Positions 1 through 64,000 of a stretch of 64,000 nt of DNA are shown piece after piece. The stretch comes from Roseobacter cerasinus (GTDB lineage Bacteria > Pseudomonadota > Alphaproteobacteria > Rhodobacterales > Rhodobacteraceae): assembly GCF_009811755.1 (NCBI RefSeq), contig NZ_BLIV01000007.1, forward strand, positions 124,001 to 188,000, given 5' to 3'. Numbering within the stretch: the first letter of the stretch is position 1; every line of letters starts with the position of its first letter. The notes beneath the pieces were generated by a model. It was not told the origin of the DNA. It saw only the letters and a list, made by a program, of their open reading frames with translations, and did no database searches. The position numbers were made by a program, and so were the translations under genes.

Positions 1-747
1 TCCGCCATGGCGCATGACCTTTTGGGCGAACGCTTCGACATCCACGGCGGTGGCATCGATCTGCAGTTTCCGCACCACGAGAACGAAATCGCCCAGTCGC
101 GCTGCGCAGGCCACGGCTTTGCCAATTTCTGGATGCACAACGAGATGCTTCAGGTCGAGGGCAAGAAGATGTCCAAGTCCTTGGGCAATTTCTTCACCGT
201 GCGCGATTTGCTCGACCAGGGCGTGCCGGGTGAGGTGATCCGCTTTGTAATGCTGAGCACGCATTATCGCAAACCTATGGACTGGACCGAGAAGAAGCGG
301 GAGGAGGCGGAGCGGACGTTGCGGAAGTGGTACCATCTCGTTGGGCTTGCTGGAGCCGCAAGCGAGTATCCTCCGTTGATGGCTGCCCTCAGCGACGATC
401 TGAATACGCCAGAAGCCATCAAGTTACTGCATCATTTAGCGAATGCGGGTGATGTGAATACGCTAATTTTTGGACTTGGCACTCTGGGACTTTGGCCAGG
501 AGAGGTACCACAGTGGGCCAAGGTCCCAGGCTTCACAGACGCCGAAACAGGACTTTTGTCTGACCTGATGCTGCGACGAGAGTCCGCACGTCGACGTAAG
601 GACTTTGCGGAGGCCGACCGTATAAGAGATGGCCTAGTTCGCGCTGGTGTCGAGATACGCGACACCAGTGATGGCACAGTTTTCAACAAACTCCTAAATT
701 TCGACGTCGATGTCTTAGACAGGGTCTGGGGTGGAGAGTCATGCTGA
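1..747 (+). CDS. cysS: Cysteine--tRNA ligase, 3' part (5' end outside window)
   Basis: Charges tRNA-Cys with cysteine in the cytoplasm. The window opens inside the gene: the reading frame is open from base 1 and begins S-A-M, the end of the usual ECSAM zinc-site segment. Next come the zinc-ligand segment PHHENE and the KMSKS catalytic loop (KKMSKSLGN, around residue 56 of the fragment), then the helical DALR-type C-terminal part and a stop at 745-747. The 248 residues seen fit the C-terminal half of a normal-length enzyme. From about base 330 onward the codons become less G+C-rich than the first 300 bases. The next gene, cimA, is a common neighbour in this family. Confidence 0.95.
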
Positions 748-855
748 TGGTTCGGAAAACCGATGCGCTGGGTGCGATAGCGGATGCATTACTGAAGGAC
801 AGCGCCCGAGCCTGGGGGGGCGTGAAGCGCCCTCCCGTGGGGAGGGTCGGGCGCA

Positions 856-876
856 GTCCGGGCCTGCAGCCCGGAC
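856..876 (+). terminator. Hairpin downstream of cysS
   Basis: GTCCGGGC (856-863) and GCCCGGAC (869-876) form a perfect 8-bp stem with a 5-base loop, 109 bases after the cysS stop. There is no T-run after it, so it is either a Rho-assisted or RNA-stabilising hairpin rather than a classic intrinsic terminator. Confidence 0.4.
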
Positions 877-923
877 ACGTGGTTCTGCTAAGTAGACGTT
901 CCATCCATAACCACCCACGCAAC

Positions 924-981
924 GGTGGCCCAAGGCCCACCGCACCTGCCAGCCGACAGGTTCGGCGGGCTTCAGGCCGCC
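924..981 (+). repeat. Palindromic intergenic repeat, copy A (short form)
   Basis: Begins GGTGGCCCAAGGCCCACC, then CACCTGCC, and ends GGCTTCAGGCCGCC. The ends pair with each other (GGTGGCC with GGCCGCC, one G-T pair). Inner arms pair imperfectly, and ACCTG (944-948) pairs with CAGGT (957-961). The first 27 bases are identical to copy B at 23372 except one base, and the 3' end is nearly the same. It looks like a REP/MITE-like element that folds on itself. Confidence 0.65.
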
Positions 982-997
982 GCCCGGGACAACCATC

Positions 998-2620
998 ATG
1001 ACCCGCGAGCGGCTCTTTCTCTACGACACCACCCTGCGCGATGGGCAGCAGACCCAAGGCGTGCAGTTCTCGACCGAGGAAAAGCGCGCCATCGCTGAGG
1101 CGCTGGACACACTCGGCGTGGACTACATCGAAGGCGGCTGGCCTGGCGCCAACCCCACCGACAGCGCCTTCTTCGAGGCTTCGCCCAAAACCCGCGCCAC
1201 AATGACGGCCTTCGGCATGACCAAACGCGCTGGCATGTCCGCCGAGAACGACGATGTCCTCGCCGCCGTCCTCAACGCCGGCACCCAGGCCGTCTGCCTC
1301 GTCGGCAAGACCCATGACTTCCACGTGCGCGCTGCCCTGGGCATCTCGGAGCAGGAAAACACCGAGAACATCGCCCGCTCCATCGCGCACCTCACATCCC
1401 AGGGCCGCGAAGCGCTCTTTGACGCCGAACACTTCTTCGACGGCTATCGCGCCAACCCGGACTACGCGCTGGAGGCTGTCAAAGCGGCCCATGACGCGGG
1501 CGCCCGCTGGGTGGTGCTCTGCGACACCAATGGCGGCACGCTGCCCGCTGACGTCCACCGCATCACGGCCGAGGTCATCGCCGCAGGCATCCCCGGCGAC
1601 CGCTTGGGCATCCACACCCACAATGACACCGAGAACGCGGTGGCCTGCACGCTCGCCGCCGTCGACGCAGGTGCGCGGCAGATCCAGGGCACGCTCAACG
1701 GCCTGGGCGAGCGCTGTGGCAACGCCAATCTCACGGCGCTCATCCCGATCCTGTTGCTGAAAGAGCCCTACGCCAGCCGCTTCGAGATCGGCGTCACCCG
1801 CGAGGCGCTGACAGGCCTCACCCGCACCAGCCGCATGCTCGATGAAATCCTCAACCGCGTGCCCTTCCGCCAAGCAGCCTTTGTGGGCTCCTCGGCCTTC
1901 GCGCATAAGGCGGGGCTGCACGCCTCGGCGATCCTCAAGGACCCCACCACCTACGAACACATCGACCCCGCCGACGTGGGCAACACCCGCATCATCCCGA
2001 TGTCGAACCAGGCCGGGCAATCCAACCTGCGCAAGCGGCTCGGCGACGCAGGCATCACGGTCAAGAAGGGCGACCCCGCCCTCGGCCTCATCCTCGACCG
2101 CATCAAGACGCGCGAAGCAGACGGCTACTCCTACGACACCGCGCAGGCCAGCTTCGAACTGCTCGCTCGCGAGACACTGGGCCAGATGCCGGAGTTCTTC
2201 GAGGTCAAACGCTACCGCGTGACCGTGGAGCGCCGCAAAAACAAATACGACCAGATGATCAGCCTCTCGGAGGCGGTTGTCGTGGTCAAGATCGACGGCG
2301 AAAAGAAGCTGTCGGTCAGCGAATCCATGGATGATGTCGGCTCCGACCGCGGCCCCGTGAACGCCCTGGCCAAGGCGCTGGCCAAGGACCTCGGGCCCTA
2401 CCAGCACATCATGGACGACATGCGCCTCGTCGACTTCAAGGTCCGCATCACCCAGGGCGGCACCGAAGCCGTCACCCGCGTCATCATCGACAGCGAAGAC
2501 GGGCAGGGGCGGCGCTGGTCCACCGTGGGTGTCTCGCCCAACATAGTCGATGCCTCCTTCGAGGCGCTACTGGACGCCATCCGCTGGAAAATCCTGCGCG
2601 ACACGAAAGCCGCCGCATGA
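998..2620 (+). CDS. cimA: (R)-citramalate synthase, CimA type
   Basis: 540 residues. Condenses pyruvate and acetyl-CoA to citramalate, the first step of the threonine-independent isoleucine route. The N-terminal TIM barrel carries the HMGL-like signature DTTLRDGQQ (residues 10-18), metal-binding HTHND (around 205) and GLGERCGNANL (around 234). A LeuA-type regulatory domain follows from about residue 400, which in the family binds the feedback inhibitor isoleucine. The length and the opening FLYDTTLRDG match CimA better than 2-isopropylmalate synthase. The stop overlaps the next start by 4 bases (ATGA). Third codon positions are strongly C-biased. Confidence 0.92.
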   Translation: MTRERLFLYDTTLRDGQQTQGVQFSTEEKRAIAEALDTLGVDYIEGGWPGANPTDSAFFEASPKTRATMTAFGMTKRAGMSAENDDVLAAVLNAGTQAVCLVGKTHDFHVRAALGISEQENTENIARSIAHLTSQGREALFDAEHFFDGYRANPDYALEAVKAAHDAGARWVVLCDTNGGTLPADVHRITAEVIAAGIPGDRLGIHTHNDTENAVACTLAAVDAGARQIQGTLNGLGERCGNANLTALIPILLLKEPYASRFEIGVTREALTGLTRTSRMLDEILNRVPFRQAAFVGSSAFAHKAGLHASAILKDPTTYEHIDPADVGNTRIIPMSNQAGQSNLRKRLGDAGITVKKGDPALGLILDRIKTREADGYSYDTAQASFELLARETLGQMPEFFEVKRYRVTVERRKNKYDQMISLSEAVVVVKIDGEKKLSVSESMDDVGSDRGPVNALAKALAKDLGPYQHIMDDMRLVDFKVRITQGGTEAVTRVIIDSEDGQGRRWSTVGVSPNIVDASFEALLDAIRWKILRDTKAAA

Positions 2621-3345
2621 CCGCCTATTGGGACGCCTTCTTTACCCTGCACCGCGACCTGCCGCGCGAAGGCCCGGGCGAGCCCGCTGATGTGGCCTGG
2701 GCCGTGGCCACCGCAGGCACGGCGCCCACCGCCCGCATCTGCGACGCCGCCTGCGGCCCCGGTGCCGACATCACCGCCCTGCGCGCCGCCGCACCCCAGG
2801 GCCATGTGACCGCCCTCGACAAATACCCGCATTTCATCGACCAGGCCCAAAGAGCCCATGGCACCGACCCCGCCGTCACACTTCGGACCGGCGACATGGC
2901 CGACATCACCGGGCCCTTTGATCTCATCTGGTGCGCGGGCGCGCTCTACTTTCTGGGCATCACCGAGGGGCTCAAAACCTGGCGCGATGCCCTCGCTCCC
3001 GGCGGCGCCGTCGCCTTCTCCGAACCCTGCTGGTTCACCGAGGCGCGCCCGCAGGAGGCCGCAGACCTCTGGTCCGGCGACTACCCCGCCATGACCGACG
3101 CAAAAGGCATCGACGCTCGGGTGCGCGCGGCGCGATACCGCACCATCGGCACCCGAAAACTCTCCTCTGCAGCCTGGGAAAACTACTACGCGCCCATGGA
3201 CGCCCGCATCGCGGCCCTCTCCTCCGGCGATACCCCCGAGATGCAACAGGTGCTCGCCGAGGCCCGCCGCGAAGCCCAAGTCTGGCGCGCGCACCGCAAG
3301 AGCTTTGGCTACCTGCTCAGCGTCGTGCAGCCGGATGACCTTTGA
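2617..3345 (+). CDS. Class I SAM-dependent methyltransferase
   Basis: 242 residues with a Rossmann-type methyltransferase fold. The SAM-binding motif I is DAACGPGAD (residues 43-51), an acidic residue ends strand 2 (ALDKYPHFID), and motif post-I/II is GDMADITGPFDLIWCAGAL. The substrate cannot be told; the overall layout resembles small-molecule methyltransferases of the trans-aconitate type. It starts inside the cimA stop codon and overlaps the next gene by 11 bases, so it is translated from the cimA operon. Confidence 0.8.
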   Translation: MTAYWDAFFTLHRDLPREGPGEPADVAWAVATAGTAPTARICDAACGPGADITALRAAAPQGHVTALDKYPHFIDQAQRAHGTDPAVTLRTGDMADITGPFDLIWCAGALYFLGITEGLKTWRDALAPGGAVAFSEPCWFTEARPQEAADLWSGDYPAMTDAKGIDARVRAARYRTIGTRKLSSAAWENYYAPMDARIAALSSGDTPEMQQVLAEARREAQVWRAHRKSFGYLLSVVQPDDL

Positions 3346-4105
3346 CGCCAACCTCACCGCCTGCGCGGGCCTCGTCCAGCACGGCGACCCCGACCGCTTT
3401 GCCGCCACAATGGCGAGCCCCCTCAGCACCCGCCGGCGCCTCTTCCCCCTCTACGCCTTCAACGTCGAAGTCGCGCGCGCGCCTTGGGTGACAAAGGAGC
3501 CGATGATCGCCGAGATGCGCCTGCAATGGTGGCGCGACGCGCTCGAAGAGATCGCCGAAGGCCGACCCCCGCGCCGCCACGAGGTCGTCACCCCGATGGC
3601 CCGCATGCTCACCCCAGATCAGGCCCGCGCGCTCGACACTCTGGTGGCCGCGCGCCGCTGGGACATCGGCACCGAGGCCTTCGAGGATGAAACCGCCCTC
3701 TGGCGCTACCTCGACGCCACCACCGGCACATTGCTCTGGACCGCCGCCGCAAGCCTCGGCGCGCCCGCGGGCGACGAAGCCGCCCTCCGCCAGACAGCCC
3801 GCGCCGTAGCACTCGCCAACTGGATGCTGGCCCTGCCGGAACTGGAGGCCCGCGGCAAACGCCCGATGCACGACGGCCGACCCGAGACCCTGGCCGTGCT
3901 CGCCAAAGGCGCCCTCACGGACCTCGCCGCGCAAAGCGTGCTCAGCCCTGCCGCGCATCAGGCGCTGCTCTCGGGATGGCGCGCCCGCCACATCCTCAAA
4001 ACAGTCTCCAAACACCCACAACGCGTGGCCCGGGCCGCGCTTGTCACCCCAGATCTCCACCGCAGCATCACGCTGATCCGCGCCCGCCTCCTGGGCCGAA
4101 TCTGA
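3335..4105 (+). CDS. Squalene/phytoene synthase family protein (NDUFAF6-like)
   Basis: 256 residues when started at the ATG at 3335, which lies within the end of the methyltransferase gene. The all-helical head-to-head prenyl-synthase family is recognised from RRRLFPLYAFNVEVA, IAEMRLQWWRDAL and the later LANWMLALPELEARG segments. The Asp-rich metal motifs of true squalene or phytoene synthases are degenerate. That is typical of the small alphaproteobacterial homologues related to the mitochondrial complex I assembly factor NDUFAF6, so catalysis of prenyl condensation is doubtful. No other carotenoid gene is in the window. Confidence 0.75.
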   Translation: MTFDANLTACAGLVQHGDPDRFAATMASPLSTRRRLFPLYAFNVEVARAPWVTKEPMIAEMRLQWWRDALEEIAEGRPPRRHEVVTPMARMLTPDQARALDTLVAARRWDIGTEAFEDETALWRYLDATTGTLLWTAAASLGAPAGDEAALRQTARAVALANWMLALPELEARGKRPMHDGRPETLAVLAKGALTDLAAQSVLSPAAHQALLSGWRARHILKTVSKHPQRVARAALVTPDLHRSITLIRARLLGRI

Positions 4106-4106
4106 C

Positions 4107-4141
4107 TTCTTCTGGCCGGAAATATCCCGGGTGAGGCGCGG
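4107..4141 (-). repeat. Short intergenic motif, copy 1
   Basis: Read on the minus strand this is a variant of GCCTCCGGCGGGGATATTT followed by GGCCAGAAGAAG: it reads GCCTCACCCGGGATATTT, then CCGGCCAGAAGAAG. It lies between the convergent stops of the squalene-synthase-like gene and the MFS gene. The best full copy is at 31821-31856. Confidence 0.55.
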
Positions 4142-4162
4142 CACGCGCCGAGGGCAGAGCCC

Positions 4163-5386
4163 TCAGACCACCTGCGGCTTGGGCCGCATCACCAGCCAGA
4201 TCAGCGCACAGCCCGCCAGCACGAGGAAGGGGATCATCGCGATATTCACCGCCGCCCAACCCTCTTCCGCCGACCCGCCCGAGCAGTTCATCAACCCACC
4301 CGAGGCGAGCGAAGCCAGCGTCACTCCACCGAACACGAGCAGGTCATTCACCCCCTGGAGGCGCCCCCGCTCATGCGGCTCATGCGCTCCGGCCAGCATC
4401 GTCGTGGCGCCGATGAAGCCGAAGTTCCACCCAAGCCCCAAGAGAATCAGCGCCACAAAGAAATGCCCCAGCGCGACCCCAGAGAGCGCCACCGCGCCTG
4501 CCGCGCCCAGGATCAGCAGCCCCAGCCCCATGATCCGCTCAACTCCAAAGCGTACAATCAGATGCCCGGTGAAGAACGATGGCGCAAACATTGCCAGCAC
4601 ATGGCCGGTGACCACATTCGAGGCATCTGCCACCGCGAACCCGCAACCGACGACGGCAAGCGGCGTCGACGTCATCACCAGGTTCATCAGCGCGTAAGAC
4701 ACCATCGCGCAGATCACCGCGACCGCGATACGTGGTGTCTTCAGAAGCTCTATTACAGAGCGCCCGCGGGGCGAATCTTCGGTCGGCTTCGGCGGCGTCG
4801 GAATGTCGAGGAAGGCAAAGAGCAGCATGCCTAGCACATTCAGCGCCATCGCCGCCATGTAGACGGGGAAGAACCGCATCACGGTCGCATCGGGGGTGCT
4901 GCTGGTCAGATACCCCACCAGTTGTGGCCCGATGATCGCCGACAAGAGCCCGCCCGCCATGACATAGGAAATCGCCTTCGGGCGATAGCTGTCCGAGGCC
5001 GTATCGGCGGCGGCAAACCGGAAAAACCCCTGTGAGGACATATAGATGCCGGTCAAATAGCTGCCGATCAGAAACATCCAGAAGTTCGACAGCGTCAGCG
5101 CATAAGCGCAGATCGCGGCCCCCGCCAGCCCGCCAAGCGCGCCCACTATCAACCCCGCCCGCCGCCCATAGCGCTGCATCAGCGTCGAGAGCCAGGGTGC
5201 CGTGGTCATCGAGCCAAAGACGATCATCGAGATCGGCAATGTCGCGAGACAGGCATTCACCGCCATCTGCTGCCCGGCCAGCCCGCCGATCACGAAGATC
5301 ATCGTGATCTGGCTGCCCAGAAAGGCTTGCGCCATCACGAGCACCATCACATTGCGCCTGGCGCGATTATCATCCGTCTCGGGCAT
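4163..5386 (-). CDS. MFS transporter
   Basis: 407 residues, 12 predicted hydrophobic segments, starting at the ATG on the minus strand at 5386 (MPETDDNRARRN). It has a loop 2-3 motif related to the MFS signature (LMQRYGRRAG), a central hydrophilic linker rich in Pro and Lys around residues 200-215, and a second six-helix half. Inner-membrane secondary transport; the substrate is not evident. An upstream open frame extends to 5971 but has no coding character and runs antisense to cobK, so it is excluded. It is transcribed divergently from cobK with only 75 bases between starts. Confidence 0.85.
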   Translation of the reverse strand: MPETDDNRARRNVMVLVMAQAFLGSQITMIFVIGGLAGQQMAVNACLATLPISMIVFGSMTTAPWLSTLMQRYGRRAGLIVGALGGLAGAAICAYALTLSNFWMFLIGSYLTGIYMSSQGFFRFAAADTASDSYRPKAISYVMAGGLLSAIIGPQLVGYLTSSTPDATVMRFFPVYMAAMALNVLGMLLFAFLDIPTPPKPTEDSPRGRSVIELLKTPRIAVAVICAMVSYALMNLVMTSTPLAVVGCGFAVADASNVVTGHVLAMFAPSFFTGHLIVRFGVERIMGLGLLILGAAGAVALSGVALGHFFVALILLGLGWNFGFIGATTMLAGAHEPHERGRLQGVNDLLVFGGVTLASLASGGLMNCSGGSAEEGWAAVNIAMIPFLVLAGCALIWLVMRPKPQVV

Positions 5387-5461
5387 GTGCCTTGCGTAGA
5401 ACGCTTGCCGGACAGGGGCAAGCCCCTTGCCATGACTGGCCCGTTCCCTAAAAGTCGCGGG

Positions 5462-6205
5462 ATGATGAATAGTGGGACGGTTTTGGTGATGGCAGGGGCA
5501 CGAGAGGCGCATACGCTTGCTGCCAGCCTGCGCCGTCGCGGCCGCAAAGTGATTGTCAGCCTGCCCGCGGCTGAGCGTGCCTTCGAACCCTTCACCGCAC
5601 CGGTGCGCATAGGCCCGTTTCCAAGCAAAGAGGCCATGGCCGATTGGATGGCGGCCCAGGGGGTGCGCACGGTGATCGATGCAAGCCATGCCTTTGACGT
5701 GGAGATCTCCCGGGATGTCTCGCTGATCTGCAAGGTCCAGGATCTGCGATATCTGCGGGTGCTGCGCCCGCCCTGGCGTCAGTCTCGGCAGGATATCTGG
5801 CTGCCCTACAGATCCATTGCAAAGGCCGCACAGGACGTGCCTGCAGGAGAGCGGGTTTTTACCAACACAGGCCGCGCAACGCTGAATGAGTATCGCGGAT
5901 TCCGGGGGGACGTGCTGTTCGTGCGCCAGACGCAGCTGCATGACGAGGCGGCGCCCTTCGCCTTTGCCCATTATGTCTTTGGCACGCCGCCGTTTTCGCA
6001 GGGCGGTGAGGAAAGCCTGTTCACGGAGTTGAACATCTCGCGGCTGATCTGCCGCAATGTCGGCGGCCCGGCCAGCATGTCCAAGCTGCTGGCGGCCCGG
6101 CGGCTCGGCCTGCCGGTTGCTATGATCGAACGCCCCCAGACACCCGCATGGATCACACGTGTCGACTCGGTGAACGAAGCTTTGGCCTGGGAGGCAAACG
6201 CATGA
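5462..6205 (+). CDS. cobK: Precorrin-6A / cobalt-precorrin-6A reductase
   Basis: 247 residues. Reduces the macrocycle of (cobalt-)precorrin-6A with NADPH during corrin synthesis. Recognised from VIDASHAFDVEIS (the family's DATHPFA region), the LRYLRVLRPPW block, and the C-terminal ISRLICRNVGGPASMSKLLAAR and LPVAMIERP blocks, where the family has K/R-N-S/V-GG and PV-MI-RP. Two adjacent ATGs (5462, 5465) are possible. It is an orphan here: no other cobalamin gene and no cobalamin riboswitch were seen nearby. Its stop overlaps the alkA start (ATGA, 6202-6205). Confidence 0.85.
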   Translation: MMNSGTVLVMAGAREAHTLAASLRRRGRKVIVSLPAAERAFEPFTAPVRIGPFPSKEAMADWMAAQGVRTVIDASHAFDVEISRDVSLICKVQDLRYLRVLRPPWRQSRQDIWLPYRSIAKAAQDVPAGERVFTNTGRATLNEYRGFRGDVLFVRQTQLHDEAAPFAFAHYVFGTPPFSQGGEESLFTELNISRLICRNVGGPASMSKLLAARRLGLPVAMIERPQTPAWITRVDSVNEALAWEANA

Positions 6206-6834
6206 CTGCAGGCCGTCTGATCGAGACGGACGCAGATGTCGCTGAAGGCGCGGACTGGCTCGCCCGGCAGGATCCGCGTCTGGCCGCGGCTTTGCAGACC
6301 TGCGGCCCTTTGCCGCTGCGCCGACGCCCGGATGGGTTTGCGCAGCTGCTCAGCGCCATTGTGAGCCAACAGGTCAGCGTCGCCTCAGCCCGTGCGCTTT
6401 GGTCGAACCTCGAAGCGGCGAAGGTCACGACCCCGGACGCCGTGCTGCGCCACAGTCAGGAGGAGCTGCGTGAATTCGGTCTGAGCCGCCAGAAGGCGCG
6501 CTATGCCCATGCTCTCGCAGAGGCCGGCATCGACTACGATGCCCTGCGCGAGGCCCCGGATGACCAGGTGATCGAGACCCTGACCGCCGTCACTGGAATC
6601 GGGGTCTGGACCGCCGAGATCTACGCCATGTTCTCCCTGGGCCGCGCCGATGTCTTTGCCCCCGGCGATCTGGCACTTCAGGAGGCGGCGCGCGCGATCT
6701 ATGATTTGCCCGAGCGCCCCAAGGAGCGCGCCTTGCGGCAGATGTCGGTGGATTGGTCGCCCTGGCGGTCGGTTGCAGCACGCCTTTTCTTTACCTACTA
6801 CAGGCACATCAAACAGAGGGACGGCATCACATGA
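6202..6834 (+). CDS. alkA: DNA-3-methyladenine glycosylase II family protein
   Basis: 210 residues. Excises alkylated bases in base-excision repair. HhH-GPD fold: AIVSQQVSVASARALW, then the helix-hairpin-helix ending in VTGIGVWTAEIYAMF, followed by APGDLALQ, where the Asp in the GD(L) position is the expected catalytic residue. The N-terminal TBP-like domain of E. coli AlkA is missing, so this is the short form. The start overlaps the cobK stop, and the stop overlaps the next start (ATGA, 6831-6834), so cobK, alkA and the esterase form one transcript. Confidence 0.88.
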   Translation: MTAGRLIETDADVAEGADWLARQDPRLAAALQTCGPLPLRRRPDGFAQLLSAIVSQQVSVASARALWSNLEAAKVTTPDAVLRHSQEELREFGLSRQKARYAHALAEAGIDYDALREAPDDQVIETLTAVTGIGVWTAEIYAMFSLGRADVFAPGDLALQEAARAIYDLPERPKERALRQMSVDWSPWRSVAARLFFTYYRHIKQRDGIT

Positions 6835-7496
6835 CACGGGTACTCAACGCGGACCGCCGCGCGCCAGCCTCGGGCGACACACGCTCCGTCGTCGTCTTCC
6901 TGCACGGCTATGGCGCCAATGGCGCCGACCTTCTGGGGCTGGCTGATCCTCTGTCGGAGCATCTGCCCGACACGCTGTTTGTGGCGCCTGATGCGCCTGA
7001 GGCCTGTGCGGGTGCGCCCATGGGCTTCCAGTGGTTTCCGATCCCCTGGATCGACGGCTCCTCGGAGGAGGAGAGCATGCGCGGCATGATGCAGGCGGTC
7101 GATGACCTCAACGCCTTCCTCGATGCGCTGATGGTCGATGAGGACGTGCTGCCCGAGCAGGTGGTGCTGTTCGGCTTTTCCCAGGGCACGATGATGGCGC
7201 TGCATGTGGCCCCCCGGCGCGAAGATGCGGTGGCGGGCATCGTGGCTTTCTCGGGCCGTCTGCTCAGCCCCGAAACGCTTGCCGATGAGGTGGTGGTGCG
7301 CCCGCCGGTGCTGCTGGTGCACGGCGATGCGGACGATGTGGTGCCACCGCAATCACTGCCGCAGGCGGCTGAGGCGCTGCAGGAAGCGGGCTGGCAGGAT
7401 GTCTATGCCCACATCATGAAAGGCACCGGCCACGGTATAGCACCTGATGGCCTCTCCGTCGCACTGGCCTTCATGCGCGACAAGCTGGGGCTTTGA
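6831..7496 (+). CDS. Alpha/beta hydrolase, carboxylesterase/phospholipase family
   Basis: 221 residues, cytoplasmic (no signal peptide). Shows the esterase fold of the YpfH / carboxylesterase II type: oxyanion region FLHGYGANGADLL, nucleophile elbow GFSQG (around residues 114-118), catalytic Asp in VHGDADDVVP and His in KGTGHGIAP. The physiological ester is unknown. It is the third gene of the cobK-alkA-esterase operon, and its neighbours do not reveal a common pathway. Confidence 0.87.
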   Translation: MTRVLNADRRAPASGDTRSVVVFLHGYGANGADLLGLADPLSEHLPDTLFVAPDAPEACAGAPMGFQWFPIPWIDGSSEEESMRGMMQAVDDLNAFLDALMVDEDVLPEQVVLFGFSQGTMMALHVAPRREDAVAGIVAFSGRLLSPETLADEVVVRPPVLLVHGDADDVVPPQSLPQAAEALQEAGWQDVYAHIMKGTGHGIAPDGLSVALAFMRDKLGL

Positions 7497-7501
7497 CCGG
7501 A

Positions 7502-8677
7502 TCAGGCGGCTTGGCGTGCCCTGCGCGTGGCGCCCGCAAGGATGACCGCTGCGCATAGCGCAACGGCGGAGGCCACATAGATGACGGTCTGAAAGCTGTA
7601 GCTCTGCGCGATCAGCCCCACGGCGGGGCCCGCCAGAAGGCCGCTCACCATCAGCGTATTCCAATAGACCGCCGTGGCCATCGCGGGTCGCCGGGGCGCG
7701 AAGGATTGGATGTAGCTGATGCCAAGGCTGGCATAGAGCCCATAGTAGAGCCCCTCCAGCGCGCCGCCCGCGAGCATTTGCCCAAAAGTCTGAACATGCG
7801 CCAGCAGCTGAATCGTGACCACCGCCAGCAGCGTCGTGCCCAAGAGCGCGCGGCGCAGACCGATGTGCGCAATCACGAACGGCGTGGAGAAGATCACAAG
7901 CACCTCCACAAAGGTTTTGACGCTGAAGGCCAGGCCGGGCGCGTAGCCCGGCAATCCGACCTCTCGCACATAGAACAGAGGCAGCGCGGTGAAAGTCATC
8001 GAATGCGCCGTGGACAGGCAGAAAACAAAGGCTGCCGCAAACCAAAGGGCGTGCCTGGCGGTATCCGTTTCAGCATCGTCCCGGCTGGGCGGTTTGGGCT
8101 CGGCCGTGATGTCGCGGGGCAGGGCGCACCACCACAGCGCCAGCCACAGCAGCGCTGCCAGCAGGCCGAGGTGGAACACGGATGTGACGCCCATGCGGTC
8201 CGCCACAAGAAAACTTGCCGCCGGTCCGATCATCCAGGCGGTCGATGTCGTGGCCCGCATATAGGCGTTGAACCGGGTGCGGTCGACATCAGCACGTTCT
8301 GCCATGCGCCCACCCAGGCTAAACATAGTGGAGACTGCGCTGGAGCTGATGCCGAAACCCAAGACCCCAAGGCTGAGCACCATCCAGAGGGTCGGTGCGA
8401 GCGTGATGGCGAGACTTGCCAAAAGATATCCCGCGAGCGCCACACCGATGAGCGGATGCACGCGCCCGCCCGCATCGATGCGCCGCGCAAAGAGGCGGTT
8501 CGCCGCCACCGTCAGGCAAATCGCAAGTGCCGAGTAGACGCTGATCACCCACGGGTCCTGGTTCAGCCCTTCAACGAGAAAGAACCCCATATAGGGCACG
8601 ATCATCGCGGCACAGACGGTGCCGAAAAAGAGCAGCAGCAGAAAAAGGCCGAGCTGTCGATACGGATCAGATATCAT
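7502..8677 (-). CDS. MFS transporter (sugar-efflux-like)
   Basis: 391 residues, 12 hydrophobic segments, with a hydrophilic mid-loop (around residues 195-210, TAEPKPPSRDDAETD). The general layout and the segment GFGISSSAVSTMFSLGGRMAE recall SetA-type sugar efflux transporters, but the substrate is uncertain. It converges with the esterase gene, leaving 5 bases between stops. The next gene upstream on the same strand is the AraC-type regulator, 67 bases away, which may control it. Confidence 0.82.
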   Translation of the reverse strand: MISDPYRQLGLFLLLLFFGTVCAAMIVPYMGFFLVEGLNQDPWVISVYSALAICLTVAANRLFARRIDAGGRVHPLIGVALAGYLLASLAITLAPTLWMVLSLGVLGFGISSSAVSTMFSLGGRMAERADVDRTRFNAYMRATTSTAWMIGPAASFLVADRMGVTSVFHLGLLAALLWLALWWCALPRDITAEPKPPSRDDAETDTARHALWFAAAFVFCLSTAHSMTFTALPLFYVREVGLPGYAPGLAFSVKTFVEVLVIFSTPFVIAHIGLRRALLGTTLLAVVTIQLLAHVQTFGQMLAGGALEGLYYGLYASLGISYIQSFAPRRPAMATAVYWNTLMVSGLLAGPAVGLIAQSYSFQTVIYVASAVALCAAVILAGATRRARQAA

Positions 8678-8744
8678 GGACCGAACCTTCGCAAGTGTAT
8701 GGCCGCACTGACATCCTCATGCTCTGGTGTCGAGATGCAAGTCC

Positions 8745-9761
8745 TTAGCGCCCTGTTGTCGGTGCGGTTTTGCGATAGGCGCCGGGGCTTTGGCCCATGA
8801 CCCGGTTGAATTCGGAATAGAAATTCGACCGGGTCAGAAAACCTGCGGCTTCTCCGACTGCCCCCACCGCATCCCGGGTCTCTTGCAGCAGCCGTGCCGC
8901 TTCGGCCACGCGGAAATCATTGATGAACTGCGAGACATTCTTGCCGGTGCTGCGGTTGATCGCCTCCGAAAGGGCTCTGTCCGTGACCCCAAGCCTGCGG
9001 GCAAGGCGGGTCAGCGAGAGTTGCGGGTCCACGAACAAGCGGCTGTCCGTCAGAAACGCGGCGGCCTTACGGCTGAGGTCGGCGTCTTCGTCGCGCGGGG
9101 TCTCGGTGGGTTGCGATGTCTTTGGGTTGCGCAGGCTCAGCAGGGCCGCCCCTGCCAGTATGACGATCAGCATCAGGCTCGCCAGCGACAGAAGTCGCCC
9201 GACATTTGCACCCTCGTTGCGGGCGAAATCCAGAGCGATCAGCGTGTCCATCATCAGCGTTAAGCCGAGCAGCCCCGCGCCCACCAGCATCATCCGGCGC
9301 ATGAACGCCACATGGGCCAGCCCCAGCTGTGACAGCCGGTCAGGTCCGCCGCGCCAGATGTGCAAAAGCGCAAGCGCATAGAGCGCGTAGCTCGACCCGA
9401 TCATGACATCGAGCACAATGCGGATCTCGGGCCAGGCCGCCACAATCGCGGTGGCGAGCGCCGCCAGCCCAAAATGCAACAGCAGCGCGGGCTGCAGCCG
9501 GCCCGCTCTGTCGGAGAGCGCGACATAGCCCAGATAGAGCAGCGGCCCGATCCAGAACGGCAGCAGGCGCTGGATCACCAGCACATCTTGCACGTCATAG
9601 GCAAAGCGCAGCGCGACCAGTGCCGTTTCCACCATAATGAGCGCCGCGAGCAGGGCAAACAGCGCTTTTGCAGGCCCCGCCAGCCAGGCGCGCGTCAGCA
9701 CCAGCGCACCGAAGAGCGCGGCGAGGCCGGTCAGAAACAGGGGCAGGGGAACCGAAATCAC
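8745..9761 (-). CDS. Membrane-anchored AraC-family transcriptional regulator
   Basis: 338 residues. Residues 1 to about 210 form about seven hydrophobic segments. From about 235 there is an AraC DNA-binding domain (SLTRLARRLGVTDRALSEAINRSTGKN as first helix-turn-helix, then AAGFLTRSNFYSEFNRVMGQSPGAYRK as second helix-turn-helix plus the conserved end). This architecture suggests a sensor in the inner membrane that binds DNA directly. It is divergent from the secreted hydrolase gene at 9889 (127 bases between), which is the obvious target, and precedes the MFS gene. Confidence 0.88.
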   Translation of the reverse strand: MISVPLPLFLTGLAALFGALVLTRAWLAGPAKALFALLAALIMVETALVALRFAYDVQDVLVIQRLLPFWIGPLLYLGYVALSDRAGRLQPALLLHFGLAALATAIVAAWPEIRIVLDVMIGSSYALYALALLHIWRGGPDRLSQLGLAHVAFMRRMMLVGAGLLGLTLMMDTLIALDFARNEGANVGRLLSLASLMLIVILAGAALLSLRNPKTSQPTETPRDEDADLSRKAAAFLTDSRLFVDPQLSLTRLARRLGVTDRALSEAINRSTGKNVSQFINDFRVAEAARLLQETRDAVGAVGEAAGFLTRSNFYSEFNRVMGQSPGAYRKTAPTTGR

Positions 9762-9888
9762 CGTTGGGTCTGTCCTCGATTGCGTGTCCGCTGTCCTGAA
9801 ACGGCATTCAGGACAGCCAAGCCATTGCCCGAAAACGGCTCTTTGCTCAAGTCAGGATCATCGCAAACACCTATTCACGAGGATTCAC

Positions 9889-10944
9889 ATGAACAGCAAC
9901 ATGCGTCAAATCTGCCTCTCGGCCATGCTCGCCATTGGCTTTGCCCTGCCCGGCGAGGCTGCCGATTTTGCACCCGCGGTGGCCGAGTTCAAGGCGGCCC
10001 ACCCGGATATGGAGCGCCGGATGAAAGGTCATATCTGGTATCCGTCACATGCCAAAGACGTCGAACGGCTTTTGCGTGGTAGCGCCGTCTGGCGTGACAT
10101 CAACGGCCATCTGGATGCGCGGATCGCGCCCGGGGTCTTCCCGGTCGTGCTGATCAGCCATGGGATGTATGGCAACACTATGAACCAGGCATGGCTGGCC
10201 AAGCGGTTGGCGGCGGAAGGGGTTATCGTGATCCAGCCCAACCACCCCGGCACCGCCAGTTTTGATCGCGACCCCGATGAGGCGCGCCAGCTCTGGCTGC
10301 GGGCGACAGACCTGAGCGTGGCGCTGGATCAGGCCCTGACCGATCCACGGTTTGCCGATCACATCGACCCCACCCGCGTCGCGGCTGCGGGGCATTCGCT
10401 GGGCGGCTACACCGTCATGGCTGCTGCGGGCGCGCGGCATGACGTGGCGCATTATGCCGCCAGCTGCGCCGAGATACCGGAGCGGACCGACTGCGAGGTC
10501 ATCGACATGTGGAAAGTAGGGGCTGATCCCGCAGATCATGCAGCCCTTCAAAGCGACCGGTCCGATCCCCGCATCCGCACGGTCATTCCCATGGATCTGG
10601 GCGGCGCGCAGACCTTCGCGCCGGAAAGCCTTGCCGAGATTGGTCTGCCGGTTCTGGTGCTTGGGGCGGGCCGGGCGGATATGCTCGATCAGGAGGTTGA
10701 ATCCGGGGCGCTGGCCGCGGCCCTTCCGGCCGATAAGGTCACATACATAGAGGTCGAGGACGCGGGCCATTTCGACTACATGGGCATCTGCACCGATGAA
10801 GGCTACGACGTCCTGAAACGCGAGGTGCCGGGCGACGAGATCGTCTGCGTCAAAGGCCAGGCAGAGCGTATGGCCCGGCATGACGAGATCTTTGAGTTGA
10901 TCATGGCGCATCTGCGCGCTGTCGATGTGATCCCGCAGGGCTGA
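9889..10944 (+). CDS. Secreted alpha/beta hydrolase (dienelactone-hydrolase/PAF-acetylhydrolase-like)
   Basis: 351 residues. Signal peptide of about 22 residues ending LPGEAA before DFAP. The mature part has an oxyanion-type HGMYGNTM, nucleophile elbow GHSLGGY (around residue 170) and catalytic His in EDAGHFDYMG. Cys pairs (SCAEIPERTDC, CTDEGY, IVCVKG) fit disulfides in the periplasm. It is likely periplasmic; substrate unknown. Chosen start: ATG at 9889 after GAGGATTCAC, since the open frame further upstream runs into the regulator gene. Probably controlled by the divergent membrane AraC regulator. Confidence 0.82.
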   Translation: MNSNMRQICLSAMLAIGFALPGEAADFAPAVAEFKAAHPDMERRMKGHIWYPSHAKDVERLLRGSAVWRDINGHLDARIAPGVFPVVLISHGMYGNTMNQAWLAKRLAAEGVIVIQPNHPGTASFDRDPDEARQLWLRATDLSVALDQALTDPRFADHIDPTRVAAAGHSLGGYTVMAAAGARHDVAHYAASCAEIPERTDCEVIDMWKVGADPADHAALQSDRSDPRIRTVIPMDLGGAQTFAPESLAEIGLPVLVLGAGRADMLDQEVESGALAAALPADKVTYIEVEDAGHFDYMGICTDEGYDVLKREVPGDEIVCVKGQAERMARHDEIFELIMAHLRAVDVIPQG

Positions 10945-10950
10945 TGCCGC

Positions 10951-10978
10951 GCACTGGCCTGGGACACCGGGCCAGTGC
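10951..10978 (+). terminator. Hairpin downstream of the secreted hydrolase
   Basis: GCACTGGCC (10951-10959) and GGCCAGTGC (10970-10978) pair perfectly over 9 bp with a 10-base loop, 6 bases after the stop. No T-run follows. Confidence 0.6.
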
Positions 10979-10981
10979 ACC

Positions 10982-11024
10982 TGTGGATAACTGTCACAGC
11001 TCCGTTACGGAATCGTCTTAACCC
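10982..11024. promoter_or_regulatory. DnaA box and CtrA-type half-site upstream of the HNH gene
   Basis: TGTGGATAA at 10982-10990 is a perfect DnaA box (TTATCCACA on the minus strand). TTAACCC at 11018-11024 matches the half-site form bound by CtrA in Rhodobacterales. Both lie 120-165 bases before the HNH endonuclease start. Function is inferred from sequence match only. Confidence 0.4.
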
Positions 11025-11145
11025 TTCTGCGACATCTTGTGGTCATACTGGGGCTTGTCAGTTGCAAACCACGAGATATAGTCACTTCCATCGGCGGGGT
11101 CGGCCCGCCGGACCGGACGCGGAACGGCAAAGGGTGCGTGTGAAC

Positions 11146-11730
11146 ATGGATGGCGATTTCAGGACGGATTTTACCCGTAACCCGGCAAGTTTGAGACATC
11201 GGCCTGCGTTGGTGCTGAATGCGGACTACCGACCGCTGAGCTATTACCCGCTGTCGCTTTGGCCCTGGCAGGAGGCTGTGAAGGCGGCCTGGCTCGACCG
11301 GGTGGACATTGTGGCGGAGTATGACGACACCGTCCGAAGCCCAAGTACGGAAATCAGGATCCCCTCTGTCGTTGTCCTGAAAGACTATGTCAAACCTCAA
11401 AAGCGCGTGGCCTTCACGCGCTTTAATTTATTTTTGAGGGATGAATTTCGCTGCCAATACTGCGGGGCACGTGGGGAGCTGACCTTCGATCACGTGGTGC
11501 CGCGCGCCAGCGGAGGGGTCACAAGCTGGCAGAATGTGGTGGCGGCCTGTTCGCCCTGCAATCTGAAAAAGGGTTCCAAACCGCTGCATCGCACAGGGCT
11601 CTCCTTGCGCAAGCCGCCCCGGCAGCCGGGCGCGGAGGAGCTGCGCAACATGGGCCGGAAATTCCCGCCGAATCACCTGCATGAAAGCTGGATGGATTTC
11701 CTCTATTGGGATGCCGAACTCGAAGCCTGA
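11146..11730 (+). CDS. HNH endonuclease domain protein
   Basis: 194 residues. The HNH module spans about residues 100-145: CQYCGARGELTFDHVVPRAS has the first CxxC and the DH pair, followed by a central Asn (SWQNVVAAC) and the second Cys pair in ACSPCNLKKGSK. The N-terminal part (RPALVLNADYRPLSYYPLSLWPWQEA) is the conserved lead-in of stand-alone bacterial HNH proteins of this size. It cuts or nicks DNA in the family, and no partner toxin or immunity gene is next to it. Start ATG 11146 follows AAAGGG by 11 bases; an in-frame GTG at 11134 is possible. Confidence 0.85.
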   Translation: MDGDFRTDFTRNPASLRHRPALVLNADYRPLSYYPLSLWPWQEAVKAAWLDRVDIVAEYDDTVRSPSTEIRIPSVVVLKDYVKPQKRVAFTRFNLFLRDEFRCQYCGARGELTFDHVVPRASGGVTSWQNVVAACSPCNLKKGSKPLHRTGLSLRKPPRQPGAEELRNMGRKFPPNHLHESWMDFLYWDAELEA

Positions 11731-11843
11731 CCGGCGCTCTTGGGTCTGCAGCACGATGTGTCGCAATCATGCCGGTGCCGTTGAGTTTTTTGGCTGAAAC
11801 GGCCCTGATCTCGCGTCATCGTTGAAAAACCCGGAAAGCTGTG

Positions 11844-11931
11844 TTAACCATTTTACGTGCCGCGTAATTTTGTTGCGGTGCGCGACTATTTTTTGAAGTT
11901 ATTTTAAATTTGTATTTCAAGGAGATGCATT
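11844..11931 (+). promoter_or_regulatory. AT-rich promoter region of the heme peroxidase
   Basis: The 200 bases before the peroxidase are much more AT-rich than their surroundings. A TTAACC half-site lies at 11844-11849, and a strong ribosome-binding site AAGGAG lies just upstream of the GTG start at 11932. A hairpin-like pair (GGCCGTT.. type) is not clear. Confidence 0.4.
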
Positions 11932-13419
11932 GTGTCAGGTAGGCATCATGGGCTGTCTCGGCTCGACCAACTCACAAAAATCTGTCTGCAAGGTGGGGGG
12001 CCGTCAAAGCCTTTTGCGCAAACACTGGGCAGGCTCATGCCGCCCAACCCGGTGCAGATCAAGAACATCACCCACGCGGATGTGATCCACGCGCTGCATG
12101 ATCTGTCGGAGACCATGCGCGCAACCGAGAACGAGGATGGCCCCGCCGACGCAGGCATGACTTTCCTTGGGCAGTTCGTCGACCACGATGTGACTTTGGA
12201 CGCCACCTCGGCCTTGGGCACGCGGATCGACCCGTCGACCATCCCCAACGTAAGGACCCCGAGCCTTGACCTGGATTGTGTCTATGGCGCGGGCCCCGAG
12301 GCGTCGCCGCATCTTTACGGGGCCGGGGAGCAGGAGCAATTCCTGATGTTTGGTCGCCATGACAACCCGCTTGATCTGGCGCGGACCTGTGCGGGCAAGG
12401 CGCTGATCGGCGATCCGCGCAATGATGAGAACATCATCGTGGCGCAGGTGCAGGGGATTTTCATCGAGCTGCACAACATCCTGATGAGCAAGCGCGTCGA
12501 AGACGGCGACGAGGCAAAAGACATCAAGGCCTGCGCCCATGACGGCATCGCCAAGCACGTGTGGCATGATCATGTGGCGCCAAAACTTGCGAATTTCGAA
12601 GAGGTACGGCGGTTCATCCGGCTGCATTATCAGTGGATCGTGTGGAATGAATTGCTGCCTGCGTTCGTGGATCAGGCCTGCCTTGATCATGCCATGAAGC
12701 ATCATCTCTTTGGCTGGGATGCGCCGGTGATGCCGGTGGAGTTCACTGGCGCCTGCTACCGCTTTGGCCACGCCACGACGCAGCATCAATACGCGATGCA
12801 GCGCGGAGCGGACGCCAAGGGGCTCTTTGCGACCGTGGGCTTTGGTCCGCGCCCGGCGGACGCCAATATGGACATGGATATGTTCTTTGGGATGTCCGGC
12901 GGCGATGCGCCGCAGAAAGCCCGCCCGGTTGGGCCAAGTCTGGGTTCGCCGCTCTTTGAGTTGCCCTTTGTGCACAGCACCATTGAACTGGCTGAGATCG
13001 AACATACGCTGACGGTGCAGCAATCACGCAACCTGGCGCTGCGCAATATGGTGCGGGATCGCTACACTTATCAGTTGGCGAGCGGTCAGCAGGCGGCGGC
13101 CCGGTTGGGCATAGACAAACATGTGCATGTGCCGGAGGCGCTCAAGGCCAAGGGGATCACCAAAACCCCGCTGTGGTTCTATGCGCTGCAAGAGGCGCAG
13201 GAGCATGGGGGCGGCAAGCTCACCGGGGTTGGTGGGACCATCGTCGCAGCGGTCTTTGCCAATTTGCTCAAGCGGGATCCGACCACCTACCTGCACATAC
13301 CGCACTTCAAGCCCTGGGGTGGGTTTGGTGGTCAGCCGTCCTGCATGGCCGGGCTTGCGGCTTATGTGGAGAAACATCGCGGTCACATCAAGGATCCGAA
13401 AAGCCTCATGTGTGGCTGA
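11932..13419 (+). CDS. Animal-type heme peroxidase family protein
   Basis: 495 residues, starting at GTG 11932 after AAGGAG. It belongs to the peroxidase-cyclooxygenase (animal heme peroxidase) superfamily: GQFVDHDVTLD has the distal His and the heme-linking Asp (D84-H85-D86), and YRFGHATT carries the proximal His (H280). The ends GGGPSKPF and HIKDPKSLMCG lack a signal peptide, so the protein is cytoplasmic or exported without a Sec signal. Expected activity is hydrogen-peroxide-dependent oxidation of halides or organic donors. It stands alone, with no neighbouring RTX or type I secretion gene, and has its own AT-rich promoter and hairpin terminator. Confidence 0.88.
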   Translation: MSGRHHGLSRLDQLTKICLQGGGPSKPFAQTLGRLMPPNPVQIKNITHADVIHALHDLSETMRATENEDGPADAGMTFLGQFVDHDVTLDATSALGTRIDPSTIPNVRTPSLDLDCVYGAGPEASPHLYGAGEQEQFLMFGRHDNPLDLARTCAGKALIGDPRNDENIIVAQVQGIFIELHNILMSKRVEDGDEAKDIKACAHDGIAKHVWHDHVAPKLANFEEVRRFIRLHYQWIVWNELLPAFVDQACLDHAMKHHLFGWDAPVMPVEFTGACYRFGHATTQHQYAMQRGADAKGLFATVGFGPRPADANMDMDMFFGMSGGDAPQKARPVGPSLGSPLFELPFVHSTIELAEIEHTLTVQQSRNLALRNMVRDRYTYQLASGQQAAARLGIDKHVHVPEALKAKGITKTPLWFYALQEAQEHGGGKLTGVGGTIVAAVFANLLKRDPTTYLHIPHFKPWGGFGGQPSCMAGLAAYVEKHRGHIKDPKSLMCG

Positions 13420-13430
13420 GGCCACCGCCA

Positions 13431-13456
13431 GCCCGGCGCGCCAAGGCACGCCGGGC
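13431..13456 (+). terminator. Hairpin downstream of heme peroxidase
   Basis: GCCCGGCG (13431-13438) and CGCCGGGC (13449-13456) pair perfectly with a 10-base loop, 12 bases after the peroxidase stop. No T-run. Confidence 0.55.
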
Positions 13457-13634
13457 CGATCGGCGGGCGCGCCATCGCAATCGTCTGCGTGTGGGGAAAA
13501 CGTGGTTAATTGCGCGTTAGACTCGGGCGGTGTTTTATGAACAGATGTTCAGAAATTTTACCAGTGGCCATGGCCGCTTAACGTCTTGTTAGCTGCTGGA
13601 GGCGGAGCGGTCTGTTTTCGTCAAGCAGCTCGGG

Positions 13635-14417
13635 TCAGGCGGCCAGATCAACCCAGACCGGCACATGATCCGAGGGTTTGTCCCGCCCGCGCACATCCTT
13701 GTCGATTGCGCAGTCCTGCAGCATGTCAGCCGTCTGCGGGCAGAGCAGCAGATGGTCGATCCGGATGCCGTTGTTGCGATTCCAGGCCCCGGCCTGATAA
13801 TCCCAGAAGCTGTAGTGGCCCGGACCTTGCGTCCGTGCCCTGAACGCATCCGTCAGGCCAAGATTGAGAAGCGCCCGGAACGCGGTGCGGCTGTCCAACC
13901 GGAACAGCGCATCCTCGCGCCAGCTGTCGGGCTTGGCCGCATCCTCGGCTTGGGGAATGATGTTGTAATCGCCCGCCATGAGAAAGGGCGTCTCTTGCGC
14001 CAGCAGCTCTTCTGCACGGGCCTGCAAACGGGCCATCCAGCCTAGTTTATAGTCGTATTTCGGCCCGGGCACCGGGTTTCCGTTCGGCAAATACAGCCCG
14101 CAAATGCGCACTGCCTGCTGCGCGCCCATGACCGTGGCTTCGATATAGCGGGCCTGTGCATCCTCCGGATCCCCGGGCAGGCCCCGGCTGACATCCTCGA
14201 GCGGCAGCTTCGACAGGATGGCCACGCCATTGAAGCTTTTCTGGCCATGGGTTTCGACGTTGTAGCCGCGCTCCTCAAAGAGCTCGGACGGAAAGGCGTC
14301 GTCGACCGATTTGATCTCCTGCAGCAGCACGACATCCGGCTGGGCTGTGTCGAGCCATTCGGGCAGGGCCGCGATTCGCGCCTTGATCCCGTTGATGTTG
14401 AATGTGGCTATCTTCAT
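13635..14417 (-). CDS. xthA: Exodeoxyribonuclease III
   Basis: 260 residues, full length for the family. AP endonuclease and 3'-5' exonuclease in base-excision repair. EEP fold with MKIATFNINGIKAR at the start, LLQEIKS (metal-binding Glu), GLYLPNGNP, MAGDYNIIP (catalytic Asp-Asn), RIDHLLLCP and the final SDHVPVWVDL with the catalytic Asp-His. The promoter side faces the TTSM-repeat gene across the 335-base regulatory interval. Confidence 0.93.
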   Translation of the reverse strand: MKIATFNINGIKARIAALPEWLDTAQPDVVLLQEIKSVDDAFPSELFEERGYNVETHGQKSFNGVAILSKLPLEDVSRGLPGDPEDAQARYIEATVMGAQQAVRICGLYLPNGNPVPGPKYDYKLGWMARLQARAEELLAQETPFLMAGDYNIIPQAEDAAKPDSWREDALFRLDSRTAFRALLNLGLTDAFRARTQGPGHYSFWDYQAGAWNRNNGIRIDHLLLCPQTADMLQDCAIDKDVRGRDKPSDHVPVWVDLAA

Positions 14418-14752
14418 CTGTGGCCCTCCGCACGCTCGACTCAGCTATCGCGCAACAGCTGCCGCAGGGCAAGGGCCGGGCCAAAATTCAGCCGCTGGGC
14501 GTGGGTGATTCTCGTTAAGGGTTCGTCGCGCGCCGCCAAACAACCTTAATATCCACAGGGTTATCCACTGTGGATAAAAAAAAATTAACCAATTTTCCCG
14601 TCATAAGTTTTCAAAGTCTGTCGCGATCTAGGGCGGGGCGTTCGTGTGGATAACCAAGTGTTAACACATTCTTAACGCGAAAAAAAGTTGGAAACTCTCC
14701 TTAAACGAGCAAGCGTTGAAGGGCGAATAAATCGTCTGGAAAGGGATGTACG
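14418..14752. promoter_or_regulatory. Divergent regulatory interval with DnaA boxes and a CtrA-type site
   Basis: 335 bases without a gene between xthA (minus) and the TTSM-repeat gene (plus). DnaA-type boxes: ATATCCACA 14549-14557 (one mismatch), TTATCCACT 14561-14569 overlapping a perfect TGTGGATAA 14569-14577, and another perfect TGTGGATAA 14645-14653. The middle two make the 17-bp palindrome TTATCCACTGTGGATAA. CtrA-type sites: TTAACC at 14585-14590 and TTAA-N7-TTAAC at 14661-14676. A-rich runs lie at 14576-14584 and 14680-14686. AAGGGA at 14741-14746 is the ribosome-binding site of the next gene. Binding is predicted, not shown. Confidence 0.6.
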
Positions 14753-15034
14753 ATGAACACCAACACTTTGCTCAAAATCGCTGATGTGGATGAATTTGAC
14801 GGCTGCACCACCAGCCTGCATGGCGGCGCTGGAACGGCGCTCTTTACCACCAGCATGGGGCCTGCGGGGTCTGACATGATGAGCGGCGAGGCCACAGGTC
14901 TTTTCACCACCTCCATGGGCCCGGAAGCTGACGCCTGGTCCGGATCGGAGACCGGCCAGTACACCACCAGCATGACGCCGCGTGGCGATGTTCTGTCGGG
15001 TGCGGCAACCGGTCTCTTCACCACATCCATGTAA
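14753..15034 (+). CDS. Small TTSM-repeat protein, function unknown
   Basis: 93 residues, start ATG 14753 with AAGGGA six bases upstream. The body is a tandem repeat: residues 28-47, 48-66 and 67-85 are three units beginning T-[AG]-[LQ]-[FY]-TTSM-[GT]-P and ending SG-x-[EA]. A truncated fourth unit, TGLFTTSM, is the exact C-terminus (86-93). A degenerate earlier copy, C-TTSL, sits at 18-22. So [FY]TTSM occurs four times, plus one variant with the only Cys. There is no signal peptide and no membrane segment; the first 16 residues (MNTNTLLKIADVDEFD) are leader-like and acidic. I recognise no function; it may match a Rhodobacterales family catalogued as DUF6749 (from memory). The partner gene follows 92 bases later on the same strand. 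Confidence 0.8.
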   Translation: MNTNTLLKIADVDEFDGCTTSLHGGAGTALFTTSMGPAGSDMMSGEATGLFTTSMGPEADAWSGSETGQYTTSMTPRGDVLSGAATGLFTTSM

Positions 15035-15126
15035 CACATAACACCCATGCCTCGACCTGTCCCTTTGGTGGCGGGTCGGGCTCGCGCCTTGTGCGGCGGT
15101 TTCAGGAAGGCAAAGGAAGAACCCCC

Positions 15127-16179
15127 ATGTCTAACGTCGTCTCTCTGGGACTGCCGCGCAGGCTATCACTGGCCGAGCGCCATATGCTCTTGATGAAGAA
15201 TTTCGCCTGCAACCGGCGCAAATCGGATGATGTTTTCTGGCTCAAGGAAAACGCGGAGCTTCTGAATGTTTTGGCCAGCAGCGGTGCCATGTTATCTGAA
15301 GAGGCGTTCGAACCCTACAGGCAGGTCTACCACGGGCTCAGAGAGCGGCTGCAGTTTTTCCCGCAATACTACCGGTTTTTGCTGTCGATCTGCCTGGATC
15401 TTGAAGACCTCGGGATTGGCGCGGGCGAGGGTACTGCCCTGTGCGACTGGGTGCAGCGGATGGGATTGGTCGACGCTGAACTGTCGGATCTGCAGCGTGC
15501 AGAGGCGCAGCGGTTGCTGTCCCGGCGCGGCGTCGGGACCGAGGATGCGGCCTTGACCCGGCGGCTCAAGCACTTCATCGCCCGGTCGGACACCTTTGCG
15601 CTGCCGAACAAGAAAGCAGCCTATGAGCTGACACATATCGTGTTCTACCTGTCCGACTACGGTGTGAAGCACCCGATGCTGGACGAAAACGCCATTGTCA
15701 GCCTGGAGTTTGCGGGGCTTCTTGCCTATCTGGATCAGGACGTGGATTTGCTGGCTGAGGTCTGCGTTGCGATGCGCTTTGCCGGTCGGCGCCCCAGTGT
15801 GATCTGGGAAGACTGGATCGCCCGCCAGATGCGCGGCTTTGCGCTGCGCGCCTCCGGCCCCTCGGCCAATGATGCCTATCACGAATATCTGGTCACCAGC
15901 TGGTGGGCGCAGTTTGCCGATCAGCCCAGCTTTCCGGGCGTGCCGGATGCTGCTGGTCTCTTTGTGACGCGCGATGTGGCCGGGAAAAGCCCGCTGCGCG
16001 CGATGTCGGAATACATGTTCCACCTGGGCCCGGCCCGCAGCGGGGATTGGAGCCTGATGCGTGATGCGCTCTCAGATGCGGTGGGCGCGGATGGTGAGGT
16101 GATCCTCGCAGGGGCCGAGCAATCGTCAGATCGGTTCGGGGCCTTTTTCGAAGGGTTTTCACGTGCTGATTTTTTATAA
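15127..16179 (+). CDS. Uncharacterised 350-residue partner of the TTSM-repeat protein
   Basis: 350 residues, start ATG 15127 behind AAAGGAAGA. Mostly helical by inspection, no signal peptide or membrane segment. Recognisable blocks are a basic N-terminus, WVQRMGLVDAE (around 108), FALPNKKAAYELTHIVFYLS with DYG next (157-179), and YHEYLVTSWWAQF (251-263). The His, Tyr and Asp in the YELTH...DYG block look like a conserved core, but I cannot assign an activity. It may match the family catalogued as DUF6902 (from memory). It has no close neighbour other than the repeat protein upstream, which shares its strand and promoter, and a 9-bp AT-rich hairpin covers its stop codon. Confidence 0.8.
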   Translation: MSNVVSLGLPRRLSLAERHMLLMKNFACNRRKSDDVFWLKENAELLNVLASSGAMLSEEAFEPYRQVYHGLRERLQFFPQYYRFLLSICLDLEDLGIGAGEGTALCDWVQRMGLVDAELSDLQRAEAQRLLSRRGVGTEDAALTRRLKHFIARSDTFALPNKKAAYELTHIVFYLSDYGVKHPMLDENAIVSLEFAGLLAYLDQDVDLLAEVCVAMRFAGRRPSVIWEDWIARQMRGFALRASGPSANDAYHEYLVTSWWAQFADQPSFPGVPDAAGLFVTRDVAGKSPLRAMSEYMFHLGPARSGDWSLMRDALSDAVGADGEVILAGAEQSSDRFGAFFEGFSRADFL

Positions 16180-16186
16180 AAATCAG
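16166..16186 (+). terminator. AT-rich hairpin across the stop of the 350-residue gene
   Basis: CTGATTTTT and AAAAATCAG pair perfectly over 9 bp with a 3-base loop. The stop codon TAA (16177-16179) lies in the hairpin. It could end the transcript of the two-gene unit. Confidence 0.5.
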
Positions 16187-16209
16187 AAATTTACACGTCG
16201 ACCCTCACC

Positions 16210-16533
16210 CTACATGGAGAAGGATGTGCCGCAGCCGCATGAACTGGACGCATTTGGATTGTCGATGACAAAGCGCGCGCCAATCAGTTCTTCGGTGAAG
16301 TCGATTGTGGCGCCGCCCAGAAAGGGCAGGGACACGGCATCGACCACAACTTTCTGCCCCGCGCCTTCCAGCACAAGATCATCGTCGCGCGGCTCATCCA
16401 ACGCAATCTCATACTGAAAGCCGGAACACCCACCCCCTTCGACAGCGACGCGCAGCGCCTTGCCATCCGTGGCGGCGCCGATCTCGGCCAGTCTGTCAAA
16501 AGCGCGGGGCGTGACTTTGGGCGGAAGTTGCAT
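16210..16533 (-). CDS. erpA: A-type iron-sulfur cluster carrier/insertion protein
   Basis: 107 residues, start ATG at 16533. Carries and delivers Fe-S clusters to apoproteins. The three ligand Cys residues of the A-type family are all present: C36 in EGGGCSGFQY, and C99 and C101 in SSSCGCGTSFSM at the end. IscA, SufA and ErpA cannot be separated by sequence alone; no isc or suf operon is next to it, which favours a stand-alone ErpA-like role. It is divergent from dgt with an 80-base gap. Confidence 0.88.
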   Translation of the reverse strand: MQLPPKVTPRAFDRLAEIGAATDGKALRVAVEGGGCSGFQYEIALDEPRDDDLVLEGAGQKVVVDAVSLPFLGGATIDFTEELIGARFVIDNPNASSSCGCGTSFSM

Positions 16534-16612
16534 GGGGCTGCTCCGGCAAGCGGTTTCAATGGGTCTCTGCCTGCAATATAGAAAGTCACAGGACAGGCGA
16601 CAAGGACCAGCC

Positions 16613-17755
16613 ATGATGGCGATTTTTGCCTCTGATCCCGCACGCGCCCGGGGGCGGCGCATACGGGAGGAGGAAAGCACCTTCCGCTCATGCTTTCAGC
16701 GTGACCGGGACCGGATCATTCATGCCAGCGCGTTCCGCAGGCTCAAGCACAAGACGCAGGTGTTCATCGAGCATGAGGGCGATTACTACCGCACGCGGCT
16801 GACGCATTCGATCGAGGTGGCGCAGGTGGCGCGCACGATTTCCGGCGCGTTGGGGCTGAATGCGGAGCTGACCGAGGCGGTGGCGCTCGCGCATGACCTC
16901 GGCCACACCCCCTTTGGCCACACCGGGGAGGATGCGCTCTCAGCCCTGATGGAGCCCTTTGGCGGGTTTGATCACAACGCGCAGGCGATCCGCATCGTGA
17001 CGCATCTGGAGCGCCACTATGCGGAGTTCGACGGGCTGAACCTGACGTGGGAGACGCTGGAGGGGCTGGCCAAGCACAATGGCCCGGTGACGGGCGCGGT
17101 GCCTTGGGCGCTGCAGGCCTGCAATGATCAGCTGGATCTGGAGCTGCACACCTTCGCCAGTGCCGAGGCGCAGGTGGCGGCCATTTCCGATGACGTGGCC
17201 TACAACCACCACGATCTGCACGACGGGCTGCGTGCAGAGTTGTTCTCCACCGATGAGCTGGCGGAATTGCCGATCCTGAAGGGCTGTTTCGGCGCGGTGG
17301 ATGAGCTCTATCCGGGGCTCAATTATTACCGCCGGCGACATGAGGCGTTGCGCCGCTTCTTTGGTGTGCTGGTGGAGGATGTGATCGGCTTTGCCCAAGC
17401 CCGTCTTCGGACCCTGCAACCGCAGTCGGTCGATGACATCCGCGCGGCGGGACGGACGATCATCCGCTTCTCCGACCCGGTCTTTGCCGATCTCAAGGTG
17501 ATCCGCGCGTTTCTGTTCGACCGGATGTACCGCGCCCCCAGCGTGGTGGAAATGCGGGCGCGGGTGACCCGCGTGGTGGAGGAGCTGTTTCCCTATTTCA
17601 TGGCGCATCCCGACCAACTGCCCAAGCAGTGGCGCAAGGATGTGGAAGAGGCGCAAGGCGAGGTGGCGCTGGCGCGCATTGTCTCTGACTATATCTCGGG
17701 CATGACCGACCGTTTTGCCTTGCAAGAGCATGAGCGGCTGATCGGCACCGCCTGA
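16613..17755 (+). CDS. dgt: Deoxyguanosinetriphosphate triphosphohydrolase-like protein
   Basis: 380 residues, start ATG 16613 with AAGGA just upstream. Hydrolyses dGTP (or other dNTPs) to the nucleoside and triphosphate. The HD-domain metal site is RLTHSIEVAQVARTI, then AHDLGHTPFGHTGE, with a later Asp in DDVAYNHHD. The N-terminal segment SCFQRDRDRIIHASAFRRLKHKTQVF is typical of the dGTPase subfamily found in alphaproteobacteria. It lies directly ahead of argS on the same strand with 69 bases between. Confidence 0.92.
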   Translation: MMAIFASDPARARGRRIREEESTFRSCFQRDRDRIIHASAFRRLKHKTQVFIEHEGDYYRTRLTHSIEVAQVARTISGALGLNAELTEAVALAHDLGHTPFGHTGEDALSALMEPFGGFDHNAQAIRIVTHLERHYAEFDGLNLTWETLEGLAKHNGPVTGAVPWALQACNDQLDLELHTFASAEAQVAAISDDVAYNHHDLHDGLRAELFSTDELAELPILKGCFGAVDELYPGLNYYRRRHEALRRFFGVLVEDVIGFAQARLRTLQPQSVDDIRAAGRTIIRFSDPVFADLKVIRAFLFDRMYRAPSVVEMRARVTRVVEELFPYFMAHPDQLPKQWRKDVEEAQGEVALARIVSDYISGMTDRFALQEHERLIGTA

Positions 17756-17824
17756 GTGCGGCTGCGGTTGACCCGCAGACCATGCGTGATACACCGCGCC
17801 AATCTTTTCCGAGGGACGCCCGAG

Positions 17825-19567
17825 ATGAACCTTTTTGCCGATATACGCGCGCTTGTGTTGGAGTGTTTGCAGGGGATGGTCGCAGGTGGCCAGCTGCCGG
17901 AAGGCCTGTCTTTTTCCAATGTCACGGTGGAACCGCCACGGGATGCCGCGCATGGTGATATGGCGACCAACGCAGCCATGGTTCTGGCGAAACCCACCGG
18001 GCAAAAGCCGCGCGATATTGCCGAAGCGCTGGCCGAACGGCTGCGCGCCGACGATCGCATCACCAGCGCCGAGGTGGCAGGGCCAGGGTTCCTGAACCTG
18101 CGGCTGGCGCCCGGCGTCTGGCAGGGCCTCATCGGCGGCATCCTGACCATGGGCGCCGAGTTCGGGCGCGCGACCCTGGGGCAGGGCAAGCGGATCCACG
18201 TGGAATATGTCTCCGCCAACCCCACCGGGCCGCTGCATGTGGGTCACACACGGGGCGCCGTCTTTGGCGATGCGCTGGCCTCGCTGCTGGAGTTCGCGGG
18301 CTACGAGGTCACGCGCGAATACTACATCAACGATGGCGGCGCGCAGGTCGATGTGCTCGCGCGGTCGGTCTATCTGCGCTATCTCGAAGCGCATGGGCAG
18401 GAGGTCGCCTTCCCCGATGGTACCTATCCGGGTGACTATCTGATTGCCGTGGGCGAGGCGTTGAAAGCCAAGGTGGGCGACAGCTTTGTCGATCAGGGCG
18501 AGCAGGTCTGGCTGGCCGACGTGCGGGAGTTCGCCACGGATGCGATGATGGATCTCATCCGCGCCGATCTGAAGGCGCTTGGGGTGGAGATGGATGTCTT
18601 TTACTCCGAGAAATCACTCTACGGCACGGGCCGGATCGAGGAGGCGATTGATGATCTACGCGACAAGGGCCTCATCTACGAAGGCGTGCTGGAGCCGCCC
18701 AAGGGCAAAAAGCCCGAGGATTGGGAGCCGCGCGAGCAGACGCTCTTCAAATCCACCGAGCATGGGGATGACGTGGATCGCCCGGTCAAGAAATCCGACG
18801 GGTCCTGGACCTATTTTGCGCCCGACATCGCCTATCACTATGACAAGGTGCAGCGCGGGTTCGATGCGCTCATCGACGTCTTTGGCGCCGATCACGGTGG
18901 CTATGTGAAGCGGATGAAAGCGGCGGTCTCCGCGCTCTCCGACGGCGCCGTGCCGCTCGACATCAAGCTCTGCCAGCTGGTCAAGCTCTTCAAGAACGGT
19001 GAACCTTTCAAGATGTCCAAGCGGGCGGGGACGTTTGTGACCTTACGCGATGTGGTCGATCAGGTGGGCCCCGATGTGACGCGCTTTGTCATGCTCACGC
19101 GCAAGAACGACGCGATGCTGGATTTCGACTTTGACAAGGTCATGGAGCAGAGCCGCGAGAACCCGGTGTTCTATGTGCAATACGCCCATGCGCGGGTGGC
19201 CAGTGCCATGCGCAAGGCGGCCGAGGCGGGCATGCCCGTCGATGACGCCACGCTGCAGGCCGCCGATCTCAGCTTGCTGGATCACGAGGCTGAACTGGGT
19301 CTCGCGGCAAAGCTCGCCGAATGGCCGCGCCTGGTCGAGGCCGCCGCGCACAGCAATGAGCCGCACCGCGTGGCCTTCTACCTCTATGAGCTTGCGGGCA
19401 CCTTCCATGCGCTCTGGAACAAGGGCAACGACGTGCCAAGCTTGCGGTTTGTGCAGGATGACCCAAAAGTCACAGCGGCGAAAATCGCCCTCGCACGCGC
19501 CACGAGCGTTGTAATTGCAGCCGGTCTTGGTATTCTCGGCGTCACACCGGCGCAGGAAATGCGGTAG
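17825..19567 (+). CDS. argS: Arginine--tRNA ligase
   Basis: 580 residues. Class I synthetase charging tRNA-Arg. It shows the N-terminal Add-1 domain (residues 1-100), the HIGH variant HVGH within [17 protein letters not shown], a KMSKR loop ([10 protein letters not shown], around residue 396), and the DALR anticodon-binding end [19 protein letters not shown]. Start ATG 17825 follows GAGGGACGCC. It precedes the SPOR-domain gene by 77 bases. Confidence 0.95.
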
Positions 19568-19644
19568 CAAATCGCAACCTTCGCCAGAGCAGGCAAGCAT
19601 CGGACGACTCGCGCGGCATGTATCTCGCGGGCAGTGAGGCGACA

Positions 19645-20610
19645 ATGGCAGACATTCAATTCTCCCATGGCATGGGGGCCTACGGGCGTGAGCCGGAGGC
19701 CGAAGACGACGCGTTCAACTCCGGTGGCATGGTCATGATGACCAATGTGGCCGGCGCGGTGGTCTCGCTGGCGTTGATCGCGGGCATAGGGGTCTGGGGC
19801 TACCAGCTGATGGTGCGGGACGTCTCGGGCATTCCCGTGGTCCGCGCCGCGGAGGGCGAAATGCGCGTACGCCCCGACGATCCGGGTGGACAGCTTGCGC
19901 GCAACCAGGGGTTGTCGGTGAATGCGGTTGCCGCTGACGGGGCGGCCAGCGGTCCGGTCGATCAGGTTGTTCTGGCGCCGCGTGACATGGATCTCGCAGA
20001 CGAGGATCAGCCCATTCGCGCCGATGCCGTGGAATCGGTGCGCCAGCCACAACCGCTGGCCCCTGCTGAAGAGATCATCGCTGGTGCGAAGCCTGTTGCC
20101 GCGCGGGTGCAGCCCGTCGTGGCGGATGCAGCGCAGGCCGGAGCCATCGACGCGGTTGTGGCGGAGCTGACGGCAGGGATTACGCCGCTTGACACGCCAG
20201 AGGGGGAGCTCGCAGCCCAGGACGTATCCGATGAGGGAGAGACGCCAGCGTCGGATCAGTGGGTCAAACGGCCTCGGCTGCGTCCGGGGGCTCGTGTTCA
20301 GCAGGCCGCCTTCGTCTCGACAGCACCCTCGGCCGAGGTTGAGGCAGCGGCGATCCCGTCTGGCACGCGGCTTGTGCAACTGGGCGCCTTCGACAGTGCC
20401 GATGTGGCGCGCAGCGAGTGGGGCCGCCTGCAAGGGCGTTTCGGCGAATACATGCAGAATAAGTCCCGCGTTGTGCAGCAGACGGACTCTGGCGGGCGCA
20501 GCTTCTACCGCTTGCGCGCCATGGGCTTTGTCGATCTGGCGGATGCACGTCGCTTTTGCTCCGCGCTGAAGGCTGAAGGGGCGGATTGCATTCCCGTGGC
20601 CGCAAAGTGA
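19645..20610 (+). CDS. SPOR domain-containing membrane protein
   Basis: 321 residues. A short cytoplasmic N-terminus, one membrane segment (about residues 30-52, MVMMTNVAGAVVSLALIAGI), a low-complexity Ala/Val/Pro/Glu-rich stalk of about 170 residues and a C-terminal SPOR domain (about 236-321: TRLVQLGAFDSADVARSEW to FCSALKAEGADCIPV). SPOR domains bind denuded glycan strands at the septum, so it probably acts in cell division in the periplasm. Its stop overlaps the nagZ GTG start by 4 bases (GTGA), so the two are co-translated. Confidence 0.88.
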   Translation: MADIQFSHGMGAYGREPEAEDDAFNSGGMVMMTNVAGAVVSLALIAGIGVWGYQLMVRDVSGIPVVRAAEGEMRVRPDDPGGQLARNQGLSVNAVAADGAASGPVDQVVLAPRDMDLADEDQPIRADAVESVRQPQPLAPAEEIIAGAKPVAARVQPVVADAAQAGAIDAVVAELTAGITPLDTPEGELAAQDVSDEGETPASDQWVKRPRLRPGARVQQAAFVSTAPSAEVEAAAIPSGTRLVQLGAFDSADVARSEWGRLQGRFGEYMQNKSRVVQQTDSGGRSFYRLRAMGFVDLADARRFCSALKAEGADCIPVAAK

Positions 20611-21605
20611 GCCGCTTCGGCGCCACTATTTTGGACGCCGACGGGCTGGTGCTGACCGCTGACGAAAAGGCCTTCTTCAAGGATGCGAACCCCTTCGGGT
20701 TTATTCTCTTCGCCCGCAATATTGAAACGCCTGATCAGGTGCGCAGGCTCTGTGCTGAGATGCGCGCCGCCGTGGGGCGCGATGCCCCCATCACCATCGA
20801 TCAGGAAGGGGGCCGCGTGCAGCGGCTGCGCGGGCCAACCTGGACAGAGTGGACACCGCCGCTTGACTTTATCCAAGCCGCAGGTGCGCAGGCGGAAGAG
20901 GCCATGTATCTGCGTTACCGCCTGATCGCCGCAGAGCTTCACGACCTCGGCATCGACGGCAATTGCGCGCCCATGGTGGACTTGGCGAGCGCTGAGACGC
21001 ATACCTTCCTGCGCAACAGATGTTATGGGGGTAGCCCGGATGCCGTTGCGCGTCTTGGACGCGCAACGGCATCCGGGCTCCTGGCAGGTGGCGTCCTTCC
21101 GGTGCTCAAACACGTGCCGGGGCATGGCCGCGCGACCCTCGACAGCCATTTCGACCTGCCGCGCGTGACAGCCGACGCCGAGACCCTGCTGCAGGAGGAT
21201 TTTGCGCCCTTTGCCGCTCTCTCTGATCTCCCCATGGGGATGACGGCGCATCTGGTCTACGAGGCTTTTGATGCGCGCCCCGCCACGCTTTCCCCCCGGA
21301 TGGTGGAGGTGATCCGCGAAGAGATTGGGTTCGACAATCTGCTCATGACCGATGATGCGAGCATGAAAGCGTTAAACGGATCCCCCGAAGAGATCACCAC
21401 CGGCGCGCTCGCCGCAGGCTGTGACGTGGTGCTCTACTGCAATGCGCCGCTGGACATCCGCCGCCGCGTGGCTGAGGCCGCAGGTGAGATGACAGGCGCC
21501 GCACAGGCTCGCGCCGAGCGCGCCCTCGCCCATCGTACGCCGCCGGATGATATTGACATTGACGCCACGCGCGCGCAGCTTGAGACGCTGTTGAGCGGGG
21601 CTTAA
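20607..21605 (+). CDS. nagZ: Beta-N-acetylhexosaminidase (peptidoglycan recycling)
   Basis: 332 residues, GTG start at 20607 inside the stop of the SPOR gene. Glycoside hydrolase family 3; removes GlcNAc from GlcNAc-anhydroMurNAc (peptides). Motifs: ITIDQEGGRVQRL, KHVPGHGRATLDSH (the His of the catalytic dyad loop), and LLMTDDASMKAL with the catalytic Asp. anmK (36.9 kb), which acts on the next intermediate of this recycling route, is elsewhere in the window. The next gene, scpA, starts 11 bases after. Confidence 0.93.
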   Translation: MSRFGATILDADGLVLTADEKAFFKDANPFGFILFARNIETPDQVRRLCAEMRAAVGRDAPITIDQEGGRVQRLRGPTWTEWTPPLDFIQAAGAQAEEAMYLRYRLIAAELHDLGIDGNCAPMVDLASAETHTFLRNRCYGGSPDAVARLGRATASGLLAGGVLPVLKHVPGHGRATLDSHFDLPRVTADAETLLQEDFAPFAALSDLPMGMTAHLVYEAFDARPATLSPRMVEVIREEIGFDNLLMTDDASMKALNGSPEEITTGALAAGCDVVLYCNAPLDIRRRVAEAAGEMTGAAQARAERALAHRTPPDDIDIDATRAQLETLLSGA

Positions 21606-21616
21606 GGTCGTTACGC

Positions 21617-22408
21617 ATGGCTGAGACACCTTTCGAGGAAGACACCCTATCGGTGGCGGATCGGCTCGCTGCCGAGGCGCTGATTGTGGATGTCGACGGC
21701 TTTGAAGGGCCGCTTGACTTGCTTTTGACCCTCAGCCGCACCCAGAAGGTGGATCTGCGCAAGATCTCTGTTCTGGACCTCGCGCGGCAGTATCTGGCCT
21801 TTGTGGAGCGCGCGAAGGCGTTGCGGCTGGAACTGGCGGCGGATTATCTGGTCATGGCCGCCTGGCTCGCCTTTCTGAAATCCCGCCTGCTCTTGCCGCC
21901 CGATCCAACAGAAGAAGGGCCAAGCGGAGAGGAACTGGCAGCACATCTGGCCTTCCAGCTTGAGCGGCTACAGGCCATGCGCGACGCCGCAGCGCGGCTG
22001 ATGGGGCGCGACCGTTTGGGCCGCGACTTCTTTGCACGTGGCCAAACACATGAGGTCACGCGGGTGCGCAAGGTGCAATACACCGCGACGCTTCTGGATC
22101 TGATGCAGGGTTATGCCCGCATCCGCACCCGCGACGAATTCCGCCCCTTTGTCATGGACCGCGACGCGGTGTTCACCATGGAGCAGGCGCTCGACCGGAT
22201 GCGCGGGTTGATCGGCTTTGCGGGAGACTGGACCGATATTTCCAGCTATCTTCCCGAAGGCTGGGAGATGGACCCGGTGCGCCGCCGCTCAGCCACTGCC
22301 GCAACCTTTGCCGCATCGCTGGAGCTTGTTAAAGAGGGCCATCTGGAGATCCGGCAGTCCGAGACATTCGCGCCGATCCAGCTGCGCAAGAAGGACAGCC
22401 CGAATTGA
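21617..22408 (+). CDS. scpA: Segregation and condensation protein A
   Basis: 263 residues, typical kleisin length. Links the SMC heads and carries ScpB in the chromosome condensation complex. The N-terminal hallmark VDGFEGPLDLLLTLSRTQK is present at about residues 25-43, with a C-terminal winged-helix part (SLELVKEGHLEIRQSETFAPIQLR). Its stop overlaps the scpB TTG start (TTGA). Confidence 0.94.
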   Translation: MAETPFEEDTLSVADRLAAEALIVDVDGFEGPLDLLLTLSRTQKVDLRKISVLDLARQYLAFVERAKALRLELAADYLVMAAWLAFLKSRLLLPPDPTEEGPSGEELAAHLAFQLERLQAMRDAAARLMGRDRLGRDFFARGQTHEVTRVRKVQYTATLLDLMQGYARIRTRDEFRPFVMDRDAVFTMEQALDRMRGLIGFAGDWTDISSYLPEGWEMDPVRRRSATAATFAASLELVKEGHLEIRQSETFAPIQLRKKDSPN

Positions 22409-23064
22409 GCGACGACTCCACGCCCGAGCAGGAAGAGAGCCTTTTTGAGGCGCCGCCTATGGGTGAGCAGGAGCGCATGGTCGAGGCCATCCTCTTTGCC
22501 ACGGCGGAGCCCATCACCCTGCGCGAGCTGACCGCGCGCATGCCGCATGGCTCGGACCCCGCGGAGGCGCTGGTGCATCTGCGCAAACGCTACGAGGGGC
22601 GGGGGGTCACCTTGAGCAGGATCGGCGATGCCTGGGCGATACGGACCGCGCCGGACCTGGGCTTCCTGATGCAGCGTGAAACGGTCGAGACCCGCAAGCT
22701 CAGCCGGGCCGCCATCGAGACGCTCGCGATCATCGCCTATCATCAACCGGTCACCCGCGCTGAGATAGAGGAGATCCGCGGTGTTTCGGTCAGCCGCGGT
22801 ACCGTGGATCAGTTGCTGGAGATGGAGTGGATCCGCTTTGGTCGCCGCAAGATGACGCCAGGACGGCCCGTGACCTTCGTGGTCACGCCGGGCTTTCTCG
22901 ATCACTTCGGGTTGGAAAACGCGCGCGATCTGCCGGGTCTGAAAGAGCTGCGCGCGGCGGGTCTGTTGGAAAACCGCCCGCCGCCCGGATCTGGTTTGCC
23001 CGGCCCGGAAGATGAGCCTGACGAAGGGCGTGTCGAAGGACAAAGCGAGCTTTTTGAGGATTGA
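22405..23064 (+). CDS. scpB: Segregation and condensation protein B
   Basis: 219 residues, start TTG 22405 in a 4-base overlap with scpA; an ATG inside would lose the conserved first helix. Two winged-helix domains: LRELTARMPHG and the second with LAIIAYHQPVTRAEIEEIRGV and LEMEWIRFGRRKMTPGRP. A Pro/Glu-rich tail follows. Works with ScpA and SMC. A 61-residue gene follows 72 bases later, where many relatives have tat genes. Confidence 0.92.
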   Translation: MSDDSTPEQEESLFEAPPMGEQERMVEAILFATAEPITLRELTARMPHGSDPAEALVHLRKRYEGRGVTLSRIGDAWAIRTAPDLGFLMQRETVETRKLSRAAIETLAIIAYHQPVTRAEIEEIRGVSVSRGTVDQLLEMEWIRFGRRKMTPGRPVTFVVTPGFLDHFGLENARDLPGLKELRAAGLLENRPPPGSGLPGPEDEPDEGRVEGQSELFED

Positions 23065-23136
23065 GCGCGTTTGTTCTGAAAATTGCTGCAATCTGTCATA
23101 TATTTCCATCTATGACGTTCTGAACGAGGCAGAGGA

Positions 23137-23322
23137 ATGGACCGACTGATCAACATGATCCTGCGGCAGATCATCCGGCGACTTGTGAATAAGGGGCTGA
23201 GCGCCGGGTTCAGAAAGACCTCGTCCAGGAGAAAATCTGATACTGGTCCGGAGCCGTCGCCCGAGCGTCAGAAACAGATCCGGCAGGCGGCGAAAGCCCT
23301 GCGCCACATGACCCGGCGGTAG
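23137..23322 (+). CDS. Small basic hypothetical protein
   Basis: 61 residues, start ATG 23137 with AGAGGA directly upstream. Strongly basic: an amphipathic N-terminus (LINMILRQIIRRLVNKGLSA), a Ser/Arg-rich middle and a helical end (RQKQIRQAAKALRHMTRR). It has no catalytic motif. It may be a conserved small protein of this group, but I cannot name it. It lies downstream of scpB and upstream of palindromic repeat copy B. Confidence 0.6.
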   Translation: MDRLINMILRQIIRRLVNKGLSAGFRKTSSRRKSDTGPEPSPERQKQIRQAAKALRHMTRR

Positions 23323-23371
23323 CGCTGACCAAATCTCCAGCCGTGCGTCTAAGTCAAAAGATAGCGCTGAG

Positions 23372-23464
23372 GGTGGCCCAAGGCCCACCCCACCTGCCTG
23401 CTGCAGCCGGAGGCGTTTGTGCGACCGGTATGTCCCAGCAGGTCAGGTGGGCTTTCAGGCCACC
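23372..23464 (+). repeat. Palindromic intergenic repeat, copy B (long form)
   Basis: Starts GGTGGCCCAAGGCCCACC, then CCACCTGCC, and ends GGTGGGCTTTCAGGCCACC. Outer arms GGTGGCC (23372-23378) and GGCCACC (23458-23464) pair perfectly. Inner arms GCCCACC (23383-23389) and GGTGGGC (23446-23452) also pair, as do CACCTGCCTGCTG and CAGCAGGTCAGGTG with one extra base. The loop is longer than in copy A (924-981). It sits 50 bases after the 61-residue gene and 94 bases before the dCTP deaminase stop. Confidence 0.7.
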
Positions 23465-23557
23465 TTCGCCCCATCGCCTGCATGTACAGGTGTCGCACTT
23501 GGCCGACGGATGTATGGCAATCCCAGATCCGACCTTGCCAGGGTGACGGAGTGCGCT

Positions 23558-24634
23558 CTATTTGGCGCGAAAATGTTTCGACAGCTTTAAGCCCTGCCCC
23601 TGATAGTTCGACGCAATGCCCACACCATAAAGCTGCGTTGGCACTTCTGCCATCCGCTCATAGATCAGGCGGCCCACCACTTGCCCATGCTCCAGCACAA
23701 ACGGAGCCTCATGGCAGCGCACCTCCAGCACCCCGCGCGAGCCCGCGCCGCCCGCTGCATCATGGCCGAACCCGGGGTCGAAGAACCCCGCATAATGCAC
23801 GCGGAACTCTCCCACCATCGCCAGGAACGGGGCCATTTCGGCGGCATATTCGGGCGGGATCGTGACCGCTTCGCGGCTCACCAGAATGTAGAAGGCGCCC
23901 GGATCCAGGATGATCTGGCCTGTGTCGCTGTGCACCTCTTCCCAGTAGGCGCGCGGATCGTAGTGGTTGATCAGGTCCAGATCAATCACACCGGTATGAG
24001 GCTTGGCCCGGTAGCCCACAAGCGTGGTGTCCGGCAGGCGCAGATCTACCGAGAAACCCAGCCCATCGTCGATCACCACCTCTCCATCGACGAGCGGGGT
24101 CTCGGCGTGCAGGGCGCGCAGCGCATCGTCATCCAGCACCGCCTGTCCGTCGCCAAAGCGGATTTGGTTGAGCCGCATGCCCGGACGCACCAGAACCGAG
24201 AACGAGCGCGGACAGATCTCGGCGTAAAGCGGGCCGCAATAGCCCGGTGCAATCCGGTCGAACTCCGTGCCGCCATCGGTGATGGTGCGGGTCAGCAGAT
24301 CAAGCCGCCCGGTGGAGCTCTTGGCATTGGCCACGGCCTGAACCCCATTGGGCAGGGCCAGCGATTCCATCAGGGGAACCACATAGACGCAGCCTTTCTC
24401 CAGCACCGCGCCACCGGAAAGATCGACCTGATGCATCTCGAATTCTGCCAACCGGTCCAGAACGCGCGCATCGTGACCCGCAAGGAACGAGGCCCGCACG
24501 CGGTAGGCCATTGTGCCCAAACGCAAGTCGAGGCTGGCGGGCTGGATCTGACCGGCGATGATCTCACGCGTGGCGGCGATCTGGCTGTTCGCAATCATGC
24601 GGCTGATCAGTTGATTGGGCAGCACTCCGCTCAT
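23558..24634 (-). CDS. 2'-deoxycytidine 5'-triphosphate deaminase, double-domain form
   Basis: 358 residues, roughly twice the length of E. coli Dcd. It consists of two related DCD halves. The N half (about 1-180) contains IIAGQIQPASLDLRLG and NAKSSTGRLDLLTRTITDGG. The C half (about 185-358) contains WEEVHSDTGQIILDPGAFY and the end LYGVGIASNYQGQGLKLSKH. Deaminates dCTP to dUTP for thymidylate synthesis. The long form is typical of alphaproteobacteria; I do not read it as phage defence. The tRNA-Pro gene lies 67 bases upstream. Confidence 0.88.
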   Translation of the reverse strand: MSGVLPNQLISRMIANSQIAATREIIAGQIQPASLDLRLGTMAYRVRASFLAGHDARVLDRLAEFEMHQVDLSGGAVLEKGCVYVVPLMESLALPNGVQAVANAKSSTGRLDLLTRTITDGGTEFDRIAPGYCGPLYAEICPRSFSVLVRPGMRLNQIRFGDGQAVLDDDALRALHAETPLVDGEVVIDDGLGFSVDLRLPDTTLVGYRAKPHTGVIDLDLINHYDPRAYWEEVHSDTGQIILDPGAFYILVSREAVTIPPEYAAEMAPFLAMVGEFRVHYAGFFDPGFGHDAAGGAGSRGVLEVRCHEAPFVLEHGQVVGRLIYERMAEVPTQLYGVGIASNYQGQGLKLSKHFRAK

Positions 24635-24701
24635 CTTGAACCTCCCTGAAATGCAAATGCCCGCGCAGATGCACGGGCCTTTGTCACATGTCGGCTCGTG
24701 G

Positions 24702-24775
24702 TCGGGCTAGCAGGACTCGAACCTGCGACCTTCCGTCCCCCAGACGGACGCGCTACCAGGCTGCGCCATAGCCCG
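24702..24775 (-). tRNA. tRNA-Pro (anticodon GGG)
   Basis: 74 bases on the minus strand. Acceptor CGGGCTA pairs with TAGCCCG, with discriminator A. The D arm is GCGC-AGCCTGGTA-GCGC. The anticodon stem TCCGT/ACGGA encloses CTGGGGG, giving anticodon GGG. The variable loop is 5 bases and the T arm is GCAGG-TTCGAGT-CCTGC. CCA is not encoded. It reads CCC and CCU proline codons. Confidence 0.96.
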
Positions 24776-24831
24776 ACACGACGGCGTACATACCCGATCT
24801 GAGGGCCGAGGCAAGAGCGAATTGGCATCGG

Positions 24832-26220
<1,389 letters not shown>

Positions 26221-26224
26221 CAGA

Positions 26225-26527
26225 TCAGGACTTGTTCCCGTCGGCCACGCGGTCTTTCATCAGATGCGAGGGGCGGAAGGTGAGCACCCGGCGCGGGTTG
26301 ATCGGCACCTCTTCGCCGGTTTTGGGGTTGCGTCCGATCCGGGCGGATTTGTCCCGAACCGAAAAGGTGCCGAAGGACGAGATCTTCACCTGCTCGCCGC
26401 GCACCAGTGCGTCCGACAGATGCTCCAGCACGGATTCGACAAGCTGTGCGCTCTCATTGCGGGACAAGCCCACTTCGCGGAACACGGCCTCGCTCAAGTC
26501 CATGCGTGTCAATGTCTTTTCGGCCAT
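26225..26527 (-). CDS. ihfA: Integration host factor subunit alpha
   Basis: 100 residues, full length. Nucleoid DNA-bending protein of the HU/IHF family. Motifs: [32 protein letters not shown], and the DNA-intercalating beta arm [19 protein letters not shown]. It would pair with IhfB, not present here. The order fabH-ihfA-merR is conserved in relatives. Start ATG 26527 follows the usual A/G-rich leader. Confidence 0.95.
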
Positions 26528-26627
26528 CGTGTCCCCCCTGTCGGATTTTCACCAACCATAGGGGTGTCAGAATTTCAGAGTCAATATCAATGGCTTGGCC
26601 GCTGCCGATTGAGCGGGAAAATCTGCC

Positions 26628-27599
26628 CTACCACCGCAACACAACAGCGCCCCAGGCCAAACCACCGCCGATGGCCTCGGTGACGATCAGGTCCCCGGGC
26701 TTGATCTGGCCGCGATCCCGGCCCACGGAGAGGGCGAGGGGAATCGACGCCGCCGAGGTGTTGCCGTGGTCCTGCACGGTCACAACCACGTTTTCCATCG
26801 GCAGGCCCAGCTTCTTGGCCGTGCCCTGGATGATCCGAATATTGGCCTGATGCGGCACGATCCAGTCGACATCACCGGCGGAAACGCCAGCGCGCTCCAT
26901 GGCTTTGTTGGCGGTGGCGGCGAGCTTTTCCACCGCATGGCGGAACACCTGATTGCCTTGCATGCGCAGATAGCCGGTTGTGCCGGTCGAGACACCGCCA
27001 TCCACATAGAGCAGATCCTTGTGCCGCCCGTCGGAATTCAGATCTGTGGACAGAACCCCACGATCATCAGATGTCCCGGCACTCTCTGTTGCCTCCAGCA
27101 CCAGAGCGCCCGCGCCATCGCCAAAGAGCACGCAGGTGGAACGGTCGGTCCAATCCATGATGCGGCTGAAGGTTTCGGCGCCGATGACCAGCACCCGCTG
27201 CGCCTGACCCGAGAGGATCAGCGCATTGGCGTTGGTGAGCGCATAGATAAAGCCTGCGCAGACGGCCTGCACATCAAAGGCAAAGCCGCCCTGCATGCCC
27301 AGTTCGGCCTGCACCATTGTGGCAGCAGACGGGAAGGTCAGATCGGCGGTGGAGGTCGCGAGGACAATCGCATCAATGTCTGACGGCTCCAGACCCGCAT
27401 CCGCCAACGCGGCTCGTGCGGCCCTGGTTGCCATATTGGAGGTGGTCTCATTTTCGGCTGCAAAATGCCGCCGCTCTATGCCGGAGCGGGTGCGGATCCA
27501 TTCGTCATTGGTGTCGAGCTTCGCCTCGAACTCCGCATTTGGAACCACACGTTCGGGCAGATAATGGCCCACACCTTTAACAACCGCGCGCAGGGTCAT
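26628..27599 (-). CDS. fabH: Beta-ketoacyl-ACP synthase III
   Basis: 323 residues. Condenses acetyl-CoA with malonyl-ACP to start fatty-acid synthesis. Catalytic Cys at C114 (VQAVCAGFIYAL), His in WIVPHQANIRII and Asn in QDHGNTSAASIPLAL form the triad. The family start (VVKGVGHYLPERVVPN) and end (GGGLAWGAVVLRW) are present. The start overlaps the plsX stop by 4 bases, so plsX and fabH are co-translated. Confidence 0.96.
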   Translation of the reverse strand: MTLRAVVKGVGHYLPERVVPNAEFEAKLDTNDEWIRTRSGIERRHFAAENETTSNMATRAARAALADAGLEPSDIDAIVLATSTADLTFPSAATMVQAELGMQGGFAFDVQAVCAGFIYALTNANALILSGQAQRVLVIGAETFSRIMDWTDRSTCVLFGDGAGALVLEATESAGTSDDRGVLSTDLNSDGRHKDLLYVDGGVSTGTTGYLRMQGNQVFRHAVEKLAATANKAMERAGVSAGDVDWIVPHQANIRIIQGTAKKLGLPMENVVVTVQDHGNTSAASIPLALSVGRDRGQIKPGDLIVTEAIGGGLAWGAVVLRW

Positions 27600-28669
27600 G
27601 ATGCGCTCTCCTCCCCGGGCAGGCCCGCAACACGGGCGGCCAGCTTGTCGGTAAACTTGATATCGGCCAGTTGCGCCGCCAGCTTGATCGCAGCCGAGAC
27701 GCCGGTGGCATCTGCCGCGCCGTGGGATTTCACCACCGTGCCGTTCAGCCCCAGAAAGACGCCGCCGTTCACGCGCCTTGGGTCGATCTTCTTTTTCAGC
27801 CGGCGCAGCGAGGTATAGGCCAACACCGAGGCCAGACGAGAGAGGGGCGAGAATTTGAACGCCTCGCGCAGCCGGTCGCCGATCAGGCTGGCCGTGCCTT
27901 CGCCGGTCTTGATTGCCACATTGCCGGTGAAGCCGTCGGTCACGATCACGTCGCAGATATCGCCGGAAATATCACCGCCTTCGACAAAGCCCACAAACTC
28001 GAAACCGGCCAGATCACGCTGATCTCGAATCAGCTCGTAGGCTTCTTTCAACTCTGTGCGGCCCTTGTGCTCCTCTGTGCCCACATTCAACAGGCCCACC
28101 CGCGGGCGGGGCAGGTCGAGGCCGTTGCGCGCATAGGACATGCCCATCATGGCATAGCGCAGCAGATCGTCGGCATCGGCCTTCACATCGGCACCCACGT
28201 CGAGCAATACGTTGAACCCTTGCGGGTTGGAGGAGGGGTAAAGTACGGCGATGGCAGGCCGGTTCACGCCCGGCAGCTTGCGCAGGCGGATCATCGACAG
28301 CGCCATCAGCGCGCCGGTGTTGCCGCAGGAGACGGCGACTGTCGCTGTGCCATCCCGCACGGCCTCAATGGCGGACCACATGGAGGTGCCCTTGCCGTTG
28401 CGCACGATCTGGCTGGGTTTGTCGTCCATGGTGACGACGCCGGTCGCGTCCCAAATCTCGACCCGGCCCGTCAAGGCCCGCTTGCGGGCGACAAGGCCGG
28501 TCAGCTCCGCTTCGGGCCCGTGCAGAATAAATTGGATGTCAGGGTTTTTGCGGGCCGACCAGTCGCAGCCCGCAACAACAGTAGCGGGGCCCTCGTCCCC
28601 GCCCATTGCATCTACGGATATGGTGATGCGTCTGGCCTTCGCGGATGCCTGATCGGTCTGCGCCGTCAT
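27596..28669 (-). CDS. plsX: Phosphate acyltransferase PlsX
   Basis: 357 residues using the ATG at 28669; a TTG at 28687 would add six residues. Makes acyl-phosphate from acyl-ACP for phospholipid synthesis. Family motifs: ISVDAMGGDEGP, VSCGNTGALMALSM, LLDVGADVKADADDL and VTDGFTGNVAIKTGEG. It lies between rpmF (48 bases upstream) and fabH (overlapping), the classical rpmF-plsX-fabH order. Confidence 0.95.
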   Translation of the reverse strand: MTAQTDQASAKARRITISVDAMGGDEGPATVVAGCDWSARKNPDIQFILHGPEAELTGLVARKRALTGRVEIWDATGVVTMDDKPSQIVRNGKGTSMWSAIEAVRDGTATVAVSCGNTGALMALSMIRLRKLPGVNRPAIAVLYPSSNPQGFNVLLDVGADVKADADDLLRYAMMGMSYARNGLDLPRPRVGLLNVGTEEHKGRTELKEAYELIRDQRDLAGFEFVGFVEGGDISGDICDVIVTDGFTGNVAIKTGEGTASLIGDRLREAFKFSPLSRLASVLAYTSLRRLKKKIDPRRVNGGVFLGLNGTVVKSHGAADATGVSAAIKLAAQLADIKFTDKLAARVAGLPGEESAS

Positions 28670-28717
28670 AGAGCGACTGCCCCCCAAACCTCTGCCCTTA
28701 TTGTTTAAGGGACAGGT

Positions 28718-28924
28718 TTAGGCCGCGTCGTCTTCCAGATCAATCTCTTCTGTCAGCGCAACGACTTCTTTGTCGTCATAGTGGCCGCAGGCGGCACAGA
28801 CGTGGTGTGGGCGCTTCAGCTCACCGCAGTTGGTGCATTCGTTGGGGTTGGCAGCAACCAGCGCGTCATGCGCCCGGCGATTGTTGCGCCGCGATTTGGA
28901 GACTTTGTTCTGTTGAACAGCCAT
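28718..28924 (-). CDS. rpmF: 50S ribosomal protein L32
   Basis: 68 residues. Zinc-ribbon ribosomal protein of the large subunit with C30-x2-C33 and C43-x2-C46 (NECTNCGEL and HVCAACGHY), so it is the zinc-binding form. It starts [20 protein letters not shown] as in relatives. Upstream there are 185 bases to the alpha/beta hydrolase, which hold a hairpin. Confidence 0.97.
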
Positions 28925-28983
28925 TGTCTTGGGCCTTTTGTCGTTCGGGGCCGGGCGCGCAAAATGGCGCGGGGCCGGGTTTC

Positions 28984-29001
28984 ATTTCTGGTCCCAGAAA
29001 T
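28984..29001 (-). terminator. Hairpin between alpha/beta hydrolase and rpmF
   Basis: ATTTCTGG and CCAGAAAT pair perfectly over 8 bp with a 2-base loop in the 185-base gap. It may end the hydrolase transcript before the rpmF promoter. No T-run. Confidence 0.4.
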
Positions 29002-29109
29002 CGGGTCTGACGCGCGTTTAGGCCCAAGCCAAGCGTTTGTCCAACCCAATCTGGGTGAGCGGCGCAAAATACTGTGATTGCGGCGCTGTGCAAGTGGTTT
29101 TTGGCGGAG

Positions 29110-29874
29110 CTAGGGGCTTAGCTCGCTTTGCAATGGTGTGCCTTCTATATGCGCGCGGAGAAACTGCGCGAAGAGTGCTGGGTCTTCACCGGCCCAGCCG
29201 TGCCCCAGGCCTGGGGCGACTGCCGTGATACTGCCCGCGAATCGCGCGCTAAAGACGTCGAGGCCGTCGCGGATCAACATATGTTCGCGGGATCCGGCCA
29301 CAAAGGCGAGGCGTGTTCCGGTCTGAGCGGGCAGCGTGGTGCAGTCAAAGTCGAGCACGTCATTTGTTGCCCGCCGAAAGGCCGACGCCCTAGTCTGCCC
29401 TGCAGCGGCGACAAAACCTTCCACATCCACGGCCGCACCCATCATCCGGGCTGTGCGGCGGGCAAAGGCCGGGCGCGGTGCCAAAGGGGCCATGATGGCT
29501 GAGAGCAGCTTCATCATCCTGCGGTTGGGCATTTGGCCGGGATGGATGCCGCTCAACAGCGCCGAGGTGCAGAGGTCCGGATGGCGCAGGACCAGATGCA
29601 GCCCGACGTAGGAGCCAAGCGACAGTGCCGTGAGATGCACCGGGCTTGTATCAACGTCCGAGCGGATGGCTGCCGCAACCAGATCCGCAGTGTCCGGGAG
29701 GGACACCCAAGGCGTATCGCGGCTCTCCCCGTGGCCGGGCAGGTCAATGAGCAGCACGCGGTATTCCGGCAGCTGCGCTATAACCCGCTGCCACATCCAG
29801 CTGCTGATACCCACCGCGTGCAGGCATGTGATGACCGGCGCACCGGCGGGGCCATGCAGGGATCTGTGCAGCAT
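29110..29874 (-). CDS. Alpha/beta fold hydrolase
   Basis: 254 residues. Alpha/beta hydrolase fold with HAVGISSWMWQRV, IDLPGHGESR, nucleophile elbow TALSLGSYVGLH, FVAGSREHMLI (Asp-position loop) and the His segment PGLGHGWAGEDP. The lipolytic or C-C hydrolase substrate is unknown. It lies between DUF177 and rpmF, where relatives usually have DUF177 next to rpmF, so it looks like an insertion into a conserved block. The DUF177 gene ends 18 bases upstream. Confidence 0.82.
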   Translation of the reverse strand: MLHRSLHGPAGAPVITCLHAVGISSWMWQRVIAQLPEYRVLLIDLPGHGESRDTPWVSLPDTADLVAAAIRSDVDTSPVHLTALSLGSYVGLHLVLRHPDLCTSALLSGIHPGQMPNRRMMKLLSAIMAPLAPRPAFARRTARMMGAAVDVEGFVAAAGQTRASAFRRATNDVLDFDCTTLPAQTGTRLAFVAGSREHMLIRDGLDVFSARFAGSITAVAPGLGHGWAGEDPALFAQFLRAHIEGTPLQSELSP

Positions 29875-29892
29875 ATGCGTCTCCGGTTGATG

Positions 29893-30450
29893 TCAGTCGT
29901 CTGACGGGTTTTGCAATTTGGCTTTCAGATCCGCCAGGCTGGCAAAGGGTTTGGTATCCTCGTCCCGCATTGGCTGCACACCCGGCCCGGCGAAGACCTG
30001 TTCGCCCAGATCTGCATCCGCCTGACGCGGGTAGAGCGGCAGGGCCAGCACCAGGGCCTCGATCATGACCCGGTGCGGTTCAATCCAGGCCCCCAAGGGT
30101 TCTGTGGTGTCGTCCTCCGGCATCTCGACCTCGGGCGCGGTGATCTCGTGATAGTCCGAGAGGTAGCGGCGCTCTACCTTTTCGTCGATCCGTGTGGTCA
30201 CAGGCGCGAGTGTGACACTGCAGGGCTGCACCACAGTCGCCCCCAAGGTGCCGCGCAGCAGCCAGTCCGCACCTGCCTCGGCCTGCACCTCGCCCTCAAA
30301 CGACAGCTTGCGCAGCCCGAGCAGATCCAGCTCGGCGGCCAGAGCCTTGAGCGCATCCGTATCCGGGCGCAGCGCAAAGACGGCCGGGCTGTTGGGGTTG
30401 AGCTCAGCGACGCGCAGCGCGCTGGGAGAGGGCGAGGTTGGCTTGACCAT
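29893..30450 (-). CDS. DUF177 (YceD-like) protein
   Basis: 185 residues. Conserved bacterial family linked to rRNA accumulation and normally encoded directly before rpmF. Recognised from LRKLSFEGEVQAEAGADWLLRG, VQPCSVTLAPVTTRIDEKVERRYL, the LPLYPRQADADLG block and the end PFASLADLKAKLQ. It is divergent from the BamE-like lipoprotein gene with 87 bases between. Confidence 0.88.
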   Translation of the reverse strand: MVKPTSPSPSALRVAELNPNSPAVFALRPDTDALKALAAELDLLGLRKLSFEGEVQAEAGADWLLRGTLGATVVQPCSVTLAPVTTRIDEKVERRYLSDYHEITAPEVEMPEDDTTEPLGAWIEPHRVMIEALVLALPLYPRQADADLGEQVFAGPGVQPMRDEDTKPFASLADLKAKLQNPSDD

Positions 30451-30537
30451 CTGTCACTTTCGTTTCTTGAACCATGGGCGGTGCATGGTGTAAGCGAGAT
30501 AAAAGCCGGAGTGTACAAGGGCAAGAGGGCAGAACGA

Positions 30538-31020
30538 ATGGGTTTGAGTAACGCGGTGCCGACATGGCAGAAGCGTCGGGTGCGTCAGGGCCTGTTTGCC
30601 GTTTGCCTTTTTGGTTTGGCATCTTGTGGCGCAATCTACAGCAATCACGGCTATTTTCCGCCTGCCGAAGATCTTGAGCAGATCGTGGTCGGGATTGATA
30701 CGCGTGCAAGTGTCGAAGAGACTTTGGGTGCTGCGGCCTCCGGTTCGGTCATCAACGATGACGCGATGTATTTCGTGCGCAGCCGTGTGCGCACCTTCGG
30801 GTTTCTGGAGCCTGACGTGGTCGAACGCCAGGTGCTGGCTATCAGCTTCGATGACGCAGGCGTCGTGAGCAACCTCGAAACTTTTGGTCTGGAGCGCGGG
30901 CAGGTGGTGCCTTTGGCGCGGCGGGTTACAAACTCCGGTGTCGATGATCGGAGCTTCCTGCGGCAACTCCTCGGCAATATTGGCCAAATTGGCCCCATTG
31001 GCAGCGACTTCGGGAGCTGA
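30538..31020 (+). CDS. Outer membrane assembly lipoprotein, BamE/SmpA-like
   Basis: 160 residues, start ATG 30538 behind GAGGG. Lipoprotein signal with lipobox LASC giving C30 after a basic N-terminus (QKRRVRQ). The mature part has a BamE-type hydrophobic start (IYSNHGYFPPAEDLEQIVVGID) and FLEPDVVERQVLAISFDDAGVVSN. The expected role is outer-membrane beta-barrel assembly with BamA and BamD. The C-terminus ends in a Gly/Phe-rich flexible tail. SmpA/OmlA-like membership is inferred from pattern. Confidence 0.83.
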   Translation: MGLSNAVPTWQKRRVRQGLFAVCLFGLASCGAIYSNHGYFPPAEDLEQIVVGIDTRASVEETLGAAASGSVINDDAMYFVRSRVRTFGFLEPDVVERQVLAISFDDAGVVSNLETFGLERGQVVPLARRVTNSGVDDRSFLRQLLGNIGQIGPIGSDFGS

Positions 31021-31092
31021 GGCTGTCACGCGGCCGTCAAGAAGCCCATGATAGAAGCGGGGTCGACAGGACTCGCTTTGGAGGCGACACCG

Positions 31093-31815
31093 ATGGCTTT
31101 GCACAAAGGTCGCTATACGTCTCGGCTAGCAACCTGCCCGGCAGATGTTGTGCATGCACAGATGCTGCGGGCCAGCTGCTTTGGATTGGACGTCGACCGC
31201 GACGTTGATGCTTATGATGCGCGCTGCGTCCATGTTCTGATCGAGGATCGCGTGACCGGGCGGTTGGTGTGCACGTTCCGCATGCAGGAATTGACCGGGC
31301 CCCAGCTGCCCGCGAGCTACGCGGCGCAATATTACGAGCTCTCCGCGCTGGAGACCTTTGAGGGCCGGATGATCGAACTAGGCCGTTTCTGCATTGCGCC
31401 GGATCAGCGGGACCCGGATATTCTGCGTGTCGCCTGGGCCGCGATGACGGCCTATGTGGATGAACACGATGTGCAATTGCTGTTCGGGTGCTCGTCCTTT
31501 GCAGGGACGGAGACCAAGACGTATCTGGATGCCTTTGCCATGCTGAAAGCACGCCACCTTGCGCCCAAGCGCTGGCTGCCGCGGGTCAAGGCGCCGGATG
31601 TGTTTCGCTTTGCTGCCCGTTTGCGCCGCAAGCCTGACCTGAAGAAAGCCATGGCGCATATGCCGCCCCTGTTGCGGACCTATCTTTTGATGGGCGGTTG
31701 GGTGAGTGATCATGCGGTGGTGGATCGGCAGATGAACACGCTGCATGTGTTTACCGGCGTGGAGATCGGCGCGATTCCGGCCGCGCGCAAGCGCCTGTTG
31801 CGGGCGCTTGCCTGA
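31093..31815 (+). CDS. OlsB-like ornithine acyl-ACP N-acyltransferase (GNAT)
   Basis: 240 residues from ATG 31093 with GGAGG at the right spacing; an ATG at 31048 would give 255 residues. Matches the hemolysin/OlsB acyltransferase family: AQMLRASCFGLDVDRDVDAYD, HVLIEDRVTGRLVCTFRM, MIELGRFCIAPDQRDPDILRV and LLFGCSSFAGTET. Likely makes lyso-ornithine lipid from ornithine and 3-hydroxyacyl-ACP. An OlsA partner is not seen. The downstream repeat motif lies 5 bases after its stop. Confidence 0.8.
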   Translation: MALHKGRYTSRLATCPADVVHAQMLRASCFGLDVDRDVDAYDARCVHVLIEDRVTGRLVCTFRMQELTGPQLPASYAAQYYELSALETFEGRMIELGRFCIAPDQRDPDILRVAWAAMTAYVDEHDVQLLFGCSSFAGTETKTYLDAFAMLKARHLAPKRWLPRVKAPDVFRFAARLRRKPDLKKAMAHMPPLLRTYLLMGGWVSDHAVVDRQMNTLHVFTGVEIGAIPAARKRLLRALA

Positions 31816-31820
31816 GATTT

Positions 31821-31856
31821 CTTGCCTCCGGCGGGGATATTTTGGGCCAGAAGAAG
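31821..31856 (+). repeat. Short intergenic motif, copy 2 (best copy)
   Basis: The motif begins CTTGCCTCCGGCGGGGATAT, continues with TTTGGGCCAG and ends AAGAAG. Related copies lie at 4107-4141 and 57681-57699 (minus strand) and, more distantly, at 45713-45737. All sit directly after a stop codon, suggesting a 3'-end signal. Confidence 0.6.
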
Positions 31857-31900
31857 CGTCCTGCGTTGACCCTGCTGCGGATGCGGCTTAGCTGGCGCGC

Positions 31901-33709
31901 ATGGCCCGTGTTCCTTTGTTGCAGCTCAACCAGATATCGCTGACTTTTGGTGGTGATCCGGTATTTGACGATCTCAGTCTGGTGGTTCAGCCCGGGGATC
32001 GCGTGGCGCTGGTGGGTCGCAACGGCTCGGGCAAATCCACGCTGATGAAGGTGATTGCCGGGTTGGTTGAGCCGGATCGTGGTGAGGTTGTGCCCGGGCC
32101 GGGTGTTTCTGTGGGGTACATGGAGCAGGACCCGGATTTGTCCGGGTTTGCCACGCTGGGTGAGTTTGCGGCCCATGGGCTTGATCCGTCAGAGATGTAT
32201 CTTGTGGAGCGCGCGGGTGAGGGGTTGAAGTTCGACCCCGCGCGCCCGGTCGAGACGGCCAGTGGCGGAGAACGTCGGCGGGCCGCGCTGGCCCGGCTGA
32301 TGGCGCGCAGCCCCGATCTGATGCTGTTGGACGAGCCGACGAACCACCTCGATATCGAGGCGATTGCCTGGCTTGAGGATGAGCTGAAGCAGAGCCGCAA
32401 GGGTTATATCATCATCAGCCACGACCGGGCGTTCCTGCGCGCGCTGACCCGGGCGACGCTCTGGGTCGACCGTGGCGCAGTGCGACGGCAGGAAAAGGGG
32501 TTCGCCGCCTTCGAGGAATGGCGCGATGCGGTCTGGGATGAAGAGGACATGCAGCGCCACAAGCTCAACCGCAAGATCAAGGCCGAGGCGCGTTGGGCCG
32601 TTGAAGGCATCTCGGCGCGGCGCAAACGCAATCAGGGCCGGGTGCGGGCCTTGCAGGATCTGCGCGCCGAACGCGCGGCCCAAATCAAGCGACAGGGCAC
32701 GGCGGCTATGGCGCTGGAGGCGGGGCCAAAGTCGGGCCGCAAGGTGATCGAGGTGGAGGGCATCTCCAAGGCGTTTGGGGACAAGACGATCCTGCGGCCA
32801 TTCTCCCTGACCGTGCAGCGCGGCGACCGGATCGCGCTGGTCGGGCCCAATGGCGTTGGGAAGACGACCTTGCTGAATATGTTGATCGGGCGCGAGATGC
32901 CGGATACCGGCACCGTGCGCCTGGGCACCAACCTGGAGCTGGCGCTGTTTGATCAGGCGCGGGCGCAGCTGGACCCGGACATGAGCCTTTGGGACAGCCT
33001 GACCGGCGATCCGGAGATGCGCGTCTCCGGCAAGGCGGATCAGGTGATGGTGCGCGGGCAGCCGAAACATGTGGTGGGGTACCTCAAGGAGTTTCTCTTT
33101 GATGAAGGGCAGGCGCGTGCGCCGGTGCGCTCGCTCTCGGGGGGTGAGAAGGCGCGGCTCTTGCTGGCCCGGATCATGGCGCGGCCAAGTAACCTTCTGG
33201 TGCTCGACGAGCCGACCAATGATCTGGACGTGGAAACGCTGGATCTGCTGCAAGAACTGTTGGGCACCTATGACGGCACGGTGCTGTTGGTCAGCCACGA
33301 TCGGGACTTCCTGGACCGGGTGGCCGCGACAACGATCGCGATGGAAGGGGATGGGCGGGCAACCATCTATGCCGGTGGGTGGAGCGACTATCTGAGCCAG
33401 CGTCAGGACGCGGCACCTGCGCCTGTGGCGCAGCGATCAAAGGGCCAGACACCAACGGACAAGCCCAAACCTGCGCCAAAATCCGGGCTCAGCTTCACCG
33501 AAAAGCACAGGCTGGAGGCGCTGCCCGCCGAGATGGAGCGGCTGGAGGCAGAAATTGCCAAACTCGAAGAGCTGTTGAGCGACCCCGAGCTCTTCACCGC
33601 CGCGCCGGTGAAGTTCCAGAAGGCTACTGAGGCCTTGGTGGCGCGGCACGAGAAGCTCAGCGCCGCCGAAGAGGAATGGCTGATGCTGGAAGAGAAGGCC
33701 GCGTCCTAG
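31901..33709 (+). CDS. ABC-F family ATPase (Uup-like)
   Basis: 602 residues, two ABC ATPase domains and no membrane segment, so an ABC-F translation factor rather than a transporter. Domain 1: Walker A GRNGSGKST (39-47), signature ASGGERRR, Walker B LMLLDEPTNHLD. A linker with many charged residues (QDLRAERAAQIKRQ) follows. Domain 2: Walker A GPNGVGKTT and signature SLSGGEKARLLL. The C-terminal coiled coil (LEALPAEMERLEAEIAKLEELL) is typical of Uup. The stop overlaps the convergent SDR stop by 4 bases in CTAG (33706-33709). Confidence 0.92.
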   Translation: MARVPLLQLNQISLTFGGDPVFDDLSLVVQPGDRVALVGRNGSGKSTLMKVIAGLVEPDRGEVVPGPGVSVGYMEQDPDLSGFATLGEFAAHGLDPSEMYLVERAGEGLKFDPARPVETASGGERRRAALARLMARSPDLMLLDEPTNHLDIEAIAWLEDELKQSRKGYIIISHDRAFLRALTRATLWVDRGAVRRQEKGFAAFEEWRDAVWDEEDMQRHKLNRKIKAEARWAVEGISARRKRNQGRVRALQDLRAERAAQIKRQGTAAMALEAGPKSGRKVIEVEGISKAFGDKTILRPFSLTVQRGDRIALVGPNGVGKTTLLNMLIGREMPDTGTVRLGTNLELALFDQARAQLDPDMSLWDSLTGDPEMRVSGKADQVMVRGQPKHVVGYLKEFLFDEGQARAPVRSLSGGEKARLLLARIMARPSNLLVLDEPTNDLDVETLDLLQELLGTYDGTVLLVSHDRDFLDRVAATTIAMEGDGRATIYAGGWSDYLSQRQDAAPAPVAQRSKGQTPTDKPKPAPKSGLSFTEKHRLEALPAEMERLEAEIAKLEELLSDPELFTAAPVKFQKATEALVARHEKLSAAEEEWLMLEEKAAS

Positions 33710-34461
33710 CGCATCCGCAGTGCGCCGTCGATGCGGATCACTTCGCCATTGAGGTAACCGCAGCTGATGATGAAACCCGCGAGCCGTGCGAATTCCGCCG
33801 GATCTCCCAGACGCGGTGGGCAGGGGACATCTGCTGCCAGCCCCGCTTGTACTTCCTCGCCCAGACCGGCCAGCATGGGCGTCATGAAGATGCCGGGTGC
33901 GATGGTCATCACCCGAATGCCGAGCTTGGCAAGGTCGCGCGCCATGGGCAATCCAAGGCCCACGACGCCGCCTTTCGAGGCGGAATAGGCCGTTTGACCC
34001 TTCTGCCCGTCGAAAGCGGCAATGGAGGCGGTGTTGATGATCACGCCCCGTGCGCCATCTGCGTCAGGCGCGGTCTCCTGCATGGCGTCTGCGGCCAGCC
34101 GCGCGACGTTGAAGGTGCCGACGAGATTGATGTCGATAGTACGCTGAAAGAGCGGTAGAGGATGCGGGCCGTCGCGTCCGACGGTCTTGGCGGCATCGGC
34201 GATCCCGGCGCAGTTCACTGCAACGCTGATCCGGCCCATATGCGCCTTGGCTTGGGTGATGGCCGCCTGAACCGAGGCTTCATCGGTCACATCCACTTCG
34301 GCGAAATGCCCGCCGATCTCCTCGGCGACAGCCGCGCCGCGCGTGGCATCCCGGTCGAGCAGGGTCACGGCTGCACCTTCCGCTGCGAAATGGCGCGCTG
34401 TGGCTTCCCCGAGCCCGGATGCGCCCCCTGTGATTACGGCTGCGGCGTCTTTCAGGATCAT
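33706..34461 (-). CDS. Short-chain dehydrogenase/reductase (3-hydroxyacyl-CoA dehydrogenase-like)
   Basis: 251 residues. Cofactor-binding TGGASGLGEATAR (11-23), Asp at the end of strand 2 (LLDRD), NCAG, catalytic YSASKGG and the family C-term FIISCGYLNGEVIRIDGALRMR. The end and overall length resemble the type II 3-hydroxyacyl-CoA dehydrogenases (HSD10-type) of alphaproteobacteria. It converges with the ABC-F gene, sharing 4 bases of stop codons. Confidence 0.88.
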   Translation of the reverse strand: MILKDAAAVITGGASGLGEATARHFAAEGAAVTLLDRDATRGAAVAEEIGGHFAEVDVTDEASVQAAITQAKAHMGRISVAVNCAGIADAAKTVGRDGPHPLPLFQRTIDINLVGTFNVARLAADAMQETAPDADGARGVIINTASIAAFDGQKGQTAYSASKGGVVGLGLPMARDLAKLGIRVMTIAPGIFMTPMLAGLGEEVQAGLAADVPCPPRLGDPAEFARLAGFIISCGYLNGEVIRIDGALRMR

Positions 34462-34516
34462 CTTGCCCTCCCCGATATGAACGCTTGTTCAGATAATCAT
34501 TTGGAGCGCGCACTGT

Positions 34517-35401
34517 CTAGGTCAGGTGCATCAGGCTGCGGTCGAGCCTTGCCAGCGGGCGAAAGAGCGTGGTCAGTGGCGGCCACCACACCCATGTCCC
34601 GCCGAGCATTTGCGCCTGTGCACCGGTGCCGAGCTTGAAACGCGCCAGCCCGCGCCCCTCTTCGCTGTCAATGGTGCCCAGCTCAAAGTGACGTAGGCCC
34701 TTCGATCTGGCCCAGAGGATCGCGGACCACATCAGCAGTGTATGCGCCGACACCAGCCGCCCGGACGGGCGCGTATGGCCAATGTGATAGGTTGCGCCGT
34801 GCCCGTGGGTCAGCACCAGCATGGCTGCGACCGGCTCCTTGCCCAAGAAGGCGGTGAACAGCTTCGATTGGCCTGGGTTTGCGCGCCCATAGGCCAGCGT
34901 CAACGGGATCGGCCAGCTACGATAGCCGCGTGCGCTTTGCTGAACCAGATCGGCCCGCAGCAGCCAATGATCCAGGTCGTCCGGCATGTTCTGACGCGCG
35001 ACGCGCAACCCCTGCTGCTCCGCATGGCGCAGGCGGTTGCGCCACTTTTGATGCAGACCGGCGCGCAAGCTATCGATATCGGGCGTCAGGTCCAGCGTCG
35101 CAATGCTCATCGGGCTGACAAGCGGCAGCGCCCCGATCTCATGAAGCGGCAGCGGTCGCTCCGGTGCAATTAGCACCGGACCGCGCGCTGGAATGGCCTT
35201 GGCATTTGCATGCAGATCCTCCGCCGTCATGGCGGGCGGGCGTGTCAGCATACTGAGGGGCAAAGGTCCCACCTTTCGGCGCAGGACCAGAGCACCATCC
35301 TGCAGCCTCAACGGTGGTGTGCCAAGTGCCTCCAACGCACGGGCGAAAGCCGTGCTTTGCTGCAAGGCAATCGGGCCATCGGAGGGGGCGGCGTCGAACA
35401 T
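34517..35401 (-). CDS. FemAB-like GNAT acyltransferase
   Basis: 294 residues of the GNAT/FemX (FemAB) superfamily. Visible: N-domain ALQQSTAFARALEALGTPP; then LHQKWRNRLRHAEQQGLRV, which is a lipid- or tRNA-dependent peptidyl-transferase-like helix; KEPVAAMLVLTHGHGATYHIGHT; and a C-terminal FELGTIDSEEGRGLARFKLG. It may add an amino acid to a peptide or lipid, but the acceptor is unknown. Its start faces the 43-residue gene across an inverted TTAACCC/GGGTTAA repeat. Confidence 0.75.
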   Translation of the reverse strand: MFDAAPSDGPIALQQSTAFARALEALGTPPLRLQDGALVLRRKVGPLPLSMLTRPPAMTAEDLHANAKAIPARGPVLIAPERPLPLHEIGALPLVSPMSIATLDLTPDIDSLRAGLHQKWRNRLRHAEQQGLRVARQNMPDDLDHWLLRADLVQQSARGYRSWPIPLTLAYGRANPGQSKLFTAFLGKEPVAAMLVLTHGHGATYHIGHTRPSGRLVSAHTLLMWSAILWARSKGLRHFELGTIDSEEGRGLARFKLGTGAQAQMLGGTWVWWPPLTTLFRPLARLDRSLMHLT

Positions 35402-35408
35402 GCCGCAG

Positions 35409-35439
35409 TTAACCCATCGGAAACCTAAATCAGGGTTAA
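35409..35439. promoter_or_regulatory. Inverted TTAACCC...GGGTTAA site
   Basis: TTAACCC (35409-35415) and GGGTTAA (35433-35439) are perfect inverted arms separated by 17 bases, in the 45-base gap between the FemAB-like gene and the 43-residue gene. Each arm contains the TTAACC half-site. It could be a CtrA-type operator serving both starts. Confidence 0.4.
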
Positions 35440-35446
35440 TGTGCCT

Positions 35447-35578
35447 ATGAAAAAATCTGCAAAGAGCATTGCTGCCCCCGCACCACGTCTGACCAAAACC
35501 GCCGCTGCGCTGATCGCTATGGGGATGTCCATCCCCGTCTTCGCGATCCTAACGCTGATCGAGTGGATCTGGCTTTAG
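35447..35578 (+). CDS. Small single-membrane-segment protein
   Basis: 43 residues, ATG 35447 to TAG 35576-35578. Basic N-terminus ([17 protein letters not shown]) followed by one hydrophobic segment ([20 protein letters not shown]) ending EWIWL. No obvious ribosome-binding site, only the TTAACC/GGTTAA promoter region. The stop overlaps the tyrS stop (35575-35577) convergently. Reading-frame evidence is modest; length, orientation and hydrophobicity make it plausible. Confidence 0.5.
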
Positions 35579-36828
35579 CCGAGTTGCACCAGCGCGTGGC
35601 GCTTCTTGCCCGCGCTCAGCTTGATCGGGCTTGAGAGCGCGCCTGCGTCGATCATCAGGCCGGCGTTGGTCAGCGGCTGGTCATCCATCCGCGCGCCGTT
35701 CTCGGCGATCAGCCGTTTGGCCTCCTTGCCCGACCCCGCAAGGCCAGAGCGCACGATCAGCTGCACGATGGAGATGCCGTCACCCAGATCATCTGCGCTG
35801 AGCGTGAGCGTGGGCAAATCATCGCCCACGCCGCCTTTCTCGAACACCTCGCGCGCCGTGGCCTCGGCGGTTGCGGCAGCCTCGGCGCCATGCAAAAGCG
35901 TCGTGATCTCATTTGCCAGCTTGATTTTCGCCGCATTGATTTCGGAGCCAGCCAGCGCGCCCATCCGGTCGCACTCGTCCACCGGCAATTCGGTGTAAAG
36001 CTTGAGAAAGCGCCCCACATCCGCATCCGTCGTATTGCGCCAGAACTGCCAGAATTCATAAGGAGACAGCATATCGCCGTTCAGCCAGACCGCGCCCGAC
36101 TGCGATTTGCCCATTTTTTTGCCGTCCGAGGTTGTCAGCAGCGGCGACGTCAGCCCGTAGACCTCGCCATCGATCACGCGACGCGTGAGGTCGATGCCGT
36201 TCACGATGTTGCCCCACTGATCCGAGCCGCCCATCTGCAGGATACAGCCATAGCGGCGATGCAGCTCCATGAAGTCATAGGCCTGTAAAATCATGTAGTT
36301 GAACTCAAGGAACGACAGCGACTGTTCACGATCCAGCCGCGATTTCACGCTCTCGAACGACAACATCCGGTTGATCGAGAAATGCCGCCCGATGTCGCGC
36401 AGGAAGTCGAGGTAGTTGAGATCGTCCAGCCATTCGGCATTGTTGATCATCATCCCATCCGAGGGCCCGTCGCCGTAGGTCAGGTAGGCCGAAAACACTT
36501 GCTTAATGCCTGCGATGTTGGCGTCGATTGCCTCTGGGTTCAGCAGCGGGCGCTCGTCTGCACGAAAAGACGGATCGCCCACCTTCGTGGTGCCGCCGCC
36601 CATCAGAGTGATCGGCTTGCCGCCGGTTTTCTGAAGCCAGCGCAACATCATAATCTGGATGAGCGAGCCCACGTGCAGCGATTTCGCCGTCGCGTCAAAG
36701 CCGATGTACCCCGGCTGGCCACCCTTCAAGATCGCCTCGTCCAGCCCCTGATAGTCGGTGCAGTCCGCGAGGAACCCGCGCTCCATCATCACGGCGATGA
36801 AATCGGACTTGGGGTGGTAGGTCATCAT
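35575..36828 (-). CDS. tyrS: Tyrosine--tRNA ligase
   Basis: 417 residues, start at one of two adjacent ATGs (36828 or 36825). Class I synthetase: HIGH variant HVGS in [15 protein letters not shown], a GSDQWGNI motif, and a KMSKS variant [12 protein letters not shown]. The C-terminal S4 RNA-binding domain is [19 protein letters not shown] to the end. The bacterial Tyr-binding loop with YDF and QAYD is present. The convergent stop overlaps that of the 43-residue gene. Confidence 0.95.
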
Positions 36829-36889
36829 GCTTGCTCTTGGCTGAAATTCCGCCCACTCTATAGGCGGTTGGCAGACAAAGGAAAAGGCT

Positions 36890-38014
36890 TTGAGCAGGGC
36901 CATCGCAAAAACCGGACCGGTCACCGCCGTGGGCACTATGAGCGGCACGTCACTGGATGGGGTGGACTCCGCCGTGTTGGTCACCGACGGTCACCGGATC
37001 GAAAGCTTCGGACCAACATCATACCGCAGCTATACCGACATCGAAGAACGAGTTTTGCGCCGCGCTCTGGGGAAGTGGTCAGGGACGGATGTCGATGCCG
37101 CAACAGAAGTGGTGGAACGCGCGCATTTGGAGCTTTTGGGCGCTGTAGAAGCGGCTGATCTCATTGGATTTCACGGGCAAACGCTGGCCCACGCGCCGCG
37201 CGCGCAAGGCACCTTGCAGGTGGGCGACGGCGCGCGGCTGGCAGAGGTGCTCAACCGGCCCGTTGTCTGGGATTTTCGCAGCACCGACGTGGCTCTGGGC
37301 GGTGAGGGCGCGCCGCTGGCGCCCTTTTTCCATTTCGCCTGCGCCAAACACATCGGTGCGGATGCGCCGCTGGCCTTTCTCAACCTCGGCGGGGTCGGCA
37401 ATCTGACCTATGTTGATCCCAGGTGCGGCAGTCCCGAAACACCGGGCGCCCTGCTGGCCTTTGACACCGGGCCTGCCAACGCGCCCGTGAACGATCTTTT
37501 GCAGGCCCGGCGGGGGCTGAAGTATGACAAAGACGGTCGGATCGCAGCCGAGGGTACGGGGGATCAACGCGTGGTCGAGGTTTTTTTGGCTGAGCCGTTT
37601 TTCTCCCGTTCGCCGCCCAAATCATTGGATCGAAACGATTTTGCAAATGTATCTCAGCAGGTGGCGGACCTCAGCGACGCAGACGCGGCGGCGACATTGA
37701 TCGCGATCTGCGCTGCCGGTGTGGCGGAAGGCATGCGGCATTGCCCGGCGCCTCCGTCGCACGTGCTGGTCACGGGCGGTGGGCGGCACAATCCGGTCTT
37801 GATGCGCATGCTGGCCGATGCGCTGGAGTGCCCGATTTCGCCGGTGGAGCAGGTCGGGCTGGACGGAGACATGCTGGAGGCGCAAGCTTTTGCCTATCTC
37901 GCTGTTCGCGTCGCGCGCGGCCTACCCACCAGCTGCCCGACAACCACAGGCGTGTCCATTGCGACCGGCGGCGGGACAGTCAGTTGGCCTGCCGAGACAG
38001 AGGCTTTGGCATAG
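36890..38014 (+). CDS. anmK: Anhydro-N-acetylmuramic acid kinase
   Basis: 374 residues with TTG start 36890, preceded by AAAGGAAAAGG. Phosphorylates anhMurNAc to MurNAc-6-P in peptidoglycan recycling. Motifs: [15 protein letters not shown] (ATP-binding, 15-29), [39 protein letters not shown] and [13 protein letters not shown]. It is divergent from tyrS with a 61-base gap. nagZ, which acts on the same recycling route, is at 20.6 kb. Confidence 0.94.
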
Positions 38015-38049
38015 TATTCTTTTTTTTGCAATGGGTTGCGGCGCGTTTC

Positions 38050-38465
38050 TTAAATGGTCGGGATGTCGAAGCCCGGTTTTGCCAGTGTGAAACCTTCGAA
38101 CCGAAAGCCGGGTGAAACGGTGCAGCTGACCAGTGTGTACGCACCTGTGCTGCGCGCGGCCTGCCAATGCTGTTCCGGCACGATAATCTGCGGCGCGCCT
38201 TTGGTGAGATCCGGCGTCAGCAGGTGCTCAGTCGCGGGCCCTGCATCGGTCTCGCTCATCGACAGCACCAGCGGCGCGCCTGCATGATAAAGCCAGATTT
38301 CCGTGGCATCCACGCGGTGCCAGTGGCTGCGCTCACCCGCTTTCAGCAGGAAATATATGCAGGTTCCGCTGGGCCGCCCTTCGTTCTGTGCCGCCCAGGT
38401 TTGGCGGTAGTGGCCACCTTCGGGATGCGACTGCAGCCCCAGATTCGCGATGATCTCATCCGCTG

Positions 38466-38469
<4 letters not shown>
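38050..38469 (-). CDS. Cupin-like DUF985 family protein
   Basis: 139 residues. Beta-rich cupin-type barrel of the DUF985 family: NLGLQSHPEGGHYRQTW at the N-terminus, IYFLLKAGERSHWHRVDATEIW with His residues in the metal-cupin style, and CTVSPGFRFEGFTLA at the end. Function unknown; related proteins are annotated only by structure. Its start overlaps the upstream GNAT gene stop by 4 bases on the minus strand, so both are in one transcript with enolase. Confidence 0.85.
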
Positions 38470-40285
<1,816 letters not shown>

Positions 40286-40314
40286 TTAGCGGGCGCGGGA
40301 GCGGTTGGAAAGCC

Positions 40315-41187
40315 TCAGTGCGTGTTAGCGCGAACATTGCGTTCCCGCCACAGCGTGTAAAGCCCCGAGGCGACAACGATGGCCGCCCCGAGCAGGGTCA
40401 GCGTATCGGGGCGTTCGCCAAAGATTGTGGTGCCGATCACAAGGGCAAAAAGGATGCGCGAATAGCGGAAAGGTGTGACAAAGCTCACTTCGCCGACGCG
40501 CATCGCCGCCACGATGCCGTAATAGGCACCGATCCCGATCAGCAAGGCCAGTGTGAAATAGCCCCAGAGAGGTGGTGTCAGCGGCGCCAGCGCTGTCCCG
40601 TTGCTCCACATCAGGATGGCGGCTGCCGGGATCAGCACAAGGAATGCCAGAAAGCTCAGCTGTAGCGAGGAGGTTTCGCGGGGGACCCGGCGCGTGGCCA
40701 GATCCCGTGTGCCGAGGCCAACAACACCCAGCAGAGCAAAGAGAGACAGCCAGTTGAACCCTTCGAATCCCGGTCGGATGATCAGCAACACCCCGCAGAG
40801 GCCCACGGCAATGGCCATCCAGCGACGCCAGCCCACGGTCTCGCCCAGAAAGAGTGCGGCCCCGAGTGTGACGTAAAGCGGCGTGGCCTGCAGGATCGCC
40901 GACGCCGTGGACAGCGGGATCAGCGCAATGGCGGTGACGAAGCCAAGCGTGCCGATCAGCTCGCCCACGGAGCGGACAGCGATGGCCGGAGTGAGCATCG
41001 CGCGCGACAAAAGCGGCTGGCCCTGCACCAGCAGCAGGGGGGCCAGCAGCACAGCGCTGCCAAAGCCCAGCATGCCGATGATCTGACCGACGGGCAGGGT
41101 GGTCGCCATAAGCTTGATCAGCATGTCCTCGATGGCGAAGGCCAGCATGGCCAGCACCATAAGTGTGGCACCGCGCAGATTGTCCAT
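40315..41187 (-). CDS. EamA/DMT-family transporter
   Basis: 290 residues, about ten hydrophobic segments in two EamA halves (1-140 and 150-290). The typical half-end motifs AAALFLGETVGWRRWMAI and VIGTTIFGERPDTLTLLGAA are seen. Drug/metabolite exporter superfamily, cargo unknown. It is divergent from the BenE-like gene with a 200-base intergenic region. Confidence 0.87.
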   Translation of the reverse strand: MDNLRGATLMVLAMLAFAIEDMLIKLMATTLPVGQIIGMLGFGSAVLLAPLLLVQGQPLLSRAMLTPAIAVRSVGELIGTLGFVTAIALIPLSTASAILQATPLYVTLGAALFLGETVGWRRWMAIAVGLCGVLLIIRPGFEGFNWLSLFALLGVVGLGTRDLATRRVPRETSSLQLSFLAFLVLIPAAAILMWSNGTALAPLTPPLWGYFTLALLIGIGAYYGIVAAMRVGEVSFVTPFRYSRILFALVIGTTIFGERPDTLTLLGAAIVVASGLYTLWRERNVRANTH

Positions 41188-41387
41188 GGGGTATCCTTTG
41201 GGGCTTTGCCCGGCTCCTTTCAGAAACCCGCCATCAGGTCAATGCAACAGGCGTGCTTTGCTTGGACGCGTTTTAGACGTCTACCAGACCATGTGCTGGA
41301 GTCCGGTGAGGTTGAAAAAATCCGCTCTGGTGAAAACCAGATCGCTCTGCAAAGACTGCCAACGAATTTTCGATTCAGGTGATTGTG

Positions 41388-42560
41388 ATGATCCGCGAAC
41401 TTTCCATCTCAGCCGTTTGCATGGGCCTTCTGGCCGCATTTGTAGGCTATGCGGCTTCCTTTGCCATCGTGCTGGCGGGGCTGATCGCGATGGGAGCAAG
41501 TGACGCGCAAGCCGCAACGGGCCTCTTCTTTGCGACGATTGGTATGGGGGTCTGCAGCATCTGGCTGCCCATGGTGACCCGCATTCCGGCGGCTGTGGCC
41601 TGGTCGACGCCCGGTGCCGCCTTTCTCGCCGCGACCGCAGCCTTGCCGGGCGGGTTCGGCGAGGCAGCCGGCGCGCTCATCTGCTGTGCTGGCCTGATCT
41701 TCCTGACGGGGCTTGTTCCTGCGCTTGGTCGACTGGTCGCTACGATCCCGAAACCGATTGCCAATGGCCTGCTCGCTGGGGTTCTGCTGAAGCTGTGCTT
41801 TGCGCCTGCGCTGGCTCTAGGTGATATCCCGTATCTGATTGCGCCGGTCATCCTGGCCTGGTTGATCGGGCTCAGGTGGACTCGTCTTGCCGCCATGCCA
41901 TTTGCCGTGATTGCTTTTCTCGCTGTGCTCTTCTTTGCCATCGATCCGGCGGACGCACAGGTGCAAAGCGATGCCGCGTGGTTCCCGGCCTTCACGCCGG
42001 TGGCTCCGATCTTCACGATTCAAGCTTTCGTATCTGTCGCGATCCCGCTCTATCTGGTCACGATGGCCGGTCAAAACATCCCAGGCTTTGCCGTGTTGGA
42101 GCTAAACGGCTATCCGGTGGACCGGCAGTCGTCGATCCGCAACACGGGTCTTGTGAGCCTTGTGATCTCTGTCTTTGGGTCAGTTCCGGTGAATATGTCG
42201 GCGATCACTGCGGCCATGATGGCGGGGGAGGATGCAGGGCGCGATCCCGCCGCGCGATATTGGGCCGCCGTCACCTCGGGCATCGCTTATGTGCTTCTGG
42301 CCTTCGCGGCGGCGATTGTGGCCGCGCTTGCCAGTTTGGCACCATCGGCGCTCATTACCGGCGTTGCGGGTCTGGCGCTGATCCCCGCGTTGGTGGGTTC
42401 GGTTTCCGCCGCCTTCAGCGACCCAGAGCAGCTCGAAGCTCCGGCGCTGACTTTTCTGATCACCGCGAGTGGCATGACACTTTTCGGCATCAGCGGTGCG
42501 GTCTGGGGCATGGTTGTGGGCCTCACCATCTGGTTTTCAAAGAGACGGGTCGGCACCTAG
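41388..42560 (+). CDS. BenE-family benzoate:H+ symporter
   Basis: 390 residues from ATG 41388, with AGGTGA upstream; a GTG at 41379 would add three residues. About 12 hydrophobic segments. Signature blocks of the BenE family: ATGLFFATIGMGVCSIWLPM, PGAAFLAATAALPGG, NGLLAGVLLKLC, and SIRNTGLVSLVISVFGSVPVN. It is probably an inner-membrane proton symporter. Benzoate as substrate is only a family guess, since no aromatic-degradation genes are adjacent. Confidence 0.87.
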   Translation: MIRELSISAVCMGLLAAFVGYAASFAIVLAGLIAMGASDAQAATGLFFATIGMGVCSIWLPMVTRIPAAVAWSTPGAAFLAATAALPGGFGEAAGALICCAGLIFLTGLVPALGRLVATIPKPIANGLLAGVLLKLCFAPALALGDIPYLIAPVILAWLIGLRWTRLAAMPFAVIAFLAVLFFAIDPADAQVQSDAAWFPAFTPVAPIFTIQAFVSVAIPLYLVTMAGQNIPGFAVLELNGYPVDRQSSIRNTGLVSLVISVFGSVPVNMSAITAAMMAGEDAGRDPAARYWAAVTSGIAYVLLAFAAAIVAALASLAPSALITGVAGLALIPALVGSVSAAFSDPEQLEAPALTFLITASGMTLFGISGAVWGMVVGLTIWFSKRRVGT

Positions 42561-42644
42561 GCGGGTCACTCTGGCGCCATAGGATGCTCGCTGCACTGAT
42601 CTGGCAACCGCTTGGAACAGGTTTCGGTGGCCGCAGCGCACGTC

Positions 42645-43058
42645 TCAGTCTTTCTTCAGCGGCACACCGTAGAGCTCAAGCCTATGGCCGCGCAGCTCAT
42701 AGCCGAGTTTGCGCGCAATGCGCTCCTGAAGCGCTTCAATCTCTTCGTCTACAAATTCGATCACCGCGCCCGAGGTGATATCGATCAGGTGATCATGGTG
42801 ATCCCGTTCCGCATCCTCATAGCGCGCGCGCCCGTCGCCGAACTCAAGCTTATCGAGGATACCGGCTTCCTCGAACAGCTTCACTGTGCGGTAGACGGTG
42901 GCCAGCGAAATGCCTGCGTCGATGGCTGAGGCGCGCGCATAGAGCTCTTCGACATCCGGGTGGTCGGCGCTTTCTTCGAGCGCTCGGGCGATCACACGGC
43001 GCTGTCCGGTCATGCGCAGGCCCTTGGTCTCGCAGCGCTCTATGATCGTGGTGCCCAT
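42645..43058 (-). CDS. Fur-family regulator (Fur/Mur type)
   Basis: 137 residues. N-terminal winged helix with MTGQRRVIARALEESADHPDVE and ISLATVYRTVKLFEEAGIL; dimerisation part with metal site RDHHDHLIDI and EFVDEEIEALQERIARKLGYEL. The usual CxxC pairs for structural zinc are absent (only one Cys, near position 9). That is characteristic of alphaproteobacterial Fur/Mur, whose metal can be manganese, and argues against Irr. The region upstream (43059-43408) is its promoter side. Confidence 0.87.
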   Translation of the reverse strand: MGTTIIERCETKGLRMTGQRRVIARALEESADHPDVEELYARASAIDAGISLATVYRTVKLFEEAGILDKLEFGDGRARYEDAERDHHDHLIDITSGAVIEFVDEEIEALQERIARKLGYELRGHRLELYGVPLKKD

Positions 43059-43408
43059 ATCGCCCCCCTGGTCGATTGGGCGACACGTTTAGCGGCAATT
43101 TCACTGTGCTTCCAGTAACCTTTTTCGCGCTTTGTGGTTGACTTGAGTGGCGGGAGTGCGCATGTGCATCTCAAGCGAAGCCGTCTGCCGCGTGAGCAGG
43201 CCTGAGCGCCGCAGGACACCCCTGCAAGATGTGCTCCATTCGAACGGCTCGCCGATGTTCCCAAAATCACGCGTGGGTGCAAACGCTGCGAACAGGCGCC
43301 TGTATGAGGCAGCGCCAGTGATCCTTGTGGCGTTCCACGACAGGGCCGGTCTGGCTCTGACAAAAGATATCGCGCGTGCCTGATCGGTGTCGCGCTGGAA
43401 AGAGTTGA
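43059..43408. other. 350-base interval between Fur/Mur and the DEAD-box helicase
   Basis: No recognisable gene. An open frame on the plus strand (43147-43383) has no family features. A TTGACT element at 43138-43143 could be a -35 box for the helicase direction; a matching -10 is not obvious. No TTAACC or DnaA box was noted. It probably contains divergent promoters and a long 5' leader for the helicase. Confidence 0.45.
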
Positions 43409-44737
43409 ATGAGCGATTTTGACATGATGGGCTTGCCGCCGAAACTGGTGGCGCGGCTCAAGGATATGGGTCTGACCGACCCGACCCCAATCCAGAAACA
43501 GGCGATCCCGCATGCGCTGAACGGGCGGGACGTGATGGGGCTGGCCCAGACGGGCACCGGCAAGACCGCGGCCTTTGGTGTGCCGCTGGTCGCGCAGATG
43601 CTGGAGCTGGAGGGGCGTCCTGCGCCGAAGACCGTGCGCGGGCTGGTGCTGGCGCCAACGCGGGAACTGGCCACGCAGATCAGCGTGAATCTGCGCGCCT
43701 TTGCTGACAAGACCAACCTGCGCGTGGCGATGGTGGTGGGTGGTCAGTCCATCAATCGCCAGATCGACCGGCTGGCTCGCGGCGTCGATCTTCTGGTGGC
43801 GACCCCGGGTCGCTTGCTCGACCTGATGGACCGGCGCGCCGTGCGGTTGGATGAGACCGTGTTCCTGGTGCTCGATGAGGCGGATCAGATGCTCGACATG
43901 GGTTTCATCCATGATCTGCGCAAGATCGCGGCGGTGCTGCCCGCCGAGCGGCAGACGATGCTGTTTTCGGCCACCATGCCCAAGCAGATGAACGAGTTGG
44001 CGCAAAGCTATCTGGACCGACCCATCCGGGTGGAGGTCTCCCCTCCGGGCAAGGCGGCGGACAAGGTCACGCAGGAGGTGCATTTCATTGCCAAGTCCGA
44101 AAAGGCCGGTCTGCTGATCGAGCTTCTGGACAAGCACCGCGATGAACGCGCGCTTGTCTTCGGGCGGACGAAACATGGCTCCGAAAAGCTGATGAAGACG
44201 CTGGTCAAGGCCGGTTATGCTGCCGGGTCGATCCATGGCAACAAGAGCCAGGGGCAACGTGACCGCGCGATTGCGGCGTTCAAATCCGGTGAGATCAAGG
44301 TGTTGGTGGCCACGGATGTGGCGGCGCGCGGCCTGGATATTCCGGATGTGAAGCACGTCTATAACTACGATCTGCCGAATGTGCCCGACAACTATGTCCA
44401 CCGGATTGGGCGCACGGCGCGCGCGGGCAAGGATGGGGCGGCGGTCGCCTTTTGTGCGCCGGATGAGATGGGCGAGTTGAAGGCGATCCAGAAGACCATG
44501 GGCATTTCCATTCCCGTGGGCTCAGGCCGCCCCTGGGAGGCGATGGACATCCCGTCAGACAGCAAACCCAAGGGCCGGGGACGTGGTCGTGGTCGGGGGG
44601 CTGGAAAAGCTGCCGGTGGTCAGCCGCAGGCTGCCAAGCCCGGCGGCAACCGGCGCAGGCGGCGGCGCGGCGGCAAGCCCGGTGGCGCGCAAGGCGGCGC
44701 GCCAAAATCCACAGGTGGCGGTCAACACGTCGCCTAA
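43409..44737 (+). CDS. DEAD-box RNA helicase (RhlE-like)
   Basis: 442 residues. RecA-like domains 1 and 2 with the motifs Q (PTPIQKQAIPHAL), I (AQTGTGKTAAFG), Ia (PTRELA), Ib (TPGRLLDLM), II DEAD (VLDEADQML), III (SAT), V (VLVATDVAARGLDIPDV) and VI (HRIGRTARAGKDG). A C-terminal basic, Gly/Arg/Pro-rich tail (KPKGRGRGRGRGAG) would bind RNA. Roles in RNA remodelling, decay or cold response; there are no partners nearby. A strong hairpin follows. Confidence 0.93.
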   Translation: MSDFDMMGLPPKLVARLKDMGLTDPTPIQKQAIPHALNGRDVMGLAQTGTGKTAAFGVPLVAQMLELEGRPAPKTVRGLVLAPTRELATQISVNLRAFADKTNLRVAMVVGGQSINRQIDRLARGVDLLVATPGRLLDLMDRRAVRLDETVFLVLDEADQMLDMGFIHDLRKIAAVLPAERQTMLFSATMPKQMNELAQSYLDRPIRVEVSPPGKAADKVTQEVHFIAKSEKAGLLIELLDKHRDERALVFGRTKHGSEKLMKTLVKAGYAAGSIHGNKSQGQRDRAIAAFKSGEIKVLVATDVAARGLDIPDVKHVYNYDLPNVPDNYVHRIGRTARAGKDGAAVAFCAPDEMGELKAIQKTMGISIPVGSGRPWEAMDIPSDSKPKGRGRGRGRGAGKAAGGQPQAAKPGGNRRRRRRGGKPGGAQGGAPKSTGGGQHVA

Positions 44738-44767
44738 AGGCCGCGCTGGTTTCAGCTTGTTATCACG

Positions 44768-44797
44768 GGGGCCCGGGAATTGACATTCCCGGGCCCC
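44768..44797 (+). terminator. Strong intrinsic terminator after the DEAD-box helicase
   Basis: GGGGCCCGGGAAT (44768-44780) and ATTCCCGGGCCCC (44785-44797) form a perfect 13-bp stem with loop TGAC. It is followed by CAGCGTCCTTTTGG, a short T-run. It ends 17 bases before the next gene start. Confidence 0.85.
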
Positions 44798-44814
44798 AGC
44801 GTCCTTTTGGCACC

Positions 44815-45714
44815 ATGGAGCCGAAATCTCACATGGATGCCTTCGGAGCGACTGCGCTGATCCTCTTTGCCCTGCATCTGGCGTTCAATCAGGTGGTCAT
44901 AAAGGTCACCAATGGCGGCTTTAATCCAGTCTTTGCCGCCGGGTTGCGCTCGGCCGGGGCGGTTCTGGTGCTGTTGATCTGGATCCGTCTGCGCGGCATC
45001 ACCTTGCGGGTTCCGCGAGATGCGATTCCAGCCGGTGTCCTTTCGGGTGTGTTTTTCGCGTTGGAGTTCACTTGCTTGTTTCTGTCGCTCGATCTGACGA
45101 CCGTCAGCCGTGCTGCGGTCATCCTGTACTCGATGCCGATCTGGCTGGCGCTTGCAAGCCATTTTCTAGTCTCGTCGGAGCGTTTGACCTGGGTGCGCAG
45201 CCTTGGTCTGGCGCTGGCCATGGGCGGTGTGGCTTTGGCGCTTCTGGACCGGAGCGATGGGGCCGCGCAGCTGACCGGAGATCTTCTGGCGCTGGTCGCC
45301 GCAATCTCCTGGGCGGGGATCGCGCTGTGTGTGAAGATCACACCGCTGAGTGCTGTGCCACCGGCGCAGCAGTTGATGTTTCAGGTGCTGATCTCTGCGC
45401 CGATCCTGTTGCTGGTCTCATTTGGATTTGGCGATCTGATCCGGGATTTGCAGCCCGTCCACGTGGCCGGGTTGCTGTTTCAGATTGTGGCCGTGGCGAG
45501 CCTGGGCTTTCTGGCCTGGCTGTGGTTGATGTCGATTTATCCTGCCGCATCGGTGGCGTCGTTCAGCTTTCTGTCACCGGTTTTTGCGGTGATCCTGGGC
45601 TGGCTCTTGCTGGGGGAGCAGGTCAGCCTCAAGGTCTGGGTCGCGCTGGCGTTGGTGGCAGCGGGGATCACCTTGATCAACCGGCGGCCCCGGCGGCAGG
45701 TGGCGGTGACTTGA
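44815..45714 (+). CDS. EamA/DMT-family transporter
   Basis: 299 residues; the ATG at 44833 would give a shorter form. About ten hydrophobic segments in two EamA units (FALHLAFNQVVIKVTNGGF and ISWAGIALCVKITPL). Unknown cargo; a second family member lies at 40315. It starts just after the helicase terminator. Confidence 0.86.
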   Translation: MEPKSHMDAFGATALILFALHLAFNQVVIKVTNGGFNPVFAAGLRSAGAVLVLLIWIRLRGITLRVPRDAIPAGVLSGVFFALEFTCLFLSLDLTTVSRAAVILYSMPIWLALASHFLVSSERLTWVRSLGLALAMGGVALALLDRSDGAAQLTGDLLALVAAISWAGIALCVKITPLSAVPPAQQLMFQVLISAPILLLVSFGFGDLIRDLQPVHVAGLLFQIVAVASLGFLAWLWLMSIYPAASVASFSFLSPVFAVILGWLLLGEQVSLKVWVALALVAAGITLINRRPRRQVAVT

Positions 45715-45737
45715 GTATTTTGGGAAAAATGAAGATC
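45713..45737 (+). repeat. Short intergenic motif, copy 3 (divergent)
   Basis: Reads GAGTATTTTGGGAAAAATGA and then AGA immediately after the stop of the EamA gene. Same layout as the ATATTTT...AGAAGA motif, but without the GCCTCCGGCGGG part. Confidence 0.35.
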
Positions 45738-47148
45738 AGGTGCCGCAGAAGGTGGCCGGGACACGCTGTGCCTTCGTTGGCGGGCGCATCAGATCGGTGT
45801 CGTCTGTGTGGAACGGATCAGCCAGCGCCTGCATGAGCCGGGTGAAAGGCGCATAATCACCGGAAACGGCCGCCGCGATCATCTCTTCGATGCGGTGATT
45901 GCGCGGGATGATGCGCGGCGAGGCGGCTTGCATGGTGGCCTGCGGAGTGTCTTCGCTGTCGATCCGCTGGTGCCAGCGGGTGATCCAGTGGTCAAAGGCG
46001 GTGCGGTCGAGGAATTGGTCCCGCGCGTCTGATCGTGCGAGCGCGTCGAAGGTGTTGGTGAAATCGGCGCTTTGATCCTGCATCAGCTTCAGCAGGTCTT
46101 CGATGAGCATCGTGTCTGCTGCCGTGGGCGCGGACAGGCCCAGCTTGGCGCCGAAGTGCTGCAGCCAGGCGGCTTCGATCCGGGCGGGCATGGCGTGTAC
46201 GATCTGCGTGGCCTCGGGCAAAGCCTCGGAGGGGTCGTCGAATTGTTGGATGAGCGCTGTGGCGAATTGCGCCATGTTCCAGACGATGATGCGTGGCTGG
46301 TTCGAGTAGGCGTAGCGACCCATCTGATCGATGGAGCTGAAGACTGTGTCGGCGTGGTAGTCGTCAATGAAGGCGCAGGGACCGTAGTCGATGGTTTCCC
46401 CCGAGACGGTGCAATTGTCCGTGTTCATCACACCGTGGATGAAACCGAAGGACATCCAGCGCGCGATCAGGTCAGCCTGCCGTGCGCAGACGGACCGCAG
46501 AAGGCCCAGCGGGCCGTCCGCTTGCGGGTCGTGGCGGGCAATGGCGTAGTCGGTCAACTGTTTCAGCTCGGTCTTTTGGCCACGGTGGGCGAAAACCTGA
46601 AAGGTGCCCACGCGCAGATGGCTTTGCGCCACGCGGGTCAGCACGGCGCCGGGGAGGGCGGTTTCGCGGTAGACCTCTTCGCCGGTCAGCACGGCGGCCA
46701 GCGCCCGTGTGGTCGGCATGCCAAGCGCGTGCATGGCTTCTGAGACGACATATTCGCGCAGGACAGGGCCAAGCCAGGCGCGCCCGTCACCCATGCGGGA
46801 ATAGGGCGTCGGGCCTGAGCCTTTCAGCTGGATGTCGCGACGGACACCATCGGTGCCCAAAGTTTCACCAAGCAGGATCGCGCGCCCGTCGCCAAGCTGT
46901 GGGTTGAAGCTGCCAAACTGGTGCCCCGCGTAAAGCTGGGCAAGCGGGGAGGCCCCTTCGGGTACGGTCTGCCCCGAAAAGATGGCGGCCAGTTCGGTCT
47001 CGGGCGCATCGGGCAGCCGCAGGAGATTCGCGAGCGGTGCGTTGTAGGCGACAAGCTGTGGCGCTTTGACCGGCGTGGGGGCGAGCTTTGTGTAGAAGCT
47101 TGGGGGGAGCGCGGCGTAGCTGTTCTCGAACGGGATGGTGAATGTCAT
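45736..47148 (-). CDS. selO: SelO/YdiU-type protein adenylyltransferase
   Basis: 470 residues. Pseudokinase-like fold that transfers AMP to protein hydroxyls (Fic-independent). N-terminal FENSYAALPPSFYTKLAPTPV, GHQFGSFNPQLGDGRAILLGE, QLKGSGPTPYSRMGDGRAWLG (glycine-rich loop), FIHGVMNTDNCTVSGETIDYGP (catalytic), and the C-terminal end TFCGT. Bacterial relatives keep a Cys near this end where some eukaryotic forms have Sec. Start is ATG at 47148; the long open frame upstream is not needed. Confidence 0.92.
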   Translation of the reverse strand: MTFTIPFENSYAALPPSFYTKLAPTPVKAPQLVAYNAPLANLLRLPDAPETELAAIFSGQTVPEGASPLAQLYAGHQFGSFNPQLGDGRAILLGETLGTDGVRRDIQLKGSGPTPYSRMGDGRAWLGPVLREYVVSEAMHALGMPTTRALAAVLTGEEVYRETALPGAVLTRVAQSHLRVGTFQVFAHRGQKTELKQLTDYAIARHDPQADGPLGLLRSVCARQADLIARWMSFGFIHGVMNTDNCTVSGETIDYGPCAFIDDYHADTVFSSIDQMGRYAYSNQPRIIVWNMAQFATALIQQFDDPSEALPEATQIVHAMPARIEAAWLQHFGAKLGLSAPTAADTMLIEDLLKLMQDQSADFTNTFDALARSDARDQFLDRTAFDHWITRWHQRIDSEDTPQATMQAASPRIIPRNHRIEEMIAAAVSGDYAPFTRLMQALADPFHTDDTDLMRPPTKAQRVPATFCGT

Positions 47149-47188
47149 GCGGCATAGATATGCGCGCGAGCCCCCGCGCACCAGAGGC

Positions 47189-47638
47189 TCAGAACCGGCG
47201 GGTCATGAGCATATAGTCGGGGCGCGGTTTGAAACCGGCCTTGGTATAGAGTTTTTGCGTGGCCTCTGCGGTGCGGTCTACCTCCAGGTGCAGCGCTTTG
47301 AGCCCTGCACCGGCCAGCGCGCGGGGCAGGCTTTGCAGCGTTTCCGACGCGATGCCACGGCCCCGCACACCGGGCCGGATGTAGATTTCGTCGATGAAAC
47401 CGTCCAACCCGCCGAACTCCACCGACCAGCCGAAGGTAATGACCACATAGCCGATGGGCGCACGTGGCGGGCCGATCAGATAGGCGGCGCCGTGGGGCGA
47501 GCCGTCCAGCAGCGGGGCCAGCCCGGCGCGCCGGGCGTCCTCGGGCAGGTCGATGCCGTGCTCGGCGTGAAAGGCGGCCACAAGCGCATCCAGCCGGTCG
47601 GCATGTTCCGGTTGGGCCAGGGTCAAGGCGGCGCTCAC
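47189..47638 (-). CDS. GNAT-family acetyltransferase
   Basis: 149 residues with GTG start at 47638. The start overlaps the nucleoside hydrolase stop by 4 bases (GTGA). GNAT acetyl-CoA loop RPGVRGRGIASETLQ and the adjacent LHLEVDRTAEATQKLYTKAGF. Substrate unknown. Co-transcribed with the nucleoside hydrolase. Confidence 0.82.
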   Translation of the reverse strand: MSAALTLAQPEHADRLDALVAAFHAEHGIDLPEDARRAGLAPLLDGSPHGAAYLIGPPRAPIGYVVITFGWSVEFGGLDGFIDEIYIRPGVRGRGIASETLQSLPRALAGAGLKALHLEVDRTAEATQKLYTKAGFKPRPDYMLMTRRF

Positions 47639-48576
47639 AACCGGGCCAGCCGCTCGGTCAGCAGCGCAAAGAAGCCGTCCGCGTCGATGTCCTTGATGAA
47701 GAGCGCATTGGCGGGGCGGTCGGTCACACGCCACCAGTCGGCCACGGTCATGCCCATCGTCAGGTCAGATTGGGTTTCGATCTCGACGTTGATGTGCCGA
47801 CCCGCGAAGAGGTCGGGGTTGATCAGGTAGGCTGTCACGCAGGGGTCATGCAGCGGGGCGCCCGCAGAGCCGTATTTCTCCTTGTCGAAGCGTTCGAAGA
47901 AATCGGTCATCTGCGCCACGGCGGTGCCCGCCGCGTTTCCAATGACGCGGAATGCGTCATTGCGCGGTTTGGTCACCAGCGCTTTGTGTGTCACATCCAG
48001 CGGCATCACAATAATTCGAATCTCAGATTTAAACACAATATCAGCAGCTTGTGGGTCGACGTAAATGTTGAACTCTGCCGTTGGAGTGATGTTACCCACT
48101 TCGAAATAGGCGCCACCCATCAGTACGATCTCCTGCACGGCCTCGGCAATCTCGGGTGCGCGTTGCAGAGCTGTTGCGATGTTGGTGAGCGGGCCGAGTG
48201 GGCAGAGCGTGACGGATTTCGGCGCAGCGGCCCGCAGTGTCTCGATGAGAAAGTCAACCCCGTGCTGCTCCTGCAGGGGCATCACCGGGTCGGGCAAGAC
48301 GGGGCCGTTCAGTCCGGTCTCGCCATGCACATGTTCCGCCGTGACCAGCTTGCGGCCCAGGGGACGGTCGCAGCCTGCAAAGACCTTCACATCCGGCTTC
48401 CCTGCCAGCTCACAGATGATGCGCGCGTTTTTCGACGTCAGTTCGAGCGGCACATTGCCCGCCACGCAGGTGATACCAAGCACCTCGATCTCTTCGGGGC
48501 TGGCGAGCGCCAGCAGGATTGCAACCGCGTCGTCCTGACCCGGGTCGGTGTCGATAATAATCTTGCGGGGGGACAT
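47635..48576 (-). CDS. Nucleoside hydrolase (IunH-like)
   Basis: 313 residues. Cleaves the N-glycosidic bond of ribonucleosides. The calcium-binding N-terminus is DTDPGQDDAVAI (9-20), followed by TCVAGNVPLELTSKNA, VLMGGAYFEVGN, EFNIYVDP and HDPCVTAYLINP. Substrate preference (purine, pyrimidine, or ADP-ribosyl-like) is not inferable. Co-transcribed with the GNAT gene. Confidence 0.9.
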   Translation of the reverse strand: MSPRKIIIDTDPGQDDAVAILLALASPEEIEVLGITCVAGNVPLELTSKNARIICELAGKPDVKVFAGCDRPLGRKLVTAEHVHGETGLNGPVLPDPVMPLQEQHGVDFLIETLRAAAPKSVTLCPLGPLTNIATALQRAPEIAEAVQEIVLMGGAYFEVGNITPTAEFNIYVDPQAADIVFKSEIRIIVMPLDVTHKALVTKPRNDAFRVIGNAAGTAVAQMTDFFERFDKEKYGSAGAPLHDPCVTAYLINPDLFAGRHINVEIETQSDLTMGMTVADWWRVTDRPANALFIKDIDADGFFALLTERLARL

Positions 48577-48680
48577 GGGTGCTCCGAAGAAATATGCCGC
48601 GCGACCTTACAAACCGAAAAGAATTTGTCCAGATGGTCAATTTGTTTCGGCAGAGAGATGCCGTAGCGTCACTTGGCGGG

Positions 48681-49493
48681 CTACGCCTTTTCGGCGGTCT
48701 TCACAGCAGTCCAGAGCGCGTCCATCTCTTCCAGAGTGCTCTCGGAGGGAGTTTTGCCGCGCGTGGCCAGCCGGGCTTCGACCTCTTCAAATCTGCGTGT
48801 GAACTTGGCGTTGGTGCGGCGCAGGGCGGCTTCGGGGTCCACGCCGAGGTGCCGCCCGAGGTTGGCCATGACAAAGAGCAGATCGCCGAACTCGTCTTCG
48901 ATGGCGTCGGGGCTGAGCGTATCTTGCGCCTCGACCAGTTCTGCCGCCTCTTCGCGCAGCTTGTCCAGGACCTGGGTTGTGGAGGGCCAGTCGAAGCCCA
49001 CGCGGGCGGCGCGCTTTTGCAGCTTCAGCGCGCGCAGGAGCGCGGGCAGACCGATGGCCACACCGTCGAGCGCGCCTTTCTGTGCCTTCCCTGCGCGTTC
49101 CTGCGCCTTGATGGCTTCCCAATCGGCGGTTTGCTGGTCGGCGGATTTTTCGCGGCTCTCGTCTCCGAAGACATGCGGGTGACGCGCGACCATCTTGTCG
49201 GAGATGGCCTGCACCACCGATTGGAAGGTGAAATGCCCCGCTTCCGCGCCCATCTCGGCGTGATAGACCGTTTGCAGAAGCAGGTCGCCCAGCTCGCCCT
49301 CCAGCTCCGGCCAGTCGCGACGCTGGATCGCATCAGCGACCTCATAGGCCTCTTCGATGGTATAGGGCGCAATGCTGTTGAAGTCCTGCTCGATATCCCA
49401 AGGGCAGCCGGTTTCGGGATCACGCAGGCGGCGCATGATTTCGAGCAACCGCTCTATTCCCGCAGTCCGGTCGTGGATCAGGTCGTCAGCCAT
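48681..49493 (-). CDS. mazG: Nucleoside triphosphate pyrophosphohydrolase MazG
   Basis: 270 residues with start ATG at 49493. Hydrolyses NTPs/dNTPs to NMPs, and ppGpp in the E. coli form. Two MazG-type helical modules: IEEAYEVADAIQRRDWPELE with GELGDLLLQTVYHAEMG, and REEAAELVEAQD with DEFGDLLFVMANLGRHLG. The opening GCPWDIEQ is typical. Open frames extending upstream to 50762 run antisense to the M20 gene and are excluded. Confidence 0.92.
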   Translation of the reverse strand: MADDLIHDRTAGIERLLEIMRRLRDPETGCPWDIEQDFNSIAPYTIEEAYEVADAIQRRDWPELEGELGDLLLQTVYHAEMGAEAGHFTFQSVVQAISDKMVARHPHVFGDESREKSADQQTADWEAIKAQERAGKAQKGALDGVAIGLPALLRALKLQKRAARVGFDWPSTTQVLDKLREEAAELVEAQDTLSPDAIEDEFGDLLFVMANLGRHLGVDPEAALRRTNAKFTRRFEEVEARLATRGKTPSESTLEEMDALWTAVKTAEKA

Positions 49494-49556
49494 TGCAGCG
49501 TGCCTCTGTGTCGTGTCAGATGCACCTGACAAACAATCACCCAAGGAGTCCACCCC

Positions 49557-50723
49557 ATGCCCGTCGTAAACCGGATTGCCGATATGAGCGCGGAGATGGC
49601 GGGCTGGCGGCAGCATCTGCATACCATTCCCGAGCTGGGGCTGGAATGCCACAAGACGGCCCGGTTCGTGGCGGAGCGGCTGCGAGAGTTCGGGGTCGAC
49701 GCGCTGCATGAAGGCATTGCCAAGACGGGCATCGTGGCGATCATCGAGGGGCGCGGCGAAGGGCCGACAATTGGCCTGCGCGCGGATATGGATGGGCTGC
49801 CGATCACGGAAGAGACAGGGGTGGCCTATGCCTCGACCCATGAGGGTAAGATGCACGCCTGCGGGCATGACGGGCACACGGCGATGCTGCTGGGGGCCGC
49901 GAAGTATCTGGCGGAGACGCGGAATTTCGCAGGGCGCGTGGCGCTGATCTTCCAGCCGGCGGAGGAGTTCGGCGGCGGCGGCGAGGTCATGGTGCAGGAG
50001 GGCATCATGGACCAGTTCGACATCGACCAGGTCTTTGCCATTCACAATGCGCCCGGCAAGGTCTTTGGCAGTTTCAACACCCGCACGGGGCCGATCATGG
50101 CCGCAGCGGATACATTCCACATTCGCATCACCGGCAAGGGCGGGCACGCGGCCCGGCCCCATGACACGGTCGATCCTGTGGTTGCGGCCTGTTCGCTGGT
50201 GCAGGCGCTGCAGACCATCGTGAGCCGCAATCGCAATCCGCTGGATCAGCTGGTGATTTCGGTGACGCAGATCCACACCGGCACGACGGACAATGTGATC
50301 CCCAGCGAATGTTACATCAACGGCACCGTGCGCACCTTCGACAATGCGGTGCAGGTGCTGGTGGTCAAGCGCATGCAGGAGATCGTGGACGGTCACGCCG
50401 CCAGTTTCGGGCTGACCGCCGAGCTGGAGTTCGAGTTCGGCTACCCGCCCACTGTGAACCATGCGGCCCAGGCAGAGTTTGCGGCCGAAGTTGCTGGTGA
50501 GGTCGCCGGAGAGGCTGGTGTAAACCCGGATATTGACCCGGTGATGGGGGCGGAAGATTTCTCCTATATGCTCGAGGCGCGGCCCGGCGCGTATCTGATG
50601 CTGGGGCAGGGGGAGAGCGCGGGCGTGCACCACCCCAAGTACAATTTCAACGATGAGATCGCGCCGATTGGCGCCTCCTTCTTTGCGCGTCTGGTCGAGC
50701 GGGCGCAGCCGGTGAGCGCCTGA
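49557..50723 (+). CDS. M20-family metallo-aminoacylase/amidohydrolase
   Basis: 388 residues. Related to hippurate hydrolase, N-acyl-amino acid amidohydrolases and carboxypeptidases. Metal-binding ACGHDGHTAML at about 100-110, a catalytic Glu in FQPAEEFGGGG, and HN in AIHNAPG. The dimerisation insert is from about 185 to 300 and the C-terminal HHPKYNFNDEIAPIG contains the last His ligand. It starts 63 bases from the divergent mazG. The ureohydrolase genes follow with 3-base and overlapping spacing, so substrate is probably linked to a guanidino compound. Confidence 0.9.
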   Translation: MPVVNRIADMSAEMAGWRQHLHTIPELGLECHKTARFVAERLREFGVDALHEGIAKTGIVAIIEGRGEGPTIGLRADMDGLPITEETGVAYASTHEGKMHACGHDGHTAMLLGAAKYLAETRNFAGRVALIFQPAEEFGGGGEVMVQEGIMDQFDIDQVFAIHNAPGKVFGSFNTRTGPIMAAADTFHIRITGKGGHAARPHDTVDPVVAACSLVQALQTIVSRNRNPLDQLVISVTQIHTGTTDNVIPSECYINGTVRTFDNAVQVLVVKRMQEIVDGHAASFGLTAELEFEFGYPPTVNHAAQAEFAAEVAGEVAGEAGVNPDIDPVMGAEDFSYMLEARPGAYLMLGQGESAGVHHPKYNFNDEIAPIGASFFARLVERAQPVSA

Positions 50724-50726
50724 GCC

Positions 50727-51701
50727 ATGGCGCTGGAAGATGCCAAGAGCCAGATGGATCACGCCTTCACGCGCGAGGATCCGCGAGGGCCGAGCTTTGA
50801 GCTGACCTTCGGGGGGGCGGTGTCATTCCTGCGGCGGCGCTACACCAAGGATTTGACGGGGGTGGACATTGCGGTGACCGGCGTGCCGTTTGATCAGGCC
50901 GTGACCAACCGGCCTGGCACGCGACTCGGGCCGCGCGCGCTGCGCGAAGCCTCGACCCTGCAGGCGCCGGATCCGCCTTACGGCTGGCCCTTCGATGTGC
51001 TGAGCGAGCGCGTGATCGTGGACTACGGCGATCTGGCCTTTGACTATGCCAACATCCCCGTCTTCCCGGATGCGGTGACCGCGCATATCCGGGGCATCCT
51101 CGACGCGGGGGCGGCCAGCTTGGTGCTGGGCGGCGATCACTACATCAGCTTTCCGATCCTAAAGGCCTATGCGGAGCGGTATGGCCCGATCAGCCTGCTG
51201 CAGTTCGATGCGCATACCGACACCTGGGCGGACGACGACATGGCGCGTGTCGATCACGGCACGATGTTCTACAAGGCGGTGAAATCCGGCATCGTGGATC
51301 CGGCAACGAGCGTGCAGGTGGGCATCCGCACGACGAATGCTGATACACTTGGCGTCAACATCATCGATGCGGCGGAGGTGCACGAGATCGGGCCGACTGC
51401 GGTGGTCCAGAAGATCAAAGCGATCCTTGGGGACCGGCCTTGCTATCTTACCTTTGACATCGACGCGCTGGATCCGGCTTATGCGCCGGGCACCGGCACC
51501 CCGGTCTGGGGTGGGCTGACCTCACCACAGGTTGCAAAAATGCTGCGCGATCTGGCGGGGATCAACATTCGGGGCGGAGATGTGGTTGAGGTCTCGCCCC
51601 CCTTTGATACAACCGGAGCGACAGCCATTGCGGGGGCGCATGTGGCAACGGAAATCCTGTGTCTGCTTGGGTGGCGGATGCGTGAAGAAGGCAAGGTATG
51701 A
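50727..51701 (+). CDS. Ureohydrolase 1 (agmatinase-like)
   Basis: 324 residues. Manganese-dependent arginase/agmatinase fold releasing urea from a guanidino compound: GGDHYISFPIL (around 136), DAHTDTWAD (around 160) and DIDALDPAYAPGTGTP (around 244), which carry the metal ligands. It starts 3 bases after the M20 stop and overlaps the next ureohydrolase start by 4 bases (ATGA). Substrate could be agmatine or another guanidino compound. Confidence 0.88.
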   Translation: MALEDAKSQMDHAFTREDPRGPSFELTFGGAVSFLRRRYTKDLTGVDIAVTGVPFDQAVTNRPGTRLGPRALREASTLQAPDPPYGWPFDVLSERVIVDYGDLAFDYANIPVFPDAVTAHIRGILDAGAASLVLGGDHYISFPILKAYAERYGPISLLQFDAHTDTWADDDMARVDHGTMFYKAVKSGIVDPATSVQVGIRTTNADTLGVNIIDAAEVHEIGPTAVVQKIKAILGDRPCYLTFDIDALDPAYAPGTGTPVWGGLTSPQVAKMLRDLAGINIRGGDVVEVSPPFDTTGATAIAGAHVATEILCLLGWRMREEGKV

Positions 51702-52651
51702 GCAGACAGAAGAACCAACCGATCAGCGGCAATGACCTGGCGCGGTTTTCCGGGCCGGGCAGCTTTATGCGGTTGCCCTTCGTGAATGACCTCAAGGGGT
51801 TGGATGTGGCCTTTCTGGGGATACCCATGGACATCGGCACCTCCTGGCGGTCGGGCACGCGCTTTGGCCCCAAGGAGGTGCGCAGCCAGAGTGCGATGCT
51901 GCGGCCCTATCACATGGGCACGGGGGCGGCCCCCTTCGACAGCCTGCAGGTGGCAGATATCGGGGATCTGGCGATCAATACCTTTTCGCTGGCCCACAGC
52001 CTGCGGATCATTCAGGAAAGCTATGAATCGATCCTGAACTATGACGCGATGCCCATGGCCATCGGCGGGGATCATTCGATCACGCTGCCGATCCTGCGGG
52101 CGATGCACAAACGCTTCGGCCCTGTGGCCGTGGTGCATGTGGACGCGCATTCGGATGTGAACAACGACATGTTCGGTGAGCGCGAGACGCATGGCACGGT
52201 GTTCCGGCGCGCTTATGAAGAAGGGCTGATTGTTCCGGAAAAGACCTATCAGATCGGGCTGCGCGGCACCGGCTACACCGCCTCGGATTTCACAGAAGCG
52301 CAGGGCTGGGGGTTCCAACAGTTCCCCGCGCAAGAGCTGTGGCACCGCAGCCTGTCGACCCTTGGCGGCGAGGTGCGCCGCGACATCGGGCCCGATCAGG
52401 CCACCTATGTGAGCTTTGACATCGACGCGCTGGATCCGGCCTTTGCGCCCGGCACCGGCACGCCCGAGATCGGCGGGCTGACCACACCGCAGGCGATGGA
52501 GCTTATTCGGGCGCTCAAGGGGCTGAATATCGTAGGCTGTGACCTCGTTGAGGTCTCGCCCCCTTACGATGCCACCGGCAACACCGCCCTTGTCGCGGCC
52601 AATCTGCTGTTCGAACTGCTGTGCGTGCTGCCGGGGGTCAAGTACCGCTGA
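51698..52651 (+). CDS. Ureohydrolase 2 (guanidinobutyrase/agmatinase-like)
   Basis: 317 residues. Same fold as gene 1 but clearly different in the active-site loops: GGDHSITLPIL (around 122), DAHSDVNNDMFGERETHGTVFRRA (148-171, without a full copy of gene 1's DAHTD loop) and DIDALDPAFAPGTGTPEIGG. The HSDVNNDMFGERETHG segment resembles guanidinobutyrase/guanidinopropionase more than strict agmatinase. Co-translated with gene 1 (overlap ATGA). Two paralogues side by side suggest two substrates or a hetero-complex. Confidence 0.86.
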   Translation: MSRQKNQPISGNDLARFSGPGSFMRLPFVNDLKGLDVAFLGIPMDIGTSWRSGTRFGPKEVRSQSAMLRPYHMGTGAAPFDSLQVADIGDLAINTFSLAHSLRIIQESYESILNYDAMPMAIGGDHSITLPILRAMHKRFGPVAVVHVDAHSDVNNDMFGERETHGTVFRRAYEEGLIVPEKTYQIGLRGTGYTASDFTEAQGWGFQQFPAQELWHRSLSTLGGEVRRDIGPDQATYVSFDIDALDPAFAPGTGTPEIGGLTTPQAMELIRALKGLNIVGCDLVEVSPPYDATGNTALVAANLLFELLCVLPGVKYR

Positions 52652-52655
52652 GAGA

Positions 52656-52973
52656 TCAGCAGCTCTGCAGACGGTTTTCCAGCGCGACGACCTTGCCCTT
52701 GGATGTGGCAAGCTCGCCTTCTACACTGTTGCCGGTGATCGAGCTGACCGGTACCAGAATGAGAAACACGCCGATGGCGTCGCCTGTTCGGGCATTGCGC
52801 TGTTGTTCTTCAAGCGCCGCAAGGGTCTGTTGTTCTTCGGCCAGCTGCGTGCGGGCGTCCTTGCAACTCACCGCGGCAAACGCATTTCCCATGCTCACAG
52901 GGGCAATGGCGTCGGGCGCCTTGGCGCAGGCAGCGCAGAGCAGAGCGGCGGGTAGAAAACCAAGTTTTTTCAT
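52656..52973 (-). CDS. Small lipoprotein with coiled coil
   Basis: 105 residues. Lipoprotein signal MKKLGFLPAALLCAACAK with lipobox around C16. After a short linker comes a coiled-coil region (ARTQLAEEQQTLAALEEQQRNAR), one hydrophobic stretch (AIGVFLILVPVSSITG) and a second helix (GELATSKGKVVALENRLQSC). Family and function unknown. It converges with ureohydrolase 2, leaving 4 bases between stops. Confidence 0.75.
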   Translation of the reverse strand: MKKLGFLPAALLCAACAKAPDAIAPVSMGNAFAAVSCKDARTQLAEEQQTLAALEEQQRNARTGDAIGVFLILVPVSSITGNSVEGELATSKGKVVALENRLQSC

Positions 52974-53109
52974 AACAGTTACCTAGATTTTTATGTTCCT
53001 CGTTCCGCTCGCGGGGCTACGTTAATTGACGATGATCGGCAATGCCTATGTTAAGAATGGTTAACGCCGCAACCACAGGTAGGTGAGATTGGCGACACGG
53101 AGGCGAAAA

Positions 53110-53514
53110 ATGGCGGTTGCACTGGTGGCTGTGGTGCTCTGCCTGCTTGTTTTGGGCGGGGCTTATGTGCGTCTTGCCCCGCTTGATCCGGCGCGGTGGC
53201 ATCAGCCTGTCGAGGCTGCGCAGGACGTTGATCTGGCAGGTGGGGCCGTGCGCGTTATCCCCGCGCCGAAGGGGACCTTGCAGGCGCTGGATGCGGCGCT
53301 GCAGGGGCTTCCAAGGACGCGCGCGCTGGCCGGGTCGGTGCAGGAGGGGCATATCACCTATGTCACACGCTCCGCCGTCTTTGGCTTTCCCGACCTCACA
53401 ACGGTCGAGCGGCGCGGAGATGAGATCCGGATGTTTGCGCGGCTGCGGTTCGGAGTGTCAGATCTGGGCGTCAACCGCAAACGACTGGAGCGGCTGATCG
53501 CCGCGCTCCAGTGA
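53110..53514 (+). CDS. DUF1499 domain protein
   Basis: 134 residues from ATG 53110, with GGAGG six bases upstream; a GTG at 53083 is less favoured. One N-terminal hydrophobic segment (MAVALVAVVLCLLVLGGAYVR) then the DUF1499 region: RVIPAPKGTLQALDAALQGLPRTRALAGSV, ITYVTRSAVFGFPDLTTVE and [22 protein letters not shown]. Membrane anchored with a periplasmic domain; function unknown. Its 3' end overlaps that of the opposite-strand secreted protein by 57 bases. Confidence 0.8.
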   Translation: MAVALVAVVLCLLVLGGAYVRLAPLDPARWHQPVEAAQDVDLAGGAVRVIPAPKGTLQALDAALQGLPRTRALAGSVQEGHITYVTRSAVFGFPDLTTVERRGDEIRMFARLRFGVSDLGVNRKRLERLIAALQ

Positions 53515-53745
53515 CGAGGACAAACACCCCTGCTGCACCTCGCGCCACATCGGCACATTCAGCGACATCTGGCATTGGGCCATGAACATCCGCCCGTCCA
53601 CCTGCAGGCAGATTGTCTGGCCAAGCTCCACGCGGGCTCCGGCCTTGTCCGTGCAGTAGCACTCGACCGTTTTGCCACTGGGTGAGGTGACATCCGCAAG
53701 GCCGGGCAGGGCGGCCCAGATCAAAAGCAGGCTCAATCGATTCAT
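53458..53745 (-). CDS. Small secreted protein with conserved Cys
   Basis: 95 residues with Sec-type signal [20 protein letters not shown]. The mature part carries four to five Cys ([34 protein letters not shown]). The last ~19 residues are coded opposite the DUF1499 gene and may be non-conserved. Family and function unknown. Convergent overlap of 57 bases. Confidence 0.65.
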
Positions 53746-53808
53746 CCGAGGCAGGCTAGCATGGCCGCAGGTCTTGACCAAAGCCTTTCAATGTCCCAGA
53801 GGTGCAGC

Positions 53809-54864
53809 ATGATCCCGGTGGAGCAATTGCATCAAATTACGGCGCGGTTCGAGTATCTCGAAGCGGCCATGGCTGTGGGGGATCCATCGGCTGATATTGC
53901 GGCACTGGCCAAGGAGTATTCTGATCTGCGGCCTGTGGTGGAGCAGATCACGGCCTACCAGCGTCTGGTCACTGATCTGGGTGAGGCGGAGGAGATGCTG
54001 TCCGACCCGGACATGGCCGCGCTGGCTGAGGAAGAGCTGCCCCGGCTCAAGAAGGCGCTGCCCGAAGCGGAGGCGGCGTTGCAATTGGCCTTGCTGCCAA
54101 AGGACAAGGCCGACGCGAAACCCGCCATGCTGGAGATACGGCCCGGCACCGGTGGGGATGAGGCCGCACTTTTTGCTGGCGACCTCATGCGCATGTATCA
54201 GCGCTATGCCGATACGCATGGTTGGACGTTTGACATCATCGAATTGCAGGAAACCGAGCTGGGTGGCGTCAAGGAGGTGGTGGCGCATATCAAGGGGCAG
54301 GACGTCTTTGCCCGGCTGAAGTTCGAAAGCGGCGTGCACCGGGTCCAGCGCGTGCCCAGCACCGAAAGCGGCGGACGTATTCACACCTCGGCGGCCACCG
54401 TGGCCGTTCTGCCGGAGGCTGAGGATGTGGACATCCAGATTGACGCCAATGATCTGCGCATCGATACCATGCGCTCCTCGGGCGCGGGCGGGCAGCACGT
54501 GAACACCACCGACTCGGCGGTGCGCATCACCCATTTGCCGACCGGTTTGGTGGTGACAAGCTCCGAGAAATCGCAGCACCGTAACCGCGAGATTGCCATG
54601 CAGGTGTTGCGCGCGCGACTCTATGACATGGAGCGGGCGCGCGTTGATGGCGAACGCTCTGCGGATCGCGCGGCGCAGGTGGGCTCGGGCGACCGGTCCG
54701 AGCGCATTCGCACGTATAATTTCCCGCAGGGTCGCATGACGGACCACCGGATCAACCTGACACTCTACCGGCTGGATGCCGTGATGCAGGGCGATCTGGA
54801 TGAGATTGTCGATGCGCTGACGGCGGATGCGCAGGCGCGGCTGATGGCGGAGATGGGGCAATGA
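53809..54864 (+). CDS. prfA: Peptide chain release factor 1
   Basis: 351 residues, ATG 53809 with AGAGGTGC upstream. Reads UAA and UAG. Conserved [23 protein letters not shown] motif in [16 protein letters not shown], and a tripeptide in the decoding loop [18 protein letters not shown] that reads PST where E. coli RF1 has PAT. The C-terminus ends [13 protein letters not shown]. The next gene, prmC, which methylates this factor, overlaps by 4 bases (ATGA). Confidence 0.95.
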
Positions 54865-55697
54865 CCACGGCTGCCGAGGCCATGGTCGCGGCCATGGCCC
54901 GCTTGCGCGCAGCCGGTGTGCCGGACCCTGCGCGGGATGCGCGCGTGTTGCTGGCCCATGCCGCCAAGGTCGATGCGGCGCGGGTCACGCTGATTGCGCC
55001 CGAAGACATCGCACCGGACATTGCCGAACGCTATGATGCGTTGGTGGCGTTGCGTGCGGTGCGTGTGCCGGTGTCGCAGCTGATCGGCGCGCGGGAGTTC
55101 TATGGCCGCGCCTTCGAGATCAGCCGCGATGTGCTCGACCCAAGACCCGAGACCGAGGCGCTGATCGAAGCGGCGCTCTCGGAGCCTTTCGCCCATGTGC
55201 TGGATCTCGGCACCGGGTCGGGCTGTATTCTGGTGACCTTGCTGGCGGAGCGGCGGGAGGCACAGGGTGTCGGCGTTGATCTGTCGGAGGCGGCCTGTCT
55301 GCATGCCAGCGCCAATGCCGCCCGCCATGATGTGGCCGACCGCGCCCGCATTCTGCAATCCGATTGGTTTGAGGCCGTCGAAGGTCGTTACGATCTCATC
55401 GTTGCCAACCCGCCCTATCTGGCGGCGGAGGAGATGCGCGACGTGCAACCGGAATTGCGCGATCACGAGCCTCGACTTGCGCTGACCGATGGTGAGGATG
55501 GGCTCTCGGCTTACCGGATCATCGCTGCACACGCCCAAGGGTATCTGAGCGCAAGAGGTCGCGTTCTGGTTGAGATTGGATGGCGACAAGGGCCTGAGGT
55601 TACGGAGATTTTTCGGGCTCAGGGGTGGGGGGAGGTGACGATTCTCCCCGATCTGGGAGGGCGCGACCGGGTGGTTTCGGCTGCAAAACCCGGGTAA
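54861..55697 (+). CDS. prmC: Release factor glutamine methyltransferase
   Basis: 278 residues. Methylates the Gln of the GGQ motif in RF1 and RF2. Motif [18 protein letters not shown] (around 115-131) and the NPPYL catalytic signature (around 178). The N-terminal helical bundle ([22 protein letters not shown]) is typical. Directly downstream of prfA with a 4-base overlap. Confidence 0.94.
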
Positions 55698-55852
55698 CAG
55701 CGCTCGAAATTGTAAGAAAACCCATAAAACTGTGTAAAACTCGGACTTACCCCTTGCGGCAACCCCGGACCCATGTTTATTCAAAGGTGTTGCAGCGGTG
55801 GATGCCTGACCTTGGCGGTCCCGCGCGGCGTTAAGCCCAACATGTCGACACC

Positions 55853-55883
55853 CCGGATAGATCAGGAAAAATCGCCTATCCGG
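55853..55883 (+). other. Inverted repeat upstream of DUF4167 gene
   Basis: CCGGATAG (55853-55860) and CTATCCGG (55876-55883) are perfect 8-base arms, loop of 15 bases, 37 bases before the ATG of the DUF4167 gene. It may be an operator or the leader of its transcript. Confidence 0.35.
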
Positions 55884-55919
55884 TTACACGATCCACAGCA
55901 CGAAGGCTGAGCGAACTTC

Positions 55920-56486
55920 ATGAAATCATCGAGATCCCGGTCCCGCTCCAAGGGCAACCGTAACCGATCACAAGGCAATCAGGGCGGGAACGTCGTCAAC
56001 CGTGTGTTTGACAGCTCCGGCCCCGAAGGCAAGGTGCGTGGAACGCCGCAGCAGATCATCGAGAAATACAATCAGCTGGCCCGCGATGCACAGTTGAGCA
56101 ACGACCGCGTGGCCGCCGAGAACTTCCAGCAGCATGCGGAGCATTACACCCGGATGCTGTCCGAGGCGCAGCGCGAGATTGAGGCGCGCCGCGAAGAGCA
56201 GGAGCGCCAGAACCGCGAGCGCCAGGCGGAACGGGATCGCGAGCGCGCGGAACGGCAGGAGCGTGAGGCAGCGCAGGCTGCGACGCAACCGCCGCAGGCG
56301 GACCAGATTGCACAACCGCAGCCCGACGTTGCTGATGTCGAGCAGGAAAGCACTCTGGTGGACACGCCAGAGAGCCAACCCAAGCCGAAGCCCAAGCGTG
56401 CGCCCCGCCGCAAGCCACGGCCCAAGCCTGAAATATCCGAGGGTGACCAGCCCGGCGGCGATGATGCGCCGAAGGCTGCCGAGTAA
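55920..56486 (+). CDS. DUF4167 domain protein
   Basis: 188 residues. N-terminal basic, Ser/Arg/Asn/Gln-rich stretch (MKSSRSRSRSKGNRNRSQGN), then the conserved DUF4167 core (VNRVFDSSGPEGKVRGTPQQ; IIEKYNQLARDAQLSNDRVA; AENFQQHAEHYTRML). A charged coiled coil (EAQREIEARREEQERQNRERQ) and a basic Pro/Lys-rich tail follow. Cytoplasmic, probably RNA- or DNA-associated; the function is not known to me. It commonly follows prmC in this family. Confidence 0.9.
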   Translation: MKSSRSRSRSKGNRNRSQGNQGGNVVNRVFDSSGPEGKVRGTPQQIIEKYNQLARDAQLSNDRVAAENFQQHAEHYTRMLSEAQREIEARREEQERQNRERQAERDRERAERQEREAAQAATQPPQADQIAQPQPDVADVEQESTLVDTPESQPKPKPKRAPRRKPRPKPEISEGDQPGGDDAPKAAE

Positions 56487-56822
56487 GGTGCTGTCATCCG
56501 GTTGTGGTGGACGCCACCTTGGTTTTGGTGATGGCCGGGGCGTCGATGAGGCGCGACGAAGACCGATCCAAATATAGCTCAAACCGCTTTTGATCGTGCG
56601 GCTTGGACCGGGCATGTAACGAAAATCTGATGCCAGAGCTTGCATCCGTCCGCTCGCGCGTGGTGTTACCCAACCCTTGGATGACTGTGCGGTGTCATCC
56701 AGACGCGTAACAAGACCGACGAGAGCGTCTGACGAAATACCTGAAACGTCGCATATCACGTAACGCGTTGAAATCTATGATTTCAGGCAGCGTTATGTGA
56801 GTGAGGTTTTTCGCATGACGCT
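56487..56822. other. 336-base interval between DUF4167 and ksgA
   Basis: No supported gene. It contains AGACGC...GCGTCT arms (56701-56730) and a longer palindrome at 56757-56799. Both genes end here (convergent), so hairpins are the expected 3'-end signals. Confidence 0.5.
56757..56799 (-). terminator. Long imperfect palindrome at the ksgA 3' side
   Basis: Arms CACGTAACGC (56757-56766) and GCGTTATGTG (56790-56799) pair with one G-T-type mismatch. Inside them TGAAATC (56769-56775) and GATTTCA (56779-56785) pair perfectly around a 3-base loop. It is 24 bases from the ksgA stop, so it may end that transcript, or represent a REP-like element. Confidence 0.45.
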
Positions 56823-57671
56823 CTAGGTTTCGGCCACGGCCCGGGCCAGCGCGCAAAATCCTTCCAGAGGGACCTGTTCGGCGCGGTCTGTGGGCTTCAA
56901 GCCAGCGGAGATCAGCCGGTCTTCAATATCCGGCGCCACCCCTTTGAGGGCCGCCCGCAGCATCTTGCGCCGCTGGTTGAAGGCGGCGGCCACCACGCGG
57001 CTCAACACCTCCGCATCAGCCGGAAAGCGCGCCTCGGGCAGGGCGGTCAGATGCACCACGCTGCTGGAGACCTTGGGCGGCGGGGTGAAGGCGTCGGGCG
57101 GCAATTGCAGGACGATCCGCGCGTCGCTGCGCCACTGGGCAAGAATGGCCAACCGCCCGTAAGCTTTACTGCCGGGCTGCGCCACGATCCGCTCGGCCAC
57201 CTCGCGCTGGAACATCAACGTCAAGCTCTGCCAGAACGGTGGCCATGTGCCTGGTGTCAGCCACCGCACCAGCAGCTCAGTGCCCACATTGTAGGGCAGG
57301 TTGGCCGCCACGCGGATGGGCGGGGTCAGATGCACCAAGGGGTCGATCTGCAGCGCATCCCCCTCCAGCACAGTCAGCCGACCGGGATAAGCCTCAGCAA
57401 TCTCTCCCAGCGGAGGCAGGCAGCGGCTGTCTTTCTCGATGGCCAGCACGTGGCGCGCGCCTTCGGCCAGCAGCCCGCGCGTCAGCCCGCCAGGGCCAGG
57501 CCCGATTTCCAGCACATCGCAGGCCGTCAGATCACCCGCAGCGCGCGCAATCTTGGCCGTCAGGTTGAGATCCAGCAGGAAGTTCTGCCCCATGGATTTG
57601 CGCGCCCGCAGATCATGAGCCCGGATCACATCCCGTAATGGCGGCAAGCTGTCGATGGCGCTCATCTTCAT
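56823..57671 (-). CDS. rsmA: 16S rRNA adenine(1518/1519)-N6-dimethyltransferase
   Basis: 282 residues with the ATG at 57671 (AGGGA upstream); an ATG at 57665 is also possible. KsgA family: [22 protein letters not shown] (motif I), NLPYNVG (motif IV) and the C-terminal helix [19 protein letters not shown]. Dimethylates two adenines near the 16S 3' end, a ribosome maturation step. It follows pdxA by 28 bases including a short repeat motif. Confidence 0.95.
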
Positions 57672-57680
57672 TGTTCCCTG

Positions 57681-57699
57681 AATATGCCCGCCGGAGGCG
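57681..57699 (-). repeat. Short intergenic motif, copy 4
   Basis: On the minus strand it reads GCCTCCGGCGGGCATATT directly after the pdxA stop codon (57700-57702) and before the ksgA ribosome-binding site. The GCCTCCGGCGGG half is identical to copy 2, while the AGAAGA half is missing. Confidence 0.45.
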
Positions 57700-58674
57700 T
57701 CATCGGTTGGCCATCTGCGCGGCCAGTTTGATCGCCTCAATCATACTCGTCGGATTGGCGCCACCCTGGCCTGCAATATCGAAGGCAGTGCCGTGATCCG
57801 GAGACGTGCGCACGAAGGGCAGGCCCAGAGTCACATTCACGCCCCGGTCAAAATCCAATGTCTTGATGGGGATCAACGCCTGATCGTGATACATGGCCAG
57901 TGCGGCATCATATTTCGCCCGGGCAGTGGCATGAAACATGGTGTCTGCGGGCAGGGGGCCGCGCAAGTCAAACCCTTCGTCGCGCATGTCCGCGATCAGC
58001 CGGTTGATCCAGCGCAGCTCTTCCTGACCCATGGTGCCGCCTTCGCCCGCGTGCGGGTTCAGACCCGAGACCGCGAGGCGCGGCGCCCTGATCCCGAAGT
58101 CCGCGCGCAAGGCGGCGTCTGTTATTTCGATCGTCTCGCGAAGCAAGGCCGGGGTGAGCACTGTCGGCACCTCGACCAGTGGAATGTGGATCGTGACCGG
58201 CACAACGCGCAGCTGGTCAGAAGCCAGCATCATCACCGCGCGGTGATCCCCGCCCGCCAAAGTGGCGAGGTATTCGGTGTGGCCGGGATAGGAAAAACGC
58301 GCCCCCTCGATCAGTGCCTGTTTGTGAATGGGCGCAGTGCACAGCGCCGAGGCGGCACCGGTACGGACCAGACCGACACAGGCCGCAATCACGTCGATCA
58401 CGCCTTGGGCATTGGCGGGGTCGGGCGTGCCCGGGATTGCGGGGTTGGGGAATGAATACGCGAGCACGGGCAGAGCATCCGCGCCCACAGAACCGGCCTG
58501 CGACGCATGATCGATGACCTGATACGGTGTCCCGTCCGGCAAATGACGCGGGTCGCCCATCCAGACCATCGGCACATGGTCGCGCAGGGCCGCCCAAGCC
58601 GCTGCAGCGATTTCCGGCCCGACCCCTGCAGGTTCCCCGCAGCTGATAACAACCGGGGCGGTGGTCTCGGTCAT
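57700..58674 (-). CDS. pdxA: 4-hydroxythreonine-4-phosphate dehydrogenase
   Basis: 324 residues. Pyridoxal-5'-phosphate (vitamin B6) synthesis, de novo DXP-dependent route. Metal ligand histidines in [20 protein letters not shown] and MYHDQALIP, and the conserved start [11 protein letters not shown]. Its start overlaps the upstream surA stop by 4 bases (58671-58674), so surA-pdxA-ksgA form one transcript. Confidence 0.94.
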
Positions 58675-59891
58675 GGGGTGACGATACGAGCATCCGCGCG
58701 AAGCTGGTCAAGCAGGCTGTCGGCATAGGCTGTCAGCCGGGCGGATCGCAGAGAGCTGGCCACATCTTCGCGCGCGACCTCCTGGTTGACCGCCGCGGTC
58801 CGGCCACAGAGCATCAGGAAGACCAGCGTCTCGCCATTCGCCCGCGTCAGGGCGGTTGAAACCTCGCCGGGGTCCAGCTTGCTCAGTTCAATCGCGATGT
58901 CCTGCGGGATCTCTGATGGGGTCTTGCTGCCGCGCTCCAGCACCTCTTCGGGTTGGCCTTGGGCGATGCCGTAAAGGTCGTCGCAGACGTCCACTTGTGC
59001 ACGCACCCGCTCCGCTTCGGCGAGACCTGCCGGTGATCTGCCGCCGGGGATGTAGTAGGCCGCATATTCAATCGCGGCGAATTCGCGCGTCGGCGCGCCG
59101 GTTTCCTGGATATCGCGGAGCTGAAACAAGGCAACCGCATTGGGAATGGGCAACGGGTCCGTCACCTCTCCGGGTGCGAGCGAGAGCAGAATGGGGCGCA
59201 GCACGGGTGGCAGGTTGGTCAGATCCTGCCAGGGCAGCCGCCCTCCTGAATCGCGTGAGGCCGTGGCTGAAAACTCACGGGCGTAGTTCGAAAATTCCTC
59301 CGTCGAGCTACTGGTGGCGATCTCTAGCGCGATCTCATCCACCTCAGCCTTTCGCTCAGGCGGAGCGGGGATGATGATTTCGGAGACAAGGACGCGAATG
59401 CCTGTTGTGCCGCTCCCGGAGCCCAGTGCGCGGTCAATCTCGCGCTCTGAGATTTGAACCCGCGCACCAAAACGCGCGCGAATGAGCTCGCGCCAGGAAA
59501 TGCCAGCCTCGACAAAATCTCTCAGGGTTTCTTCAGCAACACCGCCCTCTGCCAAAGCCGCGATGAACTCATCCGCTGTCAGATTGGCCCGCGCGGCGAA
59601 TTCATCAAGGCCGGACTGTATGCCTTCTTCGGTGAGTTCGATGCCAGCGGCTTCGACAGCTTGCAGTTGCAGGCGTTCGTTGATCAGTGTTTCGATCACA
59701 TCGTCGCGGTTGCTGCCCGGTGTGTTCAACAGCCGCAGGAAGGCAATGCGCTGCTCGACTTCAAACTCCGTGATCACATCATCGTTCACGAAAGTGACCG
59801 GATCGAAGAGGCTTTGCGCGGCGACCGGCGGTGCAAGTGCCACCCCGGCGACCAAGGCGATGATGGTTATAAATCTGCTCAGTGCCGTCAT
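58671..59891 (-). CDS. surA: Periplasmic peptidyl-prolyl isomerase/chaperone, SurA-like
   Basis: 406 residues with a Sec signal peptide (ALSRFITIIALVAGVALAPPVAAQ). N-terminal SurA core (VTFVNDDVITEFEVEQRIAFL) and a parvulin-type PPIase region (about 165-270: RVLVSEIIIPAPPERKAEVD, DSGGRLPWQDLTNLPPVL). Escorts outer-membrane proteins such as LptD. Conserved position directly after lptD. Confidence 0.9.
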   Translation of the reverse strand: MTALSRFITIIALVAGVALAPPVAAQSLFDPVTFVNDDVITEFEVEQRIAFLRLLNTPGSNRDDVIETLINERLQLQAVEAAGIELTEEGIQSGLDEFAARANLTADEFIAALAEGGVAEETLRDFVEAGISWRELIRARFGARVQISEREIDRALGSGSGTTGIRVLVSEIIIPAPPERKAEVDEIALEIATSSSTEEFSNYAREFSATASRDSGGRLPWQDLTNLPPVLRPILLSLAPGEVTDPLPIPNAVALFQLRDIQETGAPTREFAAIEYAAYYIPGGRSPAGLAEAERVRAQVDVCDDLYGIAQGQPEEVLERGSKTPSEIPQDIAIELSKLDPGEVSTALTRANGETLVFLMLCGRTAAVNQEVAREDVASSLRSARLTAYADSLLDQLRADARIVTP

Positions 59892-59898
59892 GTCTGCT

Positions 59899-62034
59899 CT
59901 ACCTGCATGTTCTTGAGTAGGTTTCCGTACCCTTTCGGGCCGAAAACCCGTTTAGTCCGATCGATAAGCCCAAAACGGTGACCGGTTCAAGGCTCGACGA
60001 ACTGGCGAAACTGCGATCCACCGAGAATCGGACCGACACGCATTCTTGTTCGTATCTCAGACCAATCCCTATGTCAGAGGCGCGGTCCAGTGAGATATCG
60101 TAACGCCAATCGGCGGTTGCGATCCAGTGTCTGTCGAACCGGTAGGATCCGTCCAGCGCGATCTCCGCGATGCTGTCCGGCCGGTTCTCACCGGCGTCGC
60201 GTGTCAGCCAGATGTAGCTGCCGCCCAAGTTGGTTCGCCTGCCATTATAATCGCCACGGATCTCGGCTTTTGAAAAATTCAAATCCTCATTGAACAGTGT
60301 GCGTGCGGTCAGTGTCAGATTGTCCTGAGTGGCGATCTGACCCGCCACCAGGAAATCGGAGGAGACGCCACTCAGTCCGGAGGTTTCCGTGAAGTTGTCG
60401 TTCGCCTCTTGCCGGATGACCTGCCCCACAGTCAGGGAGGTGTCAAAACCATTGGGGTCAAATCGTGCCCAGTTGACACCAACTGCCACGCTACGTCCAT
60501 GCTCTCTGCGGTCAGGCTCGGCAAACCGGGACAGCGAGGTGAGGTTGCCGCCGTCGAATTCAGCGCGTGTGCTCTCTTCATTGGGCACATCGATCTGATC
60601 GCCGCCCACCCAGGCCAACTGGACAATGGGTTCAAGAAACTGGGTGACGCCATCCTGTCCGCCCCGCGCCATGGGATAGCGAAAGGCAATGGCTCCGCGC
60701 GGGCTGAGCTGCGTCTCGTTTTGCGGAAAGCTGCTGTCTTGTGCGACGTCAAACACATCAGCCGTCAGCCCAAGTGTGACATCAGCGCGCACGCCTCTGA
60801 ACACCGTCCAACTGCGCAGCCAGTCGGCTTCGGTGCTGATGCGGGCGATATCGCGGCCGAGGCTGTCAGTATCCGACTCGCGATAGTGTGTGTGGGCGTT
60901 GGCCGCAAACCGCAGCTCCCCGCCGATGCGACCGGGGAAATAGCGTGATTCATAGATGCCATCAGCGATCACGGTGGGCAGATTTGTGTTCACATCCGCC
61001 TCTCGCAACGATCTGAACAAGATCAGCCCGCCGGAAATATACTCGTCGCGCCGCGCGCGGCTGATCGTGACCGCGCTGTCCAGCCGGTCCTTGGTGGAGT
61101 AGCCGTAGTCCCGCAGATAGGTGCCGTCTGAGGTCAGTTCGATATCAAATGTAAGCTGGTAGTCGTTGCGCAGATTGAACTGTCCGTTTCCGAAGACATA
61201 GGCACGTGTTTCTCCGGGTCGCTCTTCGTCGCGGCTGATGGCGCTGTTGAGTCCGATCCGGCCTTTTCGAAAGGCCTGCCGGTAGCGGAACTCCAGCGTA
61301 CGCGTGCGGGATGAGATATAGGGGGTGACCGTGAGGTCGCGGTCCGGCGCGATATTGATGAAATAGGGAATCTTGAGGCCGGTGCCGAAACCGCTGGCTG
61401 TGCGGATTTCGGGGATCAGAAACCCGGTCGCCCGCTCGACCGAGGAATCCGGCAGGCGCAGACGTGGAATGTAAATCAGCGGAATGTCGCGGATCAGGAA
61501 CTGCGCTCCGTCGAAATACAGTTGGCGTTTCTCTTTATCATGCACCACACGGCGGGCCCGGATCTGCCACAGCGGCGGGCTGCCATCTTCGCAGATCTGA
61601 CAGGAGGTCACAGCCGTCTTGTAGAGCTGATTGTAGCGCCCGTTGACCCTTTGTATCTGGACAGCGGCCAGTTGCAATTGCTGGTTCAGCACCATACGCG
61701 CGCCGCGCAGCAGGCCCGTGCGCAGGGTGCCATCAAGCTCTGCCGCTGAGGCAAGAATCGTGGTGCCTTCGCCATCTTCCATGGTGATCGGGCCAGTGAT
61801 GGTCAGTTGCCCTGTGCCGCGATCGTATCGCATCTCCGATGCGGTGATCCGTGTCGGGCCTTGAAATGCCTCGACGTTGCCGCGAGCGACCAGCTCGCGG
61901 TCATTTTCGATAAAAAGCTCATCTGCGATCAAAACGGCCGGGTCTGCCGCAGCCTCCTGACTGGCGGCAAGCGCGGGGCACAGCGACAAGACCAAGGTGA
62001 GTGCCCAGAGACGGGTCAGAACCGGCTTGAGCAT
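59899..62034 (-). CDS. lptD: LPS-assembly protein LptD
   Basis: 711 residues, start ATG at 62034, in a one-base overlap with the lptG stop. Signal peptide (MLKPVLTRLWALTLVLSLCP), an OstA/LptA-like N-domain (AVLIADELFIENDRELVARG, ASEMRYDRGTGQLTITGPIT) then a large C-terminal beta barrel. Cys for disulfide control: SCQICED in the N-part, and ECVSVRFS and TCR toward the end. Inserts LPS into the outer leaflet with LptE, which is not seen here. Confidence 0.95.
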   Translation of the reverse strand: MLKPVLTRLWALTLVLSLCPALAASQEAAADPAVLIADELFIENDRELVARGNVEAFQGPTRITASEMRYDRGTGQLTITGPITMEDGEGTTILASAAELDGTLRTGLLRGARMVLNQQLQLAAVQIQRVNGRYNQLYKTAVTSCQICEDGSPPLWQIRARRVVHDKEKRQLYFDGAQFLIRDIPLIYIPRLRLPDSSVERATGFLIPEIRTASGFGTGLKIPYFINIAPDRDLTVTPYISSRTRTLEFRYRQAFRKGRIGLNSAISRDEERPGETRAYVFGNGQFNLRNDYQLTFDIELTSDGTYLRDYGYSTKDRLDSAVTISRARRDEYISGGLILFRSLREADVNTNLPTVIADGIYESRYFPGRIGGELRFAANAHTHYRESDTDSLGRDIARISTEADWLRSWTVFRGVRADVTLGLTADVFDVAQDSSFPQNETQLSPRGAIAFRYPMARGGQDGVTQFLEPIVQLAWVGGDQIDVPNEESTRAEFDGGNLTSLSRFAEPDRREHGRSVAVGVNWARFDPNGFDTSLTVGQVIRQEANDNFTETSGLSGVSSDFLVAGQIATQDNLTLTARTLFNEDLNFSKAEIRGDYNGRRTNLGGSYIWLTRDAGENRPDSIAEIALDGSYRFDRHWIATADWRYDISLDRASDIGIGLRYEQECVSVRFSVDRSFASSSSLEPVTVLGLSIGLNGFSARKGTETYSRTCR

Positions 62035-63131
62035 CAGCCGTCCTCTGCGTGCAAAAGCAGGCCGAGGGCCAGCAGGACGGCGGCAACGGGCGGCGCCCAA
62101 GCGGCCAGGGCGATCGGGATCTGCCCGTTCTCACCCAGAATTTGCGCAAAGCTGCGAATGAAATACAAACCGAACCCCAAAAGCACCGCGGCCAGCACCG
62201 CAATACCGGTGCCCCCGAGCCGGGTATGCCGCATGGTGAAGGCGCTCGCAACAAGAACCATTGAGACCAGAAAGAGAGGGCGGGCCAACTCGGACTGGAA
62301 CCAGACGCGGTGTTGCCGGGACGAGAACCCGGCCTGTTCCAACTGTTCGATAAACTCGGGCAGCTTCCAGATGGAGATTGAACTGGGGCGCCCGAAACTC
62401 TCGCGGATCCGCTCCAGAGTCAGGGTGGTTGCAATGAAGTAGTCGTCGTGCAGCTCGGCATCGGCTTCGGCATTGCCGCCCGGCCGCAGCGGCCAGAGTT
62501 TCACACCTCTGAGCGACCAGCCGCCGTTTTCGAGGGCCGCACTCTCGGCGGCGATTCGGCGGATTGGCCCACCTCCGGGCGCATAAGACAGGAAAGTGAC
62601 GTCGTAGAGGACCGAGGCATCAGAATTCGACCGCCAGGCCCGGATGACCGTCTGCCCTTCTGCGCCGCCCTGGCGCAGCCAGAGCCCTTCACCGGAGATG
62701 GAGAGGGTCGACGCCCCGCCGGTGCGGTAGCCCTCGGCCAGTTCGCTGTAGTATTTCGACGTGCCCGCGACGATGGGGTTCAGCATGGTCAACGCCAGCC
62801 CGCCAATCAGCAAGGCGACAACGCAAGGTGCAACAAGCGCACGCAGCGCGGAGCGCCCGGCGGCCCGGGTCGCGACCAGTTCGGAGGAACGCGCGAGCCC
62901 CACAAAGAACGCGATGGTCGACAGAATGAAGATCAGCGGCAGGATCTCGTTGACCGTCTCCGGGGCCTTGAGCAGCGTCAAGCCAATGATCCGGCCAAAG
63001 CTCACGTCGTACTTGCCAAAACTACCTGTGAGGTCGACAAGGTCGATCACACCAACAATGGCAAATAGCACCGCGGTCAGCATCAACACGCTGAGGGCGA
63101 AGCGCCGTGCGAAATAGGCATGCAGGATCAT
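62034..63131 (-). CDS. lptG: LPS export permease LptG
   Basis: 365 residues, ATG at 63131 overlapping the lptF stop (ATGA). N-terminal two membrane helices (MILHAYFARRFALSVLMLTA), a beta-jellyroll periplasmic domain in the middle, and three to four C-terminal membrane segments (ELARPLFLVSMVLVASAFTM). With LptF and the LptB ATPase it extracts LPS from the inner membrane. Confidence 0.93.
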   Translation of the reverse strand: MILHAYFARRFALSVLMLTAVLFAIVGVIDLVDLTGSFGKYDVSFGRIIGLTLLKAPETVNEILPLIFILSTIAFFVGLARSSELVATRAAGRSALRALVAPCVVALLIGGLALTMLNPIVAGTSKYYSELAEGYRTGGASTLSISGEGLWLRQGGAEGQTVIRAWRSNSDASVLYDVTFLSYAPGGGPIRRIAAESAALENGGWSLRGVKLWPLRPGGNAEADAELHDDYFIATTLTLERIRESFGRPSSISIWKLPEFIEQLEQAGFSSRQHRVWFQSELARPLFLVSMVLVASAFTMRHTRLGGTGIAVLAAVLLGFGLYFIRSFAQILGENGQIPIALAAWAPPVAAVLLALGLLLHAEDG

Positions 63132-64000
63132 GCTGACGCCTGTTTGTTGGTCGCCCGTTTGCGCCTGAGCCACCTGGGTCGTGCCAGATAGGCCAGCATG
63201 CCTGTCGCCAGCACAGCACCGAGGGCTGCGGGCAGGTAAAGGACGGGCCAGCGCTGCGCCTCGGCCCGCACCGGGTTCTGTAAGGTCGATCCCAAACCAT
63301 CGATCAGCAACAGCAGGCCAAAGGCGACCCCGATTTCGCGCCAGACCCCAAAGCGGGAATACCCGCCCACCAGAAGGGTCGTGAAGCCGATCATGGCAGC
63401 GACCACGCAAAAGAACGGCTCGGCAAAGCGGTTGTGGAACTCTTCCGCGATATCGCCGACCCGCTGCCCGGTCTGAGCTGACACGTCGCGCCACGAGGTC
63501 ATGAGTGCGAGCGTTGTCATGTTGCGCACGCGTTGCGCATGTGACGGATCGCCTCGAACCAATGCGCTGATGTCGAAAGAGAAATCGCGAAATCGCGCAG
63601 TGGACAGCCGGTTTGTCTTAGAACTGAGGCGCTGCGCCATGCCATCGAGCATGATCAATGTGGTAACGTTCTGATCGCGGAGCAGGTAGGCTTCGGCGGC
63701 TGTGTAGATCACGCCTTCCTCAGGCTTGCGGCGATCCGACAGGAAGACGTCGTTCAGAATCCCGTCTTCGTTGATTTCGCGGGCATAGAATGTGACCGCG
63801 CGCGAGGGGTGCAGAAAGGTGCCTTCGGTCAGCAGGCGCGAGGTCGCGTTCTGCGAAATTTCGGCTTCGCGTTCGCTGAGCTGCTGCAGCGCCAGTGGCA
63901 GAAGGGCGTGATGCAGCGCGGAGGCCATCAGGAACACCACAACCCCGAAGGCCAGCACCGGCCGCGCCAACCGGTAGGGCCCCCATCCTGTCGCCTGCAT
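63128..64000 (-). CDS. lptF: LPS export permease LptF, 3' part (5' end outside window)
   Basis: 290 residues seen, open to the last base. The first residue in the window is an internal Met and a normal LptF has about 70-90 more residues. A helix then a periplasmic domain (AVTFYAREINEDGILNDVFL, IMLDGMAQRL) and C-terminal helices (FCVVAAMIGFTTLLVGGYSR) are visible. Partner of LptG. Confidence 0.93.
   Translation of the reverse strand: MQATGWGPYRLARPVLAFGVVVFLMASALHHALLPLALQQLSEREAEISQNATSRLLTEGTFLHPSRAVTFYAREINEDGILNDVFLSDRRKPEEGVIYTAAEAYLLRDQNVTTLIMLDGMAQRLSSKTNRLSTARFRDFSFDISALVRGDPSHAQRVRNMTTLALMTSWRDVSAQTGQRVGDIAEEFHNRFAEPFFCVVAAMIGFTTLLVGGYSRFGVWREIGVAFGLLLLIDGLGSTLQNPVRAEAQRWPVLYLPAALGAVLATGMLAYLARPRWLRRKRATNKQASA

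Follow-up and report, generated by a model that had tools for sequence, protein, structure and literature searches.

A repeat protein and a DUF6902 protein encoded side by side in Roseobacter-group bacteria: a candidate peptide-modification system

Introduction

What do a small repeat protein and the larger, all-helical protein encoded directly behind it do together? The question is raised by a locus of Roseobacter cerasinus in a stretch of 64,000 nucleotides that was analysed as a whole (the window). A first-pass annotation, made from the letters of the sequence, had pointed to the two proteins, called P0001 and P0002 here, and had offered several layouts: a precursor peptide with its modifying or binding enzyme (RiPP-like), a scaffold with its client, or an inhibitor pair. 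The precursor with a modifying enzyme is now the best-supported of these as a layout, given the match of P0002 to the family DUF6895 and the small peptides that precede five DUF6895-type genes. It is important to note that this support covers the layout and not yet the chemistry. Taken together, the two genes have the appearance of an undescribed system for modifying peptides. A substrate with its enzyme, of whatever chemistry, is quite likely. The fuller reading, a RiPP-like module with P0001 as multi-core substrate and P0002 as modifying enzyme, most likely an epimerase, with DnaA-linked expression likely, is reasonably probable.

Results

The repeat protein P0001

The precursor-like repeat protein P0001 consists of 93 residues and is encoded on the plus strand at 14753-15034. 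Its ribosome-binding site, AAAGGG (14740-14745, plus strand), is kept in the close relatives compared. A leader of residues 1 to about 24 is followed by four units ending in TTSM, of which three carry FTTSM and one carries YTTSM, all on the plus strand. Core copy 1 (FTTSM, residues 31-35) lies at 14843-14857, and F31-M35 is invariant in 13 sequences. Copy 2 (FTTSM, residues 51-55, 14903-14917) and copy 3 (YTTSM, residues 70-74, 14960-14974) were placed by the alignment of relatives. Copy 4 (FTTSM, residues 89-93, 15017-15031) forms the last residues of the protein, and the open reading frame bears out the earlier description of a TTSM-unit protein that ends exactly on its last TTSM. The repeat is visible in the protein only, where Tandem Repeats Finder returned no DNA arrays at score 30. 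The architecture is not a product of chance, because the same layout is found in 160 of 163 distinct loci, as described below.

The segment TTSL (residues 19-22) was considered as a further unit and rejected, most of the 12 close relatives having D-LHSG or similar. Beside it lies the single Cys of the protein, residue 18. The first-pass annotation had seen possible chemistry in this residue, but such a role is unsupported. Cys18 is common to only one of the 12 relatives (L169).

No family in Pfam or NCBIfam matches P0001 above the cut-off. The family matches of seven homologues were judged to be low-complexity artefacts: the Herpes_UL35 match of L062 scored 39.6 bits against a cut-off of 25 with no single stretch passing, and the other homologue matches were below the cut-off. 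P0001 is predicted to be disordered, with a pLDDT of 40 (AlphaFold, 13 sequences).

The DUF6902 protein P0002

The gene of P0002 (15127-16179, plus strand; 350 residues) begins 92 nt after that of P0001 in the same direction, as had been read. Its ribosome-binding site is AAGGAAG (15113-15119, plus strand), so that both genes have the good sites ascribed to them. The all-helical character proposed earlier agrees with the AlphaFold model (75 sequences; pLDDT 94.3, pTM 0.92), which has 16 helices and two short strands. The statement that neither protein was recognised holds for P0001, which has no family, and for the function of P0002; P0002 itself is already covered by a Pfam family, DUF6902 (PF21843). 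The match has an E-value of 1.4e-138 and 462 bits against a gathering threshold of 27, with residues 1-347 aligned to profile positions 1-351. A second, partial match is to DUF6895 (PF21836), with an E-value of 2.7e-21 and 76.6 bits against a threshold of 23.8, in which residues 28-227 correspond to positions 20-235 of 289. At E-values up to 1 these two are the only Pfam matches, and nothing was found in NCBIfam. P0002 therefore shows no kinase, lyase, ATP-grasp or radical-SAM family.

The comparison of the P0002 model with the PDB by Foldseek gave nothing below an E-value of 0.25. A weak fold match is 7ue2, a designed peptide-binding helical repeat protein (E 0.43), and a sequence-profile search of solved structures gave two matches to an unrelated protein (E 0.32-0.34). 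The fold thus gives no independent support for an enzyme, because no solved structure matches. Within DUF6902 the residues K40, E41, E44, E118, D121, R124, E126, R133, H170, D207, E211, D249 and H252 are invariant, and to judge from the alignment this conservation pattern is enzyme-like. The closest DUF6902 relatives bearing names, among the best 80 of 368, belong to Roseobacter and Rhodobacteraceae. The word DUF6902 was not found in the literature searched.

Position in the chromosome

The plus-strand pair is located between two minus-strand genes, an xthA-like gene (13635-14417, Exo_endo_phos domain) and an erpA-like gene (16210-16533, Fe-S_biosyn domain), both gene names being assigned by reading. 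The seven neighbours scanned in the window carry Exo_endo_phos, Fe-S_biosyn, HD/HD_assoc, arginyl-tRNA synthetase, HNH, haem peroxidase and SPOR. Among these seven there is no protease or exporter, and no lasso cyclase, leader peptidase or other lasso gene, so the locus does not have the make-up of a lasso cluster. In 146 long loci, xthA is upstream and divergent in 144, erpA is downstream in 133 and dgt is present in 131. Both xthA and erpA are present in 29 of 30 genomes that lack DUF6902. In 22 of the 30 the two genes keep this arrangement on a single contig, no more than 2 kb apart, and in 13 of these no more than 0.5 kb apart (tallied by hand); the 22 are referred to as empty sites. The locus is one fixed chromosomal spot in Roseobacter-group bacteria. 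A mobile or phage origin was rejected, as there are no relatives in viral contigs or plasmids and the neighbours are fixed. The data do not support a hairpin acting as terminator or attenuator between the two genes (median z of -0.7, with 25% of 152 below -2).

Pairing of the two genes

It had been suggested that both proteins be searched for and that their constant side-by-side occurrence be checked. Of the 394 genomes sampled from the bacterial family, 108 contain DUF6902. The P0001 query alone has relatives in 33 of the 394, of which about 30 are real; in 30 of the 33 the match lies beside DUF6902 by comparison of coordinates. The match in G367 falls in a region without DUF6902 where no precursor was seen, and that in G079 has three internal stops. 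In G250 the match is at the start of contig C4, and the DUF6902 gene is on a different contig, close to its end.

The surroundings of DUF6902 were taken from 105 of the 108 genomes (G139, G321 and G370, broken at contig ends, were omitted, and G181 was kept though partial), together with 80 named loci, which are the best 80 of 368 relatives. Merging proteins more than 98.5% alike left 163 distinct DUF6902 loci, and related loci among them are not independent. The automatic repeat test was passed by 175 of 185 loci; 11 repeat ORFs were picked by hand and 15 core seeds were set by hand. Loci interrupted by N or by contig ends are retained in the counts, and the start codons were chosen by script, some of them surely wrongly (L079, L111).

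In 160 of the 163 distinct loci a repeat protein is encoded upstream on the same strand, with a median gap of 64.5 nt. None was found in L145 and L165, and the third exception, L244, breaks off where its contig stops. With a profile built from 36 precursors, matches were obtained in none of 50 genomes lacking DUF6902 and in 14 of 15 control genomes that have it, the miss being G099 with its unusual core MMCCS. L299, a DUF6902-type gene outside the 163 loci and the 394 genomes, also has a repeat protein, with the new core STSSF. The pair is present as well in a relative of Ruegeria pomeroyi (L200). The homologues are thus not mostly apart, and P0002 resembles no unrelated known enzyme; the proposed pairing has stood on both counts. 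In this sample the pair is close to obligate. The neighbour of DUF6902 in these loci is a precursor-like ORF, and by homology DUF6902 would be its tailoring enzyme.

The core tetrapeptide

A typical unit reads G[DE]..[VT].[ML]F followed by four core residues, often with AP or GP after them. Among 160 genes there are 48 different tetrapeptide cores, in 2 to 20 copies per gene (median 7), and the protein ends exactly on the core in 108 of the 160. Position 2 of the core is Ser in 117 genes, Thr in 36, Cys in 4, and Asn, Pro and Ala in one each, which gives Ser, Thr or Cys in 157 of 160. The probability that two random genes share a core is 0.078. Within a gene the copies are nearly uniform: for 143 F-type genes, 936 of 967 units (96.8%) equal the commonest core of their own gene, and 123 genes are fully uniform. 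The other 20 include some detection artefacts and several genes with two real core types, for example TTGS/TTSC.

This uniformity does not come from recent copying alone, because identical core pairs within a gene differ in their DNA in 88% of cases on average, and in 78 of 144 genes with a core Ser the same Ser is encoded by AGY in some copies and by TCN in others. Recently duplicated units do occur in some arrays (L068). At least 67 changes of the tetrapeptide are needed on a tree of 158 DUF6902 proteins built with FastTree. The DUF6902 proteins of L068 and L191 are 95.5% identical, and their cores, TSGS and SSGS, are switched in every unit; the codons in the flank-matched first, second and last units are ACG/TCC, ACG/TCG and ACT/TCT. 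Since the cores differ in codons and are switched in all copies between close relatives, selection keeps the copies alike. Some partner must read the core word and require agreement of all copies. It is uncommon in evolution for a repeated word of four residues to be rewritten in concert, and such a pattern demands a reading partner.

The enzyme would be one candidate for this reader. As a raw signal, DUF6902 column 88 and core position 3 coincide in 25 of 46 pairs, where 7.0 are expected. However, when neutral traits were simulated along this tree, the observed maximum was reached or exceeded in 95 of 150 runs for core position 1, 25 of 120 for position 2, 27 of 150 for position 3 and 92 of 150 for position 4, so that coevolution of enzyme and core is not significant. 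The claim was dropped because neutral traits score as well, and there is no evidence here for DUF6902 as the core reader. The enzyme may not read the core, because the nearly identical proteins of L068 and L191 pair with different cores. A reader encoded elsewhere is just as possible.

The region upstream of the precursor gene

The range given in the first-pass annotation starts at 14418 and takes in about 335 nt of promoter, which proved relevant. We take the DnaA-box consensus as assumed, GANTC to be the CcrM site and TTAA-N7-TTAA to be the CtrA site. A perfect DnaA box, TTATCCACA (TGTGGATAA on the plus strand), lies on the minus strand at 14569-14577, 184 nt before the start codon, with one-mismatch boxes beside it at 14549-14557 and 14561-14569. 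A second perfect box in the same orientation (14645-14653, minus strand) is 108 nt before the start codon. The genome of the window (4.47 Mb) has 18 perfect boxes; the two found here, 76 bp apart, are the only pair of the 18 within 1 kb on one contig.

The same arrangement is found in relatives. Perfect boxes are present upstream of the precursor in 98 of 151 regions, with two or more in 59, mostly in one orientation. The upstream DNA (60.4 kb) holds 158 boxes and the rest of the loci (1283.5 kb) holds 13, a 258-fold enrichment, and the TGTGGATAA 9-mer occurs in 73 of 119 thinned upstream regions, with 0.2 expected. Of 144 such sites in the family, 68 fall in the -110 and -120 bins and 46 in the -190 bin. 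GANTC occurs 7.0 times per kb upstream versus 0.84 per kb elsewhere in the loci. We regard the region as a putative DnaA-box promoter, with boxes whose distance from the precursor start codon is fixed.

None of the 20 empty sites examined, out of the 22 with xthA-erpA and without the two genes, has a DnaA box. Of 16 genomes, 13 have the locus on one contig with these markers, and in those 13 it is separated from dnaA by 1.1 Mb or more and from hemE by 0.49 Mb or more (distances calculated by hand, contigs treated as circular), which is not the position of an origin. Because of this absence from empty sites and this distance, the boxes belong to the operon.

A CtrA-type site, TTAA-N7-TTAA, at 14661-14675 on the plus strand is the sole one in the window, where 0.03 are expected. 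The motif was found in 26 of 150 upstream regions and its N6 spacing in 17, with 1-4 in shuffles. Fourteen of the 26 belong to the FTTSM group that is closest to the window (the window included; enzymes 58-77% identical to it), and the remaining 12 are spread over other loci. Of 27 sites, 22 fall between -80 and -107. With 26 of 150 regions, CtrA control was rejected as a general rule and retained as a local feature.

Relationship to DUF6895

A lasso-peptide epimerase is reported for DUF6895, according to the title of Shi et al. (ACS Catal 2026) as cited in PMC13352647, the one paper of the searched literature that mentions DUF6895. The alignment of the P0002 group with three DUF6895-type proteins shows 18-19% identity. 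Invariant across both are the start Met, Y166, H170, F173, G179, D207, E211, D249, H252, L255 and R304, with D249 and R304 aligned only across gaps. The YELTH...DYG block singled out in the first reading is real: it is the superfamily signature Y166-x3-H170-x2-F173-x5-G179 (15622-15663, plus strand), invariant in four DUF6902 and three DUF6895-type proteins.

Outside DUF6902 there were five DUF6895 matches above the cut-off (G770, G840, G396, G989 and G242), all of which were examined; the sub-threshold L258 and L259 were excluded. A small peptide gene ends just upstream of all five genes (L260, L261, L262, L296 and L300). L260 has two small peptides, and its surroundings include a C39/C70-like cysteine protease as well as a methyltransferase. 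The single peptide of L261 has two similar stretches, GPWYIYKE and GPWFVLKE, and that of L296 has two cores, DWTFVSPNYVYKGS and DWTFISHNYVYKGS, with no obvious further pathway gene within 16 kb as judged from sequence starts. The DUF6895-type gene of L300 is short and may be broken. Since small peptides adjoin both DUF6895-type and DUF6902 genes, action on a neighbouring peptide suggests itself as the parsimonious shared function of the superfamily, and DUF6895 may comprise several activities.

Discussion

Proposed function

P0001 would be an unfolded multi-core substrate with a short N-terminal leader and several G[DE]xx..F-core units, the core being TTSM here, and P0002 would be its dedicated modifying enzyme. 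Going by the homology to DUF6895, P0002 would most likely epimerise residues of the core at C-alpha (L to D), using His and acidic side chains. Expression is probably coupled to chromosome replication via DnaA at the paired boxes, with help from the CtrA-type site in the lineage around the window. The modification of P0001 by P0002, the binding of DnaA, and any cleavage and export of the product are steps that we infer.

Two other readings of the protein pair have to be weighed against this one. P0002 could serve, without any chemistry, as a helical receptor, chaperone or scaffold, with the uniform core as the short docking motif at which it binds P0001 many times. A uniform motif in a disordered chain does resemble a multivalent ligand, its copy number varies from 2 to 20, and the weak fold matches include the designed peptide-binding protein 7ue2 (E 0.43). 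We nevertheless consider pure binding unlikely. Covariation between the core and DUF6902 columns does not exceed that of simulated neutral traits, L068 and L191 have different cores although their proteins are 95.5% identical, and full uniformity is lacking in 20 of 143 genes, of which several have two real core types. The many invariant His, acidic and basic residues of DUF6902 and the epimerase reported by title for the homologous DUF6895 also tell against pure binding. As a second alternative, a modifying enzyme could carry out another chemistry at core Ser, Thr or Cys, for example dehydration, acylation or cyclisation. Ser, Thr and Cys are classic RiPP targets, and 157 of 160 genes have one of them at core position 2. 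This position can also be Ala, Pro or Asn, however, and P0002 matches DUF6902 and DUF6895 only, with no kinase, lyase, ATP-grasp or radical-SAM family. The closest other family is the one with the reported epimerase, and a different chemistry at these residues seems quite improbable.

The intergenic DNA itself could be a replication-control site, an oriC- or datA-like place of DnaA titration, with the genes as passengers. Two perfect boxes 76 bp apart, the sole such pair within 1 kb, and the density of GANTC (7.0 vs 0.84 per kb) fit this, and the cumulative GC skew of the window has a minimum near 8 kb, not far off, which is a weak feature with later reversals. Against it stand the distances from dnaA and hemE (at least 1.1 and 0.49 Mb in the 13 genomes, of 16, with a shared contig), the absence of boxes at all 20 gene-less xthA-erpA sites examined, box positions fixed relative to the precursor start codon, and the strong selection on the proteins. 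This explanation is very improbable, and a promoter of the substrate-enzyme pair remains our preferred reading of the boxes.

With this reading DUF6902 gains a candidate substrate, and the whole superfamily of DUF6895 and DUF6902 is suggested to act on small peptides encoded next to it, in this case outside the usual gene clusters. The DnaA-box promoter would tie the peptide product to chromosome replication. A role of the product as a signal or identity tag is speculation. A rather doubtful extension is that it is a replication-linked, multi-copy D-amino-acid peptide whose tetrapeptide core serves as a species-specific identity code in Rhodobacteraceae, similar to a pheromone or kin tag, with all copies agreeing and rewritten copy by copy at lineage splits.

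Comparison with known systems

In the parts of the literature on RiPPs in Roseobacter and Rhodobacteraceae that were available, nothing resembling this pair was found. Cyanobactins are multi-core repeat precursors. Fungal Kex2-processed repeat proteins are described likewise in the accessible part of PMC7329392. P0001 is comparable to both in having several near-identical short cores with variable spacers in one precursor. It differs in being bacterial, with a four-residue core and a stand-alone two-gene locus, with no processing site recognised and no protease among the seven scanned neighbours.

MslH, the epimerase of the lasso peptide MS-271, has a calcineurin-like fold with Ca(II) and two His/Asp pairs, as far as the accessible part of PMC10406935 describes it. 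The same reaction type would apply to P0002, namely C-alpha epimerisation in a ribosomal precursor, and the two His and the acidic residues of P0002 recall the His/Asp pairs of MslH by analogy. However, P0002 is all-helical and not calcineurin-like, and no such fold is among its matches listed.

P0002 is a full-length member of DUF6902 (PF21843). This is a Pfam family separate from DUF6895, although P0002 passes the DUF6895 profile cut-off and shares Y166, H170, F173, G179, D207, E211 and H252 with that family. No lasso genes are found among the seven scanned neighbours. The five DUF6895-type genes are also preceded by small peptides, in which a GI[IV]-containing leader is followed by a W-aromatic stretch, unlike the leader of the P0001 type. 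The P0001-type substrate, in turn, is a tetrapeptide repeat of 2-20 copies.

Promoter region of the precursor gene

The precursor gene, which encodes the TTSM-repeat protein, is preceded by a cluster of sequence elements at 14549-14675. It comprises four DnaA boxes, two of them perfect and two with one mismatch each, together with a CtrA-type site and a tract rich in A. Perfect DnaA boxes were found repeatedly upstream of precursor genes throughout the family, and at none of 20 sites without the precursor and DUF6902 genes. In addition to these boxes, a conserved GTGCAAGCGT-like element is located at about -50 relative to the precursor start; GYGCAANC is present in 37 of 151 regions upstream of this start.

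Variation in precursors and related loci

In one genome (locus L160), two precursor-like genes with different cores, FTSGS (about 4228-4509) and FGSSC (about 4621-4884), lie in tandem ahead of a single DUF6902 gene. Two kinds of core, FCSWS and FSSLS, occur in the L090 precursor and alternate over the second half of the protein. No recognisable repeat protein was found upstream of the DUF6902 gene in L145 and L165.

Small peptides are encoded ahead of the DUF6895-type genes, relatives outside DUF6902, at L260 (8251-8850), L261 (9907-10338), L262 (9849-10085), L296 (925-1410) and L300 (1092-1385). All five loci have a W-aromatic stretch, and four share, as judged by eye, a leader-like stretch with GI[IV] or GAI. 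These peptides possibly represent another undescribed peptide class.
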